Positions 1-64,000 of a stretch of DNA of 64,000 bases are shown here, piece by piece; position 1 is the stretch's first letter, and each line of letters begins with the position of its first letter. This DNA is from Flavobacterium sp. HSC-32F16 (GTDB lineage: Bacteria > Bacteroidota > Bacteroidia > Flavobacteriales > Flavobacteriaceae). The stretch lies in assembly GCF_024171645.1 (NCBI RefSeq), contig NZ_JALKAC010000001.1, positions 930,001 through 994,000 of the forward strand, in the 5' to 3' direction. Position numbers and translations under genes: made by a program. The notes under the pieces are model-generated. The model was not told the origin of the DNA and ran no database searches. It worked only from the letters and a program-made list of their open reading frames with translations.

Positions 1-621
1 TGGGTTTTAAATCACAATCCTATAAAAGATTTCCGTCCGTATAAAGTAGGAAGCAATATCGAAAAAGGAATGGAAATTCCGGAAGGAGCGCCAAAATCTG
101 TTGTAGAAATGATTTTCATTTACAAAGTAAACGGTGTTGACAAAGAATTCACCGAAAAAGATTTAATGAATATTCCTGAAGGAGCAACGTTTGTTGACCG
201 AAAAGATAAAGTAATTTCAGAAGGTTATGTGCCGCCAATTCATGATTTTACAATGACCAAAGACGATTCTGATTATAAAGAAGAATTACTAAAAGAACCT
301 AAATTATTAGTTTTTGTAACGTATGATCTAACTAAATCTGAACCAGCCGGAATGAAAAAATTGGCTAAAGTTACTGCAGATGCCAAAGCAAAAGGTTACA
401 AAGTTATTGCCATGACAGCTTCTGGAGCTGATGAAATTGCAAAAGCTAAAAAAGAATACAATTTAAATGTTGATTTTTATTTTTGTGATGCTACAACTTT
501 AAAAACAATCGAAAGAGCAAATCCAAGCATTGTTGTAATACAAAAAGGAACTGTTGTTCAAAAACTACATTATAACGATGTTGATGATTTAAAATTATCA
601 GACGTAGCTTATAGTCTTTAA
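1..621 (+). CDS. C-terminal part of a BT_3928/DoxX-family protein (5' truncated by window edge)
   Basis: The reading frame is open from base 1, so the first ATG in the frame (70) is internal and the gene is cut by the window edge. The visible 206 residues have a thioredoxin-fold look (alternating strands and helices, such as LLVFVTYDL and VDFYFCDATTLKTIE) but no CxxC. In Bacteroidota this C-terminal module follows a four-helix DoxX membrane domain in the BT_3928 family, whose genes often lie just upstream of tpiA, as here. It is probably an inner-membrane protein of unknown biochemical role. The family call rests on context plus fold impression and is moderately sure. A hairpin terminator follows the stop codon. 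Confidence 0.6.
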   Translation, partial: WVLNHNPIKDFRPYKVGSNIEKGMEIPEGAPKSVVEMIFIYKVNGVDKEFTEKDLMNIPEGATFVDRKDKVISEGYVPPIHDFTMTKDDSDYKEELLKEPKLLVFVTYDLTKSEPAGMKKLAKVTADAKAKGYKVIAMTASGADEIAKAKKEYNLNVDFYFCDATTLKTIERANPSIVVIQKGTVVQKLHYNDVDDLKLSDVAYSL

Positions 622-641
622 GAAACACTATTATACTTATT

Positions 642-692
642 AAAGAGCACCAATATTCTAATTTTATTTAGATATATTGGTGCTCTTTTTTA
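642..692 (+). terminator. Rho-independent terminator
   Basis: Arms AAAGAGCACCAATAT and ATATTGGTGCTCTTT pair across an AT-rich loop and end in a T tract. It separates the DoxX-type gene from the next membrane-protein gene. Confidence 0.85.
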
Positions 693-741
693 AACAGTAA
701 AACCAATTAAAAAAAATTCTAAATTAAACCGTTTCAGATCT

Positions 742-1968
742 ATGATTGCAAAATTACTAAGAGCATTAAGCAGACTGTTTTTTTCAAATCCTTTACTGTT
801 TCTATTTGTATCAGCATTGCTTATTTACATTATTTACGATACTTATATTAGAGTGACTTCTGGCAGTCATTTAATTCCTATAAATATTTTAGCATTAATA
901 GCCGGCGTAATTTTTGAGAGTAAAAGAATTACAAAAAGATGGATTATTGTAGTGCTAATCGGGATAGTATCTTTTCTTTTTGCGTTTGGTTTTTTATACG
1001 TTATAGCCGATTCAGGTTTAAATAAAAGATATAATCCTTTTGACATTTTTAATATCAGCATTCGCATATGGCCTCTAATTTTTCTTGTATTGTACTTTAT
1101 CTTCTCACTCCTGTTTTACAAGTATAGAATAATTCCCAAATTAACAGAAGGCATAACTTTACTTCAATCTATAGCTGTTATTTATTGGGTTATTGATTAT
1201 GGTTTCATTTCAAGTACTAATTTGCTTATGAAGACATTTCTGGTAATTGGTTTACTTTTTTCTTTATTCTCTATTTTTCATGCTTTTACGAAAACTCATT
1301 TATCAAATACTCACAAACTTATTCTGAGTATTTGGAGTTCTATTATTATGCTGCTTTTTGCTTTAGATAATCTTCATCTAATTAATCAGCCTGCACCAGT
1401 TGAAAATACAGCTAACCTATTGAAAATTCTTTATCTTGGTCTGCAATATTTTCTCTTAGGTATTTCAAGTATTTATATTATTCAAAACTTTATTATGTTG
1501 TTTCGTTTCTTGCCTCGCCCCTGGAAATTCTTCAATTCAAAGTATTTCAACAGTGTAAGAAAACTCAAGGACGATCATATTAATCGATATTCAGATGAGC
1601 AGGTTCCTGCAGTTCATTCCTTAATTTGTATACTTTTTATAGGCACAGTTTTCTTCTTGAACTATTATTATCAAATGGTTCCCAAACAATTTATAATCTG
1701 GATGGCATTTGTAACCTTTCCGTTTATTGTAATTGTCTATAATTATCTTATTGGTAAAAAAAATTATGCCTATCTTCTAGTCTTTTTTCTATTTATGTCC
1801 TGCCAAAATAAAGCAGAAAAAATTCAGAAAATCAATTCTCAAAACATTCAATTAAATGAAGTCGTTTCCGATTTAACTTCGGAACAAATTGAAAAAATAA
1901 AATATATTCAGAAGGCTTTTGCCGAAGTTGACAAAAGCAATAAGTTAGAATATTTATTGTTTAGATAA
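742..1968 (+). CDS. Multi-pass membrane protein of unknown function with lipoprotein-like tail
   Basis: A 408-residue protein with about nine hydrophobic segments, so an inner-membrane protein; I recognise no catalytic motif. The first ~330 residues are helical membrane segments with short loops. The C-terminus is odd: a last hydrophobic stretch ends in FLFMSCQNKAEK, which reads like a lipoprotein signal (lipobox cysteine) followed by a charged tail of ~65 residues. This may be a natural last transmembrane helix plus soluble tail, or the relic of a fusion with a downstream lipoprotein gene. The next gene starts 27 bp later on the same strand, so the two may be cotranscribed. No function is assigned. 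Confidence 0.6.
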   Translation: MIAKLLRALSRLFFSNPLLFLFVSALLIYIIYDTYIRVTSGSHLIPINILALIAGVIFESKRITKRWIIVVLIGIVSFLFAFGFLYVIADSGLNKRYNPFDIFNISIRIWPLIFLVLYFIFSLLFYKYRIIPKLTEGITLLQSIAVIYWVIDYGFISSTNLLMKTFLVIGLLFSLFSIFHAFTKTHLSNTHKLILSIWSSIIMLLFALDNLHLINQPAPVENTANLLKILYLGLQYFLLGISSIYIIQNFIMLFRFLPRPWKFFNSKYFNSVRKLKDDHINRYSDEQVPAVHSLICILFIGTVFFLNYYYQMVPKQFIIWMAFVTFPFIVIVYNYLIGKKNYAYLLVFFLFMSCQNKAEKIQKINSQNIQLNEVVSDLTSEQIEKIKYIQKAFAEVDKSNKLEYLLFR

Positions 1969-1995
1969 AAAACCATTTTACAATAACTAGAAACC

Positions 1996-2664
1996 ATGAA
2001 ACAATTTCAAAAAATATTCTTTGCTTTTTTATCAACTATTTTAGTAAACTACACAGCTTTCAGCCAGGAAAAGAAAGCGAATCAAGGTGAAAGATATATA
2101 TTCTTTTTCCACAATAAATTTGTGGAGGAAAATGATCTAAATGTTGCTCATCCTGAATATGGAAAAGCCGAATACAATGAAATTGTAAACTCTTTCAAAA
2201 AAGATAATTTTATTGTTTTCAGTGAAAAAAGAAAGACAAACACCAATGCTTCTGATTACGCAGAAAAAGTAGTAAAACAAATTAAAAAACTGCTGAAAAA
2301 AGGCGTTTCTCCTAACAAAATAACCGTAATTGGAACTTCAAAAGGAGGCTATATTGCACAATATGTTTCGACTTATTTAGCAAATCCAAATGTCAATTTT
2401 GTTTTTATTGGAAGTTTTAGAGATGTCGATATCGAAGAAATTCCAGATATTAATTTCTGCGGTAATATTTTGACTATTTATGAAAAATCTGACATTTATG
2501 GTGTTTCGGCTGTTAGAAGAAAAGAAACTTCAAAACTAAAAATAAATCATTTTAAGGAAGTTGAATTGAATACCAATTTAAAACATGGTTTTCTATATAA
2601 AGCTTCTGATGAATGGATTGTTCCGTGCAAAAAATGGGCAGATGAAAATTATGAACTGAATTAA
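1996..2664 (+). CDS. Secreted alpha/beta-hydrolase fold protein
   Basis: A 222-residue protein with a clear N-terminal signal peptide (about 24 residues, ending near AFSQEKK), so periplasmic or surface-exposed. The nucleophile elbow is GTSKGG (Gly-x-Ser-x-Gly), preceded by strand VTVIGTS and followed by a helix, as in alpha/beta hydrolases. A conserved-looking KHGF near the C-terminus probably supplies the catalytic histidine. At 222 residues it is a minimal version of the fold without a lid domain. The substrate cannot be read from the sequence. A strong terminator hairpin follows. Confidence 0.65.
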   Translation: MKQFQKIFFAFLSTILVNYTAFSQEKKANQGERYIFFFHNKFVEENDLNVAHPEYGKAEYNEIVNSFKKDNFIVFSEKRKTNTNASDYAEKVVKQIKKLLKKGVSPNKITVIGTSKGGYIAQYVSTYLANPNVNFVFIGSFRDVDIEEIPDINFCGNILTIYEKSDIYGVSAVRRKETSKLKINHFKEVELNTNLKHGFLYKASDEWIVPCKKWADENYELN

Positions 2665-2685
2665 AAAAATTACAAATAAAATCCA

Positions 2686-2724
2686 GAAAGCTTTCAATAT
2701 TTTAATTTTATTGAAAGCTTTTTT
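2686..2724 (+). terminator. Rho-independent terminator
   Basis: AAAGCTTTCAATA pairs with TATTGAAAGCTTT and is followed by a T run. It ends the hydrolase transcript. The AT-rich gap from here to 2922 shows nothing else I can support. Confidence 0.8.
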
Positions 2725-2922
2725 CATTAATATCTGACGTTTTTTTGCTCTAAAAATCAATCTCCAAACTAAAAATTAAATCATTTTTTGAACTCAAAAA
2801 AAACGTATTCAAAAAACTATGGGATTTCACACCCAACTATTACGATTTCATTCTCGTTTTTCTAACCAAAAACTGCTGTTTTGTTACAAAATAAACGAGT
2901 CTTCAAATTTTGTTAATCTGCA

Positions 2923-2952
2923 TTTGGCTTTCAATTTGTTTGTTTAACTTTG
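2923..2952 (+). promoter_or_regulatory. Bacteroidota-type promoter for the TlpA-like gene
   Basis: TTTG at 2923-2926 and TAACTTTG at 2945-2952 match the -33 TTTG / -7 TAnnTTTG consensus of the Bacteroidota primary sigma factor, with an 18-bp spacer. The box overlaps a possible TTG start at 2950, so translation must begin at the ATG at 2971. Confidence 0.75.
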
Positions 2953-2970
2953 TTGAAAATCACTAATTCT

Positions 2971-3465
2971 ATGAAACAAATAGCTTTAATCTTTATTGCA
3001 TTTATAACCTTTTCATGTTCGCAAGCTCAGAAAACGAGTTTTTCTAAAGAAGCTTTATCAGAAAAATTATTAACCCTTGATGGAGATCAGGTTACTTTTA
3101 AAAATATTTTAAAAAAATACAAAGGAAAAACTTTGGTTATTGAAGTTTGGGCTTCTTGGTGTGGCGACTGTGTAAAAGCAATGCCAAAACTAAAAGAACT
3201 ACAAGCTAACAATTCTGATGTTTCTTATTTATTCCTGTCTGCAGACAAGACTGCTGAAAAATGGAAAGCAGGAATCGAAAAACACGAATTAAAAGGCGAT
3301 CATTTTATGATGAACGACGGTATGAAAGGTGTTTTTGGAAAAGCAATCGATCTGGATTGGATTCCGAGATATATTATCGTTGACAAAACCGGAAAAATCG
3401 TTTTATACCGTGCCATAGAAACGGATTTTGACAAGATCAATGAAACTTTAAAAGGTTTAAAATAA
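2971..3465 (+). CDS. TlpA/ResA-like thioredoxin-fold lipoprotein
   Basis: A 164-residue protein beginning at the ATG just after the promoter. The N-terminus (MKQIALIFIAFITFSCSQ) is a lipoprotein signal with a lipobox cysteine. The redox motif WASWCGDCVKAMPKL (a WCxxC active site with Gly-Asp between the cysteines) and the later cis-proline region IPRYIIVD are typical of TlpA/ResA-like periplasmic oxidoreductases. It probably reduces or shuttles disulfides in exported proteins, though the natural partner is unknown. It precedes tpiA by 78 bp, with a weak hairpin between them, and is probably transcribed from its own promoter. Confidence 0.85.
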   Translation: MKQIALIFIAFITFSCSQAQKTSFSKEALSEKLLTLDGDQVTFKNILKKYKGKTLVIEVWASWCGDCVKAMPKLKELQANNSDVSYLFLSADKTAEKWKAGIEKHELKGDHFMMNDGMKGVFGKAIDLDWIPRYIIVDKTGKIVLYRAIETDFDKINETLKGLK

Positions 3466-3543
3466 TTACAAAAATATCAAAGTCAAATAATCATTTATTT
3501 TTTGACTTTACTTCAATAAAACAAAAAAATAAAAACTACCAAA

Positions 3544-4296
3544 ATGAGAAAAAAAATTGTTGCAGGAAACTGGAAAATGCATAAAAATGCAGAACAAACT
3601 GAAGAATTACTAAGTGAATTAATCACTAAAATCCCAGCTCAAACAACTGCACAAGTAATTGTTGCGCCAACATTTGTAAACTTACAAGCTGCTGCTGCAA
3701 AATTAAAAAACACAACTATCGGCGTTTCTGCCCAAAACGTTCACCAGGCTGAAGGCGGTGCTTTTACAGGAGAAATTTCTGCTGATATGTTAACAAGCAT
3801 TGGCGTTAATACAGTGATTTTAGGACACTCTGAGCGCAGAGCTATTTTTAACGAAACTGATGCTTTAATTGCTGACAAAGTTGATACTGCTTTGAAACAT
3901 GATATGACTGTAATTTTCTGTTTTGGAGAAGAATTAAAAGATCGTCAATCTGGAAATCATTTCAATATTGTGGAAAACCAATTGCGTGACGGAATATTCC
4001 AGATTGCAAAAGAATCTTGGTCTAAAGTTGTTTTAGCTTACGAACCTGTTTGGGCTATCGGAACTGGAGAAACAGCTTCTCCGGAACAAGCACAAGAAAT
4101 GCACGAATTTATTAGAGAAACTATCCGCAAAGCTTTTGGAGCTGAAATCGCTGATGAAGTTTCTATTTTATATGGTGGTTCTGTTAAACCAGAAAATGCG
4201 AAAGAAATCTTCTCTAAACCAGATGTAGACGGTGGTTTAATTGGAGGTGCTGCTTTAAAAGCAGATGATTTCTTAGCTATCGTTACTGCTATTTAA
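3544..4296 (+). CDS. tpiA: Triosephosphate isomerase
   Basis: A full-length 250-residue TIM-barrel enzyme that interconverts dihydroxyacetone phosphate and glyceraldehyde 3-phosphate in cytosolic glycolysis and gluconeogenesis. The catalytic lysine lies in GNWKMH, the catalytic histidine in LGHSERR, and the catalytic glutamate with the flexible loop in YEPVWAIGTG. The phosphate-binding segment is LYGGSVKPEN followed by GLIGGAAL near the C-terminus. It sits between a thioredoxin-like lipoprotein gene and a strong bidirectional terminator. Confidence 0.98.
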   Translation: MRKKIVAGNWKMHKNAEQTEELLSELITKIPAQTTAQVIVAPTFVNLQAAAAKLKNTTIGVSAQNVHQAEGGAFTGEISADMLTSIGVNTVILGHSERRAIFNETDALIADKVDTALKHDMTVIFCFGEELKDRQSGNHFNIVENQLRDGIFQIAKESWSKVVLAYEPVWAIGTGETASPEQAQEMHEFIRETIRKAFGAEIADEVSILYGGSVKPENAKEIFSKPDVDGGLIGGAALKADDFLAIVTAI

Positions 4297-4320
4297 TTTT
4301 AGATTTTGAAATCCCTATAA

Positions 4321-4350
4321 AAAAAGCGTTCGCATAGCGAACGCTTTTTT
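4321..4350 (+). terminator. Bidirectional terminator between tpiA and the convergent gene
   Basis: A perfect 13-bp stem, AAAAAGCGTTCGC with GCGAACGCTTTTT and a 3-nt loop, with A/T tracts on both sides. It can stop tpiA on the plus strand and the minus-strand gene ending at 4376. Confidence 0.9.
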
Positions 4351-4375
4351 TATATCCTTCGGCTTTCGGCTAAAT

Positions 4376-6685
4376 TTAATTAATAAATGATCCCAAAAGC
4401 GGACAATTATACTTTTTAAATGTTGGTGTAGATTTATAAATAGAATAAAAATTAATCAGCTCTTTCCCTGCTGTAAACGGATTTTTTTCTTCTTCTTGGG
4501 CAGAAATTAAATCGGCGTAATGATTGTAATAATTACATTCAAAAATCATTAAACTTGCCATTGCTTTCTCGTTATTGTTTTTAGACAATTTGAGAGCCTT
4601 CTTGTAATATATTTTAGCCATTTTAAGGTTGTAATAATTTCCGTTTTGGAATTTCTTTTCTTTCTCTGTATTATCGCCGTAAACATAATCTATGTAAGAG
4701 TCGCCTGAACTCCAGTCATAGGCAGTCATCATCCAGGAATTCCCCAAATACGATACATTAAAATAAGCGTGTGCCAATTGCAGATTACTGCTTGCTGTAT
4801 TTTGTTTTTTTAACTGAATTAATTTGGCTATAAATTCTGTTTTATTAAAACGATAATCGAATTTGCGTTCTTTATCATTTTGAAGAATTTTAGGCGTAAA
4901 CGGATTTTCGTTTAAGTAATTTTTATACTCATAATTCTTTTCCCAAAAATCCTGAGGCATGCTTGAGAATGTTTCGTAAGCCAGTTCCAAATTATTATTT
5001 CTAAAAGCAATTGTTCCTTTTAAATCCTTATAATAATTAATATTTGGAGCAATTGTTCCTGAACAAAGGTATTTTTCGAAAGGCGTTTTATCTCTTTTTT
5101 GCTGTAAAGCCATTAAAAGGTCAATATCTTTTACAGACGCATTTCTGTCAAAATATCCTATATAGCTAAAAAAGTACTGATTGCTGTAAGCCGAATATCC
5201 TCCTTCATTTTTAATATCTGATTTCATAGAAAGCAAACCTGCTGAAACAACATCTCCTTTTTGGAGAAATTCATTACTTGCGATTCGGTACAAACTATAT
5301 AAATTTTTAAATAGTCCGTTATCTGTTTCTACCAGATTTTCAACTGAATTAAAATAAGTATAAAGCTGATTCTGATTTTTTTCATCTTTTAAATTATCTT
5401 GTTTTAAAGAAACCAATGCCAATTGAATATTCTTTTGCATTTGTATTGAGGGGTTTGCTTTATCAGAAATCATACTGGTATATTTTTTCCCTTCATCAAT
5501 TTGATCATCAATAAAACAAAGCTGGGCAATTGCTGCGGTGATATACTCTTTTTGTTCTCCAGAGGTTTTTTCGCGAATAGAAATCAGGAAATATTCTAAT
5601 TCTCTCAAATATAAAATATCCTTATTGAAGTTCTCGTCTTTCGCTTTAGCGTAATTCCCGTACCAATCTGTATCGCTAAAAGTTATAGATGGCGTTCCAT
5701 TATTAGTATATTGAGGCGTAAAAATCCAATCTTCGAGCTTGTTTACTTCTCTCCCAATCAAAAAACTTAAAAATAAACTATTCGGGCTTAGTTCATAAAT
5801 TTCTTTAATCGACTTTAAATCCGGTGCAGGATTTCGAAGACTTTTAATAGACAGAATAACACTTTTTTCTTCATCATTTTGTGCCAAAGCCAAAGTCTCA
5901 TCAATATATTTCCAGTTATAATGCTGTAAAACGGCAAATGATTTTTCTTCGCAGGTATTAAAAACTTTGCTTAATAAATAATTTTGCAAAGGCAGATTAT
6001 CAATACATAAAGCATTATAATACAATGCCCAGGGTTTCAGGATAGTTTTATTATCTTTAGCAAAATAGGTATCATATAATCGAATAACATCTTGCTTTTG
6101 CAGAGCATAAAAATAATAACGCAGTGTTAAAAAAGCATAACGTTGTTTTAAAAATGAATCTTTTGATGTCTTTATTTTTTTTTCAAGATCAAAAGTATCT
6201 GCCGGTTCATAGTGGTTATATTTATTTCCTATCTGTCCCCATGATTCCCATTTTGAAGGCTCGTTTTGGTTGTATTCGAGCTTTTTAGCCAGCAAAATAT
6301 AATTTAAAAAAGCTTTGTTTTTAGGAAGCAATAAAACTTCAACAAAAGTATTTTTATCAAATACACTTTTCAAAGTTTCGTTTTCAAAAGCAGTTTGAAA
6401 TTGTTCAGAATCTGTTTCATACAAAATGACACGAACATCATTTGTGTCTATATTGTTTCCTAATTTTTTCTTCCATTCTAAACAATTCAATTCCTGATCA
6501 ACACCCGAAATAGTATTTACTGCATAATAATTATCTGCCGAGTAATAAAATGGCGTAAGTTTAAAAAAACCTTCTCTTTGGGCTTTAAACAAGGCTAAAC
6601 GACTTGTTTCTGGAGAAACGCTCCATCCGCAGGCAAAAGATAACTGAACGCTTAAAACTAATAGTAAACTGCTAAAAGCGCGCAT
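4376..6685 (-). CDS. Large secreted protein of unknown function, probably helical-repeat
   Basis: The frame opens at 6712, but the better start is the ATG at 6685, which gives a clean signal peptide (MRAFSSLLLVLSVQLSFACG) and a mature protein of about 750 residues. It overlaps the upstream gene's 3' end by 14 bp, indicating translational coupling. The body is rich in Tyr, Asn, Leu and Lys, with helix pairs resembling a TPR-like solenoid (for example near KMAKIYYKKALKLSKNNNE). I recognise no enzyme motif. Its tight link to the gene at 6672-7805 suggests the two act together in the envelope. Confidence 0.65.
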   Translation of the reverse strand: MRAFSSLLLVLSVQLSFACGWSVSPETSRLALFKAQREGFFKLTPFYYSADNYYAVNTISGVDQELNCLEWKKKLGNNIDTNDVRVILYETDSEQFQTAFENETLKSVFDKNTFVEVLLLPKNKAFLNYILLAKKLEYNQNEPSKWESWGQIGNKYNHYEPADTFDLEKKIKTSKDSFLKQRYAFLTLRYYFYALQKQDVIRLYDTYFAKDNKTILKPWALYYNALCIDNLPLQNYLLSKVFNTCEEKSFAVLQHYNWKYIDETLALAQNDEEKSVILSIKSLRNPAPDLKSIKEIYELSPNSLFLSFLIGREVNKLEDWIFTPQYTNNGTPSITFSDTDWYGNYAKAKDENFNKDILYLRELEYFLISIREKTSGEQKEYITAAIAQLCFIDDQIDEGKKYTSMISDKANPSIQMQKNIQLALVSLKQDNLKDEKNQNQLYTYFNSVENLVETDNGLFKNLYSLYRIASNEFLQKGDVVSAGLLSMKSDIKNEGGYSAYSNQYFFSYIGYFDRNASVKDIDLLMALQQKRDKTPFEKYLCSGTIAPNINYYKDLKGTIAFRNNNLELAYETFSSMPQDFWEKNYEYKNYLNENPFTPKILQNDKERKFDYRFNKTEFIAKLIQLKKQNTASSNLQLAHAYFNVSYLGNSWMMTAYDWSSGDSYIDYVYGDNTEKEKKFQNGNYYNLKMAKIYYKKALKLSKNNNEKAMASLMIFECNYYNHYADLISAQEEEKNPFTAGKELINFYSIYKSTPTFKKYNCPLLGSFIN

Positions 6686-7805
6686 AATAATTGGAGATAT
6701 TTTCGGTTCCATAATCGTTTATGTATTTTTTATCAAAAGAGAAAAAAGTCACTTTTGTTTGATCATCAATTTTAATTTTGCTTTTAATGGTAGAAATCAT
6801 TTTATTGAGTTCGCTGTCTGAAATTTTTTCGATTCTAATTTCGTCTCCATTTCGCAAATACGTCTGTCCAACTAAAATATCATCTTGCAAAACATATTTG
6901 CCATCAGTTGTTTTCTTTACTTTACTAGTATCTCTTATTAATTCGTAATCAGACAAAATTCCTTTAAACTGATTTCCTCTAAAAGCTACCGCCCAGCTGT
7001 ACAACGGCAACGCGATATCTAATTTAAGTTTATAATCACTGTGAGTTATATATTGTGCTAATTCTTCGCTTGTGCCAATAGAGTTTTTGGTTTGCAAATC
7101 ATCTGGTTTTGTAATATTATAACACATTAACAAACCTTTATCTACGGGAGGAATTCCGGCTTTTGAAGCATATTTATACTGCCAAAGCCTGATTGTTGCC
7201 GTTATTTTTGAAGATGGAAACTGATTTTTAATTTGTTTTAAAAGATAAAAATAGTTCTTCTGAGATTTTTCAGTCCAGTCACAATCAATCAGAATTTCTT
7301 TAAAACCGACCTTTAGTTTTGCTGATTCGATAGATTTTACTGAATCATAATTTAATCGTTTGTAATTTTCCTGTTTATAGTAGTCTTTTGGATATACAAT
7401 ATTCGAAGCCAGAGTTTCTGCCTTTCTATCATTCATCTTTTTTCCAATCTGTTTTATGCGTTCTGCCATCCTTACGGCAAGGCTGTCCAGCTGTTCCGTA
7501 TCAGACTTCAAAACCACTTCATTCGTAATAAAAATACTTGGCGTAATTTCCGGATTACTTTTATTGAGTGAAATATCCCAAATAGTAGCAACAGGCAGAG
7601 GCTGTTTTGAATAGGCGTTATAATCAACATCAAAAAATCGGACATACATGTGTTTTATATCTAAATTTTTAACCAGAGAATCTTCTTCTTCCTGAAAATA
7701 GAGACTGGTTTTCCAATAACAGAAGGAACGAATTACTTCGTGTTCATTTTTACGGCTTCCAGAGCTTAAAATGACAAAAAGCAGAACAAAAAAAACATTT
7801 TTCAT
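6672..7805 (-). CDS. Secreted protein, probable TIM-barrel hydrolase-like, unknown function
   Basis: A 377-residue protein with an N-terminal signal sequence (MKNVFFVLLFVILSSGS). The middle has beta-strand motifs reminiscent of glycosidase-like TIM barrels: EILIDCDWTEKS, KITATIRLWQYKY, then GLLMCYNI and LDIALPLYSW. Acidic residues on strand ends (DCDW) fit a GH18-like architecture, but I cannot place the catalytic pair. It is the first gene of a two-gene minus-strand operon with the large protein downstream. The AT-rich gap to 7,897 would hold its promoter. A divergent non-catalytic barrel is equally possible. Confidence 0.55.
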   Translation of the reverse strand: MKNVFFVLLFVILSSGSRKNEHEVIRSFCYWKTSLYFQEEEDSLVKNLDIKHMYVRFFDVDYNAYSKQPLPVATIWDISLNKSNPEITPSIFITNEVVLKSDTEQLDSLAVRMAERIKQIGKKMNDRKAETLASNIVYPKDYYKQENYKRLNYDSVKSIESAKLKVGFKEILIDCDWTEKSQKNYFYLLKQIKNQFPSSKITATIRLWQYKYASKAGIPPVDKGLLMCYNITKPDDLQTKNSIGTSEELAQYITHSDYKLKLDIALPLYSWAVAFRGNQFKGILSDYELIRDTSKVKKTTDGKYVLQDDILVGQTYLRNGDEIRIEKISDSELNKMISTIKSKIKIDDQTKVTFFSFDKKYINDYGTENISNYYARF

Positions 7806-7897
7806 AATACTAAAAAACTTACAAATTATAAATCAAAATTAGTATTAAAATTTATAACAATATGATTTATTTATGAACAATTTCTGCTTTGTATTCT

Positions 7898-7905
7898 TAC
7901 CTTTG
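7898..7905 (+). promoter_or_regulatory. -7 box (TACCTTTG) for prmA
   Basis: TACCTTTG matches TAnnTTTG and lies 16 bp before the ATG at 7921. The in-frame ATG at 7873 lies upstream of this box and so would not be on the transcript; this decides the prmA start. Confidence 0.65.
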
Positions 7906-7920
7906 CAAAAAATTTTATTT

Positions 7921-8754
7921 ATGTCGAATATATATTTAGGATATCATTTTACGATTGAGCCAAAAGAACTTGGATCAGAAATTTTAGTGGCTGAATTAGG
8001 CGAAAAAGCATTTGAAAGTTTTACAGAAACTGAGAATGGAATTTCTGCTTTTGTGAAGAAAGATTTATGGGATGAGAATATTCTGGATGATATTTATATT
8101 TTACAATCTGAGGAGTTTAAAATTGAATATACAATTGAAGAAATCGATCAGGTAAACTGGAACGAAGAATGGGAAAAGAATTTTGAGCCAATTGATGTTG
8201 ACGGAAAATGCCACGTTCGCGCTCCTTTTCACGAAAAAACAGATGCTGAATTTGATATTGTAATCGAACCAAAAATGAGTTTTGGAACCGGTCATCATGA
8301 AACCACACACATGATGATTCAGCATTTATTAGAAATGGATGTGAAAGGTTTAAAAACGCTTGACATGGGATGCGGAACAGCAATTCTTGCTATTTTAGCC
8401 GAAATGAAAGGTGCTGAACCAATCGATGCGATTGACATTGACAACTGGTGTTATTTGAATTCTATTGAAAATGCAGAACGCAATAATTGCAAACACATCT
8501 CCGTTTACGAAGGCGACGCTGCTTTATTGGCAGGAAAAAAATATGATTTGATTATTGCTAATATCAACAGAAACATTTTGTTAAACGATATGCAGGTTTA
8601 TGTTGATAGTTTAAATCCAAAAGGAATTATATTGTTCAGCGGTTTTTATGAAGAAGATATTCCATTTATCGATGCTTCGTGCACTGAAAAAGGTTTAACG
8701 TATGTTAAAAAACTTCAAAGAAACAACTGGGTTTCATTAAAATACGTAAATTAG
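7921..8754 (+). CDS. prmA: Ribosomal protein L11 methyltransferase
   Basis: A SAM-dependent enzyme that trimethylates ribosomal protein L11 in the cytoplasm. From the ATG at 7921 the protein has 277 residues. An N-terminal L11-recognition domain is followed by the methyltransferase core. The diagnostic PrmA segment is KMSFGTGHHETTHMM, the SAM-binding Gly-rich loop is LDMGCGTAILAI, the acidic strand is DAIDIDNW, and motif IV is IIANINRNIL. clpS follows after 37 bp, an arrangement common in Flavobacteriaceae. Confidence 0.95.
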   Translation: MSNIYLGYHFTIEPKELGSEILVAELGEKAFESFTETENGISAFVKKDLWDENILDDIYILQSEEFKIEYTIEEIDQVNWNEEWEKNFEPIDVDGKCHVRAPFHEKTDAEFDIVIEPKMSFGTGHHETTHMMIQHLLEMDVKGLKTLDMGCGTAILAILAEMKGAEPIDAIDIDNWCYLNSIENAERNNCKHISVYEGDAALLAGKKYDLIIANINRNILLNDMQVYVDSLNPKGIILFSGFYEEDIPFIDASCTEKGLTYVKKLQRNNWVSLKYVN

Positions 8755-8791
8755 TTATTAGCAATTACAACGGTACAAAAAACGAAAAAAA

Positions 8792-9067
8792 ATGAGTACT
8801 AAAGAAAAAGTAAGAGAAAAAGTTCGCGAGAAAGAAGCGACCGCATTCAATAACGAGATCATTGTGTACAACGACGACGTAAACACTTTTGATCATGTAA
8901 TTGATACCTTAATGCGCGTGTGTGATCACACATCTGAACAAGCAGAACAATGTTCCTTAATTGTACATTACAACGGAAAATGCACTGTAAAAACAGGGCC
9001 AATAGATAAATTAAAACCTCAATGTACACAGCTTTTGGAAGCCGGACTTAGTGCCGAAATTGTTTAA
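8792..9067 (+). CDS. clpS: ATP-dependent Clp protease adaptor ClpS
   Basis: A 91-residue adaptor that binds ClpA/ClpC-type chaperones and hands over N-degron substrates. The core motif YNDDVNTFDHVIDTLMRVC matches the ClpS substrate pocket (the Asn-Asp pair before Thr-Phe-xx-Val), and CDHTSEQAEQCSLIVHYNGKC follows the family pattern. The N-terminus is a charged, flexible extension with the repeat KVREKVREKE, as is usual for ClpS arms. It is probably cotranscribed with prmA and ends at a strong hairpin. Confidence 0.95.
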   Translation: MSTKEKVREKVREKEATAFNNEIIVYNDDVNTFDHVIDTLMRVCDHTSEQAEQCSLIVHYNGKCTVKTGPIDKLKPQCTQLLEAGLSAEIV

Positions 9068-9080
9068 TTTACCCATAATT

Positions 9081-9131
9081 AAAAACGCATTCTATTTTGT
9101 TTTATACTAAACTGAATAGAATGCGTTTTCA
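9081..9131 (+). terminator. Terminator after clpS
   Basis: AAAACGCATTCTATT pairs with AATAGAATGCGTTTT. A related hairpin with the same CATTCTATTTT arm occurs again at 9676-9727, on the other side of the broken gene. Confidence 0.85.
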
Positions 9132-9151
9132 TTTCAAAAAAACTGAAATAA

Positions 9152-9630
9152 ATGAGAATTATCGGATTTATTATCCTGTTTTTATTGTCTTTTACCTCAA
9201 AAGGACAGTCAAAATTTGAAACTCTTCGAAAGCAATTAATTGAAAATAAGAAATATCTGCTGGTGAATTTGTTAAAGATAAATTTAATTTCAGCAGATTT
9301 TCAAAAAGCAATTATCAAATTTTCAAAAAAGAAAATAAGCTTGGCGTAATTAGTAATAAAAATAAAATTGTGATTCCATCTGATTTTGATTTCATTACCG
9401 AAATCTATTCTACAGGAGAATTTATTATTCAAAAAAGCAAAAAATACGGAATTGTAAATGCCGATAATCAAGTTCTTTTAGAATTAAAATATGATACTTT
9501 AAAAATAATAAAAGAAGTTGTTAGATTTGGAATTAAAAACCAGAAAACAATAAAATTCTATTCCGTCGATTTTTCAAAAGAAAAAAATAATCCTTTTTTC
9601 TCCTATTTTGAATTATCAAAAAACAAGTAA
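9152..9630 (+). pseudogene. Frameshifted small secreted WG-repeat-like gene
   Basis: The first frame (from 9152) encodes a signal peptide (MRIIGFIILFLLSFTSKGQS) and runs out at 9349. The next frame is open from about 9250 and continues with FVKDKFNFSRF, then KKENKLGVISNKNKIVIP and SKKYGIVNADNQVLLELKYD, which look like KWG/WG-repeat units. Joining the two frames around 9250-9275 restores one protein of about 159 residues. So the gene has a single frameshift there, either real decay or a base-call error. It lies between two related hairpin repeats. The repeat-family assignment is tentative. Confidence 0.6.
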
Positions 9631-9675
9631 AATTAGGACTTAGATTACATTTAACTGTTTAATTTCTCAATAATT

Positions 9676-9727
9676 AAAAAAACATTCTATTTTATTTTAT
9701 ATTTGAAATAAAATAGAATGTTTTTTT
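9676..9727 (+). terminator. Hairpin abutting the desaturase start codon
   Basis: AACATTCTATTTTATTT pairs with AAATAAAATAGAATGTT and is followed by seven T residues; the next base is the A of the ATG at 9728. It looks like a terminator for the upstream broken gene and is a diverged copy of the post-clpS hairpin at 9081-9131. Confidence 0.75.
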
Positions 9728-11008
9728 ATGGAGGAGTATGGAAAAATATTAATTATTGCAATGCCTGTTTTTTTAGTTTTAATTGTAATTGAAAAGCTTT
9801 ATGGCATTTACAAAAAGAACGATACTGCTCCTTTAATTGACAGTGTTTCAAGTATTAGTTCCGGTATTACCAATTCTGTAAAAGACGTTTTAGGGCTGAG
9901 TATTACTTTTCTTTCTTATGAATGGATGGTTTCTAAAATTGCTCTTTTTCATCAGGAAACCACTATCTTGTCTTATATTATTGGCTTTTTTGTCATTGAT
10001 TTCTACGGTTATTGGAGTCATCGACTGGCTCATCAAATCAATTTTCTTTGGAACAAACATGCTATTCATCACAGCAGTGAAGAGTTTAACCTTGCCTGCG
10101 CTCTTCGCCAGCCTATCGCAAGTCTGCTTAATTTATTTACTTTTCTGCTCATTCCCGCGGCCTTGCTGGGTGTTCCGGCTTCTGTTATTGCAATTACACT
10201 TCCGCTCCATTTATTTTTACAATTTTGGTATCATACCAAACATATTAATAAAATGGGATTTGTAGAAAAAATTCTTGTTACGCCATCCCATCATCGTGTG
10301 CATCATGCCATAAATCCCGAATATTTAGATAAAAATCACTCGCAGATATTTATTTTCTGGGATAAGCTTTTTGGAACTTTTCAGGAAGAATTACAAGATG
10401 TTCCACCAGTTTTTGGAATTACAAGACCTGCCAATACATGGAATCCTATAAAGATCAATTTTCAGCATTTAACTTTATTGATAAAAGATGCATGGCGCGC
10501 TGAAAACTGGAAAGACAAATTCACAATATGGTTTAAACCTACCGGCTGGCGTCCAGAAAATTTCGAAGAAAAATATCCGGTAAATAAAATCGAAAATGTT
10601 TTTAATTTTGATAAATATGGAACACAAAACTCTCAAAAACTTATTTATTGGTCAGTCACGCAAATTTTAATTACGTTGTTGTTTGTGAGTTATTTATTTG
10701 AAAATATTGCCAAAATAGGTCTGCCTAATATCTTTGTTTACGGATTCTTTATCTTCATAACCATTTACAGTAATTCTGAATTAATGGACAAAAGCAGATT
10801 TGCAATTGTCTGGGAAGGTTTTAGATTCTCTTTTGCAATTGCAGTCATTTCATTTTATGGTGATTGGTTTGGGCTCAATACCGTTTTCTATTTAAGTAAT
10901 TATATCATTTTAAGTTATTTAAGTATTTCATTTTTAATAACGATTTACTTTGTAACTGTCGATTTTAAAACCAACCAGAATCAAACCATAAATTCACAAA
11001 CTTTATAA
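9728..11008 (+). CDS. Sterol desaturase / fatty acid hydroxylase family membrane enzyme
   Basis: A 426-residue integral membrane protein of the di-iron fatty acid hydroxylase superfamily. The histidine clusters that bind iron are HRLAH, HAIHHSS and HHRVHH, in order and separated by membrane helices. After ~270 residues there is an extra C-terminal block of four or five hydrophobic helices, so it is longer than the ~280-residue minimal family. It probably hydroxylates or desaturates a lipid chain in the inner membrane, but the substrate is unknown. The ATG at 9728 directly follows a terminator-like hairpin, so Met12 (9761) is a possible alternative start. It overlaps the next gene by one base. 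Confidence 0.85.
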   Translation: MEEYGKILIIAMPVFLVLIVIEKLYGIYKKNDTAPLIDSVSSISSGITNSVKDVLGLSITFLSYEWMVSKIALFHQETTILSYIIGFFVIDFYGYWSHRLAHQINFLWNKHAIHHSSEEFNLACALRQPIASLLNLFTFLLIPAALLGVPASVIAITLPLHLFLQFWYHTKHINKMGFVEKILVTPSHHRVHHAINPEYLDKNHSQIFIFWDKLFGTFQEELQDVPPVFGITRPANTWNPIKINFQHLTLLIKDAWRAENWKDKFTIWFKPTGWRPENFEEKYPVNKIENVFNFDKYGTQNSQKLIYWSVTQILITLLFVSYLFENIAKIGLPNIFVYGFFIFITIYSNSELMDKSRFAIVWEGFRFSFAIAVISFYGDWFGLNTVFYLSNYIILSYLSISFLITIYFVTVDFKTNQNQTINSQTL

Positions 11009-11685
11009 TGAAAAACATAGTATTCTTTAAAATTTATATTGCATTATGCTCTATTTATTTGCTGCTTTTATATTTAGGATATGAAAGTTTAGACTGTTAT
11101 TTAAAACCTGCATTAATTCCGCTCTTAATATTAGGTGTTTATTTTTCTAAGAAATTCCCAACTCAAAAAATTCTTTTAACAGCATTGTTGTTTTCATGGA
11201 TTGGAGATGTTATTTTGCTTTTTTCTGATATTGCCGAAATCTATTTCATATTAGGTTTAGTTTCTTTTTTAATTTCTCACATTCTTTATTGTGTGCTTTT
11301 TAACAGACAGATTAAGGAAAAAATCAAACGAAATGCTGTTATTTTTGCAATTGGAAGTGTTTTAATTGCCATTTATTTAATCGGAATGCTTTCGGTTTTA
11401 CTGCCTTCACTAGGCGATTTGAAAATTCCTGTTATTGCCTATGCCAGTGTAATTTCGATTATGCTGCTCTTTGCTTATAATGGGCTTTTAATCTGGAAAA
11501 AACCAGCCAATCAACTGGTGTTTTTTGGCGCGCTGTTTTTTATAGTTTCTGATAGTATTTTGGCGCTCAACAAGTTTTATACTCCTCTCAAAAAAAGTTC
11601 ATTTATTATCATGCTCACGTATCTTGTGGCACAATATCTGATTGTAATTGGTGTGTTAAAACTAAATAGAAAAAAGACTGAATAG
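11008..11685 (+). CDS. YhhN/TMEM86-family lysoplasmalogenase homologue
   Basis: A 225-residue protein with about eight transmembrane helices. Family hallmarks are KPALIPLLIL, then FSWIGDVILLF (conserved Gly-Asp), and FFIVSDSILALNKF near the end. Family members hydrolyse the vinyl-ether bond of lysoplasmalogens, though bacterial members are not all shown to do this. The start overlaps the desaturase stop (TAATG), so the two genes are translationally coupled and probably act on related membrane lipids. Confidence 0.8.
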   Translation: MKNIVFFKIYIALCSIYLLLLYLGYESLDCYLKPALIPLLILGVYFSKKFPTQKILLTALLFSWIGDVILLFSDIAEIYFILGLVSFLISHILYCVLFNRQIKEKIKRNAVIFAIGSVLIAIYLIGMLSVLLPSLGDLKIPVIAYASVISIMLLFAYNGLLIWKKPANQLVFFGALFFIVSDSILALNKFYTPLKKSSFIIMLTYLVAQYLIVIGVLKLNRKKTE

Positions 11686-11759
11686 ATTTGTTTTTTACAA
11701 AGATATATATCAAAATCTAAAAATCTTTTTAATCCTTTACTCTATGGCAAAACCTTTTT

Positions 11760-11767
11760 TACATTTG
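11760..11767 (+). promoter_or_regulatory. -7 box (TACATTTG) for the lipoprotein gene
   Basis: TACATTTG matches TAnnTTTG, 23 bp before the ATG at 11791. I see no clear -33 TTTG at the right distance. Confidence 0.5.
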
Positions 11768-11790
11768 CATGACCAAAATAAACCTTAACC

Positions 11791-12243
11791 ATGAAAAAAA
11801 CAGCTCTTTTCATTATTTTATTAATAGCCGTAACTTCTTGCATCAGTACAAAATCTACTTTAAAAAATGTAGACGACAATGCTCCTGATTTAGTTTTAAA
11901 CAAAAACAATACGTTTGTAATTTCACTATTCAGCAAAGACAAAAAATATGGTTATGATCCTGATTATCCAGTAAATATATTTTTTAGAAATACTCGAGAT
12001 GAAGCAGCAAACGAGGTCCGTTTTTTGAATGCTTTGGCGGGACCAAACGGAGAAAAAGTTACTTATAAAAGATTAGAAACCTGTTGTCCTTTTCCAACCA
12101 AAAGAAGCGACATGGGAGCCGGATTTTTAAATGTATATGAACTGACATGGGAAGGTCAAAAAAAACCTGTAACACTGTATTTAAATGTTTACGAAAAAGG
12201 AATTTTGATGGTTCCGATGGGATTAACTTTGAAGAAGGAATAG
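11791..12243 (+). CDS. Lipoprotein of unknown function
   Basis: A 150-residue protein with a lipoprotein signal (MKKTALFIILLIAVTSC), so anchored to a membrane by its N-terminal cysteine. The mature part has a small beta-rich domain, with segments such as YPVNIFFRNTRDEAANEVRFLNAL and PVTLYLNVYEKGILMVP, and a Cys-Cys pair in ETCCPFP. I do not recognise a family with confidence. It has its own promoter box and a short gap to the next small membrane protein. Confidence 0.6.
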   Translation: MKKTALFIILLIAVTSCISTKSTLKNVDDNAPDLVLNKNNTFVISLFSKDKKYGYDPDYPVNIFFRNTRDEAANEVRFLNALAGPNGEKVTYKRLETCCPFPTKRSDMGAGFLNVYELTWEGQKKPVTLYLNVYEKGILMVPMGLTLKKE

Positions 12244-12280
12244 AATTTACAAGAAAAAATAGTATAATTCAGAAATAAAA

Positions 12281-12631
12281 ATGCTTAGTTTACTCCCTTT
12301 ACTTCTTATTACTTTACCAGTATTATCACAATTAATACTGGGAAGCTTTTCGGTTTATAAACCAACATCTTTAAAATTCAGTCCTATTTCATGGATAAAT
12401 TTTGTTCTGCAGATTATACTTTCTTTTGCCGCTTTTAATATTGCAGACTATAACCTTACAAAACAATATGAGCCAAATCCTGTGAGATGCGGCATGCCGC
12501 TTGTTGGTATAGCTGCGGCTTGCTTCTTATTCCTTTTTATTCTGATTTTAATTATTATAATTCAATTTCTAATTAAAAGATGGAGAGCAAAAAAAAAACA
12601 TAAACTAATATTGCTTCGTAAAAGACAATAA
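12281..12631 (+). CDS. Small membrane protein of unknown function
   Basis: A 116-residue protein with three hydrophobic segments (roughly residues 1-20, 35-55 and 72-98) and a Lys/Arg-rich C-terminal tail (KRWRAKKKHKLILLRKRQ). The basic tail should face the cytoplasm. No family is recognised. It lies 37 bp after the lipoprotein gene and could share its transcript. Confidence 0.5.
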   Translation: MLSLLPLLLITLPVLSQLILGSFSVYKPTSLKFSPISWINFVLQIILSFAAFNIADYNLTKQYEPNPVRCGMPLVGIAAACFLFLFILILIIIIQFLIKRWRAKKKHKLILLRKRQ

Positions 12632-12866
12632 GATATTTCTGCGTAAGATTGTTCATCATCCTGGAGAACATTTGCAAACTGCATACTTTAGAACATGATA
12701 AATATCATTTATTTGTTTCTCTTCATAGTTTAATATTGCCTCGGAAAAAGCATTTCATCATTCTATAGAAATTTTAAAAATTCGTTTAATTCTACTAAGC
12801 TCTTGTCGAGCTATTCGCGTTCTTAAAATAATCTTAAATCTTAATCTGCTATTCATAAATCATAAC
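12632..12866. other. Intergenic region before kdsA
   Basis: AT-rich, with no supported gene. A short dyad AGCTC-ttgtc-GAGCT lies near 12,798. Otherwise I see nothing in it. Confidence 0.4.
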
Positions 12867-12874
12867 TACCTTTG
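12867..12874 (+). promoter_or_regulatory. -7 box (TACCTTTG) for kdsA
   Basis: TACCTTTG lies 20 bp before the ATG at 12895. The in-frame TTG at 12877 would fall on the transcription start, so the ATG at 12895 is the better start. Confidence 0.65.
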
Positions 12875-12894
12875 CATTGCAAAAAAATAATTTT

Positions 12895-13713
12895 ATGAAC
12901 TTACAACATATTCCACAAATTAAGCATACTGACAGCGGAAATTTCTTTTTATTGGCGGGACCTTGCGCTATAGAAGGAGAAGAAATGGCTCTTAGAATTG
13001 CTGAAAAATTAGTTGGTATTACTGACAATCTTCAGATTCCTTATGTATTTAAAGGATCTTTTAAAAAAGCAAACCGTTCTAGAATTGACAGCTTTTCTGG
13101 AATTGGAGATGAAAAAGCTTTAAAAATTTTAAGAAAGGTTTCCGAAACTTTTCACGTTCCAACAGTTACAGATATTCATACTAATGAAGATGCTGATATG
13201 GCAGCTCAATACGTTGATGTTTTACAAATTCCTGCATTCTTAGTTCGCCAGACTGATTTAGTTGTGGCTGCTGCAAATACAGGAAGAACAGTAAACCTGA
13301 AAAAAGGACAATTTATGAGCCCTGAAAGTATGAAACATGCTGTACAAAAAGTATTAGACTGTAATAACGAAAATGTTATGGTTACAGATCGTGGGAGTAT
13401 GTTTGGTTATCAGGACATGATTGTTGACTTTAGAGGAATTCCTACTATGCAGCAATATGCTTCAACGGTTCTAGATGTTACACACTCTTTACAACAGCCA
13501 AACCAGACTGCAGGAGTTACGGGCGGAAGACCTGATATGATCGAAACTGTAGCAAAAGCAGGTATTGCTGTAGGTGTTGACGGTATTTTTATCGAAACAC
13601 ACTTTGACCCTGCAAACGCAAAAAGTGATGGCGCTAATATGCTTCATTTAGACTATTTTGAAGGTTTAATGAATAAGTTAGTTGCTATCAGAAAAACTGT
13701 AAATGCCTTTTAA
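12895..13713 (+). CDS. kdsA: 3-deoxy-8-phosphooctulonate (KDO-8-P) synthase
   Basis: A cytosolic enzyme condensing phosphoenolpyruvate and arabinose 5-phosphate to KDO-8-phosphate for lipopolysaccharide. From the ATG at 12895 it has 272 residues, the usual length. Diagnostic motifs are LAGPCAIEG, FKGSFKKANRSR, TDIHTNEDAD, LVRQTDLVVAAA and DRGSMFGYQDMIVDFRG. The PCAIE cysteine and the later HFDPANAKSDG segment resemble metal-dependent KdsA enzymes. It stands alone between an AT-rich gap and an outer-membrane-type protein gene. Confidence 0.97.
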   Translation: MNLQHIPQIKHTDSGNFFLLAGPCAIEGEEMALRIAEKLVGITDNLQIPYVFKGSFKKANRSRIDSFSGIGDEKALKILRKVSETFHVPTVTDIHTNEDADMAAQYVDVLQIPAFLVRQTDLVVAAANTGRTVNLKKGQFMSPESMKHAVQKVLDCNNENVMVTDRGSMFGYQDMIVDFRGIPTMQQYASTVLDVTHSLQQPNQTAGVTGGRPDMIETVAKAGIAVGVDGIFIETHFDPANAKSDGANMLHLDYFEGLMNKLVAIRKTVNAF

Positions 13714-13733
13714 TTTTATAATACTTAAGTTCT

Positions 13734-14639
13734 TTGAAAACAAAAATTTTATTTTTCTTACTGGTTTGTGTTTCTTTAAACACATTTGCCCAGGAAGAAA
13801 TTCCAGTACAAAAATACACTGCACACAATAAAGGAAAATTCTTTGTGATGTGGGGTGGAAATAGAGAAAGCTACTCGAAATCTGATGTGAATTTTAGAGG
13901 TAAGGATTACAACTTTACAGTAAATAACATGGCCGCTCATGACAAACCAAAAGGATGGCATTTAGATTATATTAATCCGGCAAATATGACTATTCCTCAA
14001 ACCAATTTGAGATTAGGTTATTTTTTTAGTGATCATTACAGCGTTACAATTGGTGTTGACCACATGAAATATGTTATGACTCAGAATCAAATTGCTAATG
14101 TTACCGGAAATATCAATTTACCTGCGGATGATCCAGGCTCAATTTACAATGGTGAATACAATAACAGACCTGTAGATATGTCTCAAGGTGGTGCTCAGGA
14201 AGGTGGTTTTGGTAAAGGTGAAACTCCTGTTAACGGTCCTGCTTTTTTAATGTACGAACATACAGATGGTTTAAACTACATTAATACTGAAGTTGCCAGA
14301 TTTGATGATATTTCAAAATGGTTTGGATTGCCAAATATTGATAAAGTTCAGATTAACTTGACTGAAGGTCTTGGAGCAGGAGTTTTATATCCTAAAACAA
14401 ATACAACGCTTTTAGGTAAAGAACGTCATGATGATTTTCATGTTTCTGGTTATGGTGTTTCTGCAAAAGCGGGTCTAAATATTACTTTTTTCAAACATTT
14501 TTATGTTCAGGGAGAATTAAAAGGAGGCTATATCAACATGCAGGATATAAAAACTACAACAAGTAATGAAGATAAAGCTTCTCAGCATTTTACTTATTTT
14601 CAACGAATTATTGCTGTTGGAGGAATCTTTAGAATCTAA
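13734..14639 (+). CDS. Secreted, probable outer-membrane beta-barrel protein
   Basis: A 301-residue protein read from a TTG start at 13734; no in-frame ATG precedes the signal peptide (MKTKILFFLLVCVSLNTFAQ), so a TTG start is required unless the sequence is wrong. The mature protein alternates aromatic and small residues (such as NLRLGYFFSDHYSVTIGVDHMKY and YGVSAKAGLNITFFKHFYV) and ends in IAVGGIFRI, an outer-membrane beta-signal with a C-terminal hydrophobic/aromatic strand. Loops are Gly/Asn-rich. Specific function unknown. A terminator follows. Confidence 0.65.
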   Translation: MKTKILFFLLVCVSLNTFAQEEIPVQKYTAHNKGKFFVMWGGNRESYSKSDVNFRGKDYNFTVNNMAAHDKPKGWHLDYINPANMTIPQTNLRLGYFFSDHYSVTIGVDHMKYVMTQNQIANVTGNINLPADDPGSIYNGEYNNRPVDMSQGGAQEGGFGKGETPVNGPAFLMYEHTDGLNYINTEVARFDDISKWFGLPNIDKVQINLTEGLGAGVLYPKTNTTLLGKERHDDFHVSGYGVSAKAGLNITFFKHFYVQGELKGGYINMQDIKTTTSNEDKASQHFTYFQRIIAVGGIFRI

Positions 14640-14660
14640 TATCATTTAGAAAATATATAA

Positions 14661-14698
14661 AAAAATAGTTATCATTAATTTGGTAACTATTTTTTTTA
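14661..14698 (+). terminator. Rho-independent terminator
   Basis: AAATAGTTA pairs with TAACTATTT and is followed by a T8 run. Confidence 0.75.
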
Positions 14699-14746
14699 TT
14701 ATTTACTTTGCAACTCAAAGTACTTTACTTACTATTCAAATTAATT

Positions 14747-15424
14747 ATGAAAAAACAAAAGTATATTTTTCTAATCCTCACATTTGTGCTTAGTTTTGGA
14801 CTGGCGCTGTTTGTGGCTGTGAAGGTATTTCCGAATAATCCGTTTTCTAAAACAAAAACAGAAAATGTGATTTCAGACAAAATTCAGAGCGGCGATATTA
14901 TATTTCAAACCTCGCAGTCTCCTCAATGTGAAGCGGTACGAATTGCTACTAATTCTAAATTTTCGCATTGCGGTATCATTTACAACGTTAATGGTAAATG
15001 GTTTGTCTTTGAAGCAGTACAGCCTGTAAAACTAACTCCTTTTGATGAATGGATTCAGCATGGAAAAGACAATAGATATGTAGTAAAGAGATTGAAAAAT
15101 GCCGAAACTGTTTTGACTCCTGAAATACTTCAAAAAATGGAAATTTACAGCCAGCAGTTTGACGGAAAAGAATATGACGCGTATTTTGAATGGACAGATA
15201 ACAGAATTTACTGTTCTGAACTGATTTGGAAAATTTACAAGAATGCAGCTGGCATAGAACTATCCAAATTAAGAGAATTGAAAGATTTTAATCTTGAAGA
15301 TCCAAGAGTAAAAAAAATCCTGAAAGAACGTTACGGTAATAATATTCCGCTTGAAGAAAAGGTTGTTGCCCCTTCTGATCTAGCTGATTCAGATTTACTA
15401 AAAACTATTATAGACAATTATTAA
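14747..15424 (+). CDS. YiiX-like permuted papain-fold hydrolase (NlpC/P60 superfamily)
   Basis: The likely start is the ATG at 14747, which gives a 225-residue protein with an N-terminal membrane anchor (about residues 5-25). The soluble part fits the YiiX/YebB-like permuted NlpC/P60 group: SGDIIFQTS, then FSHCGIIYN (catalytic His in a 'SHxGI' setting), and downstream IYCSELIWKIYKNA (the Cys-Ser-Glu nucleophile motif). It probably acts in the periplasm as an amidase or lipid hydrolase. A TTG start upstream at 14708 would overlap a TTTACTTTG promoter-like box and is less likely. Confidence 0.75.
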   Translation: MKKQKYIFLILTFVLSFGLALFVAVKVFPNNPFSKTKTENVISDKIQSGDIIFQTSQSPQCEAVRIATNSKFSHCGIIYNVNGKWFVFEAVQPVKLTPFDEWIQHGKDNRYVVKRLKNAETVLTPEILQKMEIYSQQFDGKEYDAYFEWTDNRIYCSELIWKIYKNAAGIELSKLRELKDFNLEDPRVKKILKERYGNNIPLEEKVVAPSDLADSDLLKTIIDNY

Positions 15425-15430
15425 AAAATA

Positions 15431-15467
15431 AGAAAAAGCTAATTCTAAAACCTGTTAGCTTTTTTAT
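15431..15467 (+). terminator. Rho-independent terminator
   Basis: AAAAAGCTAA pairs with TTAGCTTTTT, followed by T residues. Confidence 0.75.
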
Positions 15468-15514
15468 TTAATTATTCACTTTGAATTTCAAAGAACTTTT
15501 AACTAACCAAAAAT

Positions 15515-15967
15515 ATGAGAGATTATTTAATTGAAAGACTATATGAATGTACAAAAAAGCCATATCAAAAATATTTTAAAAAGAATGATCCTTGGGATAT
15601 AGATAAGAAACAGTTGTTTGATTTCCCTAACGACAGCTTGGGATATGGTTTAGGAAATTTTCTATATAAAAATCATTTTGATATTCAGGAAAAATTGGAA
15701 GATCATGATGTTATTCATGTTCTCACAAATACGGGAATTTCTGTTTACGAAGAAATTGGAATGCAGTATTATCTTTTAGGAAACGGAAAAAGAAGTCTGT
15801 ATTTATTCATGGTAATTCTATCGGGAACTATTTTCTATCCAAATCAGATAAAATATTTCTTTCAGCAGTTTAAAAGAGGAAAACAGGCTCATTCATTTCA
15901 TTATCTGGATTTTTCAAAAATGCTTTCAATGCCAATTCAATCTATTCAAAAAACTTTTAAAATATAA
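15515..15967 (+). CDS. Coq4-like protein
   Basis: A 150-residue protein resembling the Coq4 fold. The central motif is LEDHDVIHVL followed ~12 residues later by EEIG, which matches the HDxxH...E metal-ligand pattern of Coq4. Coq4 proteins act in ubiquinone biosynthesis (C1 decarboxylation/hydroxylation in recent work on the yeast and human proteins). Flavobacteria make menaquinone, so a quinone role cannot be assumed; bacterial Coq4-like proteins may serve other pathways. A small membrane protein follows 4 bp later, suggesting an operon. The call is based on motif spacing only. Confidence 0.6.
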   Translation: MRDYLIERLYECTKKPYQKYFKKNDPWDIDKKQLFDFPNDSLGYGLGNFLYKNHFDIQEKLEDHDVIHVLTNTGISVYEEIGMQYYLLGNGKRSLYLFMVILSGTIFYPNQIKYFFQQFKRGKQAHSFHYLDFSKMLSMPIQSIQKTFKI

Positions 15968-15971
15968 TATC

Positions 15972-16277
15972 ATGAAAACAATACAAAATAAACCTTTTGA
16001 AGAAAAACAATCTACTGAGTTAGCTATTGGAACTTTTACTATCAGCACACTATTATTTATGCTTTATATTGTTTCAAATGAGAGCCCGAATATTTTAGTC
16101 ATTGCGTGGCCATTTGCTCTTTCCGGAATAGTACTAAATTCAATAATGCTTTTTCATTTAACAGAAAGATTTATTCATCTGCCTGCACACAGAAGAGATA
16201 TAGCGGTTAAAATCCTTATAATCCTTTCTAATATTCCAATAACCTTTTTGTATTATTTGGCTGTAATGAAATCCTAA
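15972..16277 (+). CDS. Small multi-pass membrane protein
   Basis: A 101-residue protein with three hydrophobic helices (roughly residues 18-37, 44-63 and 77-98). It starts 4 bp after the Coq4-like gene and so is probably translated from the same mRNA. No family is recognised and no catalytic residues stand out. Confidence 0.55.
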   Translation: MKTIQNKPFEEKQSTELAIGTFTISTLLFMLYIVSNESPNILVIAWPFALSGIVLNSIMLFHLTERFIHLPAHRRDIAVKILIILSNIPITFLYYLAVMKS

Positions 16278-16278
16278 A

Positions 16279-16310
16279 AAAAAGCTGCAAGTGTATACTT
16301 GCAGCTTTTT
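16279..16310 (+). terminator. Bidirectional terminator
   Basis: A 13-bp stem, AAAAAGCTGCAAG with CTTGCAGCTTTTT, and a 6-nt loop. It lies between convergent genes and can serve both. Confidence 0.9.
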
Positions 16311-16330
16311 ATATTTCTGTTAAAAAAATC

Positions 16331-17722
16331 TTAGTTTGCAGTTGGAAGAACAATTCCGGTTTGGTCAATTAAGTACAATAATGACGTCATAGTTGCCGCA
16401 CCTAATTCTAATTCTCTTTTGTTAATGGCATCAAATTTATCATTTGCTGCGTGGTGATAATCAAAATAACGTTGTGAATCTGGTTTTAAACCTGCTTTAA
16501 CTATGGCTTTAGACGTTAAATGGCTAATGTCTGAACCTGCATGCCCAATTGTAAAACTATGTACTAAATAAGGTTCAAAAAAGTCTTTAAATCCTTGTAT
16601 TTTTTTTAAGTTAACATCATCAGCTTCAATAGAAAATCCTCTTGGAGAAAATCCTCCTGAATCACTTTCTAAAGCAAAAATATGATTCTCGTTCTTTTGT
16701 TTTGAAACTTCTTCATATTTGGCACCGCCTTTTCCTCCATTTTCTTCATTCATAAATAATACTACACGAATAGTATTCTTTGGCTTATAGCCCAAGTTTT
16801 TTAGAATACGAACAGCTTCCATACTTTGCACTACTCCTGCTCCATCATCATGAGAACCATCGGCTAAATCCCAAGAATCTAAGTGACCGCCAACAACCAT
16901 AATATTTTCTGGGCTTACAGTTCCTGTTAATTCTCCAATTACGTTATGTGATAATACATCTGGCAGAGTTTCGCAAGACTGTTTGAAATAAAATTTTAAA
17001 GCAGGGTTTACTTTTAAAGATTTGCTTAACAATTCAGCTCCGTTTGTACTAATTGCAGCTGTTGGAATATATTGTTCTTTTGGTAAATCACCATAACTTT
17101 GTGCTCCTGTGTGAGGAAAATCGTCTAAACGTAAATTCATAGAACGGACAATTGTTCCTACAGCTCCAAGTTTAGCCGCTTCTTTTGCGCCTGCATATCT
17201 TTGGTCTACGCAAGCCCCGTATGATGTAAAGGTTTCAATATTTTCAGGATTCATTGGTCTGTTGTAAAAAACAATTTTTCCTTTTACTTTATCAGCCCCA
17301 AGCTCACTTAATTCTTTGATTCCCTGTACTTCAATTATTTCTGCTGTAAGTCCTGTTTTTGGCGTTGCAACAGATCCACCTAAAGCACAGATTGGCACAG
17401 TAGTTTTTACCTTTCCGTCTAGAATAAAAGCGGTTTCTTTTTCACCTCTAACCCAGTGAGGAACCATAACTTCTTGTAAATAAACTTTATCTAGACCAAT
17501 ACCTTCTAATTGTCTTTTAGTGTATTCAACAGCTTCTGCAGCTCCTTTTGATCCAGATAAACGGCTTCCAATATCATTTGACAGATATTCTAACCAAGAA
17601 TAACACTTCGCTTCGGTTAAAGCTTTTTTGTAAAATAATTTGATGTTTTTTTCATCATTTGACTGCGCGAACAATGTTAATCCGTTTAAAACTAAAGCAG
17701 TTAAAAGAATCGTTTTTTTCAT
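16331..17722 (-). CDS. Secreted M28-family metallopeptidase (carboxypeptidase Q-like)
   Basis: The best start is the ATG at 17722, which begins a signal peptide (MKKTILLTALVLNGLTLFAQ); the frame upstream to 17752 is non-signal sequence. The mature 445-residue protein has a PA-domain-like insert, then the di-zinc M28 core: GGHLDSWDLADGSHDDGAG (zinc ligands His and Asp, catalytic Asp), FMNEENGGKGG (Glu-Glu base/ligand), a DSG ligand, and HAGSDISHL as the last zinc-site segment. It is expected to cleave N- or C-terminal residues from peptides outside the cytoplasm. Confidence 0.9.
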   Translation of the reverse strand: MKKTILLTALVLNGLTLFAQSNDEKNIKLFYKKALTEAKCYSWLEYLSNDIGSRLSGSKGAAEAVEYTKRQLEGIGLDKVYLQEVMVPHWVRGEKETAFILDGKVKTTVPICALGGSVATPKTGLTAEIIEVQGIKELSELGADKVKGKIVFYNRPMNPENIETFTSYGACVDQRYAGAKEAAKLGAVGTIVRSMNLRLDDFPHTGAQSYGDLPKEQYIPTAAISTNGAELLSKSLKVNPALKFYFKQSCETLPDVLSHNVIGELTGTVSPENIMVVGGHLDSWDLADGSHDDGAGVVQSMEAVRILKNLGYKPKNTIRVVLFMNEENGGKGGAKYEEVSKQKNENHIFALESDSGGFSPRGFSIEADDVNLKKIQGFKDFFEPYLVHSFTIGHAGSDISHLTSKAIVKAGLKPDSQRYFDYHHAANDKFDAINKRELELGAATMTSLLYLIDQTGIVLPTAN

Positions 17723-17825
17723 AGTTTTTATAGCATTTTGGGTTTGTTCCAATTTCTTGGCTTATTTGACAAAGAAACAAAAAATCTACAGAATTGTCAG
17801 AGTTTTTCCATATCCATTCACAAAA

Positions 17826-17869
17826 AAAAACTCTAATTACAAACCTGTTAGTTTATAATTAGAGTTTTT
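17826..17869 (-). terminator. Terminator at the end of the PUL
   Basis: AAAAACTCTAATTA pairs with TAATTAGAGTTTTT. A T tract follows on the minus strand, just past the GH43-like gene. Confidence 0.85.
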
Positions 17870-17889
17870 ATGATTTTAATAAAATAAAA

Positions 17890-19821
17890 CTATTTTACTT
17901 CAATAATTTTATTTTTTGCACCTATTCCATTTTCGTTAAAAGGCTCTATTGTAAAATAGTATTTTGTTCCTTTATCCAACCCTCTAAAATCATACGAATT
18001 GTCGCCATAAACCATAATACTGTTGTATAATTTATCTGTTTCAATTCCGTAATAAATATTATATCCCACGGCATCATTTTGTTTTTTCCAGGAAATCATG
18101 GCGTTTCTTGAATCTGTCTTATTTCTATCTACTTTAAAAGATGACACTGCTTTTGGTTTTTCTGCTAATCCATTTCCAAAAACTCTGAAATCAGAAATTG
18201 CAAATAATCCTGATGCATTGTGACGATTAATCATTTTAATGTAACGCGCCTTAAATGATTTTGTAAGTTCTACATAATCATGAGGAACATCTTTATCATT
18301 TTTAGATTTATCAACTATCAAAGTCCAGTTTTGACCATCATTTGACATTAAAATTTGATATTGATAATAAATATCCATTGCTTTATTAAACTGTGTAGCT
18401 TTATGATCAGCATAATTAATCTGGAGAGCTTTAATTTCCATTTCTCGTCCTAGATCCATCTGAAGCCATTCTCCCGGATCACTTGTTTTTGCAGACCAAT
18501 AAGTTTGAATATTTTCATCGGTTAAATTCTCTGGGCCATAGCAGAATTTTTCATATACTTTTTTCCCGCCGTTATCCATTCTGTGAGTTTCGACTTCCAT
18601 GCATTCTTCAGAAGAAGAAACTGTTACCGGTTTTTTATATGAAAGTAACATCCAGCCAGATGAAGCTCCTTTGGTTTGATCACGTTCACTTGTTGGAAGC
18701 ACAATTGGAAAATCTCCGTAAGATGTTATAGAATACATTACACCCTCTTTATCAAATCCGGCGGGGAACATATCGATTCGACGCTCAAAACGATCTTTAA
18801 TTGAAATTTTGCACGTTCCTGTATTCCAGTAATTTCCGTAATTGTCTGCAAAAGTATTTCCGTGTCCTGCACCAATTACAAATCCGCCTGGTTTATAAGA
18901 CATTGGATTGTGTTTTTGGTAGGTAAATGGCCCAAGCGGATGATCTCCAACATGAACACCATTTGCATAACCTTTAAATTCTGTTGCGGGCGCACCATAC
19001 TGCATATAATATTTCCCGTTATGTTTGGTCATCCAGGCTCCTTCAATGAAATTTCCCCACGGTGCAGGTTCCATATCATTGTTTGGTCCAAAACGCTCCC
19101 AGCCATGAGCAGAAGGATCTAAAATTGCTACTTCTTTAACTTGTCCGTATACTTTTTGAATATCCTCAACCTCTGTCGCTTTATACAATTCTGCATAATC
19201 GGCTTGATTTCCTTTTGGAAGCCATGTATTATAATCTACTTCTACTCCAACCAATGGCAATTTTCCGCTTGAACCGTAGTACATATATACTTTTTTGTCA
19301 TCGTCTTGAAAAATAGCAGGATCCCAGGTTGGAAGCATTGCTTTGTCTACGTGACGTGTCCATCTTCCCGATTTTGGATCAGCAGTTTTCCAGATTGGAT
19401 GATCTCTTTTCCAAGTTGATCCTACGTAAAATAAAGTGTCATTTACCACCCATGCCGCTGGCGCACATTGATCATCATCGCCTGGTTCTCTTTGGAAACT
19501 TCCGTAAACAAAGTTCCAGTCTGACATGTCTTTACTCCAAAAGAAACCTGCCTGATTGGTTGCAAATAAATAGTATTCTCCTTTATATGTAATAATTACA
19601 GGATCGGCGCTTGAACGGCGGGATTCTGGAATTCTATTATGATTATGCGTTGTATAATTGTATCCAATGTTAATTGGATTACAATATGTTGTGGCAGGTT
19701 TAGATGGATCGAACCATTCTGTTTTACCCGAATTTGCTTTATTCTGTGCCAAGATAGTGTTATTGAAAATCATCAAAAACAATACAATAGGCACTGCTAA
19801 TTGTTTATATCTCTTTTTCAT
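17890..19821 (-). CDS. GH43-like beta-propeller glycoside hydrolase with CBM32-like and Fn3 domains
   Basis: A 643-residue secreted protein (signal peptide ~25 residues). The first ~390 residues look like a five-bladed GH43-type propeller: SADPVIITYKGEYYLFAT (a catalytic-base-type Asp in blade 1), then WDPAIFQDDDKKVYMYYGS, and FIEGAWMTKHNGKYYMQYG (a candidate acid Glu). Residues ~400-545 match an F5/8 discoidin (CBM32-like) domain with GEWLQMDLG and ARYIKMINR, and the last ~85 residues form a fibronectin type III-like domain. It is the last PUL gene, 32 bp after the GDPD gene. The linkage specificity is unknown. Confidence 0.8.
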   Translation of the reverse strand: MKKRYKQLAVPIVLFLMIFNNTILAQNKANSGKTEWFDPSKPATTYCNPINIGYNYTTHNHNRIPESRRSSADPVIITYKGEYYLFATNQAGFFWSKDMSDWNFVYGSFQREPGDDDQCAPAAWVVNDTLFYVGSTWKRDHPIWKTADPKSGRWTRHVDKAMLPTWDPAIFQDDDKKVYMYYGSSGKLPLVGVEVDYNTWLPKGNQADYAELYKATEVEDIQKVYGQVKEVAILDPSAHGWERFGPNNDMEPAPWGNFIEGAWMTKHNGKYYMQYGAPATEFKGYANGVHVGDHPLGPFTYQKHNPMSYKPGGFVIGAGHGNTFADNYGNYWNTGTCKISIKDRFERRIDMFPAGFDKEGVMYSITSYGDFPIVLPTSERDQTKGASSGWMLLSYKKPVTVSSSEECMEVETHRMDNGGKKVYEKFCYGPENLTDENIQTYWSAKTSDPGEWLQMDLGREMEIKALQINYADHKATQFNKAMDIYYQYQILMSNDGQNWTLIVDKSKNDKDVPHDYVELTKSFKARYIKMINRHNASGLFAISDFRVFGNGLAEKPKAVSSFKVDRNKTDSRNAMISWKKQNDAVGYNIYYGIETDKLYNSIMVYGDNSYDFRGLDKGTKYYFTIEPFNENGIGAKNKIIEVK

Positions 19822-19853
19822 GGTTTGAATTGTATTTTGTAAAGTGTGAAAGA

Positions 19854-20639
19854 TTATTTTTTAATCTTTAATCTTTCGTCTAAAAGTTCGGGTTCGTTTG
19901 TAGTAATGTAATTGAATTTATGATCAATAATCCAATCCATATCTGAAGCTTCATTAACGGTCCAGGCATTTAGAATAATCTTATTCTCCTTTGCTTCATT
20001 AATCCATTCCGGATGTTTTTTAAAGACTGAATAATGATAATCGACACCGTTAATGTGATCCGCTTTAACTTCTTTTGGAGATTTATTTCCTTCTAAATAT
20101 TGTAAAGATGTTTTTGAATCCACTTTTCTGATTGCTTTAAGAATATCGTAATCAAAACTAATATAGCACGTATTTTTGTCTGCTTTTAGTTTTTTGATCA
20201 CTTCAACAGCCATTAGAGCCGTTTTTTGACCTCTTTCTTTACTAATTTCAGAAGGTTTTATTTCACACACTAAAAGTGTGTGTTTGTTATTTCTTTTTCC
20301 TTCAATAATATATTCATGCAAAGTTGGCAGCTTTTCTCCATTTGAAAGTTTAAACTTTAACAAGTCAGCATAATTTGTTTCTTCGATAAGCAGTTTGTTG
20401 TAATGTGCATCGTGATTGATGATCAGCGAATCATCGGCCGTTCTCCAAACGTCAAATTCAGAGCCTGGCAGTTTTAAATCAATAGCGTGTCTAAAAGCTG
20501 CAATCGAATTTTCAGGAAGATTATTTTTTTTCCATGCACCGCGATGTGCTACTATAGCATTTTGTTTGGTGCAGCACGATGAAAAAAGGATAACTAAACA
20601 CAAAAAGCTAAAAAAGCGAAATATTTTAAAAGTATTCAT
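19854..20639 (-). CDS. Glycerophosphodiester phosphodiesterase-family lipoprotein
   Basis: The start is chosen at 20639, where the ATG begins a lipoprotein signal (MNTFKIFRFFSFLCLVILFSSCC); the upstream frame to 20699 overlaps a terminator. GDPD hallmarks are AHRGAWKKNNLPENSIAAF, then GSEFDVWRTADDSLIINHD (metal-binding Glu and Asp, His), and a C-terminal NAWTVNEASDMDWIID. The family hydrolyses glycerophosphodiesters. In a glucan PUL it could remove phosphoglycerol groups from the glycan (inference). It pairs with the GH43-like gene and is separated from bglX by a hairpin terminator, so it may have its own promoter. Confidence 0.85.
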   Translation of the reverse strand: MNTFKIFRFFSFLCLVILFSSCCTKQNAIVAHRGAWKKNNLPENSIAAFRHAIDLKLPGSEFDVWRTADDSLIINHDAHYNKLLIEETNYADLLKFKLSNGEKLPTLHEYIIEGKRNNKHTLLVCEIKPSEISKERGQKTALMAVEVIKKLKADKNTCYISFDYDILKAIRKVDSKTSLQYLEGNKSPKEVKADHINGVDYHYSVFKKHPEWINEAKENKIILNAWTVNEASDMDWIIDHKFNYITTNEPELLDERLKIKK

Positions 20640-20681
20640 AATAAACGTAGTTAAATAATTACAAAAAAGGTTCTTTGTTTT

Positions 20682-20713
20682 AGAAAAAAAGCCCTCCATA
20701 TGAAGGGCTTTTA
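20682..20713 (-). terminator. Terminator between the GH3 and GDPD genes
   Basis: AAAAGCCCT pairs with AGGGCTTTT. On the minus strand it is followed by a seven-base T run. It lies after the GH3 stop and before the GDPD start, so it splits the PUL into two transcripts or attenuates the distal pair. Confidence 0.8.
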
Positions 20714-20730
20714 ACTAATCAATAAACCAA

Positions 20731-23031
20731 CTATTTAGTTAACTCGAAACTAACTTTCTTATCGGCATTTGAATTTCCTCCAACGAAAATATCAAACTGT
20801 CCAGGTTCTGCTGCGAATTGCAGGTCAGAATTATAAAACTTTAAATCTTCAACAGTAATATCAAAACTTACTGTTTGTTTTTCACCTTTTTTAAGTGCTG
20901 TTTTTTGGAAACCTTTTAATTCTCTAACTGGTCTTGTTACTGAACCAACTAAATCTCTAATATACAATTGAACTGTTTCTTTTCCGTCAAAATTTCCAGT
21001 GTTAGTTACATCAACCGTTACTTTTAATTTTCCGTTTGAATCCATTTTATCAGAAGAAATTTTCAAGTTTGAATAATCAAAAGTGGTGTAACTTAAACCA
21101 AACCCGAATGGGAATAATGGCTCGTTTCTTTCATCAATATAGTTTGACCTGAATTTCTCAAATTTCCCCTCAGAATTAGAAAGTGGTCTTCCAGTATTTT
21201 TGTGTGCATAGTAAATTGGCAACTGTCCAACGCTTCTTGGAAAAGTTGAAGTTAATTTTCCCGAAGGATTTACATCTCCAAATAAAACATCTGCAATAGC
21301 ATAACCAGCTTCTGTACCGGCAAACCAAGCATTTAAAATTGCCGGAACTGTCTTTTCTTCGTCAGTAATAACCAAAGGACGGCCGTCAAACAATACTAAA
21401 ACAACTGGTTTTCCTGTTTTTAGTAACGCGTTTAATAAATCTTTTTGCGCTTGTGGAATTTCTAAATTTGTACGACTGCTTGATTCTCCGCTCATTTCTG
21501 CAGATTCTCCAAGTGCAGCAACAATTACGTCAGATTGCTCAGCTACTTTTAAAGCTTCTGCTAACATTTCTTCTTTTGAGCGTGTATCACGGTGTAAGGT
21601 TTTCCCAAACATTGTAGCATTAGTTTCAAAAGTTTCATCGTAATCTAAATTACTTCCTTTTGCATATAAAACTTTTGTACCTGCACCTGCAACTTCTTTA
21701 ATTCCCGCTAATAATGAAACTGCATTTTCCATTTTTGTAGCTACACTCCAAGTTCCAGGCATATTTTCTTTAGCATCTGCTAATGGCCCGATTAAACCAA
21801 TTGTACCTGATTTTTTAAGTGGTAATAATTGGTTTTGGTTTTTTAATAATACTAAAGATTGTGCTGCAATTTGACGTGCTTCTTTTCTGCTGTCTGTTGT
21901 GAAGATTTCAGTTTTAGCTCTTTTCTCGTCACAATATTTATACGGATCCTGGAATAATCCTAAATCGTATTTTGCTTCTAAAATAAGTTTAACCGCATTG
22001 TCGATTGTTTCAATAGAAACTCTCTTTTCATCTAACGATTTTTTCAAAGTTCCTAAAAAACCTTCTCCTACCATATCCATTTCAACACCAGCATTTAATG
22101 CTAAAGCTGAAACATCTTGAAGATTCCCCATTCCGTGCTCAATCATTTCAGGAATTCCAGTAAAATCTGTTACTACAAATCCTTTGAAACCCCATTGTTT
22201 TCTTAAAACATCTGTCATTAACCATTTGTTTCCTGTTGCCGGAATTCCGTCAACTTCGTTGAAAGATGCCATAACCGAACCTACACCTGCATCTACTGCT
22301 GCTTTATAAGGAGGAAAATAATCATTAAACATTCTGATGTGGCTCATATCAACGGTATTGTAATCACGTCCGCCTTCTGGAGCTCCATATAATGCGAAGT
22401 GTTTAACACAAGCTAATATTGAATTGTTTTTTGAAAGGTCATGCTGCTGGTAACCATTTACCATTGCTTTTGCAATTTGGCTTCCTAAATAAGGATCTTC
22501 TCCAGAACCTTCAGAAACTCTTCCCCAGCGCGGGTCACGAGATACGTCTACCATTGGAGAAAAAGTCCAGTTGATTCCATCTGCACTTGCTTCTTTTGCA
22601 GCAATTTGCGCACTTCTTTCAATTAAGCCCATATCCCATGTACAAGATAATCCTAACGGAATTGGGAATGTTGTTTCGTAACCATGTATAACGTCCATAC
22701 CAAAAAGCAATGGAATTTTTAAACGGCTTTTTTCAACAGCAATTTTTTGTACTTCTTTAATTTTTTGTACTGATTTTATATTGAACAAACCGCCCACTTT
22801 TCCTTCGGCTATATTTTTTGCAACATTGGAGCTGTTTGCTTGTCCTGTTGTAATATCTCCAGATGTTGGTAAATTTAACTGTCCTAATTTCTCATCTAAT
22901 GTCATTTTTGACATTAACTCTGCCACAAACTCCGACTTAGGTTTAATTTTTACTGTGCTCTTTGTGCTCTTTTTTTGAGCATAACCCAAAACAGCACATC
23001 CTAAAAAAAGTAAGACTAATTTGTTTTTCAT
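20731..23031 (-). CDS. bglX: GH3 family beta-glucosidase (BglX-like)
   Basis: A 766-residue secreted enzyme (signal peptide MKNKLVLLFLGCAVLGYAQ). It has the three usual GH3 parts: the (beta/alpha)8 domain with LLFGMDVIHGYETTFPIPLG and WGRVSEGSGEDPYLGS, the nucleophile segment GFVVTDFTGIPEM (Asp), the alpha/beta sandwich with GESAEMSGESSSR, and a C-terminal Fn3-like domain (GKETVQLYIRDLVGS). The overall layout matches periplasmic BglX. In this PUL it would cleave gluco-oligosaccharides, plausibly sophoro-oligosaccharides from GH144 action. It starts 6 bp after the esterase stop, in the same transcript. Confidence 0.92.
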   Translation of the reverse strand: MKNKLVLLFLGCAVLGYAQKKSTKSTVKIKPKSEFVAELMSKMTLDEKLGQLNLPTSGDITTGQANSSNVAKNIAEGKVGGLFNIKSVQKIKEVQKIAVEKSRLKIPLLFGMDVIHGYETTFPIPLGLSCTWDMGLIERSAQIAAKEASADGINWTFSPMVDVSRDPRWGRVSEGSGEDPYLGSQIAKAMVNGYQQHDLSKNNSILACVKHFALYGAPEGGRDYNTVDMSHIRMFNDYFPPYKAAVDAGVGSVMASFNEVDGIPATGNKWLMTDVLRKQWGFKGFVVTDFTGIPEMIEHGMGNLQDVSALALNAGVEMDMVGEGFLGTLKKSLDEKRVSIETIDNAVKLILEAKYDLGLFQDPYKYCDEKRAKTEIFTTDSRKEARQIAAQSLVLLKNQNQLLPLKKSGTIGLIGPLADAKENMPGTWSVATKMENAVSLLAGIKEVAGAGTKVLYAKGSNLDYDETFETNATMFGKTLHRDTRSKEEMLAEALKVAEQSDVIVAALGESAEMSGESSSRTNLEIPQAQKDLLNALLKTGKPVVLVLFDGRPLVITDEEKTVPAILNAWFAGTEAGYAIADVLFGDVNPSGKLTSTFPRSVGQLPIYYAHKNTGRPLSNSEGKFEKFRSNYIDERNEPLFPFGFGLSYTTFDYSNLKISSDKMDSNGKLKVTVDVTNTGNFDGKETVQLYIRDLVGSVTRPVRELKGFQKTALKKGEKQTVSFDITVEDLKFYNSDLQFAAEPGQFDIFVGGNSNADKKVSFELTK

Positions 23032-23037
23032 TATAAT

Positions 23038-23754
23038 TTATTTATTTGTTTGTATTTGTTTTTTCTGCTGAAACATCCAGTCGTAAATTGCTGCATTATC
23101 ATAAACTCTTGTCCAGCTGTCGTGATTTGCATCATCAAAAATGGTCAGCTTTACATCTTTTGCATTACATTTTTTCAATTCTTTGTAAATCGCAATCGCA
23201 TAATTTACATTTACCACATCATCTAACAATCCGTGGTAAATTCTGGTTGGAATATTGGCTATTTCACACGTTTTTTCAAGTTGAATTAAATCTACAAAAC
23301 CAGCGACAGGTACGTTTGCGGCAAATAGATCCGGATGTGCATAAGCCAAATTCCACGAAGCCCAGCCTCCTGAGCTCAAACCAGTAACATATATTCTTTC
23401 TGAATCAATTTTGTTTTCTCTCTGAGTTTTTAAAATCAGCTGATAAATTGATTCTATATCCCAGTTTTCATCTTCTTTACATTGCGGTGCTAAAACATAA
23501 GCATCTAACTGGTGTGTTTTTAAATATTTAAAAGGACCATTAATTTTTACTTTTTCAATATCAGTTCCTTTTTCTCCATCTCCGGAAATAAAAACTATTA
23601 ATGGCTTTTTTTCTTTTGTATTTGCGGGTTTGTGCAGCACATAGCCCAACTCATACTTTGCCATTATGACGGTATTAATTTTTCCGGTTGTTTCACTTTG
23701 GCTAAAGCCGAATATTGAAAACAAAAGGAATAAGAAAACTAATTTATACTTCAT
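23038..23754 (-). CDS. Secreted alpha/beta-hydrolase esterase of the PUL
   Basis: A 238-residue protein with a signal peptide (MKYKLVFLFLLFSIFGFSQ). The alpha/beta-hydrolase triad is readable: VTGLSSGGW (nucleophile Ser), GLLDDVV (Asp) and DANHDSW (His). The type resembles PHB-depolymerase/LpqC-like or PUL-associated carbohydrate esterases. It sits between the GH144 gene (8 bp gap) and the GH3 gene (6 bp gap), so it probably removes acyl groups from the same glycan. Which acyl group is removed is not visible from the sequence. Confidence 0.8.
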   Translation of the reverse strand: MKYKLVFLFLLFSIFGFSQSETTGKINTVIMAKYELGYVLHKPANTKEKKPLIVFISGDGEKGTDIEKVKINGPFKYLKTHQLDAYVLAPQCKEDENWDIESIYQLILKTQRENKIDSERIYVTGLSSGGWASWNLAYAHPDLFAANVPVAGFVDLIQLEKTCEIANIPTRIYHGLLDDVVNVNYAIAIYKELKKCNAKDVKLTIFDDANHDSWTRVYDNAAIYDWMFQQKKQIQTNK

Positions 23755-23762
23755 GCCAATTC

Positions 23763-25139
23763 TTAAATTCCGTATTTTCCTGATTTAAATCCAAGTTTTG
23801 TTAAACCTTGCTTTACTTCGGGTGCATTCATAAATAATTTCCACAATAATCCTGTACGGTAATTTTCTAACATAACCACTTCTGGTCCCTGATCAATTGC
23901 TAAATAGCGTTTTGCAGCCCAATTGTTTCCTAAACTTAAGGCATCATAAAAACCAGCATCTCCCCAAGTTTCTTTTTTATGATTTTCGTATAAGTTTCTG
24001 ATTAAAGCCATCGATTCTTTTGGTGTATATACAATGGAACTGATTGCAGCTGTTGGTGAAATAACTCCTTGATCGTTACTTGGCATATGGGCGTTGTAAC
24101 CAATCGACCCGTCAGGATTTCTAGAATAAGATGCTGTTAGCCCCCAATAATCTGGTCCATAACCTTCATTTTTGTTTGGGTTTGCTACACAATATTCATA
24201 ATTGATTTTCGTTTGATTTACATTTAAATCCCAATAATCAGCATATTTATCAGTTAATTGATTTGGATCTAAACCAACATAAGAATAATGCGCCCAGAAT
24301 AATGGTCCGCCAAATTCTTTAGCTCCATTATGGCTTAGAATTAAAGGAATATTATACTTAGTAGCAGCAGAAACAATGTCTCCGCTTCTAGCCCATCCTT
24401 CATGATATGCCTTTGCATCTATGGTATGTGTTGGTGATGAAGCTGCCATTACATAAGTAATTAAACATTCATTGTACCCTTCTAAAGCAAAATTCATCTG
24501 CCACGCGTAGTTTGGCGACCAGTGCCAGTATAGAACATTTTTATTATTTGTATACCATTGCCAGTCAACACCTTTCCAAAGTGCATCAAATTTTTGTGCT
24601 ACTGCTTTTTCTTTTTCAGCCCCATCTTTAAGATATTCACGTACGGTAATCATTCCCGCAACCAAGAATGAAGTTTCGACTAAATCGCCCCCATTATCCT
24701 TGGTTCCAAAAGGTTTTACTTTCCCTGTATTTCCGTCAATCCAATGTGACCATGCTCCGTGAAAACGATCTGCTTTGCCTAAAAAATCTGCAATTTTGTT
24801 AAGTCTTTCTACTCCTTGTTCTTTAGTAATATAACCTTGTGACATTCCTGAAACAAGAGCCATTAATCCAAAACCTGAGCCGCCTGTTGTAACGATATTT
24901 GAATCATTTTCAGGATAAACTCCATCTGGATGGTAACGTTCTCTGGCTAATCCAGAATTGGGTTCTGCATAATCCCAGAAGTATTTAAAAGTTTGTTTTT
25001 GAACAATCTCAATAAGCTGTTCATCTGTTAATGCAACAACGCCAGAGGTATTTTCTTGTGCATTTTCTTTTGATTTATCCGCATTAGATCCACAACTGAA
25101 AAAAGTAAAAGCTAAAAATAAAACTGAAATTCTAATCAT
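23763..25139 (-). CDS. GH144-like endo-beta-1,2-glucanase lipoprotein
   Basis: A 458-residue lipoprotein (MIRISVLFLAFTFFSCGS). The alpha/alpha-barrel 'glucoamylase-like' pattern is visible as QTFKYFWDYAEPNSGLARER, TTGGSGFGLMAL, ADRFHGAWSHWIDG, GGDLVETSFLVAGM and YWHWSPNYAWQMNF, with WGLTASYSRNPDG later. This series is characteristic of GH144 proteins and their close 'glucoamylase family' relatives; characterised members cut beta-1,2-glucan internally. As a lipoprotein it may act at the surface or in the periplasm. It follows SusD after a 73-bp gap carrying a strong hairpin. Confidence 0.8.
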   Translation of the reverse strand: MIRISVLFLAFTFFSCGSNADKSKENAQENTSGVVALTDEQLIEIVQKQTFKYFWDYAEPNSGLARERYHPDGVYPENDSNIVTTGGSGFGLMALVSGMSQGYITKEQGVERLNKIADFLGKADRFHGAWSHWIDGNTGKVKPFGTKDNGGDLVETSFLVAGMITVREYLKDGAEKEKAVAQKFDALWKGVDWQWYTNNKNVLYWHWSPNYAWQMNFALEGYNECLITYVMAASSPTHTIDAKAYHEGWARSGDIVSAATKYNIPLILSHNGAKEFGGPLFWAHYSYVGLDPNQLTDKYADYWDLNVNQTKINYEYCVANPNKNEGYGPDYWGLTASYSRNPDGSIGYNAHMPSNDQGVISPTAAISSIVYTPKESMALIRNLYENHKKETWGDAGFYDALSLGNNWAAKRYLAIDQGPEVVMLENYRTGLLWKLFMNAPEVKQGLTKLGFKSGKYGI

Positions 25140-25165
25140 TATAAAAATTTAAATATTGAATAAAT

Positions 25166-25202
25166 AATCACTCCCTTCAGGATGATTCTGAAGGAAGTGA
25201 TT
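25166..25202 (-). promoter_or_regulatory. Intercistronic hairpin between susD and the GH144 gene
   Basis: A 15-bp stem with a 7-nt loop. The one mismatch on the plus strand (C/A) becomes a G-U pair in minus-strand RNA, so the hairpin is fully paired only in the sense transcript. No T tract follows on the minus strand, so it is more likely an mRNA-stabilising or processing element than a terminator. Confidence 0.7.
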
Positions 25203-25212
25203 TAAAAAAAAA

Positions 25213-26709
25213 TTAATTATAACCAGGGTTTTGAGAAGACATCCCTTCAGATATTAAGATGAAAGATGCTGGTATTGGAAATAATTCATTTTTACCAACT
25301 GTGAACACTCTTCCATTAGGGAAATCAATACTTTTATCAGCAGCAAAAGCATCTTTTGCCTGACCGGTTCTAACAAGATCGAAGAATCTATCAAATTCAA
25401 AAGCTAATTCAACTCTTCTTTCTTTCCATATTGCAGTTCTAACAGCATTTTGAGAAACTGCCGGAGTATCTCCTAATCCTGCTCTGTGTCTTATTATATT
25501 AAGTAAAGGAATAGCTTCTGAAGTTTGACCTAATTCATTTAAAGCTTCAGCCTTCATTAATAAAACTTCACCATATCTTAGATATTTAATATTTGAATCC
25601 GTTTCCCATGCATTTGTAAATGCTGAAGAATAAGCTTTATAGTTATATCTTGGATTAGGATCAACTTGATCTTTCTCTAATTTTATTAATGGCACTAACG
25701 TTCCGTCGTACAAAGTAGTTCCTCTAAAAATAATGGTAGCATCTTTTCTAACATCTCCAGGTTCGTAAGCATTTACTAAACTTTCAGAAGGCTGGTTAAA
25801 GCCCCATCCCCATGAATCACGAACTCCTTGAGTATTCGAGTATCCTTGAATTCCACGAACAGGTACAGAACCAACACCATTAATTTCAAAAATAGATTCA
25901 CCATCATTCTCCCCTTCCAATCTAAACATTTTCGCATAATCAGGAGAAATAATATAACCAGTAACCAAATTACAATTGTCGATTACTTTCTGCCAGTTTT
26001 TTTGATATAAATTTACTTTTGCTAATAGTGCATACGCAGCTCCTTTTGAAGCTCTTGATTTTTCATCTGATGAATATTCCGATTTATTAGGCAATGCTGC
26101 AGCGGCCTCAGTTAAATCTTTTTCAATAAAAGCATATACTTCAGCAGTAGATTTTCGAGTTAACTGCATTTCTTTATCTGCTGCAGATAATGGAAGACTA
26201 GATATGTGGTCAACAATCGGTACACCTCCATAACATTTCACTAAAGTAAAATACATAAAAGCTCTTAAAAATTTTGCTTCTGCCATTAATCTTTCTCTTA
26301 ATGCAGAATCAGCTTTATCTAATTTAGGCAGAATTGCTAAGGCCTGATTACATCTATTGATTCCATCATAATTTGCATTAAATGTACTTTCTGCAGATGG
26401 ATTTGATGCGTTATAGCTTAGTGCATCCAAAACATCTTTATCTGTACCTGTATCACTAGGAGTTGAACCTTTGTCTGCATCATCAGAAGTAATACTGGCT
26501 AATCCAATCCATCCAAATGAGCTCATGTCCCAATCTAAAAACTTACTGTAAATTGATGTAACAAATGTTTTTGCTCCATTGTCATTGTTAAACAATTCGA
26601 TATCGTCTGTAGAAACAGTTTCTGTTTGTTTAACATCTAAGTAATCATCGGCACATCCTGTAAAAGTAAATGCTGATAAAACAAAGATTGATATATATAT
26701 CTTTTTCAT
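25213..26709 (-). CDS. SusD/RagB-family surface glycan-binding lipoprotein
   Basis: A 498-residue lipoprotein (signal with FTFTGCADDYLD). SusD-type features are the N-terminal KQTETVSTDDI segment, the TPR helices around LMAEAKFLRAFMYFTLVKCYGGVP, the late YLRYGEVLLMKAEALNELGQ, and ELAFEFDRFFDLVRTG with the terminal SSQNPGYN. It caps the SusC channel at the outer membrane and binds the glycan before import. It begins 4 bp after the SusC stop, the usual coupled arrangement. The ligand is inferred from the neighbouring GH144 enzyme. Confidence 0.95.
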   Translation of the reverse strand: MKKIYISIFVLSAFTFTGCADDYLDVKQTETVSTDDIELFNNDNGAKTFVTSIYSKFLDWDMSSFGWIGLASITSDDADKGSTPSDTGTDKDVLDALSYNASNPSAESTFNANYDGINRCNQALAILPKLDKADSALRERLMAEAKFLRAFMYFTLVKCYGGVPIVDHISSLPLSAADKEMQLTRKSTAEVYAFIEKDLTEAAAALPNKSEYSSDEKSRASKGAAYALLAKVNLYQKNWQKVIDNCNLVTGYIISPDYAKMFRLEGENDGESIFEINGVGSVPVRGIQGYSNTQGVRDSWGWGFNQPSESLVNAYEPGDVRKDATIIFRGTTLYDGTLVPLIKLEKDQVDPNPRYNYKAYSSAFTNAWETDSNIKYLRYGEVLLMKAEALNELGQTSEAIPLLNIIRHRAGLGDTPAVSQNAVRTAIWKERRVELAFEFDRFFDLVRTGQAKDAFAADKSIDFPNGRVFTVGKNELFPIPASFILISEGMSSQNPGYN

Positions 26710-26713
26710 AGTA

Positions 26714-29700
26714 TTAAAATTTTAAATTAGCACCAATTACAAATGATCTTAATGTTGGGTAAGCATCCAATTCAACCCCTTGTGTTCCGTAAGGATTACC
26801 ATCTCCATTTAACTCAGGAGAAAAACCAGAAAACTTTTGAGTAATAAATGGGTTAATTGCATTAAGATAAATTCTGCAAGAACTAATAAATTGATCTTCT
26901 TTAAGAGGAAGTTTATATCCTAAAGTTATGTTGTTAATTCTAAAGAAATCTGCCGATTCCATGTAATAAGTCGAGGCAACAGGAACAGTATTAAATGGTT
27001 TTGGATTTGAAGAAGTTGTATTCGCCGGAGTCCAGAAATCATTTGTCATAGAAGCTTCGATATTCTCACCTCCAAAACGTTGTGCTCTTTTACCATTGTA
27101 TACTTTTGCACCACCAGTACCATATCCATCAACAGAGAAATCAATGTTTTTGTAAACAAGTCCTAAAGAAACTCCGTAGTTAGATGTTGGTAAAATTGAA
27201 CCTACATATTTTTTATCATCAGTAGCAGATAATGCATCCTGAGTTACTTTAGCACCAGAAGCATTATAATAAAGCATATTTCCATTTGCTGGATCTACAC
27301 CTGCATATTCGTATAGATAAAAACTTCCTAATGGCTGACCTACAGAGTTATTATACAACAATTTTGTATCCTGACCATTACCTAAATTACCTCCGATAAC
27401 TTGTGATAATGAAACATCTTTTAAGCTTGTAAGTTCATTTTTGTTGTGAGAAAAGTTTCCTCCAACCCAGTAACTTAAATTGTCTGTAATTTTATCATCC
27501 CAACGTAAAGCGATTTCATAACCTTTATTTGAAACTTCACCAACGTGAGAAGGTGTTGCAACTGTAATACCTGATGTAGGGAATGGCTTAATATTTAAAA
27601 TAACATTGTCAGTGTTTTTGTTGTACACATCAAATGATCCTTTTAATTTGTTTTTGAATAATTCGAAATCAATACCTGCAGATGCCTCTTCAGTAATTTC
27701 CCATGTTAAAGCCGGGTCAATTTGCGAAGAAATACTTGTTCCTTCATTTAAAATAGATCCTCCTAAATAACTGTTTAATCCAGAAGCATAACTTTGATTG
27801 TTCAATGGCACATTTTGGTTACCCAATTTACCCCAGCTTCCTCTTAATTTGATCAAATCAACTCCTTCAATATTTGACAAGAAGCTTTCTTTAGTCATAA
27901 TCCATCCAATACCAAATGACGGGAAAGTTCCCCAACGATAATCTTTAGCAAAATTTGAAGATCCGTCACGTCTAATAGTTCCGGTTAATAAATATCTGTC
28001 TAATAGTTTATATTGGAATCTTCCAAAATAAGAAGCTAATTTGCTTTCATTAAAGATAACATCTTGTAAACTAGTAACTGTACCCACATAATCTACACCT
28101 TTTGCATCTTTAGCATTATATAAAGACCAATAGTTAGAATCTGGGCTAACATTTTTTCTTACGATTGTTAACTTTTCTCTTGGACCTTTAACCGATGTTT
28201 CGATACCTGCAGTTAATTCAACATCATGAATGTTAGCAAAAACTTTGTTATAAGTAAAATAATTAGATAAGTTCCAGTTGAAATACTGCTCTCTTCCTCT
28301 TGTCAATAAATTTACAGGATCAGATGAAGGATAACGAGACTCAACACGTGTTGGATTTGCTGCTAACCAGATATTTTTAGTATCTTCATAATTATACTGT
28401 TTCCAAGTATAAAACTCTCCATTAAATTGTGATGTAAATTTTAACCCTTGCAAAATTTCATAATCTAATTTCAAACCACCTTGAAGTGTAATACTTCTTT
28501 GTTGCTCATTGTAAAAATCTAATTGTGAAACTGGATTTCCTACGTTATTAAATGATGAACCATTAGGACTTGCAACTCCATTACCATCTGCATAAGCCAC
28601 TCCATACTGACCATTTGAAAAACGTACAGGAACAATTGGAGATTGCTTATATGCATTTGTAAATGCACTTAAAGGCTTAGGTGATGAATTTGCAGAAGTA
28701 AAACTAAAGTTCTGATTTAAAGTAAGTTTTTTAGAAATCTTATATTCATTGTTATTTCTAAAATTTGTACGGCTGTAATCTAATCCATTTAGGATCGCTT
28801 TTTCCTGATAGTTACCGGCACTAAAAAAGTACTTAACATTTTCTGAGGCACCAGAAATAGAAATATTATTTTGAGTATAAGATCCAGTTCGGGTAATTTC
28901 ATCAAACCAATCTGTATTAACAGGCTGATCTGCTGCAAATTTGTTAGTTCCTAAAGAAGCGTTAGAATAGGCAGCATATTGAGCACTATTTGCCATTTTT
29001 ACTTTTTTAAGCGGCGTTCTAACCCCAGCAAAACTTTCAATTTCGACAGATACTCTGTCTCCTTTACCTTTTTTAGTAGTAATAATGATAACTCCATTTG
29101 CTGCTCTTGTTCCATAAATAGCTAATGAAGAAGCATCTTTAAGAATTTCATAAGAAGTAATATCATTAGTATTAATATTATTGATGTTTTCTGTTGGCAT
29201 TCCATCAACAATATATAAAGGATTTCTTCCTCCCAATGCTGTACCAAGTCCTCTAATAACAACAGATGGTGTACTTCCTGGTACATCAGACGATGTAACC
29301 TGAACCCCAGCTGCTTTACCCTGAATCGCCTGAGATGCATTTAATACCTTCGTTTTGGTAACATCTTCAGCTTTTAATGAGGTAACAGCCGAAGTATTAT
29401 CAATTTTCTTTCTTGTACCGTATCCAATTACAACAACTTCTTTTAAGGCAGTATCACCCGCTTCTTTTAAAGTAATTGTCATGGGTGCGGCAGTTGCCGG
29501 TACAGAAACTGAATCAAAGCCTAACATAGAGACTTTTAAAATATCTCCAGGTTTTGCATTAATTGTAAAGTTTCCGTCGAAATCTGCGTCAGCAGTTGCT
29601 CTGGCATCAGATGAAGCAATAATTGCTCCGGGAATTCCCATTCCGCTGCTGTCAACTACCTTTCCTTTGATCGCTTGTGCCTGTCCAGACATATAAGCTG

Positions 29701-29743
29701 GAAGCATTAAGAGCACAAATAAGCTAAAAATAAAATTTTTCAT
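26714..29743 (-). CDS. SusC/RagA-family TonB-dependent transporter
   Basis: A 1009-residue outer-membrane transporter. After the signal peptide comes a carboxypeptidase-regulatory-like domain (KGKVVDSSGMGIPGAIIASS), the TonB-box/plug region beginning LKEVVVIGYGTRKK, the plug (VVIRGLGTALGGRNPLYIVDG, YGTRAANGVIIITTKKG), then a 22-strand barrel ending in SFVIGANLKF. It imports oligosaccharides using TonB energy together with the adjacent SusD. The upstream 244-bp gap carries palindromes and a promoter-like element, described separately. Confidence 0.96.
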   Translation of the reverse strand: MKNFIFSLFVLLMLPAYMSGQAQAIKGKVVDSSGMGIPGAIIASSDARATADADFDGNFTINAKPGDILKVSMLGFDSVSVPATAAPMTITLKEAGDTALKEVVVIGYGTRKKIDNTSAVTSLKAEDVTKTKVLNASQAIQGKAAGVQVTSSDVPGSTPSVVIRGLGTALGGRNPLYIVDGMPTENINNINTNDITSYEILKDASSLAIYGTRAANGVIIITTKKGKGDRVSVEIESFAGVRTPLKKVKMANSAQYAAYSNASLGTNKFAADQPVNTDWFDEITRTGSYTQNNISISGASENVKYFFSAGNYQEKAILNGLDYSRTNFRNNNEYKISKKLTLNQNFSFTSANSSPKPLSAFTNAYKQSPIVPVRFSNGQYGVAYADGNGVASPNGSSFNNVGNPVSQLDFYNEQQRSITLQGGLKLDYEILQGLKFTSQFNGEFYTWKQYNYEDTKNIWLAANPTRVESRYPSSDPVNLLTRGREQYFNWNLSNYFTYNKVFANIHDVELTAGIETSVKGPREKLTIVRKNVSPDSNYWSLYNAKDAKGVDYVGTVTSLQDVIFNESKLASYFGRFQYKLLDRYLLTGTIRRDGSSNFAKDYRWGTFPSFGIGWIMTKESFLSNIEGVDLIKLRGSWGKLGNQNVPLNNQSYASGLNSYLGGSILNEGTSISSQIDPALTWEITEEASAGIDFELFKNKLKGSFDVYNKNTDNVILNIKPFPTSGITVATPSHVGEVSNKGYEIALRWDDKITDNLSYWVGGNFSHNKNELTSLKDVSLSQVIGGNLGNGQDTKLLYNNSVGQPLGSFYLYEYAGVDPANGNMLYYNASGAKVTQDALSATDDKKYVGSILPTSNYGVSLGLVYKNIDFSVDGYGTGGAKVYNGKRAQRFGGENIEASMTNDFWTPANTTSSNPKPFNTVPVASTYYMESADFFRINNITLGYKLPLKEDQFISSCRIYLNAINPFITQKFSGFSPELNGDGNPYGTQGVELDAYPTLRSFVIGANLKF

Positions 29744-29987
29744 ACAGTTTGTAATCGTTTAAGTTAGTAGAGCCAAATTAAGCAATTACAACGTTGTAGT
29801 ACATCAAATACCACTACAACACAGCTACATCATTGTGTTAAAATTCAACTATAAAACAATGATTATCAACACAATAAATGTTAAAGAAATTTCATTAACA
29901 TAACGTTATGATGTAGTAATGATGTATTGGAATTATGTAAAAATTGAAGTAGAAAAATATAAATTCTGTAAAAAATAAAATGAAATC
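29744..29987 (-). promoter_or_regulatory. Putative PUL promoter/operator region with AACGTT palindromes
   Basis: Two perfect 12-bp palindromes share an AACGTT core: TACAACGTTGTA (29787-29798) and CATAACGTTATG (29899-29910). Also present are inverted pairs GTTGTAGT/ACTACAAC (29793-29800, 29813-29820), ATTGTGTT/AACACAAT (29832-29839, 29868-29875) and CTACATCAT/ATGATGTAG (29825-29833, 29908-29916). On the minus strand TTAATTTG (29774-29781) could be the SusC -7 box, with TTTG 23 bp further upstream; the first palindrome would lie between them. It lies between the regulator stop and the SusC start. Confidence 0.5.
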
Positions 29988-32753
29988 TTACAGAGTTAAT
30001 AAAAACTTCGACAGGTTTTCATCCTGATTTAGATTTAATTTCTTTCTAAGACGGTATCTATGCAATTCTACACCTCTAAAAGAGATGTTCATCATAGGTG
30101 CAATTTCTTTAGAAGAAAGGTTCATTTTTAAGTAAACACACAGTTTAATATCCTTGGGAGTCAGATGCGGATATTTTTTTGAAAGATTTATGATAAATTC
30201 GTTATGGATCTGATTTAAATTGGTTTCAAATATTTCCCATTCGTGTTTATTTACTTCATTAATTTTAATTGCTTTTTTGATTTCACTTTTTAGCTTATTA
30301 AAATCTTTTTCAGAATTCAGAATATTTTGAATATTCTCAATCATTTCACTTTGTTTTGCAATAGACAAAGATTTACCCGCAACTTCAGATGATTTAGTTT
30401 GTAATTCAAGTTCCAAAATATGCTTTTCGTATTCCTGAATATTTAATTCATTTTCTTTTTTCAATTCCATTTCCAGAATTTCACGCTGATGCTTTAATTC
30501 TTCGGCCTGTAGTTTTAATTTTTGAGTATAACGAAGTTTATTCCATTTATAATAGAAAAACAATACTGCCCCTATTATTAATAAATATAAAAAAATCATC
30601 CAAAACGAAAAATACCAAGGTTGTGCCACTTTAAAATCAAAACTTGAGACTTTATCGTAATTAGCGCCATCATGTTTAAAAATTACAATAGAATGAGAAC
30701 CACTGCTAAGATTATTTAAAACAATGGCTCCATTTGAAATTGGAATGTAATTTTTCCCTTTGTTAATTTGATAAAACAAATTTGGCTTGCTTGCTCCGTA
30801 AATTCCGGATATTACATTTAACCGAAGTTCTGTATTGTGCTTTATTTTTTCATCATTTAACAGCAGTTCTTTTTCATTGTAAGCTTCAACTTTAACTTCG
30901 CTGTTTTGTTTATTTTCATATCCTAACTGAAGAGAAATAAAACCATCATCCAGGTTCATTAAATAATGGTTCTTACTTCTAAAAATTCGCAAATTTTCAT
31001 TAATTAGCTTTCCTTTATAATATTTCTCCTGAATCATATTCCATACAAACTTATTGTCGTGCGAATAAATATGATACAAGATTCCATCCTGAAGTACAAT
31101 AAAATGATCTTTATCTATTGCTACAACATCGGTAATATTTTTAAAGTTGGTATTGAACAAATCATTTTCTTCTAATTTATTTGAAATAGAATTAAATGTG
31201 TACCAAACATTATTTATAAGAAAAAGGATTTCATTTCTAAACTCAAAAACCTTAATTCCAAAATCATTTTTAATTTTACTTTGCTGTGTAATATTCTCAA
31301 CTTTTTTAGTTTTAAAATTTTCATCAAACAGCACTCTATATAAACCACGATAATTATCGGCCGCCCAAATTTCATTTTTTTTGTTTTGAGCTACATATTT
31401 AATGGGTTTTGAAAGGTCATTAATTTTTGTATTATCTTTCAGATTCAAAGCGTCATTATACACAATAACACCACTGTAAGTCGACTGAAAATATGTTTCA
31501 TTAATCATGCTTTTAGATAAATTCCAGCCGCCGTGTATATTATTTATTTTTGTTAAAGCTCCTTTTTCATAACAAAAAGTGCCATCGTTATGTCCAATAA
31601 TATATTTTTCTCCAATTTTAGTAATATTCCAGCCCTGACCTTGCGTACCTGGCATCATTTTAAAATTCCCCGAGTCAAATTCAAAAATTCCGTGGTTAGA
31701 AGCAATTAGATATCCTTTATCTAGAGTCGCAACAGAATATACCGATCCTAAAATACCGGAATTATCATAAAAAAATGAAATTGGCGAATTGACCTCAACA
31801 TGGGCAATTCCGTTATCAAGCCCCAGCCATAAATCATCTTCTTTATCAAAACCGATACTTAAAATAGAATTGTTCATTAAAACATTGTTTCTATCAATAT
31901 TTTTAAAAGTATTGGTATTGAAATCATATATAAAAACTCCTTTATTTCCAGTTCCTACAACGAGTTTGTTGTTTTTAATAAATTTGGCAACATTAATTCC
32001 GTTTGATTTAAAAGTTTCGTTTAATGGATTGTTCCAAGGTCTTAAACTATTATTTTCGACTATAAAAATTCCTTTTTTCTGAGTAAAAATATAGGTTTGA
32101 TCCTTATACTTTTCAATGGCGTGAACAACTGTATTTTTTAAAATATCCCATCCTTTTGGATTTGAAATTTTTGAGCCGCTCATTCTAAAAACCCCTTTAT
32201 CAACAGAAGCTACATAAACATTATTATCGACTACAAAACAGTATGAAATTAAAAATGGAAATTTGATCTTTTGAATATGCTTGCCATTATAAATAAAAAC
32301 ATCATTAAAAGACTGAAAATAAAGAGAACCATTGAATCTAAAAATCTTCCAGATTTCCTCATTGTCTTTTTCATCAAATAATCGAAGATTTTTTGTAATC
32401 GAAACATAATGCATTTTTCCGTTCTTGCGATACCAATAACCAAACTCTTTATAAGAACCCGAATAAATTCTATCTCCTTCAATTAAAATAGAACGGATAA
32501 TCGTTTTATTTGGTAAAGAATATTTTTCCCAAACCACGCCGTCATAACGTAATAAATAATGGTTGTTGGCAAAATACATGGCTTTATCATTACCCTGAGC
32601 AACATTCCAGATTTGATTGTCGCCCTGATAGTCTGATTTATTATAATTTTCTACGAAAGGAAGTAATTCTTGTGCTTGAATTTGAAAAGCAATGAAAAAG
32701 AAGAAAACTGATTTTAAAAGTATCGATTTCAAGATATTCGGATTTAAATTCAA
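29988..32753 (-). CDS. Hybrid PUL regulator: propeller sensor, Y_Y_Y domain, membrane helix, LuxR-type HTH
   Basis: A 921-residue membrane-spanning regulator. After a signal/anchor, residues ~30-630 form periplasmic propeller-like repeats (several LGLDNGIAH / IASNHGIFEF-type blades). A Y_Y_Y-like domain follows at ~640-710, a transmembrane helix at ~711-735 (WYFSFWMIFLYLLIIGAVLFF), a coiled coil at ~740-830, and a C-terminal LuxR/GerE-like helix-turn-helix at ~862-915 (LTPKDIKLCVYLKMNLSSKE, then HRYRLRKKLN). It has no histidine-kinase or receiver domain, so it signals directly from a periplasmic ligand to DNA. It lies directly upstream of SusC and is the expected activator of this PUL. Confidence 0.88.
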   Translation of the reverse strand: MNLNPNILKSILLKSVFFFFIAFQIQAQELLPFVENYNKSDYQGDNQIWNVAQGNDKAMYFANNHYLLRYDGVVWEKYSLPNKTIIRSILIEGDRIYSGSYKEFGYWYRKNGKMHYVSITKNLRLFDEKDNEEIWKIFRFNGSLYFQSFNDVFIYNGKHIQKIKFPFLISYCFVVDNNVYVASVDKGVFRMSGSKISNPKGWDILKNTVVHAIEKYKDQTYIFTQKKGIFIVENNSLRPWNNPLNETFKSNGINVAKFIKNNKLVVGTGNKGVFIYDFNTNTFKNIDRNNVLMNNSILSIGFDKEDDLWLGLDNGIAHVEVNSPISFFYDNSGILGSVYSVATLDKGYLIASNHGIFEFDSGNFKMMPGTQGQGWNITKIGEKYIIGHNDGTFCYEKGALTKINNIHGGWNLSKSMINETYFQSTYSGVIVYNDALNLKDNTKINDLSKPIKYVAQNKKNEIWAADNYRGLYRVLFDENFKTKKVENITQQSKIKNDFGIKVFEFRNEILFLINNVWYTFNSISNKLEENDLFNTNFKNITDVVAIDKDHFIVLQDGILYHIYSHDNKFVWNMIQEKYYKGKLINENLRIFRSKNHYLMNLDDGFISLQLGYENKQNSEVKVEAYNEKELLLNDEKIKHNTELRLNVISGIYGASKPNLFYQINKGKNYIPISNGAIVLNNLSSGSHSIVIFKHDGANYDKVSSFDFKVAQPWYFSFWMIFLYLLIIGAVLFFYYKWNKLRYTQKLKLQAEELKHQREILEMELKKENELNIQEYEKHILELELQTKSSEVAGKSLSIAKQSEMIENIQNILNSEKDFNKLKSEIKKAIKINEVNKHEWEIFETNLNQIHNEFIINLSKKYPHLTPKDIKLCVYLKMNLSSKEIAPMMNISFRGVELHRYRLRKKLNLNQDENLSKFLLTL

Positions 32754-32787
32754 AGATACTCACAAAAATTCAAACTGAAAGCATAAA

Positions 32788-32812
32788 AAAAGCTCCTGTT
32801 TAAGGAGCTTTT
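32788..32812 (-). terminator. Terminator after ackA
   Basis: AAAAGCTCCT pairs with AGGAGCTTTT, with T residues following on the minus strand. It separates the pta-ackA transcript from the PUL regulator. Confidence 0.85.
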
Positions 32813-32833
32813 AAAGTAATATGTTACAATTTT

Positions 32834-34018
32834 CTAGTTTTCTAATAATTGAAAAACCTGATTTGCTATTTCATATTCTTCGTCAGTAGGAACAACTAAA
32901 ACTTTTACAACTGAGGCTGGTTTATTAATTTCTCTTACGTCCTTAGAACGGATTTGGTTTTTGTCTTTATCAATTTCAATTCCAAAATAATCCATATCTG
33001 TACACACTAATTCACGCATAAACGAGGAGTTTTCTCCTATTCCTGCAGTAAATATTATAGCATCTAATCCATTTAAGGCTGCTGCATAAGATCCAATTGT
33101 TTTTCTAATTCTATAAGCATTCATTAATAATGCCAGCTGACAATCTTTGTTTCCTTCTGATGCTTTCGATTCAATATCACGAAGATCGCTGTAACCAGTT
33201 AGACCAAGCATTCCGCTTTGTTTTAATAAAATAGAATTCACTTCATCCGGCGTATATCCCAAATTTTTAACAAGATAAAAAATAACCGACTGATCTATAT
33301 CTCCGGCGCGAGTTCCCATTACTAAACCGTTTGCAGGCGAAAATCCCATGGTTGTATCGATACTTTTTCCGTCTTTAATCGCCGTCATACTACAGCCATT
33401 TCCTAAATGAATAGTAATTATTTTTGAGTTCTTTTCTAAATAATTAATTGCTTTTTCCGAAACGTACTTATGACTCGTTCCATGAAAACCATAAACACGA
33501 ACTTTATGTTCTGTTAATAGAAAATTTGGAATAGCGTATTTATAAGCTTCAACAGGAATCGTTTGATGAAAGGCGGTATCGAAAACGGCTACTTGTTTCG
33601 CAGAAGAAAATATTTCTTCGGCAACATTTATTCCCACTAAATGTGCCGGATTATGTAAAGGAGCTAATTCTGAAAGTTCTTTTATTTTTTCTTTAACTTC
33701 CTCAGTAATAATAGTTGTATTTGAGAAATAACTTCCGCCATGTACTACTCTATGTCCAACAGCCGTAATTTCTGAAGTCGTTTTTATTACTCCTTTTTCT
33801 GGATCCAAAAGCATATCTGCTACTTTTTGCAACCCTACTTTATGAGTTGGAACCGGAAGTATTTCTTCAAATGAATTTGAAGCTGTTTTAAAGGTAATAT
33901 TTGATGTCTCTAAACCAATTCTATCAATCATACCGCTGCAAATTACTTCGTTTGCGGGCATAACCATTAATTGATATTTTATTGAAGAACTCCCCGAGTT
34001 TATAATTAGTATTTTCAT
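32834..34018 (-). CDS. ackA: Acetate kinase
   Basis: A 394-residue cytosolic enzyme interconverting acetyl phosphate plus ADP with acetate plus ATP. ASKHA-fold motifs are clear: MKILIINSGSSSIKYQL at the N-terminus, GHRVVHGG, FDTAFHQTIP, HLGNGCSMTAI (phosphate loop), GTRAGDIDQSV and IIFTAGIGENS. The length is typical. It lies downstream of pta in the same orientation with a 94-bp gap, forming the usual acetate overflow pathway for ATP production from acetyl-CoA. Confidence 0.98.
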   Translation of the reverse strand: MKILIINSGSSSIKYQLMVMPANEVICSGMIDRIGLETSNITFKTASNSFEEILPVPTHKVGLQKVADMLLDPEKGVIKTTSEITAVGHRVVHGGSYFSNTTIITEEVKEKIKELSELAPLHNPAHLVGINVAEEIFSSAKQVAVFDTAFHQTIPVEAYKYAIPNFLLTEHKVRVYGFHGTSHKYVSEKAINYLEKNSKIITIHLGNGCSMTAIKDGKSIDTTMGFSPANGLVMGTRAGDIDQSVIFYLVKNLGYTPDEVNSILLKQSGMLGLTGYSDLRDIESKASEGNKDCQLALLMNAYRIRKTIGSYAAALNGLDAIIFTAGIGENSSFMRELVCTDMDYFGIEIDKDKNQIRSKDVREINKPASVVKVLVVPTDEEYEIANQVFQLLEN

Positions 34019-34112
34019 TTTTTTTTAGTTGATAAGATACTGAGTCTCTAAGTTTCTAAGTTTTCTCAAAGACAGAAATTTTTAATTTTTAATTCTCAAT
34101 TTTTAATTGATT

Positions 34113-36206
34113 TTACATTCCCTGTGCCTGAATCGCTGTAATTACGACTGTATTAATAATATCATCAACTGTACAACCGCGGCTTAGGTCGTTTACAGGT
34201 TTATTTAATCCTTGTAACATTGGGCCGATTGCCAAAGCTCCAGTTTCTCTTTGAACAGCTTTGTAGGTATTGTTTCCTGTATTTAAATCTGGAAAAATTA
34301 ATACGCTTGCCTGACCTGCTACTTCAGAATCTGGCATTTTGCTCTTTCCAACACTTAAATCTACAGCTGCATCGTACTGAATTGGGCCTTCAATTTTTAA
34401 ATCCGGTCTTTTTTCTTTTACAATTGCTGTAGCTGTTCTTACTTTATCTACTTCATCTCCTTTTCCTGATGAGCCGGAAGAATAAGAAAGCATGGCTATT
34501 TTAGGTTCTATTCCAAAAGCTAAACTTGATTCTGCTGAGGAAATTGCAATTTCTGCCAATTGCTCTGCTGTTGGGTTTGGATTGATAGCACAATCTCCAA
34601 AAACAGAAACTCGATCTTCTAAGCACATAAAGAACACAGAAGAAACTACAGATGAATTTGGTTTCGTTTTAATAAACTGCAATGCGGGTAAAATGGTATG
34701 CTGTGTAGTATGAGCTGCTCCCGAAACCATTCCGTCGGCGTGGCCTTTATAGACCATCATGGTTCCAAAATACGAAACATCTTCCATTAAATCCCTAGCC
34801 ATTGTAATACTTACGTTTTTAGCCTTTCTAAGCTCATAATAGGTATTTGCATAATCCTCATAAAGTTCGGATTCTATAGGATTGATGATATTTACTTTTG
34901 AGAAATCTAAAGTAATTCCAAGTTCTATAATTTTATTTTCAATTTGTTTTTTATCTCCAATAATAGAAATATCAACCACATCCATATCTAATAATCTTGA
35001 TGCCGCAGTAATAATTCGATCATCATTTCCTTCTGGCAGTACAATGTGTTTACGGTGCTGTTTGGCTCTTTTAACCATGTTGTATTGAAACATTTTAGGA
35101 GTCATGCCTTCTGCTTCAAAAGTGATTAATCTTTCAGATAAAGCGTCATTATCTACATATTTTTCAAAAGTACTAATTGAAGTTTCTATTTTATGCGTAT
35201 TGTTTGCATAAATCTCTGATTTTATCTTTCCTATTTTATTTGTAATGTGATAGGTTCCGCCGTCAACAGCAATAATTGGAACAATTGCCGAAAGTCCTTC
35301 AATCAGTTTTAAAATACTATCTTCCGGAACAATATTTCCTGTTAGAATAATTCCCGAAATGGCTGGATAATTTGCGGACTCATTTGCCTGTAAAGCTCCT
35401 AAAATAATATCTGAACGGTCTCCTGGCGTAATTACAAGTGCATTATCATGTAAATGAACTAAATAATTATGCAATTGCATAGCACCAACACTGAAATGAC
35501 CAATTTCATTATTTAAATAATTGCCTCCAAACAACACTTTAGCATCGAGTTCATTCACAATTTCCTGCATTGTAGGATTGTTTAAACTGGATATAAGCGG
35601 AATTGTATTTACCAAAACATTTGCCGGTAAGCTTTTTTGCAGACTTTTGGTTACTAATTCTATATTTTCTGGCTGTACTTTATTTGCAAAAACCGATAAA
35701 ACCTCAACATCTTTTACTTTAAAAGAATCATAAACCAAATACAAATTATCTACTAATTCCTCTAAGGTCTTTCCAACTCCTGATGCCATTATTATCGTTG
35801 GAATTCCAAGATTTTTTGCAATTAAAACATTCAAATCTAATTCTATAGAAGTTCCTTCGCCGGTAAAACTTGTTCCTTCAACCAAAACAAAATCAAAGCG
35901 CTCTTCAAGCTTTTTGTATTTCTCGATAATGAGATCTAAAACCTCTCCTATTTTTCCTTTGTTTTTCTTTTTGATCAGTTTGCTTTTGGTAATGGCATAT
36001 GCATCTTCAAACTTAATATCAAGATTAAAATAAGATAAAACTGTTTCGATATGATTGTCTAATTGTCCATCGACAAAATCTTCAACAATGGGTCTAAAAT
36101 ACCCCACTTTAGCCGTTTTACCAATCAAAATACTCATTAAACCGAGTGTAATAATCGATTTCCCGCTATTATGATCACTTGTGGCTATATATATTGCTTT
36201 ACTCAT
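34113..36206 (-). CDS. pta: Phosphate acetyltransferase
   Basis: A 697-residue enzyme converting acetyl-CoA and phosphate to acetyl phosphate, feeding ackA. It is the long three-domain form: an N-terminal BioD-like P-loop domain (YIATSDHNSGKSIITLGLM), a central DRTGG domain (GDRSDIILGA), and a C-terminal PTA/PTB catalytic domain (IVLPEGNDDRIITAASRL, GMVSGAAHTT, CAINPNPTAEQLAEIA, GPMLQGLNKPVNDLSRG). The gap to ackA is AT-rich with repeated TTTTTAATT tracts and no clear terminator, so the genes are probably cotranscribed. Confidence 0.97.
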   Translation of the reverse strand: MSKAIYIATSDHNSGKSIITLGLMSILIGKTAKVGYFRPIVEDFVDGQLDNHIETVLSYFNLDIKFEDAYAITKSKLIKKKNKGKIGEVLDLIIEKYKKLEERFDFVLVEGTSFTGEGTSIELDLNVLIAKNLGIPTIIMASGVGKTLEELVDNLYLVYDSFKVKDVEVLSVFANKVQPENIELVTKSLQKSLPANVLVNTIPLISSLNNPTMQEIVNELDAKVLFGGNYLNNEIGHFSVGAMQLHNYLVHLHDNALVITPGDRSDIILGALQANESANYPAISGIILTGNIVPEDSILKLIEGLSAIVPIIAVDGGTYHITNKIGKIKSEIYANNTHKIETSISTFEKYVDNDALSERLITFEAEGMTPKMFQYNMVKRAKQHRKHIVLPEGNDDRIITAASRLLDMDVVDISIIGDKKQIENKIIELGITLDFSKVNIINPIESELYEDYANTYYELRKAKNVSITMARDLMEDVSYFGTMMVYKGHADGMVSGAAHTTQHTILPALQFIKTKPNSSVVSSVFFMCLEDRVSVFGDCAINPNPTAEQLAEIAISSAESSLAFGIEPKIAMLSYSSGSSGKGDEVDKVRTATAIVKEKRPDLKIEGPIQYDAAVDLSVGKSKMPDSEVAGQASVLIFPDLNTGNNTYKAVQRETGALAIGPMLQGLNKPVNDLSRGCTVDDIINTVVITAIQAQGM

Positions 36207-36272
36207 AATTATTTATATTTATTCTAAATAACAAATTTATACAAATTAAATCTTTCACTGCTGTTATAAACG

Positions 36273-37343
36273 TTAAAACCAACGTCTTTTCTTGAAATAG
36301 ACAATTAGACCTATCACAAGTAAAAACATGATTCCCATTACCACAAAATAGCCATTTTCTGTTTTAAGTTCCGGCATATTCTCAAAGTTCATTCCGTAAA
36401 CCCCAACAATAAAAGTCAGCGGAATAAATATGGCAGAAATTATAGTCAGCGTTTTCATGATTTCATTCATTTTTCGGCTTTGTTCCGAAAAATAAAAATT
36501 AGAGGCACTTTCCAATGCACTCATATCCGATTCTATCTGTTCTAAGAGCTCTAAACTCTTTTGATGAAGTCTGACAAAGAAATTAAATGTTTCTTTCTGA
36601 ATCAGCCCGTTTTCATCGTCATCTTTAATTGTTTTGAGATAATATAAAGAATCTCTAAGCGGTACTATTGAACGTTTCAAAAAATTAAAGTTATCGCGAT
36701 GATTTTCAATTTTTTCTAAAATAACAGGATCTGCGCCTTTTTTCGTCAAATTAATTAATTCTTCAATCTTATCTTCTTCGTCTTCAATTGTAATGTAGAA
36801 ATTTTCCATGACGGCATCTAAAAGTAAATACAAGAGATAGTCTACTTTTTTAGTTCTAACGATTCCGGCATGTGTACGAAGCCGCTCCCTAATATGTGTA
36901 AAGAAGTCGCTTCGTTTTTCCTGAAATGAAATCAGAATCCCATCTTTCAAAATAAAACTAAGCTGTTCAACACTTATATTATCTGAATATTCCGAAGGCA
37001 GAAGGGATTTTATATTGAAGAATAAAACATTTTGCTGCTCTTCTAACTTGGTTCTTTTAGTTGTGTTTAAAATATCGGCTAGAAGAAAATCATCAAGCTT
37101 AAAATGCGCACCAATTGTTTTAATTAAGTTTATGTCGTTTAATCCATGAACATTCAGCCAGTTATTTTTAGTATAGTCAAAGCAGGAATTTAGAGCCTGC
37201 ACTGTAAATTTTTCATATTCAACAACATCTGCATCATCATAGACAAAAAGCTGCATTTCTGTTTCGTGTTCTTTATGCGATCCTGTATACTCTAATGTGA
37301 TGTGCTGGAGCTTACGTCCTTTTTTATATTTAATCTTTCTCAT
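36273..37343 (-). CDS. corA: CorA-type magnesium/divalent-cation transporter
   Basis: A 356-residue protein with a long cytosolic N-terminal funnel rich in charged helices, then two C-terminal transmembrane helices. The signature YGMNFENMPEL lies at the end of the first helix (ISAIFIPLTFIVGVYGMNF), and the second ends in VYFKKRRWF, the basic sphincter. It forms a pentameric inner-membrane channel for Mg2+ (possibly Co2+/Ni2+). It is a single-gene unit between pta and an accessory two-gene cassette. Confidence 0.95.
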   Translation of the reverse strand: MRKIKYKKGRKLQHITLEYTGSHKEHETEMQLFVYDDADVVEYEKFTVQALNSCFDYTKNNWLNVHGLNDINLIKTIGAHFKLDDFLLADILNTTKRTKLEEQQNVLFFNIKSLLPSEYSDNISVEQLSFILKDGILISFQEKRSDFFTHIRERLRTHAGIVRTKKVDYLLYLLLDAVMENFYITIEDEEDKIEELINLTKKGADPVILEKIENHRDNFNFLKRSIVPLRDSLYYLKTIKDDDENGLIQKETFNFFVRLHQKSLELLEQIESDMSALESASNFYFSEQSRKMNEIMKTLTIISAIFIPLTFIVGVYGMNFENMPELKTENGYFVVMGIMFLLVIGLIVYFKKRRWF

Positions 37344-37463
37344 TCAGGAAATTTTACAATAGTAATATTACGAAAAAGAATCTGAATGGTAAATGACAAT
37401 TATCAGTTTGTGGAAAACCCAGAATTAGATGCACTGCATTACACTTCACTAATTCACACCAAT

Positions 37464-37494
37464 AAAAAAACCGAGCCATTTCTAACTCGGTTTA
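37464..37494 (-). terminator. Hairpin terminator at the end of the ATPase-nuclease cassette
   Basis: CCGAG pairs with CTCGG (extended by AAA/TTT) and a T7 run follows on the minus strand. Read on the minus strand, the 20-nt hairpin matches the plus-strand reading of the hairpin at 39121-39140 at 18 of 20 bases. Confidence 0.85.
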
Positions 37495-37932
37495 TTTTGG
37501 TATATATTTAAATTCTCTACTTTTAATTTCTAAAAGTCTTCCATATCTTTTAGCAAAAGCCTGTTTTAAATTATTAGTTTCTGTACTTGATAAAGGATTT
37601 CTTGAACTAATAATAAATCCAAACCTTTTATCTTTTGGAATTCTTATTATTGTAGATTCAAAAATACTTATTGTACTAATTATTTGACATAATGCAATCT
37701 TAACATCTTTTCCTTTAAGCTCTATAAAATAAAAATCATTGTTTAAATGTCTAACAAATCCAAAATCACATTTTTGGACTTGTTTCGAAGTGATCAAACA
37801 ATCATCTATTCTGATTTTTGTGAAATCTTCTTTAGAATCAATTTCAAATCTTTTTCCATTCTCAGAAGCTACTTTACTTTTTGAACAACAATCTTGATTT
37901 GCTTTAATTAATTCATCAAAACTATTGTGCAT
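37492..37932 (-). CDS. Small PD-(D/E)XK-type nuclease, partner of the upstream ATPase
   Basis: A 146-residue cytoplasmic protein. A PD-(D/E)XK core can be read: Asp56 in KCDFGFVRH, then Glu71-Leu-Lys73 in FYFIELKGKD, with Gln83 in ALCQII as a possible additional active-site residue in the next helix. Spacing and strand pattern (D-x14-ExK, then helix) fit small resolvase/restriction-like nucleases. Its ATG overlaps the ATPase stop by 11 bp, so the two are translationally coupled. The predicted role is the effector of a two-component nucleic-acid-targeting defence unit; the activity is inferred from the motif. Confidence 0.65.
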   Translation of the reverse strand: MHNSFDELIKANQDCCSKSKVASENGKRFEIDSKEDFTKIRIDDCLITSKQVQKCDFGFVRHLNNDFYFIELKGKDVKIALCQIISTISIFESTIIRIPKDKRFGFIISSRNPLSSTETNNLKQAFAKRYGRLLEIKSREFKYIPK

Positions 37933-39079
37933 ATCGTAACTCTGTTAATTTGTCAAATTCCTCAGAAATAATATCTGATACCCCATCAATTGCATTGGTA
38001 TCTATACTACGAAACTCTTCATTTTTGATTGAATATACTTTTCCATCATTTCGTACTTCGTAAACAGAAATTTCATCAAAAGCTATCCATTTCTCCTCTG
38101 ATACAATTGAATTTATTTCTTCTTTTAAATTATGATGTTCATCGAACGTATTTTTTGCAAGTATTAACGTATCAAGAGAAGAAAGAATATATGGGCTATG
38201 AGTTGTAATAACAGTTGTGTGTTTCGTATTATTAAGTTTTAATGCAATGTGATCAATTAATCTCTTTTGTTTAATAGGAAATAAATTTAACTCCGGTTCT
38301 TCAACTATTAATGTCTTTGAGTATTTAAAATCGGTTTGATTCATTTTTATTTCATAATCAATAACTAACAACAAAGGAATTAAAGATTGGATTCCACTCG
38401 ATGCAGCGCTCAACAATACCTTTGTATTATTTATTAAAACCTCATCACCACCTTTTTCATAATTATAATCTATACCAAGATCCTCAAACCTTGCAGATGG
38501 AATTTCCGCTCTTGCAACTTCATATTTAGCCGCAAAGTCTTTATAACATTCCGGTAAAGCAACATTATTAGCCCATAATCCCGATAGTGAATTACCTATC
38601 AAAGAAAATAAAATCCTCTCAGCTGGTATATATGTTGAGGATCTGTCATTTAAAAACTTATTAAATGCAAGTTCTAAAAATTTTTCTTTATCAAAATCCA
38701 GAAATTGAGGGAAAGTTGATTGTTTTGTTAAATTATCAAGTTTGATTCTAATATCCTCAATATTATATTGCTTAAGTTCAATATCGGTTAACACGATCTC
38801 ATTATCAACTAATTCACATAAAATTATATTTTCGTCACAATATTTAATCTCTGCCTTTTCTATATTAAAATCAATATTATATGCCTTTAATTCATTTTTG
38901 ATATTTATCTTTAATGAATTTGTTATTGATAAGCGTAAATAACTATCTCTAAATATAGCTATCAACTTCGCCAAAACACTTTTCCCTGTAGAGGTATCTC
39001 CAATAAACACAACATATTTAGTCAAATTTATTTCAGCTTCTTTTATTGGCCCGAAATTTTTAACTATTAATTTTTCCAT
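37922..39079 (-). CDS. AAA/ABC-type ATPase (OLD/RecF-like) of a two-gene defence-like cassette
   Basis: A 385-residue ATPase. Walker A is GDTSTGKS at residues 27-34, close to the N-terminus after IKEAEINL, as in AAA15/OLD/RecF-like proteins. A signature-like SSGIQSLIPLLL (~230) precedes Walker B SKTLIVEEPELNLFP (~255-270) and the H-loop TVITTHSPYILSSL. The gap between Walker A and B (~220 residues) holds a helical/coiled arm. There is no TOPRIM domain; the nuclease part is the separate downstream gene. Such ATPases act as sensors or loaders in OLD-, Septu- and PARIS-like systems. A terminator-like hairpin precedes it. Confidence 0.8.
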   Translation of the reverse strand: MEKLIVKNFGPIKEAEINLTKYVVFIGDTSTGKSVLAKLIAIFRDSYLRLSITNSLKINIKNELKAYNIDFNIEKAEIKYCDENIILCELVDNEIVLTDIELKQYNIEDIRIKLDNLTKQSTFPQFLDFDKEKFLELAFNKFLNDRSSTYIPAERILFSLIGNSLSGLWANNVALPECYKDFAAKYEVARAEIPSARFEDLGIDYNYEKGGDEVLINNTKVLLSAASSGIQSLIPLLLVIDYEIKMNQTDFKYSKTLIVEEPELNLFPIKQKRLIDHIALKLNNTKHTTVITTHSPYILSSLDTLILAKNTFDEHHNLKEEINSIVSEEKWIAFDEISVYEVRNDGKVYSIKNEEFRSIDTNAIDGVSDIISEEFDKLTELRYAQ

Positions 39080-39111
39080 TTTTTATTTTCTAATTACTAT
39101 GTAAATATAAC

Positions 39112-39144
39112 AAAAAAAAACCGAGTCAGAAATGACTCGGTTTT
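39112..39144 (-). terminator. Hairpin upstream of the ATPase gene, near-identical to 37464-37494
   Basis: CCGAGTCA pairs with TGACTCGG around loop GAAA, with a nine-base A run on its left (a T run on the minus strand). It would stop minus-strand transcription entering the cassette. Confidence 0.85.
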
Positions 39145-39601
39145 CTATATTAATACTTTGTACTAATTACTTAATACTAAAAGAATTATTTCACTTCTTC
39201 AAAAATAACAACATCTGACTATCAATACATTACATTTCAATGGTACAAATATGGAACAAAGTAATTATTTTATTTCACAAAACAACATATTTCTTTATGA
39301 AAGCCAATCATTTTTAAACTTTATTAAAAACAGACTTAATTTCTGAACAAACTAAGTTTTTTCAATTAGAAAGAAATTCTCGCTGATCATTAAAAAGGAA
39401 ACTGTATCTCCCATTTTTCATGTCTTCTAAAATCTTACTAATACATTCCTTATAATCTATCTGCGTCGAAACATGTTAATTCAACGAAAACGATGCATCG
39501 TACTGTATTTTTAATTCTAAAATATAAAAAATTAGATTTTGTATGGGTCTGTTTTTATTAGGTATATTTATACAATATCACATTTAAAACAGATTAGTAA
39601 T
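39145..39601. other. Gene-free stretch with decayed coding sequence
   Basis: There is no intact gene. On the minus strand around 39,345-39,475 a frame reads ...TQIDYKECISKILEDMKNG... then ...FLFNDQREFLSN and stops; it has no start codon and looks like a short remnant of a lost gene. The rest is AT-rich. Confidence 0.35.
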
Positions 39602-39990
39602 AATGAAATTCTATTTACTTTTTTTTTATTATCCCCTTTAATGAGATTTACTCAAAACATAAATAAAAGCGAAATAACAGTTCATGATTTTTGCGACACA
39701 ATTCCTTTTGAATATACTCGTGGAAAAATAATTGTAAAAGTTCTAACTAATAAAAACCTAAACGTTTCGTTTTTGACACAGGAGCTCCGCTTCTTATTTC
39801 CAACGATTTAATAGCAGCTAATAATAACCCCATCGTGGGCTCTGCTACTGTTACGGATGCTGGAGGAAAAACTATTGAGCAGAAGATTGTAAAAGTTCCG
39901 GATTTGACCTTGGGTAGTGTCTTTAAAAAATGGTATGGCAGAAGGATTCGAACCTTAGGTCCTAAACCCACATCAACACTATACTTTCAG
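39602..39990 (+). pseudogene. Broken retropepsin-like aspartyl protease gene
   Basis: The ATG at 39602 starts MKFYLLFF, apparently a signal peptide, but a run of nine T's around 39,620 puts the rest (LLSPLMRFTQNINKS, then IPFEYTRGKIIVKVLTNK) in another frame. A second shift near the T5 run at 39,771 moves to the frame reading VFDTGAPLLISNDLIA, which carries the DTGA motif of retropepsin-like proteases, and on to IVKVPDLTLGSVFKK. At 39931 the frame runs into a tRNA-end-like sequence and stops at 39990. So it carries two homopolymer frameshifts plus a 3' truncation. Intact relatives are secreted single-domain aspartyl proteases. Confidence 0.65.
39931..39970 (-). other. tRNA 3'-end-like sequence, probable attachment-site scar
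   Basis: Read on the minus strand it contains AAGGTTCGAATCCTT (a T-arm-like hairpin with the TTCGAAT loop) followed by CTGCCATACCA, an acceptor-end-like stretch ending in CCA. No D-arm or anticodon arm precedes it, so it is not a whole tRNA. A 3' tRNA fragment of this kind is the usual footprint of a tyrosine-recombinase integration. Confidence 0.55.
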
Positions 39991-40135
39991 TAATTTCAAA
40001 AACCATTTGCCATGATTTTGCCACATTTATTTTAGAAGTTTTAAAAACAACTTATCTATTGATTCTAGAGAATATTGTAATCCTTCTGCAAACTTAATGA
40101 TTTTTCGATTAATCTTCGTTTCTAAATTAAATTTT

Positions 40136-40912
40136 TTAATTAAGGGATTCCGCCTGCTGGTCCGTTTCAACAGCAAGTTGAACAACATGCTGAACCAAGA
40201 AAGCATCGATCAGGGAAAGTGCATAATCCTTATCTATAGGCAGCATGTGCTGTTGTAAAACCTCGTCGATATAATTATTCGCATTCCATAAGTTCCGCAC
40301 CAAGTCCGGATGATCTGGCTCAACTCGCTGCATTACCCTTTCGAAAGCCGATTCAGCTGTTTCGAGAAATTCAATCCTGTCTGCTCCAGCCAGTGGTAAA
40401 GCAGAAATTTGCAAATTATTCTTAATTTTCATGGGTTTAAATATTTGATTATTATCAGATGTTTTTTTGCTCAATCGGTAGTCGTAACCATCAGTTTGAT
40501 GTCCATCTACATCAGCAAAAACAATTTGGAAAATATCCAGTTTATCCTCGTCATCAAACAGGAAATCTTTCTCTCGTTGTTCTGCCGAAAGATAGATATC
40601 CCATTCTATAATGCTGATTTTATGCATATTTTCGAATAGTAGTTTAGACAATTGAAGTGCCGAGGGAGATGCCTTGAGCATTTCTGTCCATTTTGTAAAG
40701 CCCGCCAACTTTGCAATGCAGTGCTGAGAGTTCATTAAGGTAAAATTGTCTTCATCGATATCGAAATCGAGAGCTAGCGCATCTACATCGAAATACTTTG
40801 GCGTATACTGATAAAGGTCGCGGCCATAAGTGGGATCGTAATAGGGCTTTTGTGTTTTAAAATCTCTGTAAAGATTTTTTGCTTGGAGTTTGAAGTACTC
40901 AATAGTTTTCAT
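40136..40912 (-). CDS. Conserved hypothetical protein, unknown function
   Basis: A 258-residue cytoplasmic protein, acidic overall. The N-terminus (MKTIEYFKLQAKNLYRDFKT) and the helical motif MNSQHCIAKLAGFTKWTEML recall a short 'QHxIAxxxGFxxWxxL' motif found at the start of several bacterial proteins, including some ankyrin-containing ones, but no enzyme family is evident. The C-terminal third is helical with YIDEVLQQHMLPIDKDYALS. Its codon usage is less AT-biased than its neighbours. On the minus strand a TATATTTG box near 41,057-41,064 could be its promoter, giving a leader of about 140 nt. Confidence 0.5.
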   Translation of the reverse strand: MKTIEYFKLQAKNLYRDFKTQKPYYDPTYGRDLYQYTPKYFDVDALALDFDIDEDNFTLMNSQHCIAKLAGFTKWTEMLKASPSALQLSKLLFENMHKISIIEWDIYLSAEQREKDFLFDDEDKLDIFQIVFADVDGHQTDGYDYRLSKKTSDNNQIFKPMKIKNNLQISALPLAGADRIEFLETAESAFERVMQRVEPDHPDLVRNLWNANNYIDEVLQQHMLPIDKDYALSLIDAFLVQHVVQLAVETDQQAESLN

Positions 40913-41228
40913 AATACATTCCTTTTAGTACCGGCATTATTATCCTGAATTTGAGCGTTCGTAATCTTGTTTGGATAATAAGCAGGAAGGTTTGCACTAT
41001 TAAACTATTGGCTGATAAAATCTTTGCACGAACGAGCTAGCTTGCCAACAAGCTTGTACAAATATAAATATATAATATTGAATTACAAACACATAAGCCG
41101 TTTTGTTTTATTTTTTTAGATTAGCCAGCTGGCAGGATAATAGATAAACCAAGACTATAAAGTACTTATTATGTATTAGACACTTTAGATTATTCATTTA
41201 AAATAGTCACTAAACAAATAGAAATTAC
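40913..41228. other. Intergenic, divergent promoter region
   Basis: AT-rich spacer between the minus-strand gene at 40912 and the plus-strand Hc1-like gene. It has a minus-strand TATATTTG box near 41,060 and a short dyad ACAAGCTTGT near 41,050. Nothing coding is seen. Confidence 0.4.
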
Positions 41229-41258
41229 TTGTATATAAGAAGTAAACTTATATTTTTG
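41229..41258 (+). promoter_or_regulatory. Promoter for the Hc1-like gene
   Basis: TTG (41229-41231) and TATTTTTG (41251-41258) match the Bacteroidota -33/-7 pattern with a 19-bp spacer. The ATG lies 25 bp downstream. Confidence 0.7.
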
Positions 41259-41283
41259 CGTACTCAATTTAACAATATAAAAC

Positions 41284-41460
41284 ATGAAAGATCTTATAGC
41301 AAAAATCAACACTGAAATCGAAACTTTTAAAACAGAATCAGATTCACTAATCGAAAAAGGTGTTAAAGCAGCTGGAGCGAGAGCGCGTAAATCAACTTTA
41401 GAAATTGAAAAACTATTAAAAGAGTTTAGAAAGGTTTCTATTGAAGAGTCAAAAAAATAA
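41284..41460 (+). CDS. Histone H1-like protein Hc1 (small nucleoid protein)
   Basis: A 58-residue protein beginning MKDLIAKINTEIETFKTE and ending KEFRKVSIEESKK. The middle, KAAGARARKSTLEIEKLLK, is the signature of the small 'histone H1-like Hc1' proteins of Bacteroidota: a basic, Ala/Lys-rich helical segment expected to bind DNA non-specifically. It has a good promoter at 41229-41258 and its own terminator, so it forms a monocistronic unit and is likely well expressed. It is a normal chromosomal gene type, not obviously part of the neighbouring nuclease cluster. Confidence 0.85.
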   Translation: MKDLIAKINTEIETFKTESDSLIEKGVKAAGARARKSTLEIEKLLKEFRKVSIEESKK

Positions 41461-41484
41461 ATTCATTCTTACTTTTACTTAATT

Positions 41485-41515
41485 GGCCTTTCAGTTTTCT
41501 GAAGGGCTTTTTTAT
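41485..41515 (+). terminator. Terminator after the Hc1-like gene
   Basis: GCCTTTCAG pairs with CTGAAGGGC (one G-U), with loop TTTT, followed by a T6 run. Confidence 0.85.
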
Positions 41516-41557
41516 TTCTAATTAAAAATGTGGCTATAAATCTATAATGCATTTTCA

Positions 41558-42604
41558 TCAATCTTTCATGTATGAAAAACCGTTATTGCTTGCAATAGTG
41601 ATTAACGGCTGAATAGTTTCCTTGTATCGTAAATAATCAAGTCCACTATTACCATCTAAATCTGGAAAAATACTAAGATATTCCTCCAAATATTTGTTCT
41701 TTGAATTATGACTTTTCACTATTTCATAAGCAGTCTTTTGCAGAGTATAAAACTTATCAAAATACCTATCTAGAGATGGAAGTTTATCACTTTTCAAGGA
41801 ATTAAAGTTTTTATCAATTGGAATTAGATTCCAAATTAAATCATGAGAAACAAACGCATGAGGTACAAAATGGTCCAAAGCATATTTTTTTTCATCAAAC
41901 AATAATCTGTTATTGGTAAACACACAATCTATTGCACCCAGTTCATTAAATACCAATTTCCAATATTCATTTGTCTGTTTCATTAAAGAATTCCTGACTA
42001 ATGATTTGCTTATTTTATTTGGAATATCCGGAACATTTGGATTTCTTTTTTGGAGGAAAAGTGATAAATTCCAATAACAGAAATCTTTAAGTATTTTTGA
42101 ATTTAATTTTAGATAAGATATCCACATAGGATTTATCTCTATAGAATCTTTTTCTAACCGGTAAATACATCCATGATCAAAATTCTGAGAGAGGGAATAA
42201 ATTTCATTACGATTTCCGGAAAACCAAGAAGAAATAAACCAATGAGGTACATTTTTATCGAAATGATTCAATAGCTTAAGAGTTTCAATCTTCTGAGTAT
42301 TTTCTAAAACAGAATTTATTACGCTTCTATTTTCATTTATCTTAAGATCTTCAATTTTTAGAATAGCTTTAACTGCATCTTGAATAAGATCTTGTTTACC
42401 AAAAGAAATATGAAAATAATTAACTGTATACCAAGAATTACTAATCATTCTTGACAATATCCTTCGCTTATCAATATATGTGCTTCCTTCTTCTACTAAT
42501 TCTAGAATAGCTAAAAACCAATAAAACTTATAAGTTGCGGAAGTATTTGCAAATACAGAAGATAATTTATTTATTGACAAATATTTGGAATATGGCAGGC
42601 TCAT
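41558..42604 (-). CDS. HNH-endonuclease domain protein
   Basis: The frame opens at 42667, but the ATG at 42604 (MSLPYSKYLSINKLSSVFAN) gives a more natural helical N-terminus, leaving 348 residues. The HNH motif lies near residue 245 from that start: LDHFVPHAF, then WNLIPIDKNFNSLKSDKLP (Asp-His, a central Asn, and a late Asn/Lys). The first ~240 residues are helical with aromatic clusters (KFYWFLAIL, NPMWISYL) and no recognised fold; they may sense or bind the partner. It is the distal gene of a run of three minus-strand nuclease-type genes, 102 bp after the PLD gene. A role in DNA cleavage is inferred. Confidence 0.75.
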   Translation of the reverse strand: MSLPYSKYLSINKLSSVFANTSATYKFYWFLAILELVEEGSTYIDKRRILSRMISNSWYTVNYFHISFGKQDLIQDAVKAILKIEDLKINENRSVINSVLENTQKIETLKLLNHFDKNVPHWFISSWFSGNRNEIYSLSQNFDHGCIYRLEKDSIEINPMWISYLKLNSKILKDFCYWNLSLFLQKRNPNVPDIPNKISKSLVRNSLMKQTNEYWKLVFNELGAIDCVFTNNRLLFDEKKYALDHFVPHAFVSHDLIWNLIPIDKNFNSLKSDKLPSLDRYFDKFYTLQKTAYEIVKSHNSKNKYLEEYLSIFPDLDGNSGLDYLRYKETIQPLITIASNNGFSYMKD

Positions 42605-42706
42605 AAAACCATTTAGATTTAAAATATTATTGAAATACTTCGGAAGTTGTAAGTGAAGCGAAAACAAAACTAATAGAAAGTCGGCATCGTATAATACTTA
42701 TTAAAT

Positions 42707-43498
42707 TTATTTCAATTTTTCAAGACGTTGCTGGGCTTTTGTCAAAATTTCTTCACTAAATAAAACTTTATATTTATCTTTCTGAATTATGCTTTCAATT
42801 GTAAGATCTAGCCTATTTATTTCAAACATTTTAAGTAGTCCAGAATGTAACTTCTCTGTGCCCTCTTTTATTAGACGATTTGCTGCACCAATAGCTCCGT
42901 AATCATAAATCTGGTTCAGTATTATTGATTTGTTAATTTTTGCACCTGCTTTTAATGACAGATCAATTGATGAAATTAATTCATCATGCAACTGGTTTTC
43001 TAAAATTATGAATTCATTTTCTTTTGTATCAGCACAAAAAACATCATTTGCTAACAAAGCTCTTTTGTCGTATTGGATAACAATTTCTTTTAATTTATTG
43101 AAACGAATGAAAAACTGTTTTATTAGCTGCGTTTCTTCACTTTGTACAATAAATTCATGGTTATAATATTCAGCAGAATTTGTCCAATTATAGGAACCAG
43201 CAATTAATTTAGTATTGTCAAATATTGCATATTTGTCATGCAAAAATTTCCCACTTCTAGCTGATAAAACGTAAACTTTTCCACCTTTATTTATAAATTT
43301 TTCGAAAGATAATCTTGTATTTTCATAGTGGTCACTTATGATAATTTCTACAGAACAGCCAGTATCTAATTTGTCACTTAACTGCCCAAGCAGATCTTTA
43401 CTAGTAAACCATGCAACTGACACAATAATTGATTCTCTAGCGGAATAAATATTTGATTCAATTTTTTTCTTAATGTCTTTAAATGATGCTGTTGTCAT
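42707..43498 (-). CDS. Phospholipase D-like (HKD) nuclease-family protein
   Basis: A 263-residue protein with one PLD-like domain in the first ~140 residues: ESIIVSVAWFTS, a first-strand EIIISDHY, and the HKD motif FLHDKYAIFD (His87, Lys89, Asp94), followed by GSYNWTNSAEYYNHE (the conserved Asn-Trp and Glu). Proteins with a single HKD usually dimerise to form the active site, as in Nuc and BfiI. The C-terminal half is helical and basic. It is predicted to be a DNA or RNA phosphodiesterase. It lies 83 bp from the GIY-YIG gene in the same orientation, so cotranscription is plausible but not shown. Confidence 0.85.
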   Translation of the reverse strand: MTTASFKDIKKKIESNIYSARESIIVSVAWFTSKDLLGQLSDKLDTGCSVEIIISDHYENTRLSFEKFINKGGKVYVLSARSGKFLHDKYAIFDNTKLIAGSYNWTNSAEYYNHEFIVQSEETQLIKQFFIRFNKLKEIVIQYDKRALLANDVFCADTKENEFIILENQLHDELISSIDLSLKAGAKINKSIILNQIYDYGAIGAANRLIKEGTEKLHSGLLKMFEINRLDLTIESIIQKDKYKVLFSEEILTKAQQRLEKLK

Positions 43499-43581
43499 AA
43501 ATTGTCATAAGGCAATGATAAAATTTTATATAAGACTACTTACTTGCGATGCTGGGTATTATGGCTAGTTGACCTTATAAT

Positions 43582-44229
43582 TCACATATTGTCCGCAATA
43601 TTACTGTAAGTTAAATCCAAAAATACACTTCCGTTCCATTCGTCATTTACAGATGGATTAATCATATCGAATGTTTTCCCATCTTTTCTTATGGAACGAT
43701 AAATTCTTATTCTTTCAGATAAATTAAGAAGTTCCGCTTGATATTCTGGAGGTAAAAGTATATTTTTTTTCCAGGTTTCCATAATATGCTTATATATCAG
43801 TAACGAACATGCAAACCATTCACCCTGCCTCCTATCAGATTCAAATTTTTTATGAAGCTCTAATTCTTTTTTTCTACTACCAGGTTCCATTGCATGAATT
43901 ATTAATTTGCTTTCTGAACCTGTTTTAAGGCTTCGAATCCTTTGCCGAACGTTTTTTGTTATTCCTATTTTAACTTGCAACCCATCATAAGGGTTTTTGT
44001 TAATTGAACCACCCATCCAATTATCAGGTATTGCAAGTATATAATATATCGAAATTGCATTATTCGATGGTGCATTTTGGAACCAAAACACCCAATCTTT
44101 AGCGGCATTAATTGAATCTTCTTTCGCATCAAAAATTTCTGTAAAATAAATAATTTCTCCAGTTAAATTAAGGACCTGAGTTTGGAACTTTGATCGAAGT
44201 ACAATTATTTTAAATTTAAATTTTTCCAA
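43582..44229 (-). CDS. GIY-YIG (T5orf172/MUG113-like) domain protein
   Basis: A 215-residue protein whose central part matches the T5orf172/MUG113 subtype of the GIY-YIG nuclease fold: VKIGITKNVRQRIRSLKTG (the Lys-Ile-Gly-Ile-Thr and Arg of the motif), then SRKKELELHKKFESDRRQGEWF (the His-x-x-Phe and the Glu-Trp-Phe end). An upstream YYILAIPDNW could be the first GIY strand. The domain occurs in homing/phage nucleases and in defence genes. It is the first gene of the minus-strand trio and is divergent from the methyltransferase operon across a 229-bp shared promoter region. Confidence 0.8.
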   Translation of the reverse strand: MEKFKFKIIVLRSKFQTQVLNLTGEIIYFTEIFDAKEDSINAAKDWVFWFQNAPSNNAISIYYILAIPDNWMGGSINKNPYDGLQVKIGITKNVRQRIRSLKTGSESKLIIHAMEPGSRKKELELHKKFESDRRQGEWFACSLLIYKHIMETWKKNILLPPEYQAELLNLSERIRIYRSIRKDGKTFDMINPSVNDEWNGSVFLDLTYSNIADNM

Positions 44230-44416
44230 TTTCCATTTATATAAATGTTAGTGTATAATTAACTTCATTATATGCCTAAATTAATTTACAGAAATTCCCA
44301 ACAGATGTCGACAAGGTAATTTGTGTATTATATTTCAAAAATAATCAAAAAGGATACAAAATCAACGTCAAAAAAATTTATAATATGCATTACAAATTTT
44401 GTTCAACTTCAATCAC

Positions 44417-44424
44417 TATATTTG
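44417..44424 (+). promoter_or_regulatory. -7 box (TATATTTG) for the methyltransferase operon
   Basis: TATATTTG matches TAnnTTTG, 34 bp before the TTG start at 44459. A TTTTG lies only 15 bp upstream, so the -33 element is uncertain. The whole 44230-44458 gap is divergent and should carry promoters for both directions. Confidence 0.5.
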
Positions 44425-44458
44425 ATAATTGAAAAATACTAACCTCAAGAATATATAA

Positions 44459-45673
44459 TTGAATTTAATATCTAAAAAGAAAACTAAAAAATTGATCTTT
44501 GATAGTGATGTACCTCACATCACTAAGTATATGGGTTCTAAAAGAAATATACTAAAGTTTGTTATAGACAATATTGCTGAAATACACAGAGGTGAAGAAA
44601 TCTGTGACCTTTTCGCTGGAACTTGTATTTTATCAGGTGCATTAAGAAATACTGCCTCTATGCATTCTAATGATATTCAAAATTATTCGTCATATATTGC
44701 TAAAACATATTTATCAAATCATGATTGGAATACTTATCCCGAAGATATTATTGATCTTGTAATCAATCAAGGTCAAGCATATAAAAAAGAAATTGGTGAA
44801 AAATTTAATAAACTGAATTTCAATTATGAAAACATTACTTCATTAGAAGAATTTAATAAACTAGAAGATGATCAAAAGTGTTTAATAAACGAAACTTTTG
44901 AGAATACTCCTTACCATCTATTTATTAAAAATTATTCAGGTACATACTGGTCTTATGATCAGTGCCTTGCAATTGATGCTTTTAGAAAGATCGCTGATGA
45001 TTATAAAGAAACGCCTTTACATTATGTCATAATATCAAGTATAATTTTTGCAATGTCATACACTTCCCAAAGTACTGGTCACTATGCACAATATCGAAAT
45101 GCAAAAGATATAAATTCGATGCTTGACATAAAAAAATATAGAATAAAAGATTTTGATTTTTATTTTAGAAGGAAAATGGAAGAGCTTAAAAGTGTCTTAA
45201 GTACAAATAATCTTAACCACAAAGTAACTAACTTGGATTACTTAGATTGTTTGAAAGATATAAGTACAGGATCAACGGTTTATGCTGATCCCCCATATGG
45301 ATTTGTTCACTATTCCCGTTTTTATCATGCTCTCGAAACTCTCGTTAATTATGATTATCCTGAATTAAAATATAAAGGCAGATATAGAACTGATCGCCAT
45401 CAATCACCTTTTAGCAAGAGTAAAGATGTAAGAGTTGCATTTGAAAAAATGTTTAATAAAATTAATTCAAAACAAGCGCAACTTATCTTAAGTTATAGTA
45501 GTACTGGAATGATACGATTAGATGAAATTGTAGAAATTGCAAATTCAAGCTTTGACTTTAATTACGATATAAGTGTTAAATCGATTGATCATTTACATAG
45601 CACAATGGGAAGAAGTGAAGATAAATCACGAGAAGTTAAAGAATACCTAATTATAGCAAAAAGAAAAAAATGA
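44459..45673 (+). CDS. D12-class N6-adenine DNA methyltransferase
   Basis: A 404-residue methyltransferase of the Dam/D12 class. The N-terminal YMGSKRNIL (K-x-x-G-type motif X), the SAM motif EEICDLFAGTCILSGAL, and the catalytic motif ADPPYGFVHYSRFYHALETL (Asp277-Pro-Pro-Tyr) are in the expected order, with a target-recognition insert in between. The only start available is TTG at 44459; a stop codon lies one base upstream in the same frame. It overlaps the next gene by 4 bp (ATGA). It probably methylates adenine in a short site and protects host DNA from the neighbouring nucleases (inference). Confidence 0.88.
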   Translation: MNLISKKKTKKLIFDSDVPHITKYMGSKRNILKFVIDNIAEIHRGEEICDLFAGTCILSGALRNTASMHSNDIQNYSSYIAKTYLSNHDWNTYPEDIIDLVINQGQAYKKEIGEKFNKLNFNYENITSLEEFNKLEDDQKCLINETFENTPYHLFIKNYSGTYWSYDQCLAIDAFRKIADDYKETPLHYVIISSIIFAMSYTSQSTGHYAQYRNAKDINSMLDIKKYRIKDFDFYFRRKMEELKSVLSTNNLNHKVTNLDYLDCLKDISTGSTVYADPPYGFVHYSRFYHALETLVNYDYPELKYKGRYRTDRHQSPFSKSKDVRVAFEKMFNKINSKQAQLILSYSSTGMIRLDEIVEIANSSFDFNYDISVKSIDHLHSTMGRSEDKSREVKEYLIIAKRKK

Positions 45674-47889
45674 GTGCAAAATTAGACATAACAAAACTAG
45701 CAATGTCATGGACAAAATACAGTGTAGTCCAACTGATTGACGTTATATCGAGTGAAGAAGAAATACAAAAGTTCAAAAATAAGGAAAAAGGAATCGACGA
45801 AGTTTGCTTGAAAAAATTTTTAGGCATACACAATCTATCTGATGAAACTCCTCCTATTTGGATTGAAATACAAAAACATCCGAAACAGAAAAGATTATTT
45901 GCTTTATTAGGGCTTATTTTTACACATTATGAGAACATATCCAATTTTGCTAATTCGTATTCAAATGACAAAATGGGTGGGATTTTCTTAATGGCATCAG
46001 GAAAGCAATTTACAAATATGAGAGGTGCATTAGTAATTTCGGGGGCTTCTTTAAATAGCTTTAGAAGAAAAGACGAAGTTCCTTATAGTTTTAAGCCTTT
46101 ATATGAAAATGGAGAAGTCGGTAAATTATTTAAAGATTTATTGATCCAGAGATTAACCTCTATTGGGTGGGAGGGAGAAAATTTTTATGATGTTTGCTAT
46201 GAATTAAATTTTCATAAAGCAGTCAGTTTGACAGAGGGCCAATTCAAAGAGTGGACTGAAGGTAAAACTTTGGTAAAAAGCAAGTTAATAGACAATCTTG
46301 AATCTTTAAAAAAAAATAATAAAATTACAACTTATAAAGTAGACCAATGGTTAAAAGAATGGGATGACATAAATTTTGCAGCTGATGAAATGAGAAAAAA
46401 GCCCAACCCATTTTTTATAATGTTTAAAATGGATGCCCGCCTTTTAAAACGCCTTTCAGACGTACATAGAAGAAAGTCCGCCGATTCTTCTATTAAAGAC
46501 TTATCTGTTCAAAGACCACATAACGAAAGTAGGTCACAAGAGATCCATAATTATATTCATGGGGGGTTTCCGTGGTCAACTATCTCTGAGACTCAAAGAC
46601 AGTCCGAAGAGTATAAAGACTTGAAAATGCCAGGAATACTTCCAACCGCTATAATTGCAAATATTCTTGCTCCAAATTCTGAGAGGGGAAAATATTCTCT
46701 ACAATTAGAAGATTCTATTCAAATTGAAAATATTGATAGCGACTTTCCTGTTTTAAAAATTCCTGATAGTGTTTTTACTGAAGATTGGGATCCAAATTTA
46801 AAACCATTTGAAATCATTGATGGACAGCATCGATTATGGGCATTTGATGAAGAAGAAGATTTAAATGGTAATTACGAATTACCTGTGATCGCATATTATG
46901 ACTTAGACAGGGCTTGGCAAGCATATTTATTTTATACTATAAATATTAAACCTGTCAAGATCAATACAAGTTTAGGATATGATTTATATCCTTTGCTAAG
47001 AACTCAAAACTGGTTAGAACCTTTAAATGATGGTTTAACATTTTATCGTGAAAATAGAGCTCAGGAATTAGTGGAAGCACTTTGGATCTATAAAGAAAGT
47101 CCGTGGAGAAATCGAATTAAAATGTTAGGAGAAGGTGAAGGCAATATTAGTCAGGCTTCATTTATAAACACTTTAACAAGTTCTTTTTTAAAGAAACCGA
47201 GCAATAAAGGAATTGGGGGATTATTCTCTAACTTAATTACCCAAGGAGGAAAAAATAAAGTATTAAATTGGAACAGAACTCAACAAGCAGGGTTTTTAAT
47301 ATTATTCTGGGACTTAATTCTCGAAAGTTTAAATGACTATTTACCATCAGAAGAAGAAGAAGAAGAAGAAATAGATACACTACGAGAAGAACCATTGTGG
47401 GCAAGATCAATTAGAGAAACCGAAAAGGAAGATGACAGAATTGAAGGAATGCACCCCGCATTCACTTCAAAAAATTCTTTTTTATCTAGAGATCAAGGAG
47501 TAAGAGGCGTATCAATGTTTCTCAACGATTTCTTTTACTTTCTTGCAAGTGATGATTCAATATTAAATCTTAACGAATTAGCTTGGGACGATGATTTAGA
47601 TGAGAAGACAATACTTGCTGATAGTATTGATAAAGCTATTCAGGATTTCAAAAAACATGATATTTACGCTGTTCTAAAATCCCTTTCCCGCGAAATTATA
47701 AAAATGGATTGGAGAACTGGTTCATCTGATTTTAGTGACAATCCTGAACAGAAATTTAAGCAAATGAGTTATAAAGGTAGTAGCGGTTATACAATGATTT
47801 GGAAAGAACTTACTAGTGTAATATCTAACTCAAAGGATTTAATTATAAGTAAATACGCTAATCAAATTTCTGAATTTATAAAATCATAA
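45670..47889 (+). CDS. Large DGQHR-domain (DndB-like) protein
   Basis: A 739-residue protein. The DGQHR motif occurs at residues 384-388 in FEIIDGQHRLWAF, followed by PVIAYYDLDRAWQAYLFYTIN, as in DndB/DpdB-type proteins whose fold relates to ParB/Srx. Unlike usual DGQHR proteins (~350-400 residues), it has an extra N-terminal ~230-residue domain (KQFTNMRGALVISG, then WEGENFYDVCYELNFHKAVS) and a Glu-rich stretch near 560 (EEEEEEEI). DndB is a transcriptional regulator with reported ATPase activity in phosphorothioation systems. Here it is fused in an operon with an adenine methyltransferase, so it may control modification or nuclease action. Confidence 0.8.
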   Translation: MSAKLDITKLAMSWTKYSVVQLIDVISSEEEIQKFKNKEKGIDEVCLKKFLGIHNLSDETPPIWIEIQKHPKQKRLFALLGLIFTHYENISNFANSYSNDKMGGIFLMASGKQFTNMRGALVISGASLNSFRRKDEVPYSFKPLYENGEVGKLFKDLLIQRLTSIGWEGENFYDVCYELNFHKAVSLTEGQFKEWTEGKTLVKSKLIDNLESLKKNNKITTYKVDQWLKEWDDINFAADEMRKKPNPFFIMFKMDARLLKRLSDVHRRKSADSSIKDLSVQRPHNESRSQEIHNYIHGGFPWSTISETQRQSEEYKDLKMPGILPTAIIANILAPNSERGKYSLQLEDSIQIENIDSDFPVLKIPDSVFTEDWDPNLKPFEIIDGQHRLWAFDEEEDLNGNYELPVIAYYDLDRAWQAYLFYTINIKPVKINTSLGYDLYPLLRTQNWLEPLNDGLTFYRENRAQELVEALWIYKESPWRNRIKMLGEGEGNISQASFINTLTSSFLKKPSNKGIGGLFSNLITQGGKNKVLNWNRTQQAGFLILFWDLILESLNDYLPSEEEEEEEIDTLREEPLWARSIRETEKEDDRIEGMHPAFTSKNSFLSRDQGVRGVSMFLNDFFYFLASDDSILNLNELAWDDDLDEKTILADSIDKAIQDFKKHDIYAVLKSLSREIIKMDWRTGSSDFSDNPEQKFKQMSYKGSSGYTMIWKELTSVISNSKDLIISKYANQISEFIKS

Positions 47890-47891
47890 AA

Positions 47892-49259
47892 ATGGAAAAT
47901 TTTATAAACTCAGCTTCAAATATACCTGTTATCGATGGCGTTGTACAAATCAAAAGTACTCTTTTAGCCAGTCAGCAAGTTATTAGCTCTACTAATCGTT
48001 TATTATTACCAGACTATAAAACTGTAATAAGTAATCATTTAGATGGTTCTGATGTATTGTCAAATACTGAAATCAACACTTTTTTAGCATCCACAGCGTT
48101 ATTACATTGTTTAGATGGTTGGGGATATTTATCACATGCAATTGATGGTTTAATTTCAGGAGATAGCAGAATTGCAATTCATTTAGGTTATTATTCGGAA
48201 TTAAGAGCTTCTATGTCTTTTCTTTCTTCAGAAGGAATAGGAATATTTAATAATGGTTATATTTCAGCTGATGCCACTAATAGTATACAGCGAAATCCCT
48301 CTCGAGATAGAGTAACTGCAACCTCAATTAATGCTAGTACTCATCAATTCATTTGGAATAGTTTAGATACATGGATAAACTCTATTGTTAAACCCTCAAA
48401 TCCCTCTGATCTTTTAGGTGTGTTTACAGTGGATGGGAAGAATTTTAATGACTGGTTGACTCATTTTCCCTATACTTCTCCAAATTCTGGGATTTTAGTT
48501 TTAAAAAATTGGCTATCATCTTGGAATTTTGATATAAATCATTTTAAAAAAGATCGAGAGGTAAGAAATATAGTGAGTTATCAGACACCTAATTTAAATG
48601 TTTCTCAAAATATTTATACTCTTAATCAAAATATTGACAAATTAAATTCTTTTTGGGATATTCTTGAACCTTCAGGAAACAATAGATTTCAATTACTCGA
48701 TAAGTATTTATTACGTGAATTATTAAGAATTATTTACGATCAGCAAACAAACTCTGTAAAACTCGCAAATACTTTTGAAAGTTTAGTAAGAAAAACAATA
48801 ACTAATATGGGACTTACAGTTCAACAATCGTTTGTCAATTTTATGATTTCTCATGACCAACATGATTTATTTGTCGAATCTTTTAATACAACAATAGACC
48901 CTGCTACAAATTCATTAAACCCATTATCTGTCATCGCTAGAGCAACCCTGATGCTAAGAATTTCAACAGGTAGTGTTTCTCATATACTTAATAGTGGAGG
49001 AATGACCAAAGAAGATTTAGATTTTGTGTGGGACAAATATGGTCTTGAAAATGGTTTTTGGACCACTGGAGACTTACCGGAGAATTTTATTTCGCTCTGG
49101 GAAGATATAAAAGATGAAGTAGAGGTAGTTACAACTTGGGCTAATACAAAAAAACCTGATCTTGATTTACATACAATTTATAACGATGTTAGTGTACCAT
49201 ATTCTTTAAATTTTTTCAAACAATTTCATAGAGCTGGCCTATGGGGAATGTCAATTTGA
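47892..49259 (+). CDS. Unknown protein of the methyltransferase-DGQHR operon
   Basis: A 455-residue cytoplasmic protein that starts 2 bp after the DGQHR gene, so it is the third gene of the operon. It is helical and Ser/Asn-rich, with AIHLGYYSELRASMSFLSSEGIGI, then STHQFIWNSLDTWI and RATLMLRISTGSVSHIL. I recognise no nuclease, ATPase or methyltransferase motif. The YYSELRASMSFLSSEGI helix is a possible HEPN-like or YaaC-like helical-bundle element, but I see no R-x4-6-H catalytic motif. Its place suggests an obligatory partner of the other two proteins. Confidence 0.6.
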   Translation: MENFINSASNIPVIDGVVQIKSTLLASQQVISSTNRLLLPDYKTVISNHLDGSDVLSNTEINTFLASTALLHCLDGWGYLSHAIDGLISGDSRIAIHLGYYSELRASMSFLSSEGIGIFNNGYISADATNSIQRNPSRDRVTATSINASTHQFIWNSLDTWINSIVKPSNPSDLLGVFTVDGKNFNDWLTHFPYTSPNSGILVLKNWLSSWNFDINHFKKDREVRNIVSYQTPNLNVSQNIYTLNQNIDKLNSFWDILEPSGNNRFQLLDKYLLRELLRIIYDQQTNSVKLANTFESLVRKTITNMGLTVQQSFVNFMISHDQHDLFVESFNTTIDPATNSLNPLSVIARATLMLRISTGSVSHILNSGGMTKEDLDFVWDKYGLENGFWTTGDLPENFISLWEDIKDEVEVVTTWANTKKPDLDLHTIYNDVSVPYSLNFFKQFHRAGLWGMSI

Positions 49260-49533
49260 CCAAGATAAATTAACTCATAGGTTTTAAAATTAGAAAGAAG
49301 TAAGTTTCTAAATATATCTTTTTGGCTATTTCCTCTGCTAATTTAGGTGCTTTTTTCATATTCCGCCAACATCTGTCGTGATTAAGTTTTAATCATAATA
49401 GCATAGCTATGTATAATTAATTAATTAATTAATTAATGCGTAATATTTCAATTCTTCGATGCTAGTAAATTGTCTTAGTGGTTGACTTGCGGCACTTGCT
49501 GCGAACGTTCTTGTATTAAAGTGAACATGAGAC
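49260..49533. other. Gene-free stretch with AATT microsatellite
   Basis: An AT-rich 3' flank of the operon. It contains the palindrome CATAGCTATG (49402-49411) and a perfect AATT/TTAA tandem run at 49414-49437. Near 49,490-49,500 there is a GCGGCACTTGCTGC dyad. No coding capacity is seen. Confidence 0.5.
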
Positions 49534-49626
49534 TGCATTAAGCCTATTTTTCGAATTTCCAAATCTCCCAAATACAAAATCAACTTCCATATTAAGAAAA
49601 TTGTCGAAGCCGGCTGCTATATTAGC
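49534..49626. repeat. Diverged ~90-bp intergenic repeat, copy A
   Basis: It aligns with copy B (52902-52994) at roughly three-quarters identity over ~90 bp in the same orientation; shared blocks include CCAAATACAAAA-type and TTCCAT-type words. It lies just 3' of the minus-strand DGQHR gene. Confidence 0.6.
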
Positions 49627-49643
49627 TGTTAGCTATAGTCATT

Positions 49644-50804
49644 TTATTCTTTACGTACAAAGTCTTCTTCATTCTTTATTATTCTTGAGACTTTATTAAA
49701 TCCGGATTCTGAACTAATCCCACTTAAAGTTTTTCCTAAAATCCAGTCGTAATCATTTAACCTGCTTTTAAAGATGATTTCCTCAAAATTGGACAAAACA
49801 TTGCTATTAAAAGTATTTTCAAAATGATTTTTTAATAGGTCAGAAATGATATAATTTATTGATTTGCAACCTAATGTTTTTTGAATATAGAAACTTGGAT
49901 TATAAACGATTGACTTGTATTGGCTATCGATATCAATAACTTTATGCGGATCAAGAAAAGCGTTGGGCCATTTCCTATTTACAATTTTCCAAGATTCAAT
50001 AATAAAATTACTAATTTCTTTAGCAGAATTTCTTGAAAAGTCTATTAATTCTTGATTTTCTAATGTACTGACAATTTTAGAATGCTTATTAATGTAACTT
50101 AATATAATTCCTGAAATAGCTTCACTAAATGCTTTGACTCCTATAATTCCAATTTTAAACTCAGAATGAATATCAATTTTTATTGCATTTTGCCAAACAT
50201 TTTCAATAGTAAAATCTTCATTTAGGTAATATGCTGTATTTATTGCAATATGTTGGGTTAATTCACTTTTACCTATTTTATTTTCAATGATCCTGTAATC
50301 ATATTTTGCAAGTTCAATTAAGTCCGTTTTTAATCTTTTTGCTTTTGAGTTAATGTTACTAAATATTTCCATTTCGATGGATCTCTTGTTTTCAGGAGTA
50401 ATAATTATGGATATTTGTAAACCCAAGTCATTTAGAGATGAATCATTTTTCAATGCATTTTCAAGACCTAATAGTCTATGCTGACCGTCGACAACTCTAA
50501 AAATCTGGCTGTCAATTTTTTCAAAATTAAAATATACAATACCATCTCCTTTGTCTTCCTTGACAATATCTTTTAATCTTGTTTCATCTATAGCCAAAAT
50601 GATTGAATTAGGAAATATAAAATCTTTTGTTTCAATGTATTTTTTAATGTTTAAGTAATGTTTTTCATCTTGGGCTCTTTGATATCCCCCCTCATCAATG
50701 CCATATATTAGAGTATTACTTAAACGGTTAGTTAGACCGAATGGTAATACCGTTGAAACTAGATCATATTTTGATTGCTTATATTTGATACCTGGGAAAT
50801 TCAT
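49644..50804 (-). CDS. DGQHR-domain (DndB-like) protein paired with a RelA/SpoT-like gene
   Basis: A 386-residue protein with the DGQHR motif starting at Asp106 in FRVVDGQHRLLGLENA, followed by LQISIIITPENKRSIEMEIFSNINSKAKRL, a typical DGQHR-family core (the 'FxxIN' segment). The N-terminus carries YGIDEGGYQRAQDEKH, and the C-terminal half is helical and unassigned. It begins 3 bp after the stop of the RelA/SpoT-like gene, so the two are one unit. DGQHR proteins regulate or support DNA-modification systems elsewhere. A role as regulator, neutraliser or sensor for the nucleotidyltransferase partner is inferred. Confidence 0.8.
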   Translation of the reverse strand: MNFPGIKYKQSKYDLVSTVLPFGLTNRLSNTLIYGIDEGGYQRAQDEKHYLNIKKYIETKDFIFPNSIILAIDETRLKDIVKEDKGDGIVYFNFEKIDSQIFRVVDGQHRLLGLENALKNDSSLNDLGLQISIIITPENKRSIEMEIFSNINSKAKRLKTDLIELAKYDYRIIENKIGKSELTQHIAINTAYYLNEDFTIENVWQNAIKIDIHSEFKIGIIGVKAFSEAISGIILSYINKHSKIVSTLENQELIDFSRNSAKEISNFIIESWKIVNRKWPNAFLDPHKVIDIDSQYKSIVYNPSFYIQKTLGCKSINYIISDLLKNHFENTFNSNVLSNFEEIIFKSRLNDYDWILGKTLSGISSESGFNKVSRIIKNEEDFVRKE

Positions 50805-50807
50805 AAT

Positions 50808-52253
50808 TTAATTTAAGCTACTTATTAGTTTTGACAGATTTGAAGTAATTGAACTTTTGGAGTCAATAGATAATTTTTCTATTTCATTTTTTGTTTGCTC
50901 AAGTTTTTGTGTCAATTGATCTTTATCAATGGTTTGACAATAATCATAGATGTTACCATTAAAGGTATGAATTGAGTAAACTGAAATAATTTGTTCAATT
51001 ATGTCTTGATCTAATTCTAAAACTTCAATTGCATCTATTAGAATTTTTAGATTATCAATGTGAGTGTATAAATCCTTAGTATTTAATATATATTCTTTAC
51101 AATCATAGCTTAAACAAGCTTTGAAAATGGTTTCTACAATAAACAATGCTAATTCTTCATCCTGAATTAGTCTATTTTCAGTAATCATTTTAATATAAGA
51201 TTGTTTTATTAAAGTAAAATAATTATCTAAGTTATTCTCTAAATTTTTTTGATCTATAGGAGTGTCAAGATTTGAGAGAATTATTGATTCAAAAATTTGA
51301 AGGTCAAAATTTTCATTTCGATATTTTATATAGAAACTAAATTTTTCTAGCTCTATTGATTGATAGTCTGTATTTATATCTACATTATCTAGAATATTAG
51401 AATTTACCTGACTTATATTATAACAAATTGAAGCAATTTTTTTAAAATTATATGGTATGCCATTTAGTTTTTCTCGAATTGTTCTAGAATAATTTTCCTC
51501 AAATTGATTGATGAATAAAATAACTCGAGAGTTGATTGAAAAATTATCGTTAGCACTTCTAATTTCTTGAAGAAAACCATCAATTTCAATTAATAGTTTC
51601 CCAATATGGTTCATTGATTGTTGTGCTAGATCTCTGACAGGCGTTACTTTGTAATCTTTATAGAAGATCGAGTGTTCCATATCTCCCCAAGCTGATTCAA
51701 GTTTACTTTTGATTTGTAGTTCAAACTTCCAATCTTCAAATTGACATCTTATTTTATATATGTTTAATCCATTCTGCATTCGAACAGGTTGCTTTTTTAG
51801 ATCATCTTCATTTAATTCAATGCCTTTACCTCTAGCATTTGTGATAAAATTTGACGAAGTAATTAACTTATACATATTGATTGTGTCAATATTTAAATCA
51901 GTTAAAATTTTGACACCAATAATATCCTCAACTTCTTTTAGTTTCGACTTAAGTTCGACTTGATTAAAGTTTTCTACATTTTCTAAAATTGGATCAAACA
52001 CGTTATAATCATTGTTTCTAATTAGTTTTTCAGACAGACTATTTGGTTCTTTTACTCTAGAAACAACAGTATAGAATTTTAACTTTTTAACACTATCATG
52101 TTTAGATAAATTAAATTCTTCTGAATAATCCTGGATGATATCAGATAGTATTTTTTTTAGTCTAGCCTCGCAAGCAATAAATTCTTCTCGAAAATCTTCA
52201 AATTTTGTGACTATTTTTTCAATTCTAATTAATTTATCTGCAATTGCTCTCAT
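50808..52253 (-). CDS. RelA/SpoT-like nucleotidyltransferase-domain protein
   Basis: A 481-residue protein with a RelA/SpoT synthetase-like domain at residues ~30-200: SRVKEPNSLSEKL (Arg66, Lys68, Ser72, Lys76, the pyrophosphate-binding pattern), EDIIGVKI (Asp110, metal ligand), WKFELQIKS (Glu178, the second catalytic acid) and ESAWGDMEHSIFYKD. The guanine-stacking Tyr of the usual GYxSxH motif appears replaced by Leu163 (NGLNIYKIRC), so the acceptor may not be GDP/GTP; related toxins pyrophosphorylate tRNA or ATP. The C-terminal ~280 residues are helical and unlike TGS/ACT domains. It starts the two-gene unit. Confidence 0.8.
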   Translation of the reverse strand: MRAIADKLIRIEKIVTKFEDFREEFIACEARLKKILSDIIQDYSEEFNLSKHDSVKKLKFYTVVSRVKEPNSLSEKLIRNNDYNVFDPILENVENFNQVELKSKLKEVEDIIGVKILTDLNIDTINMYKLITSSNFITNARGKGIELNEDDLKKQPVRMQNGLNIYKIRCQFEDWKFELQIKSKLESAWGDMEHSIFYKDYKVTPVRDLAQQSMNHIGKLLIEIDGFLQEIRSANDNFSINSRVILFINQFEENYSRTIREKLNGIPYNFKKIASICYNISQVNSNILDNVDINTDYQSIELEKFSFYIKYRNENFDLQIFESIILSNLDTPIDQKNLENNLDNYFTLIKQSYIKMITENRLIQDEELALFIVETIFKACLSYDCKEYILNTKDLYTHIDNLKILIDAIEVLELDQDIIEQIISVYSIHTFNGNIYDYCQTIDKDQLTQKLEQTKNEIEKLSIDSKSSITSNLSKLISSLN

Positions 52254-52308
52254 TTAGTTTTTTATTGTGTTGTTAGATTTATTATTACAGCTAACATTCT
52301 AGCCTCTC

Positions 52309-52357
52309 ACTCAGTTTGTAACTTATGAAACTGAGTATTTTCGGCTAAACGAAAATA
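52309..52357. repeat. Two adjacent hairpins upstream of the RelA/SpoT-like gene
   Basis: ACTCAGTTT pairs with AAACTGAGT (52309-52336, 10-nt loop), followed directly by TATTTTCG paired with CGAAAATA (52336-52357, 6-nt loop). They lie in the 5' region of the minus-strand unit, beside a 13-bp terminal inverted repeat. Confidence 0.65.
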
Positions 52358-52407
52358 CGAAGTAAAACGATAATTCCACTAAGATTACAAATAGTGTGAC
52401 ACGTATG

Positions 52408-52892
52408 TTAAGCGGCGTAAAAACAAACGTAAAACCTTTTTAATTCTGATTATTTTCCACTTTGTATTTTCATTTAGATAAAGATCAGTTTTATTATTTT
52501 TTATTTTGCAAATAGTTACTTTATAGATTCATTCTGATAGTCATTTTCTGTTTTCATCAAAACTGTTTTTTCCTTTCAGTTCGGCTTTGAAGTTTCTACT
52601 TTCTCCAAAGTTTTCATCAAAAATTTTCGTAAAAAAATAAAAAGTAATTTATATTTTGTAAAAATCACTGTTATTTACTAATTTTCCTTCCAATTTATTT
52701 AGAAAGTTTCGGTGTCGGCGGTTTGGAAAGAGTACTTGGTGGATTATTTCCTCTTCCTGGTCCTGATAGATTTCCTGTCGCGCGTGGTCTGTTTTGTGGT
52801 CTTTGATTACCTAAAGCTATTAAAATTAACGTTAAATATGCTGTATGGGCATTTTATCGTTTTCCCCCTGTCTGGAAAGTTACGCCGCTTAA
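52408..52892. mobile_element. Possible MITE-like or degenerate element bounded by 13-bp inverted repeats
   Basis: TTAAGCGGCGTAA at 52408-52420 and its exact inverse TTACGCCGCTTAA at 52880-52892 bound a 485-bp stretch without an intact gene. The minus strand of the right half carries an open stretch reading LIALGNQRPQNRPRATGN, then GPGRGNNPPSTLSKPPTPKL and a stop near 52700, with no start codon, so it looks like a Pro/Gly-rich gene end or recurrent element sequence. No target-site duplication is visible. Confidence 0.4.
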
Positions 52893-52901
52893 GGTTTTGG
52901 T

Positions 52902-52994
52902 AGTATAAGTCCATTCTTCGTATTTACCAAATCATTCCAAATACAAAACAACTTTCCATTAATCAAATTATCCAAATCCGTTGTAGCTCTTATG
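52902..52994. repeat. Diverged ~90-bp intergenic repeat, copy B
   Basis: The counterpart of 49534-49626, in the same orientation. It lies 3' of the minus-strand gene at 53081-53545 and directly abuts the right inverted repeat at 52880-52892. Confidence 0.6.
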
Positions 52995-53080
52995 CCCAGT
53001 TTTTTTTAAGAGCGTGTATAAATACTAATAGCTAAAATTATACCGGCTCTGAGTACGACAAAAATAAATATTAGAATTAA

Positions 53081-53545
53081 TTATTTTCTGATTGATAAAA
53101 AATACCAATCACCTACAGCTTTATCGGATAAATTTGAGTTAAGAAGAAGTTTCCATTTATTAGACCAATCAATCCATTTTGATTTACGTTCTTCATAATC
53201 CAACATAAAAGTATCATAAGTACCAAAACCTTTACCTTCACTTTCCAATTCGTCGTTTATCTTTTTATTTATTTTTCGTGCTTCTTCCCACCCTTCTTCA
53301 CTATCTCTACTATCCATTGTAAAGTTAAATAATGATTTTAAAAATAATGTTCGTCTTACCACTTCTATTGGTTTCAGGTTCTCCTCTTTGATATATTCTC
53401 TGAAAAATTCAATTTGTTTTTCTCTATCGAATTCTAATTGTATATTCTCATTAGTATGAAAATGTGAGCAAATAGGAACGAAATCACTTTTAATTTTGAG
53501 GTCCTGTGCATCAAACCATTCTAAAATTTTTTCTAAAGGCGTCAT
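53081..53545 (-). CDS. Hypothetical protein, unknown function
   Basis: A 154-residue cytoplasmic protein, helical and strongly charged, with many Trp/Phe residues (KILEWFDAQDLKIKSDF, EGWEEARKINKKINDEL, SKWIDWSNKWKLLLNS). No family is recognised. It stands alone among repeats and regulators in the accessory region; an inverted repeat with ACGGATTTCCGT lies ~200 bp upstream. An orphan cassette gene or small toxin/anti-phage factor is possible, but nothing in the sequence proves it. Confidence 0.5.
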   Translation of the reverse strand: MTPLEKILEWFDAQDLKIKSDFVPICSHFHTNENIQLEFDREKQIEFFREYIKEENLKPIEVVRRTLFLKSLFNFTMDSRDSEEGWEEARKINKKINDELESEGKGFGTYDTFMLDYEERKSKWIDWSNKWKLLLNSNLSDKAVGDWYFLSIRK

Positions 53546-53737
53546 AGTTTTTTTAAGTTTATTTAATTGTATTTCCCTAGTCAGTTTGTCAGTTTTAATT
53601 ATAATTATCCATTTCTGTGGTAAATTAGGGATAACTCATTTATATCATCACTAAAAAGCTTAAAGGATTCTGATTTTGTTAAAATTTTTACCATCCTATT
53701 TTACTTTATCAAATGTACAAAGGCACTTTCATTTTAC

Positions 53738-53755
53738 ATTACGGATTTCCGTAAT
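53738..53755. promoter_or_regulatory. Dyad ATTACGGA-TT-TCCGTAAT
   Basis: A perfect 8-bp-arm inverted repeat, followed at once by another CCGTA (53756-53760), so ACGGA/TCCGT half-sites recur. It sits between the XRE-like gene and the 154-residue gene and looks like a regulator-binding site; the binder is unknown. Confidence 0.5.
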
Positions 53756-53840
53756 CCGTATCATTAATTGTTGCAAATTTATTCTTTTTAGTAATAAAAA
53801 GGTTACCGTATAAATACCTGTTTTGAATTTCACTGAGTAT

Positions 53841-53869
53841 AAAAAAAGATGCCGAAGCATCTTTTTTTA
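53841..53869 (-). terminator. Terminator of the XRE-like gene
   Basis: AAAAAAAGATGC pairs with GCATCTTTTTTT around loop CGAA, with A/T tracts on both sides. It overlaps the 3' end of the gene at 53867. Confidence 0.85.
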
Positions 53870-54184
53870 TTTTTCTAGTCCGTAACCCTTTTTCACAAGA
53901 TTACCTTTATTTTTTTTACTAAATTTCAAATTATTATCCTCATCTTCAACTAATTTAAAAAAATCAGACAACGAAATTTCCAAATAGTCACATATAGCAA
54001 ATAATTTACTACAAGTAACATTGTGATCACTTGATGCATACCTTTCTAGACCAAGATTCTTTCCTATCTCAGCATAATATTCATTATTTTCCCCTAAAAT
54101 AGCCTTTCCACGTTGCGTGTAAAGTTTAGTTATTACAACAGTAATCGCCTTTGTTAGTTCTTCTATTTTTATCTGCTTTCTCAT
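53867..54184 (-). CDS. XRE-like helix-turn-helix regulator
   Basis: A 105-residue protein with a probable lambda-repressor-type HTH: LTKAITVVITKLYTQRG, YYAEIGKNLGLERYASSD (recognition region) and KLFAICDYLEISLSDFF, the usual last helices of XRE domains. The C-terminal ~25 residues are basic (SKKNKGNLVKKGYGLEK). A perfect 14-bp palindrome lies 37 bp upstream of its start, consistent with autoregulation. It may control the accessory genes to its left or mark the island's edge; the direct target is unknown. Confidence 0.65.
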   Translation of the reverse strand: MRKQIKIEELTKAITVVITKLYTQRGKAILGENNEYYAEIGKNLGLERYASSDHNVTCSKLFAICDYLEISLSDFFKLVEDEDNNLKFSKKNKGNLVKKGYGLEK

Positions 54185-54220
54185 ACTAACAAATTGAGTA
54201 ATAAAAAAATACGGTTACAA

Positions 54221-54234
54221 TTACACATGTGTAA
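54221..54234. promoter_or_regulatory. Palindromic operator TTACACATGTGTAA
   Basis: A perfect 14-bp palindrome, 37 bp upstream of the XRE-like start and 11 bp before a plus-strand TATATTTG box (54245-54252). It could control both directions. Confidence 0.6.
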
Positions 54235-54244
54235 ATGAAATTTG

Positions 54245-54252
54245 TATATTTG
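54245..54252 (+). promoter_or_regulatory. -7 box (TATATTTG) for the SusC leader
   Basis: A TAnnTTTG match; a second, TATTTTTG, lies at 54280-54287. Either would give a 5' leader of about 490-525 nt before the SusC ATG. No well-spaced -33 element is evident. Confidence 0.4.
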
Positions 54253-54328
54253 CAATGATATATAAATACATTTTTAATGTATTTTTGCGATACTTCATTA
54301 AAATATTTGAAGCATTCGCTTTGAATCC

Positions 54329-54434
54329 CGACTTAGAAACTGGTAATTTTTGCACACGGGAAGATAAGTAAGATGCTCACGTCATTGGCGTGGGCTCACT
54401 TATTCGTGTGCGGGTATACCAGTACCTTAAGTCG
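54329..54434 (+). ncRNA. 106-nt multi-helix hairpin in the SusC leader (possible cis-regulatory RNA)
   Basis: Five nested helices pair in order: CGACTTA/TAAGTCG (54329-54335, 54428-54434), ACTGGTA/TACCAGT (54339-54345, 54417-54423), GCACACG/CGTGTGC (54352-54358, 54405-54411), ATAAGT/ACTTAT (54364-54369, 54398-54403) and GCTCACG/CGTGGGC (54375-54381, 54389-54395), with loop TCATTGG. Small internal loops separate them, as in structured RNAs. The strand is assumed from the downstream gene. I do not recognise a named RNA family. Confidence 0.6.
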
Positions 54435-54439
54435 ACATA

Positions 54440-54499
54440 AGCTGAGTTCCACGCCTTTTTTTCTAAACTCTAGGCACTACTCCGCTTCCATTCTCAGCA
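54440..54499 (+). other. Leader segment with weak outer stem GCTGAG/CTCAGC
   Basis: GCTGAG near 54441 can pair with CTCAGC near 54493 around a C/T-rich loop carrying a T7 run. This is weak alone, but it lies between two strong hairpins. Confidence 0.3.
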
Positions 54500-54551
54500 A
54501 ATGCTCATCTTTCTAAGTCTCGTAATTATTAACAATTTTTGAATTAGTTAG

Positions 54552-54609
54552 TTGAGAAACACACTGCCCAAACCTAGCTGCAATATGGAGAAGCAGTGTG
54601 GCTTCTCAA
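54552..54609 (+). ncRNA. Second leader hairpin
   Basis: TTGAGAA/TTCTCAA (54552-54558, 54603-54609) stacks on CACACTGC/GCAGTGTG (54560-54567, 54593-54600), with a ~25-nt loop: 15 bp with one small internal loop. No T tract follows, so it is not a simple terminator. Confidence 0.6.
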
Positions 54610-54701
54610 TCAGTAAACTTTTAAACTTAAATGCCAATGAAATAAATTAACGAGTATATAAATTGAAGATTTAATATTCTTTCTATAATATAAAAAATGA
54701 C

Positions 54702-54732
54702 CCTCTACTGTAGCGACTAACTGACGTAGAGG
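54702..54732 (+). ncRNA. Third leader hairpin near the SusC start
   Basis: CCTCTAC pairs with GTAGAGG around a 17-nt loop, ending 44 nt before the ATG at 54777. It could affect translation initiation. Confidence 0.5.
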
Positions 54733-54776
54733 ACCGTAGCTAATCAAATCATATTTAACTAACCAATCCCGAAATT

Positions 54777-57700
54777 ATGAATAATTTTTCATTTTCCAAG
54801 GGTGGAACAGATATCTATTGCCTAATTTTTCTAGGTTTTCTTATATCTTTTTCGCCACTGTCTGCCAAAAATAACTCTCGGCAAGGCAAATTATCGCCAC
54901 AACAACATAAGGTTCAAGGCACTGTCAACGATGGTACTAATCCCTTACCTGGCGTAACCATTTCTATTAAAAATAAAAAAAACAATGCAGTAATTTCCGA
55001 TTACAGCGGTCAGTTCTCACTCTCTTGCTCTCCATATGACACTCTGGTAGTATCATATATAGGTTTTAAAACTTCTCTAATTCCCATTCAGGGACGTTCA
55101 GTTGTGAATATTATACTATCAACTGATACAAAAACATTGCAGGAAGTAATAGTGAATGCGGGTTATTACTCTGTAAAAGACAAGGAACGAACCGGAAGCA
55201 TTGCCAGAATCACATCCAAGGAAATAGGAACACAGCCTATAACGAATATTGTGGGAACCATGCAGGGTCGGATGGCCGGTGTAAATGTAGTTCAGGAAAG
55301 CGGTATTGCAGGCGGCGGCTTTCAAATTAATATCCGGGGACTTAATAGTCTTAGGACCGGTGCAAATTCACCATTTTACCTCATCGATGGCGTTCCATAC
55401 TCCAGTGATCCTATCAGCGACCGACAGACTTCTACTTCAATTCCCGGTGACGGCAATCCTTTGGCCAGCATTAACCCGAATGATATTGAGAGCATTGAAG
55501 TGCTTAAAGATGCTGATGCAACTGCAATCTACGGTTCAAGAGGTGCGAACGGAGTAGTTTTGATAACCACAAAAAAAGGAAAAACAGGAAAAACCACTTT
55601 CAACATTGACACTAACCATTCATTTGGTAAAGTAACAAAAATGATGACAACGATGAACACTGACCAATATCTTAATATGCGCAGGGAGGCATTTGCTAAT
55701 GACGGAATTACAACATACCCTGCTAATGCCTATGATGTGAACGGAACATGGGATCAGAACCGCTACACCGATTGGCAAAAAGAGCTTATTGGCGGGACGG
55801 CTGAAACATTTTTCATCCAAGCCACCGCAAGTGGTGGCACTGAACAATCACGATACCTCTTTAGCGGGAATTACAGAACCGAAAGCAGTGTTTATCCCGG
55901 CGATTTTTTATATAAAAAAGGCGGTGGCCGATTTAGTTTTAATCATAAGTCAGTAGACAATCGCTTCATTTTTAATTTTTCAGCAAGTTATATTGCACAA
56001 GACAATGATCTTCCGTGGATAGATTTTGTAACCTTATCACGTCAGCTTGCACCGAATGCTCCAAATTTATACGACCAATATGGAAACTTGAACTGGGAAA
56101 ACAATACTTGGGAGAATCCCCTAGCAAATCTACAAAGCAAAAGTTTAGCAAACACAACGGATTTGATCGCGAATTCTGTCATTTCTTATAAAATAATTGA
56201 CAACCTTTTAATTAAGTCCAATTTTGGATTTACAGACTTAAAAAATATTGACAGTCGCTCACTTCCTTCCACAATGTATAATCCATCATTTAATCTTACC
56301 AGTCAGCAATCATCAATTTATCAAAATCAGTTTAATAGAAACTCCTGGATTGTTGAACCGCAGCTAAACTGGAATAAAACTTTTGGACGCTCTTCATTAG
56401 ACATTCTTGCAGGTGCAACATATCAAAATCAAAAAAGCGAGAAATTAGCATTTCTCTCCAGCGGATTTTCAAGTAACAGTCTGCTTTATAACACTTCATC
56501 AGCATCTCAGACCGTTATTCTGAATAACGATGAAATCATCTATAAATATCAAGCCTTTTTTGGGCGTTTAAACTACACCTATGACAGCAAATATATAATT
56601 AATCTGACTGCCAGAAGGGACGGTTCAAGCCGATTTGGTCCTGATAAACAGTTTTCAACTTTTGGAGCAGCAGGGCTTGCCTGGATATTTACAAATGAAG
56701 AATTTGCAAAAAATAAACTTAATTTTTTAAGTTTTGGAAAATTGCGCACAAGCTATGGAACAACTGGAAGTGACCAGATTGGAGACTATCAATTTCTAGA
56801 CACCTACGCAAGTTCCAACTTAAATTACGGAGGCGTCATTGGCCTGCTTCCTGCCCGTTTATACAACCCTGATTTTAGCTGGGAAACAAATAAAAAGTGG
56901 GAAGGTTCCTTGGAACTGGGTTTTCTAGGCGACAGGATTTTTCTAACAACCTCCTACTATAAAAACCGGTCTTCTAACCAACTGGTTGGCTTACCTCTTC
57001 CCGGAACTACCGGATTTGCTTCAATTCAGCAGAACCTCAATGCAGAAGTGGAAAATTATGGACTGGAAGTAACCTTACGTCTAAATCCTTTTAAAACCAA
57101 AAATTTCACATGGACGGCTGACTTCAATATAACTAAAGCAGGTAATAAACTTCTCTCATTTCCCGGTTTAGAAAACTCAAGTTATAGAAGTCAATTTCTA
57201 GTGGGCCAGCCAACTACAATTCGAAAATTATTTAACTTCAAATCCGTTGATCCCCAAACAGGTCTTTATCAATTTGAAGATGTAAACGGTGATGGAATCA
57301 TTTCCTATGAATATGATCGCGAAACAGTTAGGGATTTCAATCCTGAATTTTACGGAGGATTGAACAATCAACTTACTTTTAAAGGACTGCAGCTGGACTT
57401 TCTTTTTCAATTTGTGAAACAAGAGAACTTTAATTTTGCTAATGCCCAGCGCTCGGCAGGACATTTCGCCAATAAACCAACTGAATACGTTGACAGCTGG
57501 AGTCAGCCCGGAGATATAGCGCCCTATCAGAGATATGCAACAAACACAAATCAATCAGCCTCACAACGTAGTGAATTCTTCAGTTTAAGTACGGGGGCTG
57601 TAAGTGATGCTTCATTTATAAGGCTTAAAAACGTCTCGCTATCCTACAATTTCCCTAAAGAGTTAACACCTAATATGGGCTGCCGTCTATCATTTCAGGC

Positions 57701-57812
57701 ACAAAATCTTTTTACAATAACTTCTTATAAGGGAGCGGATCCTGAATTTACAATAGGGGGTACATTACCGCCTCTGCGGATTTATTCTCTTGGAATGCAG
57801 TTTACATTTTAA
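54777..57812 (+). CDS. SusC/RagA-family TonB-dependent transporter (peptide-type locus)
   Basis: A 1011-residue outer-membrane transporter: an extended N-terminal signal region (hydrophobic CLIFLGFLISFSPLSA), a carboxypeptidase-regulatory-like domain (VQGTVNDGTNPLPGVTISI), a TonB-box-like LQEVIVNAGYYSVKDKE, a plug (INIRGLNSLRTGANSPFYLI, YGSRGANGVVLITTKKG) and the barrel ending LRIYSLGMQFTF. The genes that follow are SusD and an S9 peptidase rather than glycosidases, so the cargo is probably peptide-like. It is preceded by an unusually long structured leader. Confidence 0.95.
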   Translation: MNNFSFSKGGTDIYCLIFLGFLISFSPLSAKNNSRQGKLSPQQHKVQGTVNDGTNPLPGVTISIKNKKNNAVISDYSGQFSLSCSPYDTLVVSYIGFKTSLIPIQGRSVVNIILSTDTKTLQEVIVNAGYYSVKDKERTGSIARITSKEIGTQPITNIVGTMQGRMAGVNVVQESGIAGGGFQINIRGLNSLRTGANSPFYLIDGVPYSSDPISDRQTSTSIPGDGNPLASINPNDIESIEVLKDADATAIYGSRGANGVVLITTKKGKTGKTTFNIDTNHSFGKVTKMMTTMNTDQYLNMRREAFANDGITTYPANAYDVNGTWDQNRYTDWQKELIGGTAETFFIQATASGGTEQSRYLFSGNYRTESSVYPGDFLYKKGGGRFSFNHKSVDNRFIFNFSASYIAQDNDLPWIDFVTLSRQLAPNAPNLYDQYGNLNWENNTWENPLANLQSKSLANTTDLIANSVISYKIIDNLLIKSNFGFTDLKNIDSRSLPSTMYNPSFNLTSQQSSIYQNQFNRNSWIVEPQLNWNKTFGRSSLDILAGATYQNQKSEKLAFLSSGFSSNSLLYNTSSASQTVILNNDEIIYKYQAFFGRLNYTYDSKYIINLTARRDGSSRFGPDKQFSTFGAAGLAWIFTNEEFAKNKLNFLSFGKLRTSYGTTGSDQIGDYQFLDTYASSNLNYGGVIGLLPARLYNPDFSWETNKKWEGSLELGFLGDRIFLTTSYYKNRSSNQLVGLPLPGTTGFASIQQNLNAEVENYGLEVTLRLNPFKTKNFTWTADFNITKAGNKLLSFPGLENSSYRSQFLVGQPTTIRKLFNFKSVDPQTGLYQFEDVNGDGIISYEYDRETVRDFNPEFYGGLNNQLTFKGLQLDFLFQFVKQENFNFANAQRSAGHFANKPTEYVDSWSQPGDIAPYQRYATNTNQSASQRSEFFSLSTGAVSDASFIRLKNVSLSYNFPKELTPNMGCRLSFQAQNLFTITSYKGADPEFTIGGTLPPLRIYSLGMQFTF

Positions 57813-57830
57813 TATCAAAAGCAGTTACTT

Positions 57831-59225
57831 ATGAAAAAATATTTTTTTAAGAAAGTTTACTATATAAAGCTAATAATCTGTGGATTATTAACCATTAGTT
57901 ATAGTTGTGACAATTTTGTCGAAATAGAACAGCCTAATTCACAATTGATCACTGAGTCCGTCTATAGGGATGCTGCCACGGCAAACGCTGCTATGACTGA
58001 TATTTATGCGCAGATGCGAGAACAGGGTTTAATTACTGGAAAAATTAATGGCCTTTCCTGTCTTTTGGGAACTTATGCAGACGAGCTCATTTCATTTGAA
58101 GATGGAATTTATACAACAGCACCTTTTTATTCCAATACATTATCCCCATCAATGACATACATATCAAATATATGGAACAGGACATACAGCCAGATATATG
58201 CAGTAAATGCAGTAATAGAAGGAGTTGAAAATTCAACTGCACTATCACAAGATGTAAAAAAACAATTAAATGGAGAAGCTTTATTTCTCCGCGGCTTTCT
58301 ACACTTCCATCTTGTTAATCTATATGGTGATGTGCCTTACATTACTACAACAGACTATAATAAAAATAAAAATGCAGTGAGAATAAACAGCACCCAAGTA
58401 AATCAAAAAGTAATTAATGACTTGAAAGATGCAGCGAGTTTGCTTGGAAAAACATACAGCCAATCGGACAGAATCCGTCCAAATCGTTCAGCAGTTCATT
58501 CAGTACTGGCAAGAGTTTATTTGTATAATAATAATTACGAAGAAGCTCAAACAATGGCGTCGGCTGTTTTAAATGAAAAATCGTTGTATAGTATTGGTAC
58601 TAATCTCAATACTGTATTTTTAAAAGACAGCCCGGCCACAATATGGCAGTTATCAGCCGGCCCAAATGGTGCCAATACCTATCAAGGTGCTACCTTTATT
58701 TTTCAGGCGGGTCCGCCTTCCAGGGTTTCGCTTACTGAAAGTTTAATTAGTCAGTTTGAAACAAATGATTTAAGAAAAACTTCATGGATAAAAACCGTTA
58801 CAAATGGAAACAACACATGGTACCATCCTTTTAAATACAAACAAAACAACAATACAGCTGTCACTCAGGAAAATTCTATAGTACTGAGACTTGAAGAACA
58901 ATACTTAATCCGGGCTGAAGCCCGAGCCATGCAAGGAGAGCTGAACGGCGCAGTTGAAGATTTAAATGTAATCCGCAATCGTGCCGGATTATCAGGAACT
59001 ACCGCAGTTTCTCATAATGATATACTGAAAGCGATAGAACATGAAAGAAGAGTTGAATTATTCAGCGAATTCGGGCATCGTTTTTTTGATCTAAAAAGAT
59101 GGAATCAGTTAGAGAATGTTTTAGGTACAAAAACTGGATGGAACACAACAGATTCACTTTGGCCACTTCCCTTGTCCGAAATGAACTCAAATCCATTTTT
59201 AACTCCTCAAAATCCTGGATATTAA
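57831..59225 (+). CDS. SusD/RagB-family lipoprotein
   Basis: A 464-residue partner of the SusC transporter. A lipoprotein signal is seen (LLTISYSCDNFVEIEQPN). SusD/RagB helices include NGEALFLRGFLHFHLVNLYG, then RSAVHSVLARVYLYNNNYEEA, EEQYLIRAEARAMQGELNGA, and the terminal ELFSEFGHRFFDLKRWNQL and NPGY. The gene starts 18 bp after the SusC stop, in the same operon. Its ligand is probably a peptide, judging from the peptidase downstream (inference). Confidence 0.94.
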   Translation: MKKYFFKKVYYIKLIICGLLTISYSCDNFVEIEQPNSQLITESVYRDAATANAAMTDIYAQMREQGLITGKINGLSCLLGTYADELISFEDGIYTTAPFYSNTLSPSMTYISNIWNRTYSQIYAVNAVIEGVENSTALSQDVKKQLNGEALFLRGFLHFHLVNLYGDVPYITTTDYNKNKNAVRINSTQVNQKVINDLKDAASLLGKTYSQSDRIRPNRSAVHSVLARVYLYNNNYEEAQTMASAVLNEKSLYSIGTNLNTVFLKDSPATIWQLSAGPNGANTYQGATFIFQAGPPSRVSLTESLISQFETNDLRKTSWIKTVTNGNNTWYHPFKYKQNNNTAVTQENSIVLRLEEQYLIRAEARAMQGELNGAVEDLNVIRNRAGLSGTTAVSHNDILKAIEHERRVELFSEFGHRFFDLKRWNQLENVLGTKTGWNTTDSLWPLPLSEMNSNPFLTPQNPGY

Positions 59226-59226
59226 T

Positions 59227-61854
59227 ATGAGTCTATTTTTCAATACACAAAAGATTTTTTGCTGCATTTACAACTTTAGAGTTTTAAATCTTATTTTATT
59301 ACTATTCGCTTATACCTTAAGCGGTCAGGTAAAATTAAAAAAGAATATAACAGTTTCTGATTACAGTAAGTGGGGCACTTTGATGAATCAATCACTTTCA
59401 AAAAAAGGAGACTGGGCTTCTTACTGCATGAAGTATGACGACGCCCCAGACACACTTTTCGTGAAAAGCGTCGAAAATAAAATCAGCTTTCAATTCCCTA
59501 ATGCAAATGAAGGTATGTTTATTAATGAAAAGCTTTTCATTTTTTTAGACAAAACAAGATCACTGCACTTACTTGATTTAGAAAAAGGAACACTTATAAA
59601 ACTAGATAGTATCCAAAAATATTCTGTCTCAGCAGATAATCGATATCTAATAACATTAGAACAAAACAAAAAGGAAAACTTGTTGTTGATAAGAAATTTT
59701 GAAGGCAAAATTCTAGAGATGATTGTAGGGGTTAAGGAATACAAAATGAATAATTTTGGTAATGCTTTGGTTGGCTTTATTGATAACCAAGAGATTAAAA
59801 GTATTTTATTAATTAAACTTGGCGCAGTAATTTCAAAATTTAAAATTTTGGAAGGAAGCCAGGAAATTTATTCCAATTTAACGTGGAGCGAAAGCAGCGG
59901 CTCACTTGCATTTTTGGCTCAAAACAGTAAACAAAACCAAAACAAGTTATTTCATTATTTGGTTAAGCAAAATAAACTTTCCGAATTTATTCCTCAGAGT
60001 ACAGAGGACTTCCCTGAGGGATTTCAAGTAAGCGCAATACCTAATACTTTAACCATCTCCCCAGACGACAGCCGTTTGATATTCAATATTTCTAAAACGC
60101 TCAAATCTGAAATTCTCGATCCGGTCCAAATTTGGAACACGAATGATGCAGTTGTCTATTCAGAAAAAGTGCATTCAGGAGAATTAGACAATACGCTTAT
60201 TACAGTTTCATGGCAGCCTCAAAACGCAATATTTCTAAAAATAACAGACAAGGACAGACCTTACTGTACCCTGAACAGTTCAAAAGATTTTGCCTTGGTC
60301 TTTGGCTTTAATAAGGGCAAACCACAATACGACGAAAATCGAAAAGTAGACTACTATGTTACAGATCTTAGAACAGGCTATCAGCATCTACTTCTTGAAG
60401 ATCATCAGATGGGCCTGCACAACACCAGTATGTCGTCCAGAGGCACATACATTGCTTACTTAAGCAATAATGAATGGTGGGTCTATGATTTTAAGACAAA
60501 AGTTAAAATAAAACTTGCCAATACAGACAACAGAAATTTTGAAAACATAGAATATGCTCAGGGAAAAAAATCATATGGCATAGGTGGCTGGAGCTCAGAT
60601 GAGAAATATATACTGCTGTATGACCGTTTTGATATTTGGAAAGCTTCTATAGACGGAAAAAAAACTTCAAAAATAACCAGAGGTAGCGAAAAAAAAATAA
60701 AATTCAGAATAGTACCTGATGACAAGAAAGTTTTTTTTCCTAATTCAGGGAATATTGGCCAGGAACTAGACTTAGACAAACCAATTACACTATCCGCTAC
60801 AGGTGAAAATAAAACTGGTTTTTTTCTACTTTCTCCCAGAGGAGAGCTCAAAGAGATTAGCTATGGTAAATCTTTACATTCCAAAATATCAAAATCCATT
60901 AATGCTGATAAATTTATATACATAACTCAGTCCTATGACTCTCCTCCAAGTCTCGTTTATCTAAACCCTAACACACAGGAAAAAAAACTGGTCTTCCAAA
61001 GTAATATGCATCATTTTAATTATAATTGGGGCAGACAGGAATTCATAAAGTACAAAAATTCAGCAAATGAGGAGTTGAATGGAACTTTGTATTATCCTTT
61101 TAATTATGACGCTACAAGTAATTATCCAATGCTTGTATTCGTATATGAAGAGCTCAGCTATAGGAATCTATATTATACCAATCCTTCCCGATATAATTTG
61201 ACAGGATTTAATCTCTCGTCCCTCACAGCAGCAGGCTATTTTGTTTTAATGCCTGACATTAAATATAAAATCGGTGACACTGGTTTCTCCGCTGTCGATT
61301 GTGTACTGGCTGCGACTAAAAAAGTAATAGAATCAGGAATAATAGATAAAGAAAGGATAGCATTGATGGGACAATCCTTCGGTGGTTATGAGACTAATTT
61401 TATCGTTACTCAAACTAATCTCTTTAAGACAGCTATTTCAGGAGTGTCAATTTTTGATTTGGAAAGGATGTATTTATCAATAAGTGAAAGTGCAGGAAAA
61501 CCTGAATTATGGAGATTTGAATCACAGCAGTGGAGAATGGGTACTTCCTTATTTGAAGGAAGAGAAAATTATGAACGAAATTCTCCATCAACTTATGTGG
61601 AAAGTATAAAAACTCCAATGTTAATTTGGTCTGGAGCTGAAGACAGACAGGTAAATCCTGATCAAAGTGTTGCATTATATCTCGCGTTAAGAAGATTGGA
61701 GAAAAAAGGCATTTTACTTATGTATCCAACAGAATCACACTCTTTAATGCTTAAAAAAAGCCAGATTGATTTATATAATCGTCTTAATGATTGGCTGGCT
61801 TTTTATTTAAAAAATGAGCCTCCAAAAGATTGGATTAAGAAAGGATTACAATAA
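59227..61854 (+). CDS. S9-family (prolyl oligopeptidase-like) secreted peptidase
   Basis: An 875-residue protein with an N-terminal signal (LNLILLLFAYTLSGQV). The first ~600 residues form beta-propeller-like repeats; the C-terminal alpha/beta-hydrolase domain carries the catalytic triad: Ser717 in MGQSFGGYE, Asp in WSGAEDRQVNP and His in TESHSLML. This is the S9 (POP/dipeptidyl peptidase) arrangement. It begins 1 bp after the SusD stop, so it is fully cotranscribed with susCD. It would trim peptides taken up by the system in the periplasm or at the surface. A terminator follows. Confidence 0.92.
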   Translation: MSLFFNTQKIFCCIYNFRVLNLILLLFAYTLSGQVKLKKNITVSDYSKWGTLMNQSLSKKGDWASYCMKYDDAPDTLFVKSVENKISFQFPNANEGMFINEKLFIFLDKTRSLHLLDLEKGTLIKLDSIQKYSVSADNRYLITLEQNKKENLLLIRNFEGKILEMIVGVKEYKMNNFGNALVGFIDNQEIKSILLIKLGAVISKFKILEGSQEIYSNLTWSESSGSLAFLAQNSKQNQNKLFHYLVKQNKLSEFIPQSTEDFPEGFQVSAIPNTLTISPDDSRLIFNISKTLKSEILDPVQIWNTNDAVVYSEKVHSGELDNTLITVSWQPQNAIFLKITDKDRPYCTLNSSKDFALVFGFNKGKPQYDENRKVDYYVTDLRTGYQHLLLEDHQMGLHNTSMSSRGTYIAYLSNNEWWVYDFKTKVKIKLANTDNRNFENIEYAQGKKSYGIGGWSSDEKYILLYDRFDIWKASIDGKKTSKITRGSEKKIKFRIVPDDKKVFFPNSGNIGQELDLDKPITLSATGENKTGFFLLSPRGELKEISYGKSLHSKISKSINADKFIYITQSYDSPPSLVYLNPNTQEKKLVFQSNMHHFNYNWGRQEFIKYKNSANEELNGTLYYPFNYDATSNYPMLVFVYEELSYRNLYYTNPSRYNLTGFNLSSLTAAGYFVLMPDIKYKIGDTGFSAVDCVLAATKKVIESGIIDKERIALMGQSFGGYETNFIVTQTNLFKTAISGVSIFDLERMYLSISESAGKPELWRFESQQWRMGTSLFEGRENYERNSPSTYVESIKTPMLIWSGAEDRQVNPDQSVALYLALRRLEKKGILLMYPTESHSLMLKKSQIDLYNRLNDWLAFYLKNEPPKDWIKKGLQ

Positions 61855-61857
61855 AAA

Positions 61858-61887
61858 AAGCAGACAATAAAAAATTATTGTCTGCTT
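61858..61887 (+). terminator. Terminator after the susCD-S9 operon
   Basis: AAGCAGACAATAA pairs with TTATTGTCTGCTT. A second stem, CAGCCTTAAT/ATTAAGGCTG (61895-61921), lies beside it at the 3' end of the convergent DUF6520-like gene. Confidence 0.85.
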
Positions 61888-61912
61888 GATTTCTCAGCCT
61901 TAATCGATGATA

Positions 61913-62179
61913 TTAAGGCTGATGCGTAAGCAATTCAGTACAATCGGAAGCAGGTGTTGGTTTTCCATACATTTGATTATTGGATGCATCAACACAAAAA
62001 GCTTCGCTTATATTATTACACTCACGTACAGGCTCACAGTTAGAAGGTGCGATTCTTTTCCATCCCTGAACATCTGTAGTCTTGATAGCACTCACTGAGT
62101 TGCTGGTGCTCACTGCTCCTGCAGAAGCCAGTACAAAAGCAGCCACTGGCAGAAGTAATTTAATTGATAAAACTTTCAT
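61913..62179 (-). CDS. DUF6520-like small secreted Cys-containing protein
   Basis: An 88-residue protein with a signal peptide (LLLPVAAFVLASAGAVST). The mature ~65 residues carry four cysteines (SNCEPVREC, AFCVD, ASDCTE) and match the pattern of the small DUF6520 family found beside SusCD/MauE loci in flavobacteria. Function is unknown; it may be a secreted peptide whose cysteines form disulfides. It lies downstream of the MauE-like gene on the same strand (91-bp gap) and convergent to the S9 peptidase. Confidence 0.7.
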   Translation of the reverse strand: MKVLSIKLLLPVAAFVLASAGAVSTSNSVSAIKTTDVQGWKRIAPSNCEPVRECNNISEAFCVDASNNQMYGKPTPASDCTELLTHQP

Positions 62180-62270
62180 GATTTCTAAAATTTAATATGA
62201 AATAAAATTGATCTACTCTATTCTACAGGTTTTCGATCTCACCCCTGTTGCCGGCCCGACATATAACATT

Positions 62271-63758
62271 TTAAAATTTGATCTTATTTTTAAGCGGATC
62301 ACTGAACTTGTATGAAACCATTCTGCTTCCTGTAATAATATAGATATGTGAATCTGTGGCTATCATATCATCTATTTTTTCTCCATCCACCTTGTAGATA
62401 TAAAAACTCATTAAATAAGATTTATTGAGTACATCATAAACATCAATTACATTGGCATTTTGCCACATTTTTTTTCCCTCAAATCGCCCTGGTAGCATAG
62501 AATTGACAAATAGTAAATTACGATGAAGCGTGCTAAAGCGGTTAACCAATAATGGAGGGTTTGAAAATGTACGTTGGTTTTTAGATTTTATATATTCAAT
62601 TTTCAGTGAAGCTTTACTAATGGTGTCAATTGTGTTACCTCTGTGCAATAGTTTAAGTTTGTCATCAGTCACTATATATTCGTTTCTATAATAATATAGA
62701 TATACAAATTTCTCTGTCTCTTTACTGTACTGCAAAATACCATCTGTATCAAAGAGACCATCAGACTGTTTTTGGAGGAGTTCATAGGAAGGCTGTAACT
62801 TAGAACTCGATATATCCAATAGCGAAAGTAAATTTTCCCTTTTATTGTTCAGATTCCGAATTATAAATGTGGTAGAATCTATAATGGAAGCTTTTGTAAA
62901 TCCGGGTATCCTTGCTGTCTGCAATTCAGCTTTTAACTTATCGAGTCTTCCTCTAAAAATACACGGAACTTTACCATCATATACAAAAAAATATGGAGGT
63001 ATCACTTTTAGCTTTATGTTCAGAAATCTAAAAAGAGTATCTGTAATTTGAAAATGATAAGTCCGCATTTCACCAAAATCTGTACGAACTTCAGTTATAA
63101 CTGCAGGCGCCGTATGGTTTCCTAGATAGACTTTATCTCCGTTCTGGCCTGCAAAATAATAAGTATTAGCTTTTAGATTTTGAGCCGCTTCACGCGTAGC
63201 AGGAAATGGTGGAAATATTCGGGTAAAATTATTCTGTTTATGTGCTAATTCATCTGATCGTATATAAAGTCCAACCATTAGAATAATACAAGAAACAATA
63301 GAGACTGTAATTCTTTTATAGAGACGTAATGCATCTGTTTCCAAACAATTTAATGCAATGAAGGCAAGAACGGAGAAAAAAATATTGAAATAAAAATGCT
63401 GGTCCCAGTTCATTTTTTCCAAAATTCCTCCACAGGAACAAGGGATATAGGAACTGTAATTTAAGATTAAATAAATATAAATTGAGAATATAACCATTAG
63501 TCCGAACCCCGCATATAAACCTACTTTTCTGAATTTAGGCACTGCTAAAAGTACAGCTATAACTATTTCTGCCACAGGTACAAGAAATTCCAGATAAGCT
63601 GCAAATGAACTTATTAAAGGTGACTGCCCGAGCTGAACATGAAAATTCTCAAAATCCAACAGCTTGCTAACAGCCGCATATACAAAAAGAAGTATATAAA
63701 GGATACAGATAACTTCTACTGTATATTTTTTAAATCCCGTATTAATATTAAGTTTCAT
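62271..63758 (-). CDS. MauE/DoxX-like membrane protein with large C-terminal domain
   Basis: The start is chosen at 63758 (MKLNINTGFKKYTVEVICIL), ahead of the first membrane helix; the frame upstream to 63782 adds only a short tail. Four transmembrane helices in the first ~150 residues form a MauE/DoxX-type module with the cysteine motif SYIPCSCGGILEKMNW, typical of MauE-like proteins linked to disulfide handling. The remaining ~320 residues are a soluble, probably periplasmic, beta-rich domain. In this locus it may support redox maturation of the small Cys protein encoded downstream (inference). Confidence 0.75.
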   Translation of the reverse strand: MKLNINTGFKKYTVEVICILYILLFVYAAVSKLLDFENFHVQLGQSPLISSFAAYLEFLVPVAEIVIAVLLAVPKFRKVGLYAGFGLMVIFSIYIYLILNYSSYIPCSCGGILEKMNWDQHFYFNIFFSVLAFIALNCLETDALRLYKRITVSIVSCIILMVGLYIRSDELAHKQNNFTRIFPPFPATREAAQNLKANTYYFAGQNGDKVYLGNHTAPAVITEVRTDFGEMRTYHFQITDTLFRFLNIKLKVIPPYFFVYDGKVPCIFRGRLDKLKAELQTARIPGFTKASIIDSTTFIIRNLNNKRENLLSLLDISSSKLQPSYELLQKQSDGLFDTDGILQYSKETEKFVYLYYYRNEYIVTDDKLKLLHRGNTIDTISKASLKIEYIKSKNQRTFSNPPLLVNRFSTLHRNLLFVNSMLPGRFEGKKMWQNANVIDVYDVLNKSYLMSFYIYKVDGEKIDDMIATDSHIYIITGSRMVSYKFSDPLKNKIKF

Positions 63759-63838
63759 AAATAGTCCTTTTGAATTCAACAATGTAAAATTCTGAATTTC
63801 AAAACCATAACACTTATACTATCGGGAGCAAAAATTAA

Positions 63839-64000
63839 CTATGAAGGATTAAAGTGATCCAATGGAAAAAAACTACCGGCTTTGCCTCTACCGAGTTCTT
63901 TAGGAGAAAATCCAAACTGCTTCTTGAATGATTTAGAAAAATTAGGATAGCTGTTAAAACCGTTCATAAAGGCAATATTCTTTAGGGGAATATCGGTCTG
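63839..64000 (-). CDS. C-terminal end of an AraC-family regulator (cut by window edge)
   Basis: Only the last 53 codons are in the window; the frame is open at 64000. The translation PLKNIAFMNGFNSYPNFSKS then FKKQFGFSPKELG is the second helix-turn-helix and C-terminal signature of AraC/XylS regulators. The stop is at 63839-63841. It lies 80 bp upstream of the MauE-like gene on the same strand and may regulate this locus or the susCD-S9 operon. Confidence 0.85.
   Translation of the reverse strand, partial: QTDIPLKNIAFMNGFNSYPNFSKSFKKQFGFSPKELGRGKAGSFFPLDHFNPS

What the first reader, a model, noticed from the sequence alone, without database searches (positions are those of the whole stretch)
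41558..49259. Divergent cluster: adenine methyltransferase, long DGQHR protein, unknown protein, and three different nuclease folds
On the plus strand a D12-class methyltransferase overlaps a 739-aa DGQHR protein by 4 bp, and a 455-aa unknown follows after 2 bp. Divergent across 229 bp are GIY-YIG, PLD (HKD) and HNH domain proteins. The layout resembles a modification module facing a restriction module, but with three distinct nuclease folds and a DndB-like protein instead of a helicase, PglZ or Dnd gene. It does not match BREX, DISARM, Dnd or classical type I-III R-M gene sets. Whether all six genes form one system or adjacent systems is inference.
Basis: partly seen in the sequence, partly recalled or inferred. 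Interest (0 to 1): 0.85.

Follow-up and report, generated by a model that had tools for sequence, protein, structure and literature searches.

The report
Modification-linked ParB-like three-gene defence cassette
This locus holds a DNA methyltransferase gene next to genes for a ParB-like DGQHR protein and an unstudied, predicted helical partner, a pair that recurs in 17 named phyla beside varying DNA-modification genes and likely defends cells by telling marked from unmarked DNA; the three nuclease genes beside it do not travel with it.

The parts
44459..45673 (+). D12-class (N6-adenine type) DNA methyltransferase, 404 aa as called; motifs DLFAGT and DPPYG present
   Evidence: PF02086 4.8e-14; PADLOC MTase_II 5e-29; the only PF02086 match in the window's genome
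45670..47889 (+). DGQHR protein, 739 aa: N-terminal extension of about 210 aa (long forms, Bacteroidota in the loci fetched) plus ParB/Srx-fold NTPase domain (about residues 243-435, IIDGQHR at 382-388) plus helical C-terminal part
47892..49259 (+). Conserved unknown (UNK), 455 aa, predicted mostly helical; Y100, Y101, H151, D214, R225, Y230, R350 invariant
   Evidence: (87 sequences), model pLDDT 89.6, no PDB match with E<=0.001
43582..44229 (-). GIY-YIG-like (MUG113/T5orf172) protein: neighbour, not part of the conserved cassette
42707..43498 (-). PLD-like (HKD) protein: neighbour, not part of the conserved cassette
41558..42667 (-). HNH_4 protein (likely start about 42604): neighbour; in 12 of 24 fetched relatives the next gene is a protein of 281-291 aa (a methyltransferase-HIT fusion in L106) that is absent here

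Best explanation
The plus-strand genes form a three-gene cassette, DNA methyltransferase plus DGQHR ParB-fold protein plus a conserved protein predicted to be helical (UNK), that likely works as a compact restriction-modification-like defence: the methyltransferase would mark host DNA, and the DGQHR-UNK pair would load on DNA and act against DNA that lacks the mark. Shown: the pair is a near-obligate unit; its DNA-modification partner has been exchanged repeatedly; the DGQHR protein carries a DGQHR domain whose model resembles ParB; the cassette is found in viral contigs, on plasmids and, in some loci, near other defence genes. Inferred: that the pair is the effector arm; that NTP turnover on marked DNA releases it, as published for the ParB-fold effector DndI; and that UNK supplies or recruits the damaging activity. 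The three nuclease genes beside it are independent neighbours.
For: (1) DGQHR-UNK adjacency in 88 of 89 loci (80 genome, 9 viral contigs), overlap or gap of 30 bp or less in 85 of 87 measured; the 80 genome loci cover 17 named phyla, bacteria and archaea. (2) A methyltransferase frame within 200 bp in 77 of 88: long D12 54, short D12 17, N6_N4 6. Of the other 11, three are cut by contig ends (L010, L015, L036), four lie with dnd genes (L043 and L045 scanned; L068 and L032 by clustering; L032 rests on one partial desulfurase-like ORF), one has an MT-A70 gene 96 bp away on the other strand (L049), three have none. (3) The fewest changes of modification class on the DGQHR tree is 13 (quick tree, one doubtful tip). 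(4) DGQHR and UNK distances correlate (rho 0.68, 0.69, 0.90 in sets of 55, 47, 17) more than DGQHR and methyltransferase (0.60, 0.36, 0.64) or UNK and methyltransferase (0.50, 0.48, 0.68). (5) DGQHR motif 88 of 88; several UNK polar residues 87 of 87. (6) ParB match. (7) Context: type I R-M genes near L009, L030, L070, L077, a retron-type RT near L074; integrase, tail or filamentous-phage genes in viral contigs; plasmids. (8) Precedent read as passages: DndI, a ParB-fold NTPase + HNH whose ATPase is stimulated by marked self DNA (PMC11662687).
Against: No nuclease or helicase domain was found in DGQHR or UNK; UNK's PADLOC hits are weak (PbeC 7e-4, PDC-S32 6e-3, Cas2c 0.02). Three loci have the pair without a modification gene in reach (L023, L056, L074), though L056 is cut 125 bp upstream and the genomes of L023 and L056 hold a D12 gene elsewhere; L074's shows none. 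In the dnd loci a restriction gene (dnd_restrict_1, over its cut-off in L043, under it in L045) is also present, so the pair need not be the effector there. The Z. mobilis ZM4 methylome (PMC8432527, passages) lists three m6A motifs, each assigned or presumed for another enzyme; I do not know whether that strain carries plasmid pZZM405 with the cassette, so this neither supports nor refutes. No record of 50,697 phages matched one short-form DGQHR query. Defence context was checked in chosen loci without a control set. Loci were chosen by similarity to the window's DGQHR (best 80 of 131).
Confidence: 0.5

Rival explanations
1. Modification helper or regulator: DGQHR-UNK assists, targets or restrains the modification enzyme, as DpdB does for 7-deazaguanine insertion and DndB is reported to do for phosphorothioation; the cassette has no restriction arm of its own.
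For: DGQHR relatives in Dpd and Dnd act on the modification side (PMC12839542 and PMC10853773, passages); the pair goes with unrelated modification chemistries; no nuclease domain found.
Against: From general knowledge (recalled), D12 methyltransferases work alone, so two conserved helpers across 17 phyla would be odd; the mobile and defence-gene settings suggest a selected phenotype.
Confidence: 0.25
2. Abortive-infection version: UNK is a derived HEPN-like RNase, held in check while DNA is marked and released by DGQHR when unmarked DNA appears.
Confidence: 0.12
3. One reading: the trio with GIY-YIG, PLD and HNH nucleases as its restriction arm.
For: Compact divergent layout; one of 89 relatives (L072) has an HNH_4 gene near the trio (6e-8).
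Against: No PLD or GIY relative in the flanks of any of 89 loci (54 of 88 with at least 5 kb on both sides); each nuclease has relatives without the trio, weak ones for GIY-YIG; the closest HNH relative (80% identical, same genus) sits without the trio beside ORFs that look like an IS3-type transposase (label recalled).
Confidence: 0.04
4. Selfish maintenance cassette of plasmids and prophages: loss of the methyltransferase leaves DGQHR-UNK to harm the cell, so the carrier is kept, with defence only a by-product.
For: Viral-contig and plasmid carriage, some with integrases nearby.
Against: Mobile genes were checked only in viral contigs and plasmids; the reading needs the same effector activity as the best explanation.
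Confidence: 0.07

Closest known systems
DndI / SspE (ParB-fold DUF262 + HNH) phosphorothioation-sensing effectors
   Same: ParB/Srx NTPase paired with a DNA modification; the published self-mark sensing gives the proposed mechanism (PMC11662687, passages)
   Different: Here a DGQHR (PF14072/TIGR03187) protein, no HNH domain, a separate unknown partner, and mostly base methyltransferases instead of phosphorothioation
Dnd DndB and Dpd DpdB
   Same: DGQHR-family ParB-fold proteins next to DNA-modification genes
   Different: Family profiles of 352-355 positions against proteins of about 500-740 aa here; scores far under the family cut-offs or no hit; I saw no UNK-like partner in the passages read on those systems
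HEPN_MAE_28990 in operon with ParB nuclease and DNA methylase (Anantharaman et al. 2013, PMC3710099, Table 1, passages)
   Same: Same three-part idea: ParB-type protein, DNA methylase, helical partner
   Different: UNK is not recognised as that family; none of 12 MAE_28990 loci fetched from the window's phylum holds DGQHR, UNK or methyltransferase relatives of this cassette within flanks of about 1.5 kb
DndDE core that recruits other nucleobase modifications (Rakesh, Aravind, Krishnan 2024, PMC10853773, abstract, passages and section 16)
   Same: A constant scanning pair combined with exchangeable modification enzymes
   Different: ABC ATPase + DndE there; ParB-fold DGQHR + UNK here
Swt1-like HEPN fused to ParB (Saro_3948 type; PMC3710099, passages)
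   Same: Resembles the second, larger DGQHR protein (Hjc-like region + DGQHR + RNxxxH C-terminus) found beside the cassette in L006, L013 and, split, in L072
   Different: That second protein was seen in three of 89 loci and not in the window

Membership tests
ParB/Srx superfamily, DGQHR domain proteins | DGQHR domain over the curated cut-off with an intact DGQHR motif | tested here: met
Dnd system (DndB) | DndB equivalog TIGR03233 | tested here: not met
   No hit for the 739-aa protein at E<=1; DGQHR_dnd_1 59 bits against 450
Dnd system | DndA/C/D/E genes beside it in the window | tested here: not met
   None among the ten ORFs scanned; other members of the family do have them
Dpd system | DpdB equivalog NF041060 | tested here: not met
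   26.1 bits against 300
Dpd system | DpdA (TGT-like) gene | not tested
   Not searched genome-wide
BREX / DISARM | PglZ + BrxC, or DrmAB, beside it | tested here: not met
   No such hit among the ten ORFs scanned, not searched genome-wide; DrmC-like similarity is only the PLD domain (4.9e-12)
Type II R-M | Methyltransferase with a dedicated nuclease gene that travels with it | tested here: not met
   After DGQHR, UNK and methyltransferase the commonest neighbour cluster is in 11 of 90 loci and two members scanned are integrases. Limit: nucleases of many unrelated families, one per locus, would not show
Type II R-M | Restriction activity blocked by the cognate methylation | not testable with these tools
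   Needs the bench
GmrSD / SspE / DndI type | DUF262 plus DUF1524-type HNH | tested here: not met
   Neither domain in DGQHR or UNK
HEPN superfamily (for UNK) | Rx4-6H motif | tested here: not met
   Motif reads RNxxSY, Tyr in place of His
HEPN superfamily (for UNK) | HEPN fold | tested here: inconclusive
   Low-Z rows only; no sequence support

The most novel reading that the evidence does not exclude
DGQHR-UNK is a modification-agnostic restriction core: one ParB-fold clamp and one new-fold partner that can be plugged onto N6-adenine, N4/N6 or phosphorothioate marking enzymes and destroys or silences whatever DNA lacks the mark, without a classical nuclease or helicase. That would be a new type of restriction-modification spanning bacteria and archaea.
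Probability: 0.35. Interest if true: 0.85.

Novelty: new variant of a known kind. Interest (0 to 1): 0.63.

Why it matters
If true, a widespread defence type has been hidden because its two invariant proteins carry no recognised nuclease or helicase domain and one has no named family (UNK: no Pfam match over cut-off, no NCBIfam hit, weak PADLOC matches with best E 7e-4). The repeated exchange of the marking enzyme, including base methylation for phosphorothioation, would make a general rule testable: the sensor reads absence of a mark rather than one chemistry. It could also explain some D12 methyltransferases that have no recognised restriction partner.

Tried and rejected
Six-gene system: rejected on synteny. 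UNK as a known family: no Pfam hit over a cut-off in 23 members, no PDB relative by sequence (best E 1.3), no Foldseek match with E<=0.001 in PDB or BFVD; a missing match does not show a new fold. UNK as HEPN_MAE_28990: hhalign probability 0.1. Rosetta-stone fusions of UNK: none apparent in 41 proteins of 232-466 aa, but the length filter would miss long fusions. Solved relatives of DGQHR or the methyltransferase by sequence: none. Phage genome records: no match for one short-form DGQHR query; IMG/VR contigs do hold the cassette. The adjacent small DGQHR + RelA/SpoT pair as part of the system: rejected, it sits without the trio in a genus-mate, 92% identical DNA over 2.68 kb, and no RelA/SpoT relative occurs in the 89 loci (one weak small-DGQHR hit in L068). 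Papers: passages only of PMC4619093, PMC12839542, PMC8432527, PMC11662687, PMC3710099; passages, abstract and section list of PMC12704722; passages, abstract and section 16 of PMC10853773; others as search listings. Rows dropped before counts: the DGQHR set leaves out L010 (short) and L089 (split); the UNK set leaves out those under 380 aa; the gap count leaves out L022 and L089; L022 carries a doubtful N6_N4 label on the tree (gene not adjacent, contig ends), so the 13 changes include one doubtful tip. The DGQHR profile was built with two second-type DGQHR proteins in it; the loci score under 1e-100 with it. ORFs were called by a greedy longest-ORF script, so gap lengths depend on start choice. 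The IS3-type transposase label and the HEPN content of ROQ are recalled.
Full report
Observation. Domain calls agree: HNH_4, PLDc_2, GIY-YIG-like (MUG113/T5orf172), MethyltransfD12, DGQHR/DndB, and no family over its cut-off for the 455-aa protein. The HNH protein probably starts at about 42604.

What travels together. With an alignment of the DGQHR protein (A1) I fetched 80 genome loci (the best 80 of 131) and 9 viral-contig loci, with up to 10 kb on each side where the contig allowed; 54 of 88 have at least 5 kb on both sides. A relative of the unknown (UNK) lies directly after DGQHR in 88 of 89; in the exception, L022, the contig ends 68 bp after DGQHR. The two genes overlap or lie within 30 bp in 85 of 87 measured. 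The 80 genome loci cover 17 named phyla; 6 loci have no named phylum. Phmmer at E<=1e-3 finds no PLD or GIY-YIG relative of the window in the ORFs of these loci and one HNH relative (L072, 5.9e-8); relaxing to E<0.5 adds none.

The modification slot. Within 200 bp of the pair, 77 of 88 loci have a methyltransferase frame: 54 long D12 (47 after UNK, 7 before DGQHR), 17 short Dam-like D12 (14 after UNK on the same strand, 2 after it on the other strand, 1 before DGQHR) and 6 of the N6_N4 cluster (PF01555 in the member scanned), all before DGQHR. Of the remaining 11, L010, L015 and L036 are cut by contig ends. L043 and L045 lie among dnd genes: DndC and a DndD over the cut-offs in L043, dnd_restrict_1 over its cut-off in L043 and under it in L045, and a DndA/IscS-like desulfurase in L045. 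L068 and L032 are labelled dnd by clustering with those genes, L032 from one partial ORF on a 4-kb contig. L049 has an MT-A70 gene (PF05063) 96 bp beyond UNK on the other strand. L023, L056 and L074 show none; L056 is cut 125 bp upstream of DGQHR, and the genomes of L023 and L056, but not of L074, hold a D12 gene elsewhere.

Exchange of the partner. On a quick maximum-likelihood tree of 88 DGQHR proteins (SH-aLRT support only), the fewest changes of modification class is 13; the long-DGQHR, methyltransferase-first arrangement of the window needs one origin (8 rows, support 80), all in Bacteroidota. One tip (L022) has a doubtful label. Pairwise distances of DGQHR and UNK correlate more strongly (0.68, 0.69 and 0.90 in three sets of 55, 47 and 17 loci; the second set lies within the first) than those of DGQHR and methyltransferase (0.60, 0.36, 0.64) or UNK and methyltransferase (0.50, 0.48, 0.68), each above every one of 500 permutations. 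So DGQHR-UNK is the constant core and the marking enzyme the exchangeable part.

Setting. In loci picked by eye, type I R-M genes lie near L009, L030, L070 and L077, and a retron-type RT near L074; no control set was run. In viral contigs the cassette sits within a few kb of a tail tape-measure gene (L084, L088; also a sheath gene in L088), of filamentous-phage Zot-like genes (L083, L089) or of integrases (L082, L083, L085, L086). Plasmid copies include Zymomonas mobilis pZZM405 (DGQHR-UNK-Dam) and Rhizobium tumorigenes pRt932.

The nuclease neighbours. HNH relatives occur in 26 of 395 genomes of the window's phylum, its own among them; three of the 26 also have a DGQHR match, the window's own and two weak ones, G080 and G302. 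In 12 of 24 fetched HNH loci the next gene encodes a protein of 281-291 aa, which in L106 is a methyltransferase-HIT fusion. The window lacks it. The closest HNH relative (80% identical, same genus) stands next to ORFs that look like an IS3-type transposase (label recalled). The close PLD relatives (70-82%) are in G142, G174 and G033, which show no DGQHR or HNH match. GIY-YIG has four weak relatives in 295 other genomes.

Mechanism. Best reading: the methyltransferase marks self DNA and DGQHR-UNK acts on unmarked DNA, with NTP turnover on marked DNA releasing the pair, as published for DndI (PMC11662687, passages). Shown here: linkage, exchange, fold class and context. Inferred: every functional step. 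The main rival is that the pair only assists or restrains modification, as DpdB does. I prefer the effector reading because a D12 methyltransferase needs no helper (general knowledge) and because some copies are carried by mobile elements or lie near defence genes; the preference is modest.

Novelty. A ParB-type protein, DNA methylase and HEPN combination was noted for HEPN_MAE_28990 in 2013 (PMC3710099, passages), and a scanning core that recruits different modifications was described for DndDE (PMC10853773, abstract and section 16). This cassette differs from both in its proteins. I found no paper on it in the open library with the searches; most subscription papers and preprints are not covered.

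Noticed in passing
window 49644-52253 (-): A second, small DGQHR protein (386 aa) with a RelA/SpoT-domain protein (481 aa), 3 bp apart. A 92% identical copy of the pair stands without the trio in a genus-mate (L138), so it is an independent module, possibly a nucleotide-signal defence pair.
   Followed up: partly
window 37492-39079 (-): AAA_15 ATPase (385 aa) with a 146-aa partner, matching PADLOC candidate system PDC-M29A/B (3e-40 and 1e-8).
   Followed up: no
L006:6367-8691, L013:13660-16029, L072:6122-8404: A second, larger DGQHR protein beside the cassette: Hjc-like region (weak Pfam scores), DGQHR domain and, in L013, an RNxxxH-type C-terminus; split into two frames in L072, where an HNH_4 gene follows.
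   Followed up: partly
L106, L108-L110, L112, L114, L116-L118, L120, L121, L124: HNH_4 genes directly followed by, or overlapping, a gene of 281-291 aa (12 of 24 HNH loci fetched); L106's is a methyltransferase-HIT fusion. Looks like a separate conserved two-gene pair.
   Followed up: partly
L083, L089: The cassette in filamentous-phage-like contigs with Zot-like genes; in L089 DGQHR is broken into two frames and a reversed 520-aa ORF lies between DGQHR and UNK.
   Followed up: no
L082, L088: The short D12 methyltransferase is convergent (opposite strand) to UNK, so co-transcription is not required.
   Followed up: no
L043, L045, L068: DGQHR-UNK sits among dnd genes in two Pseudanabaena records and a Methanoregula record, near a dnd_restrict_1-type gene (L068 by clustering only).
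   Followed up: partly
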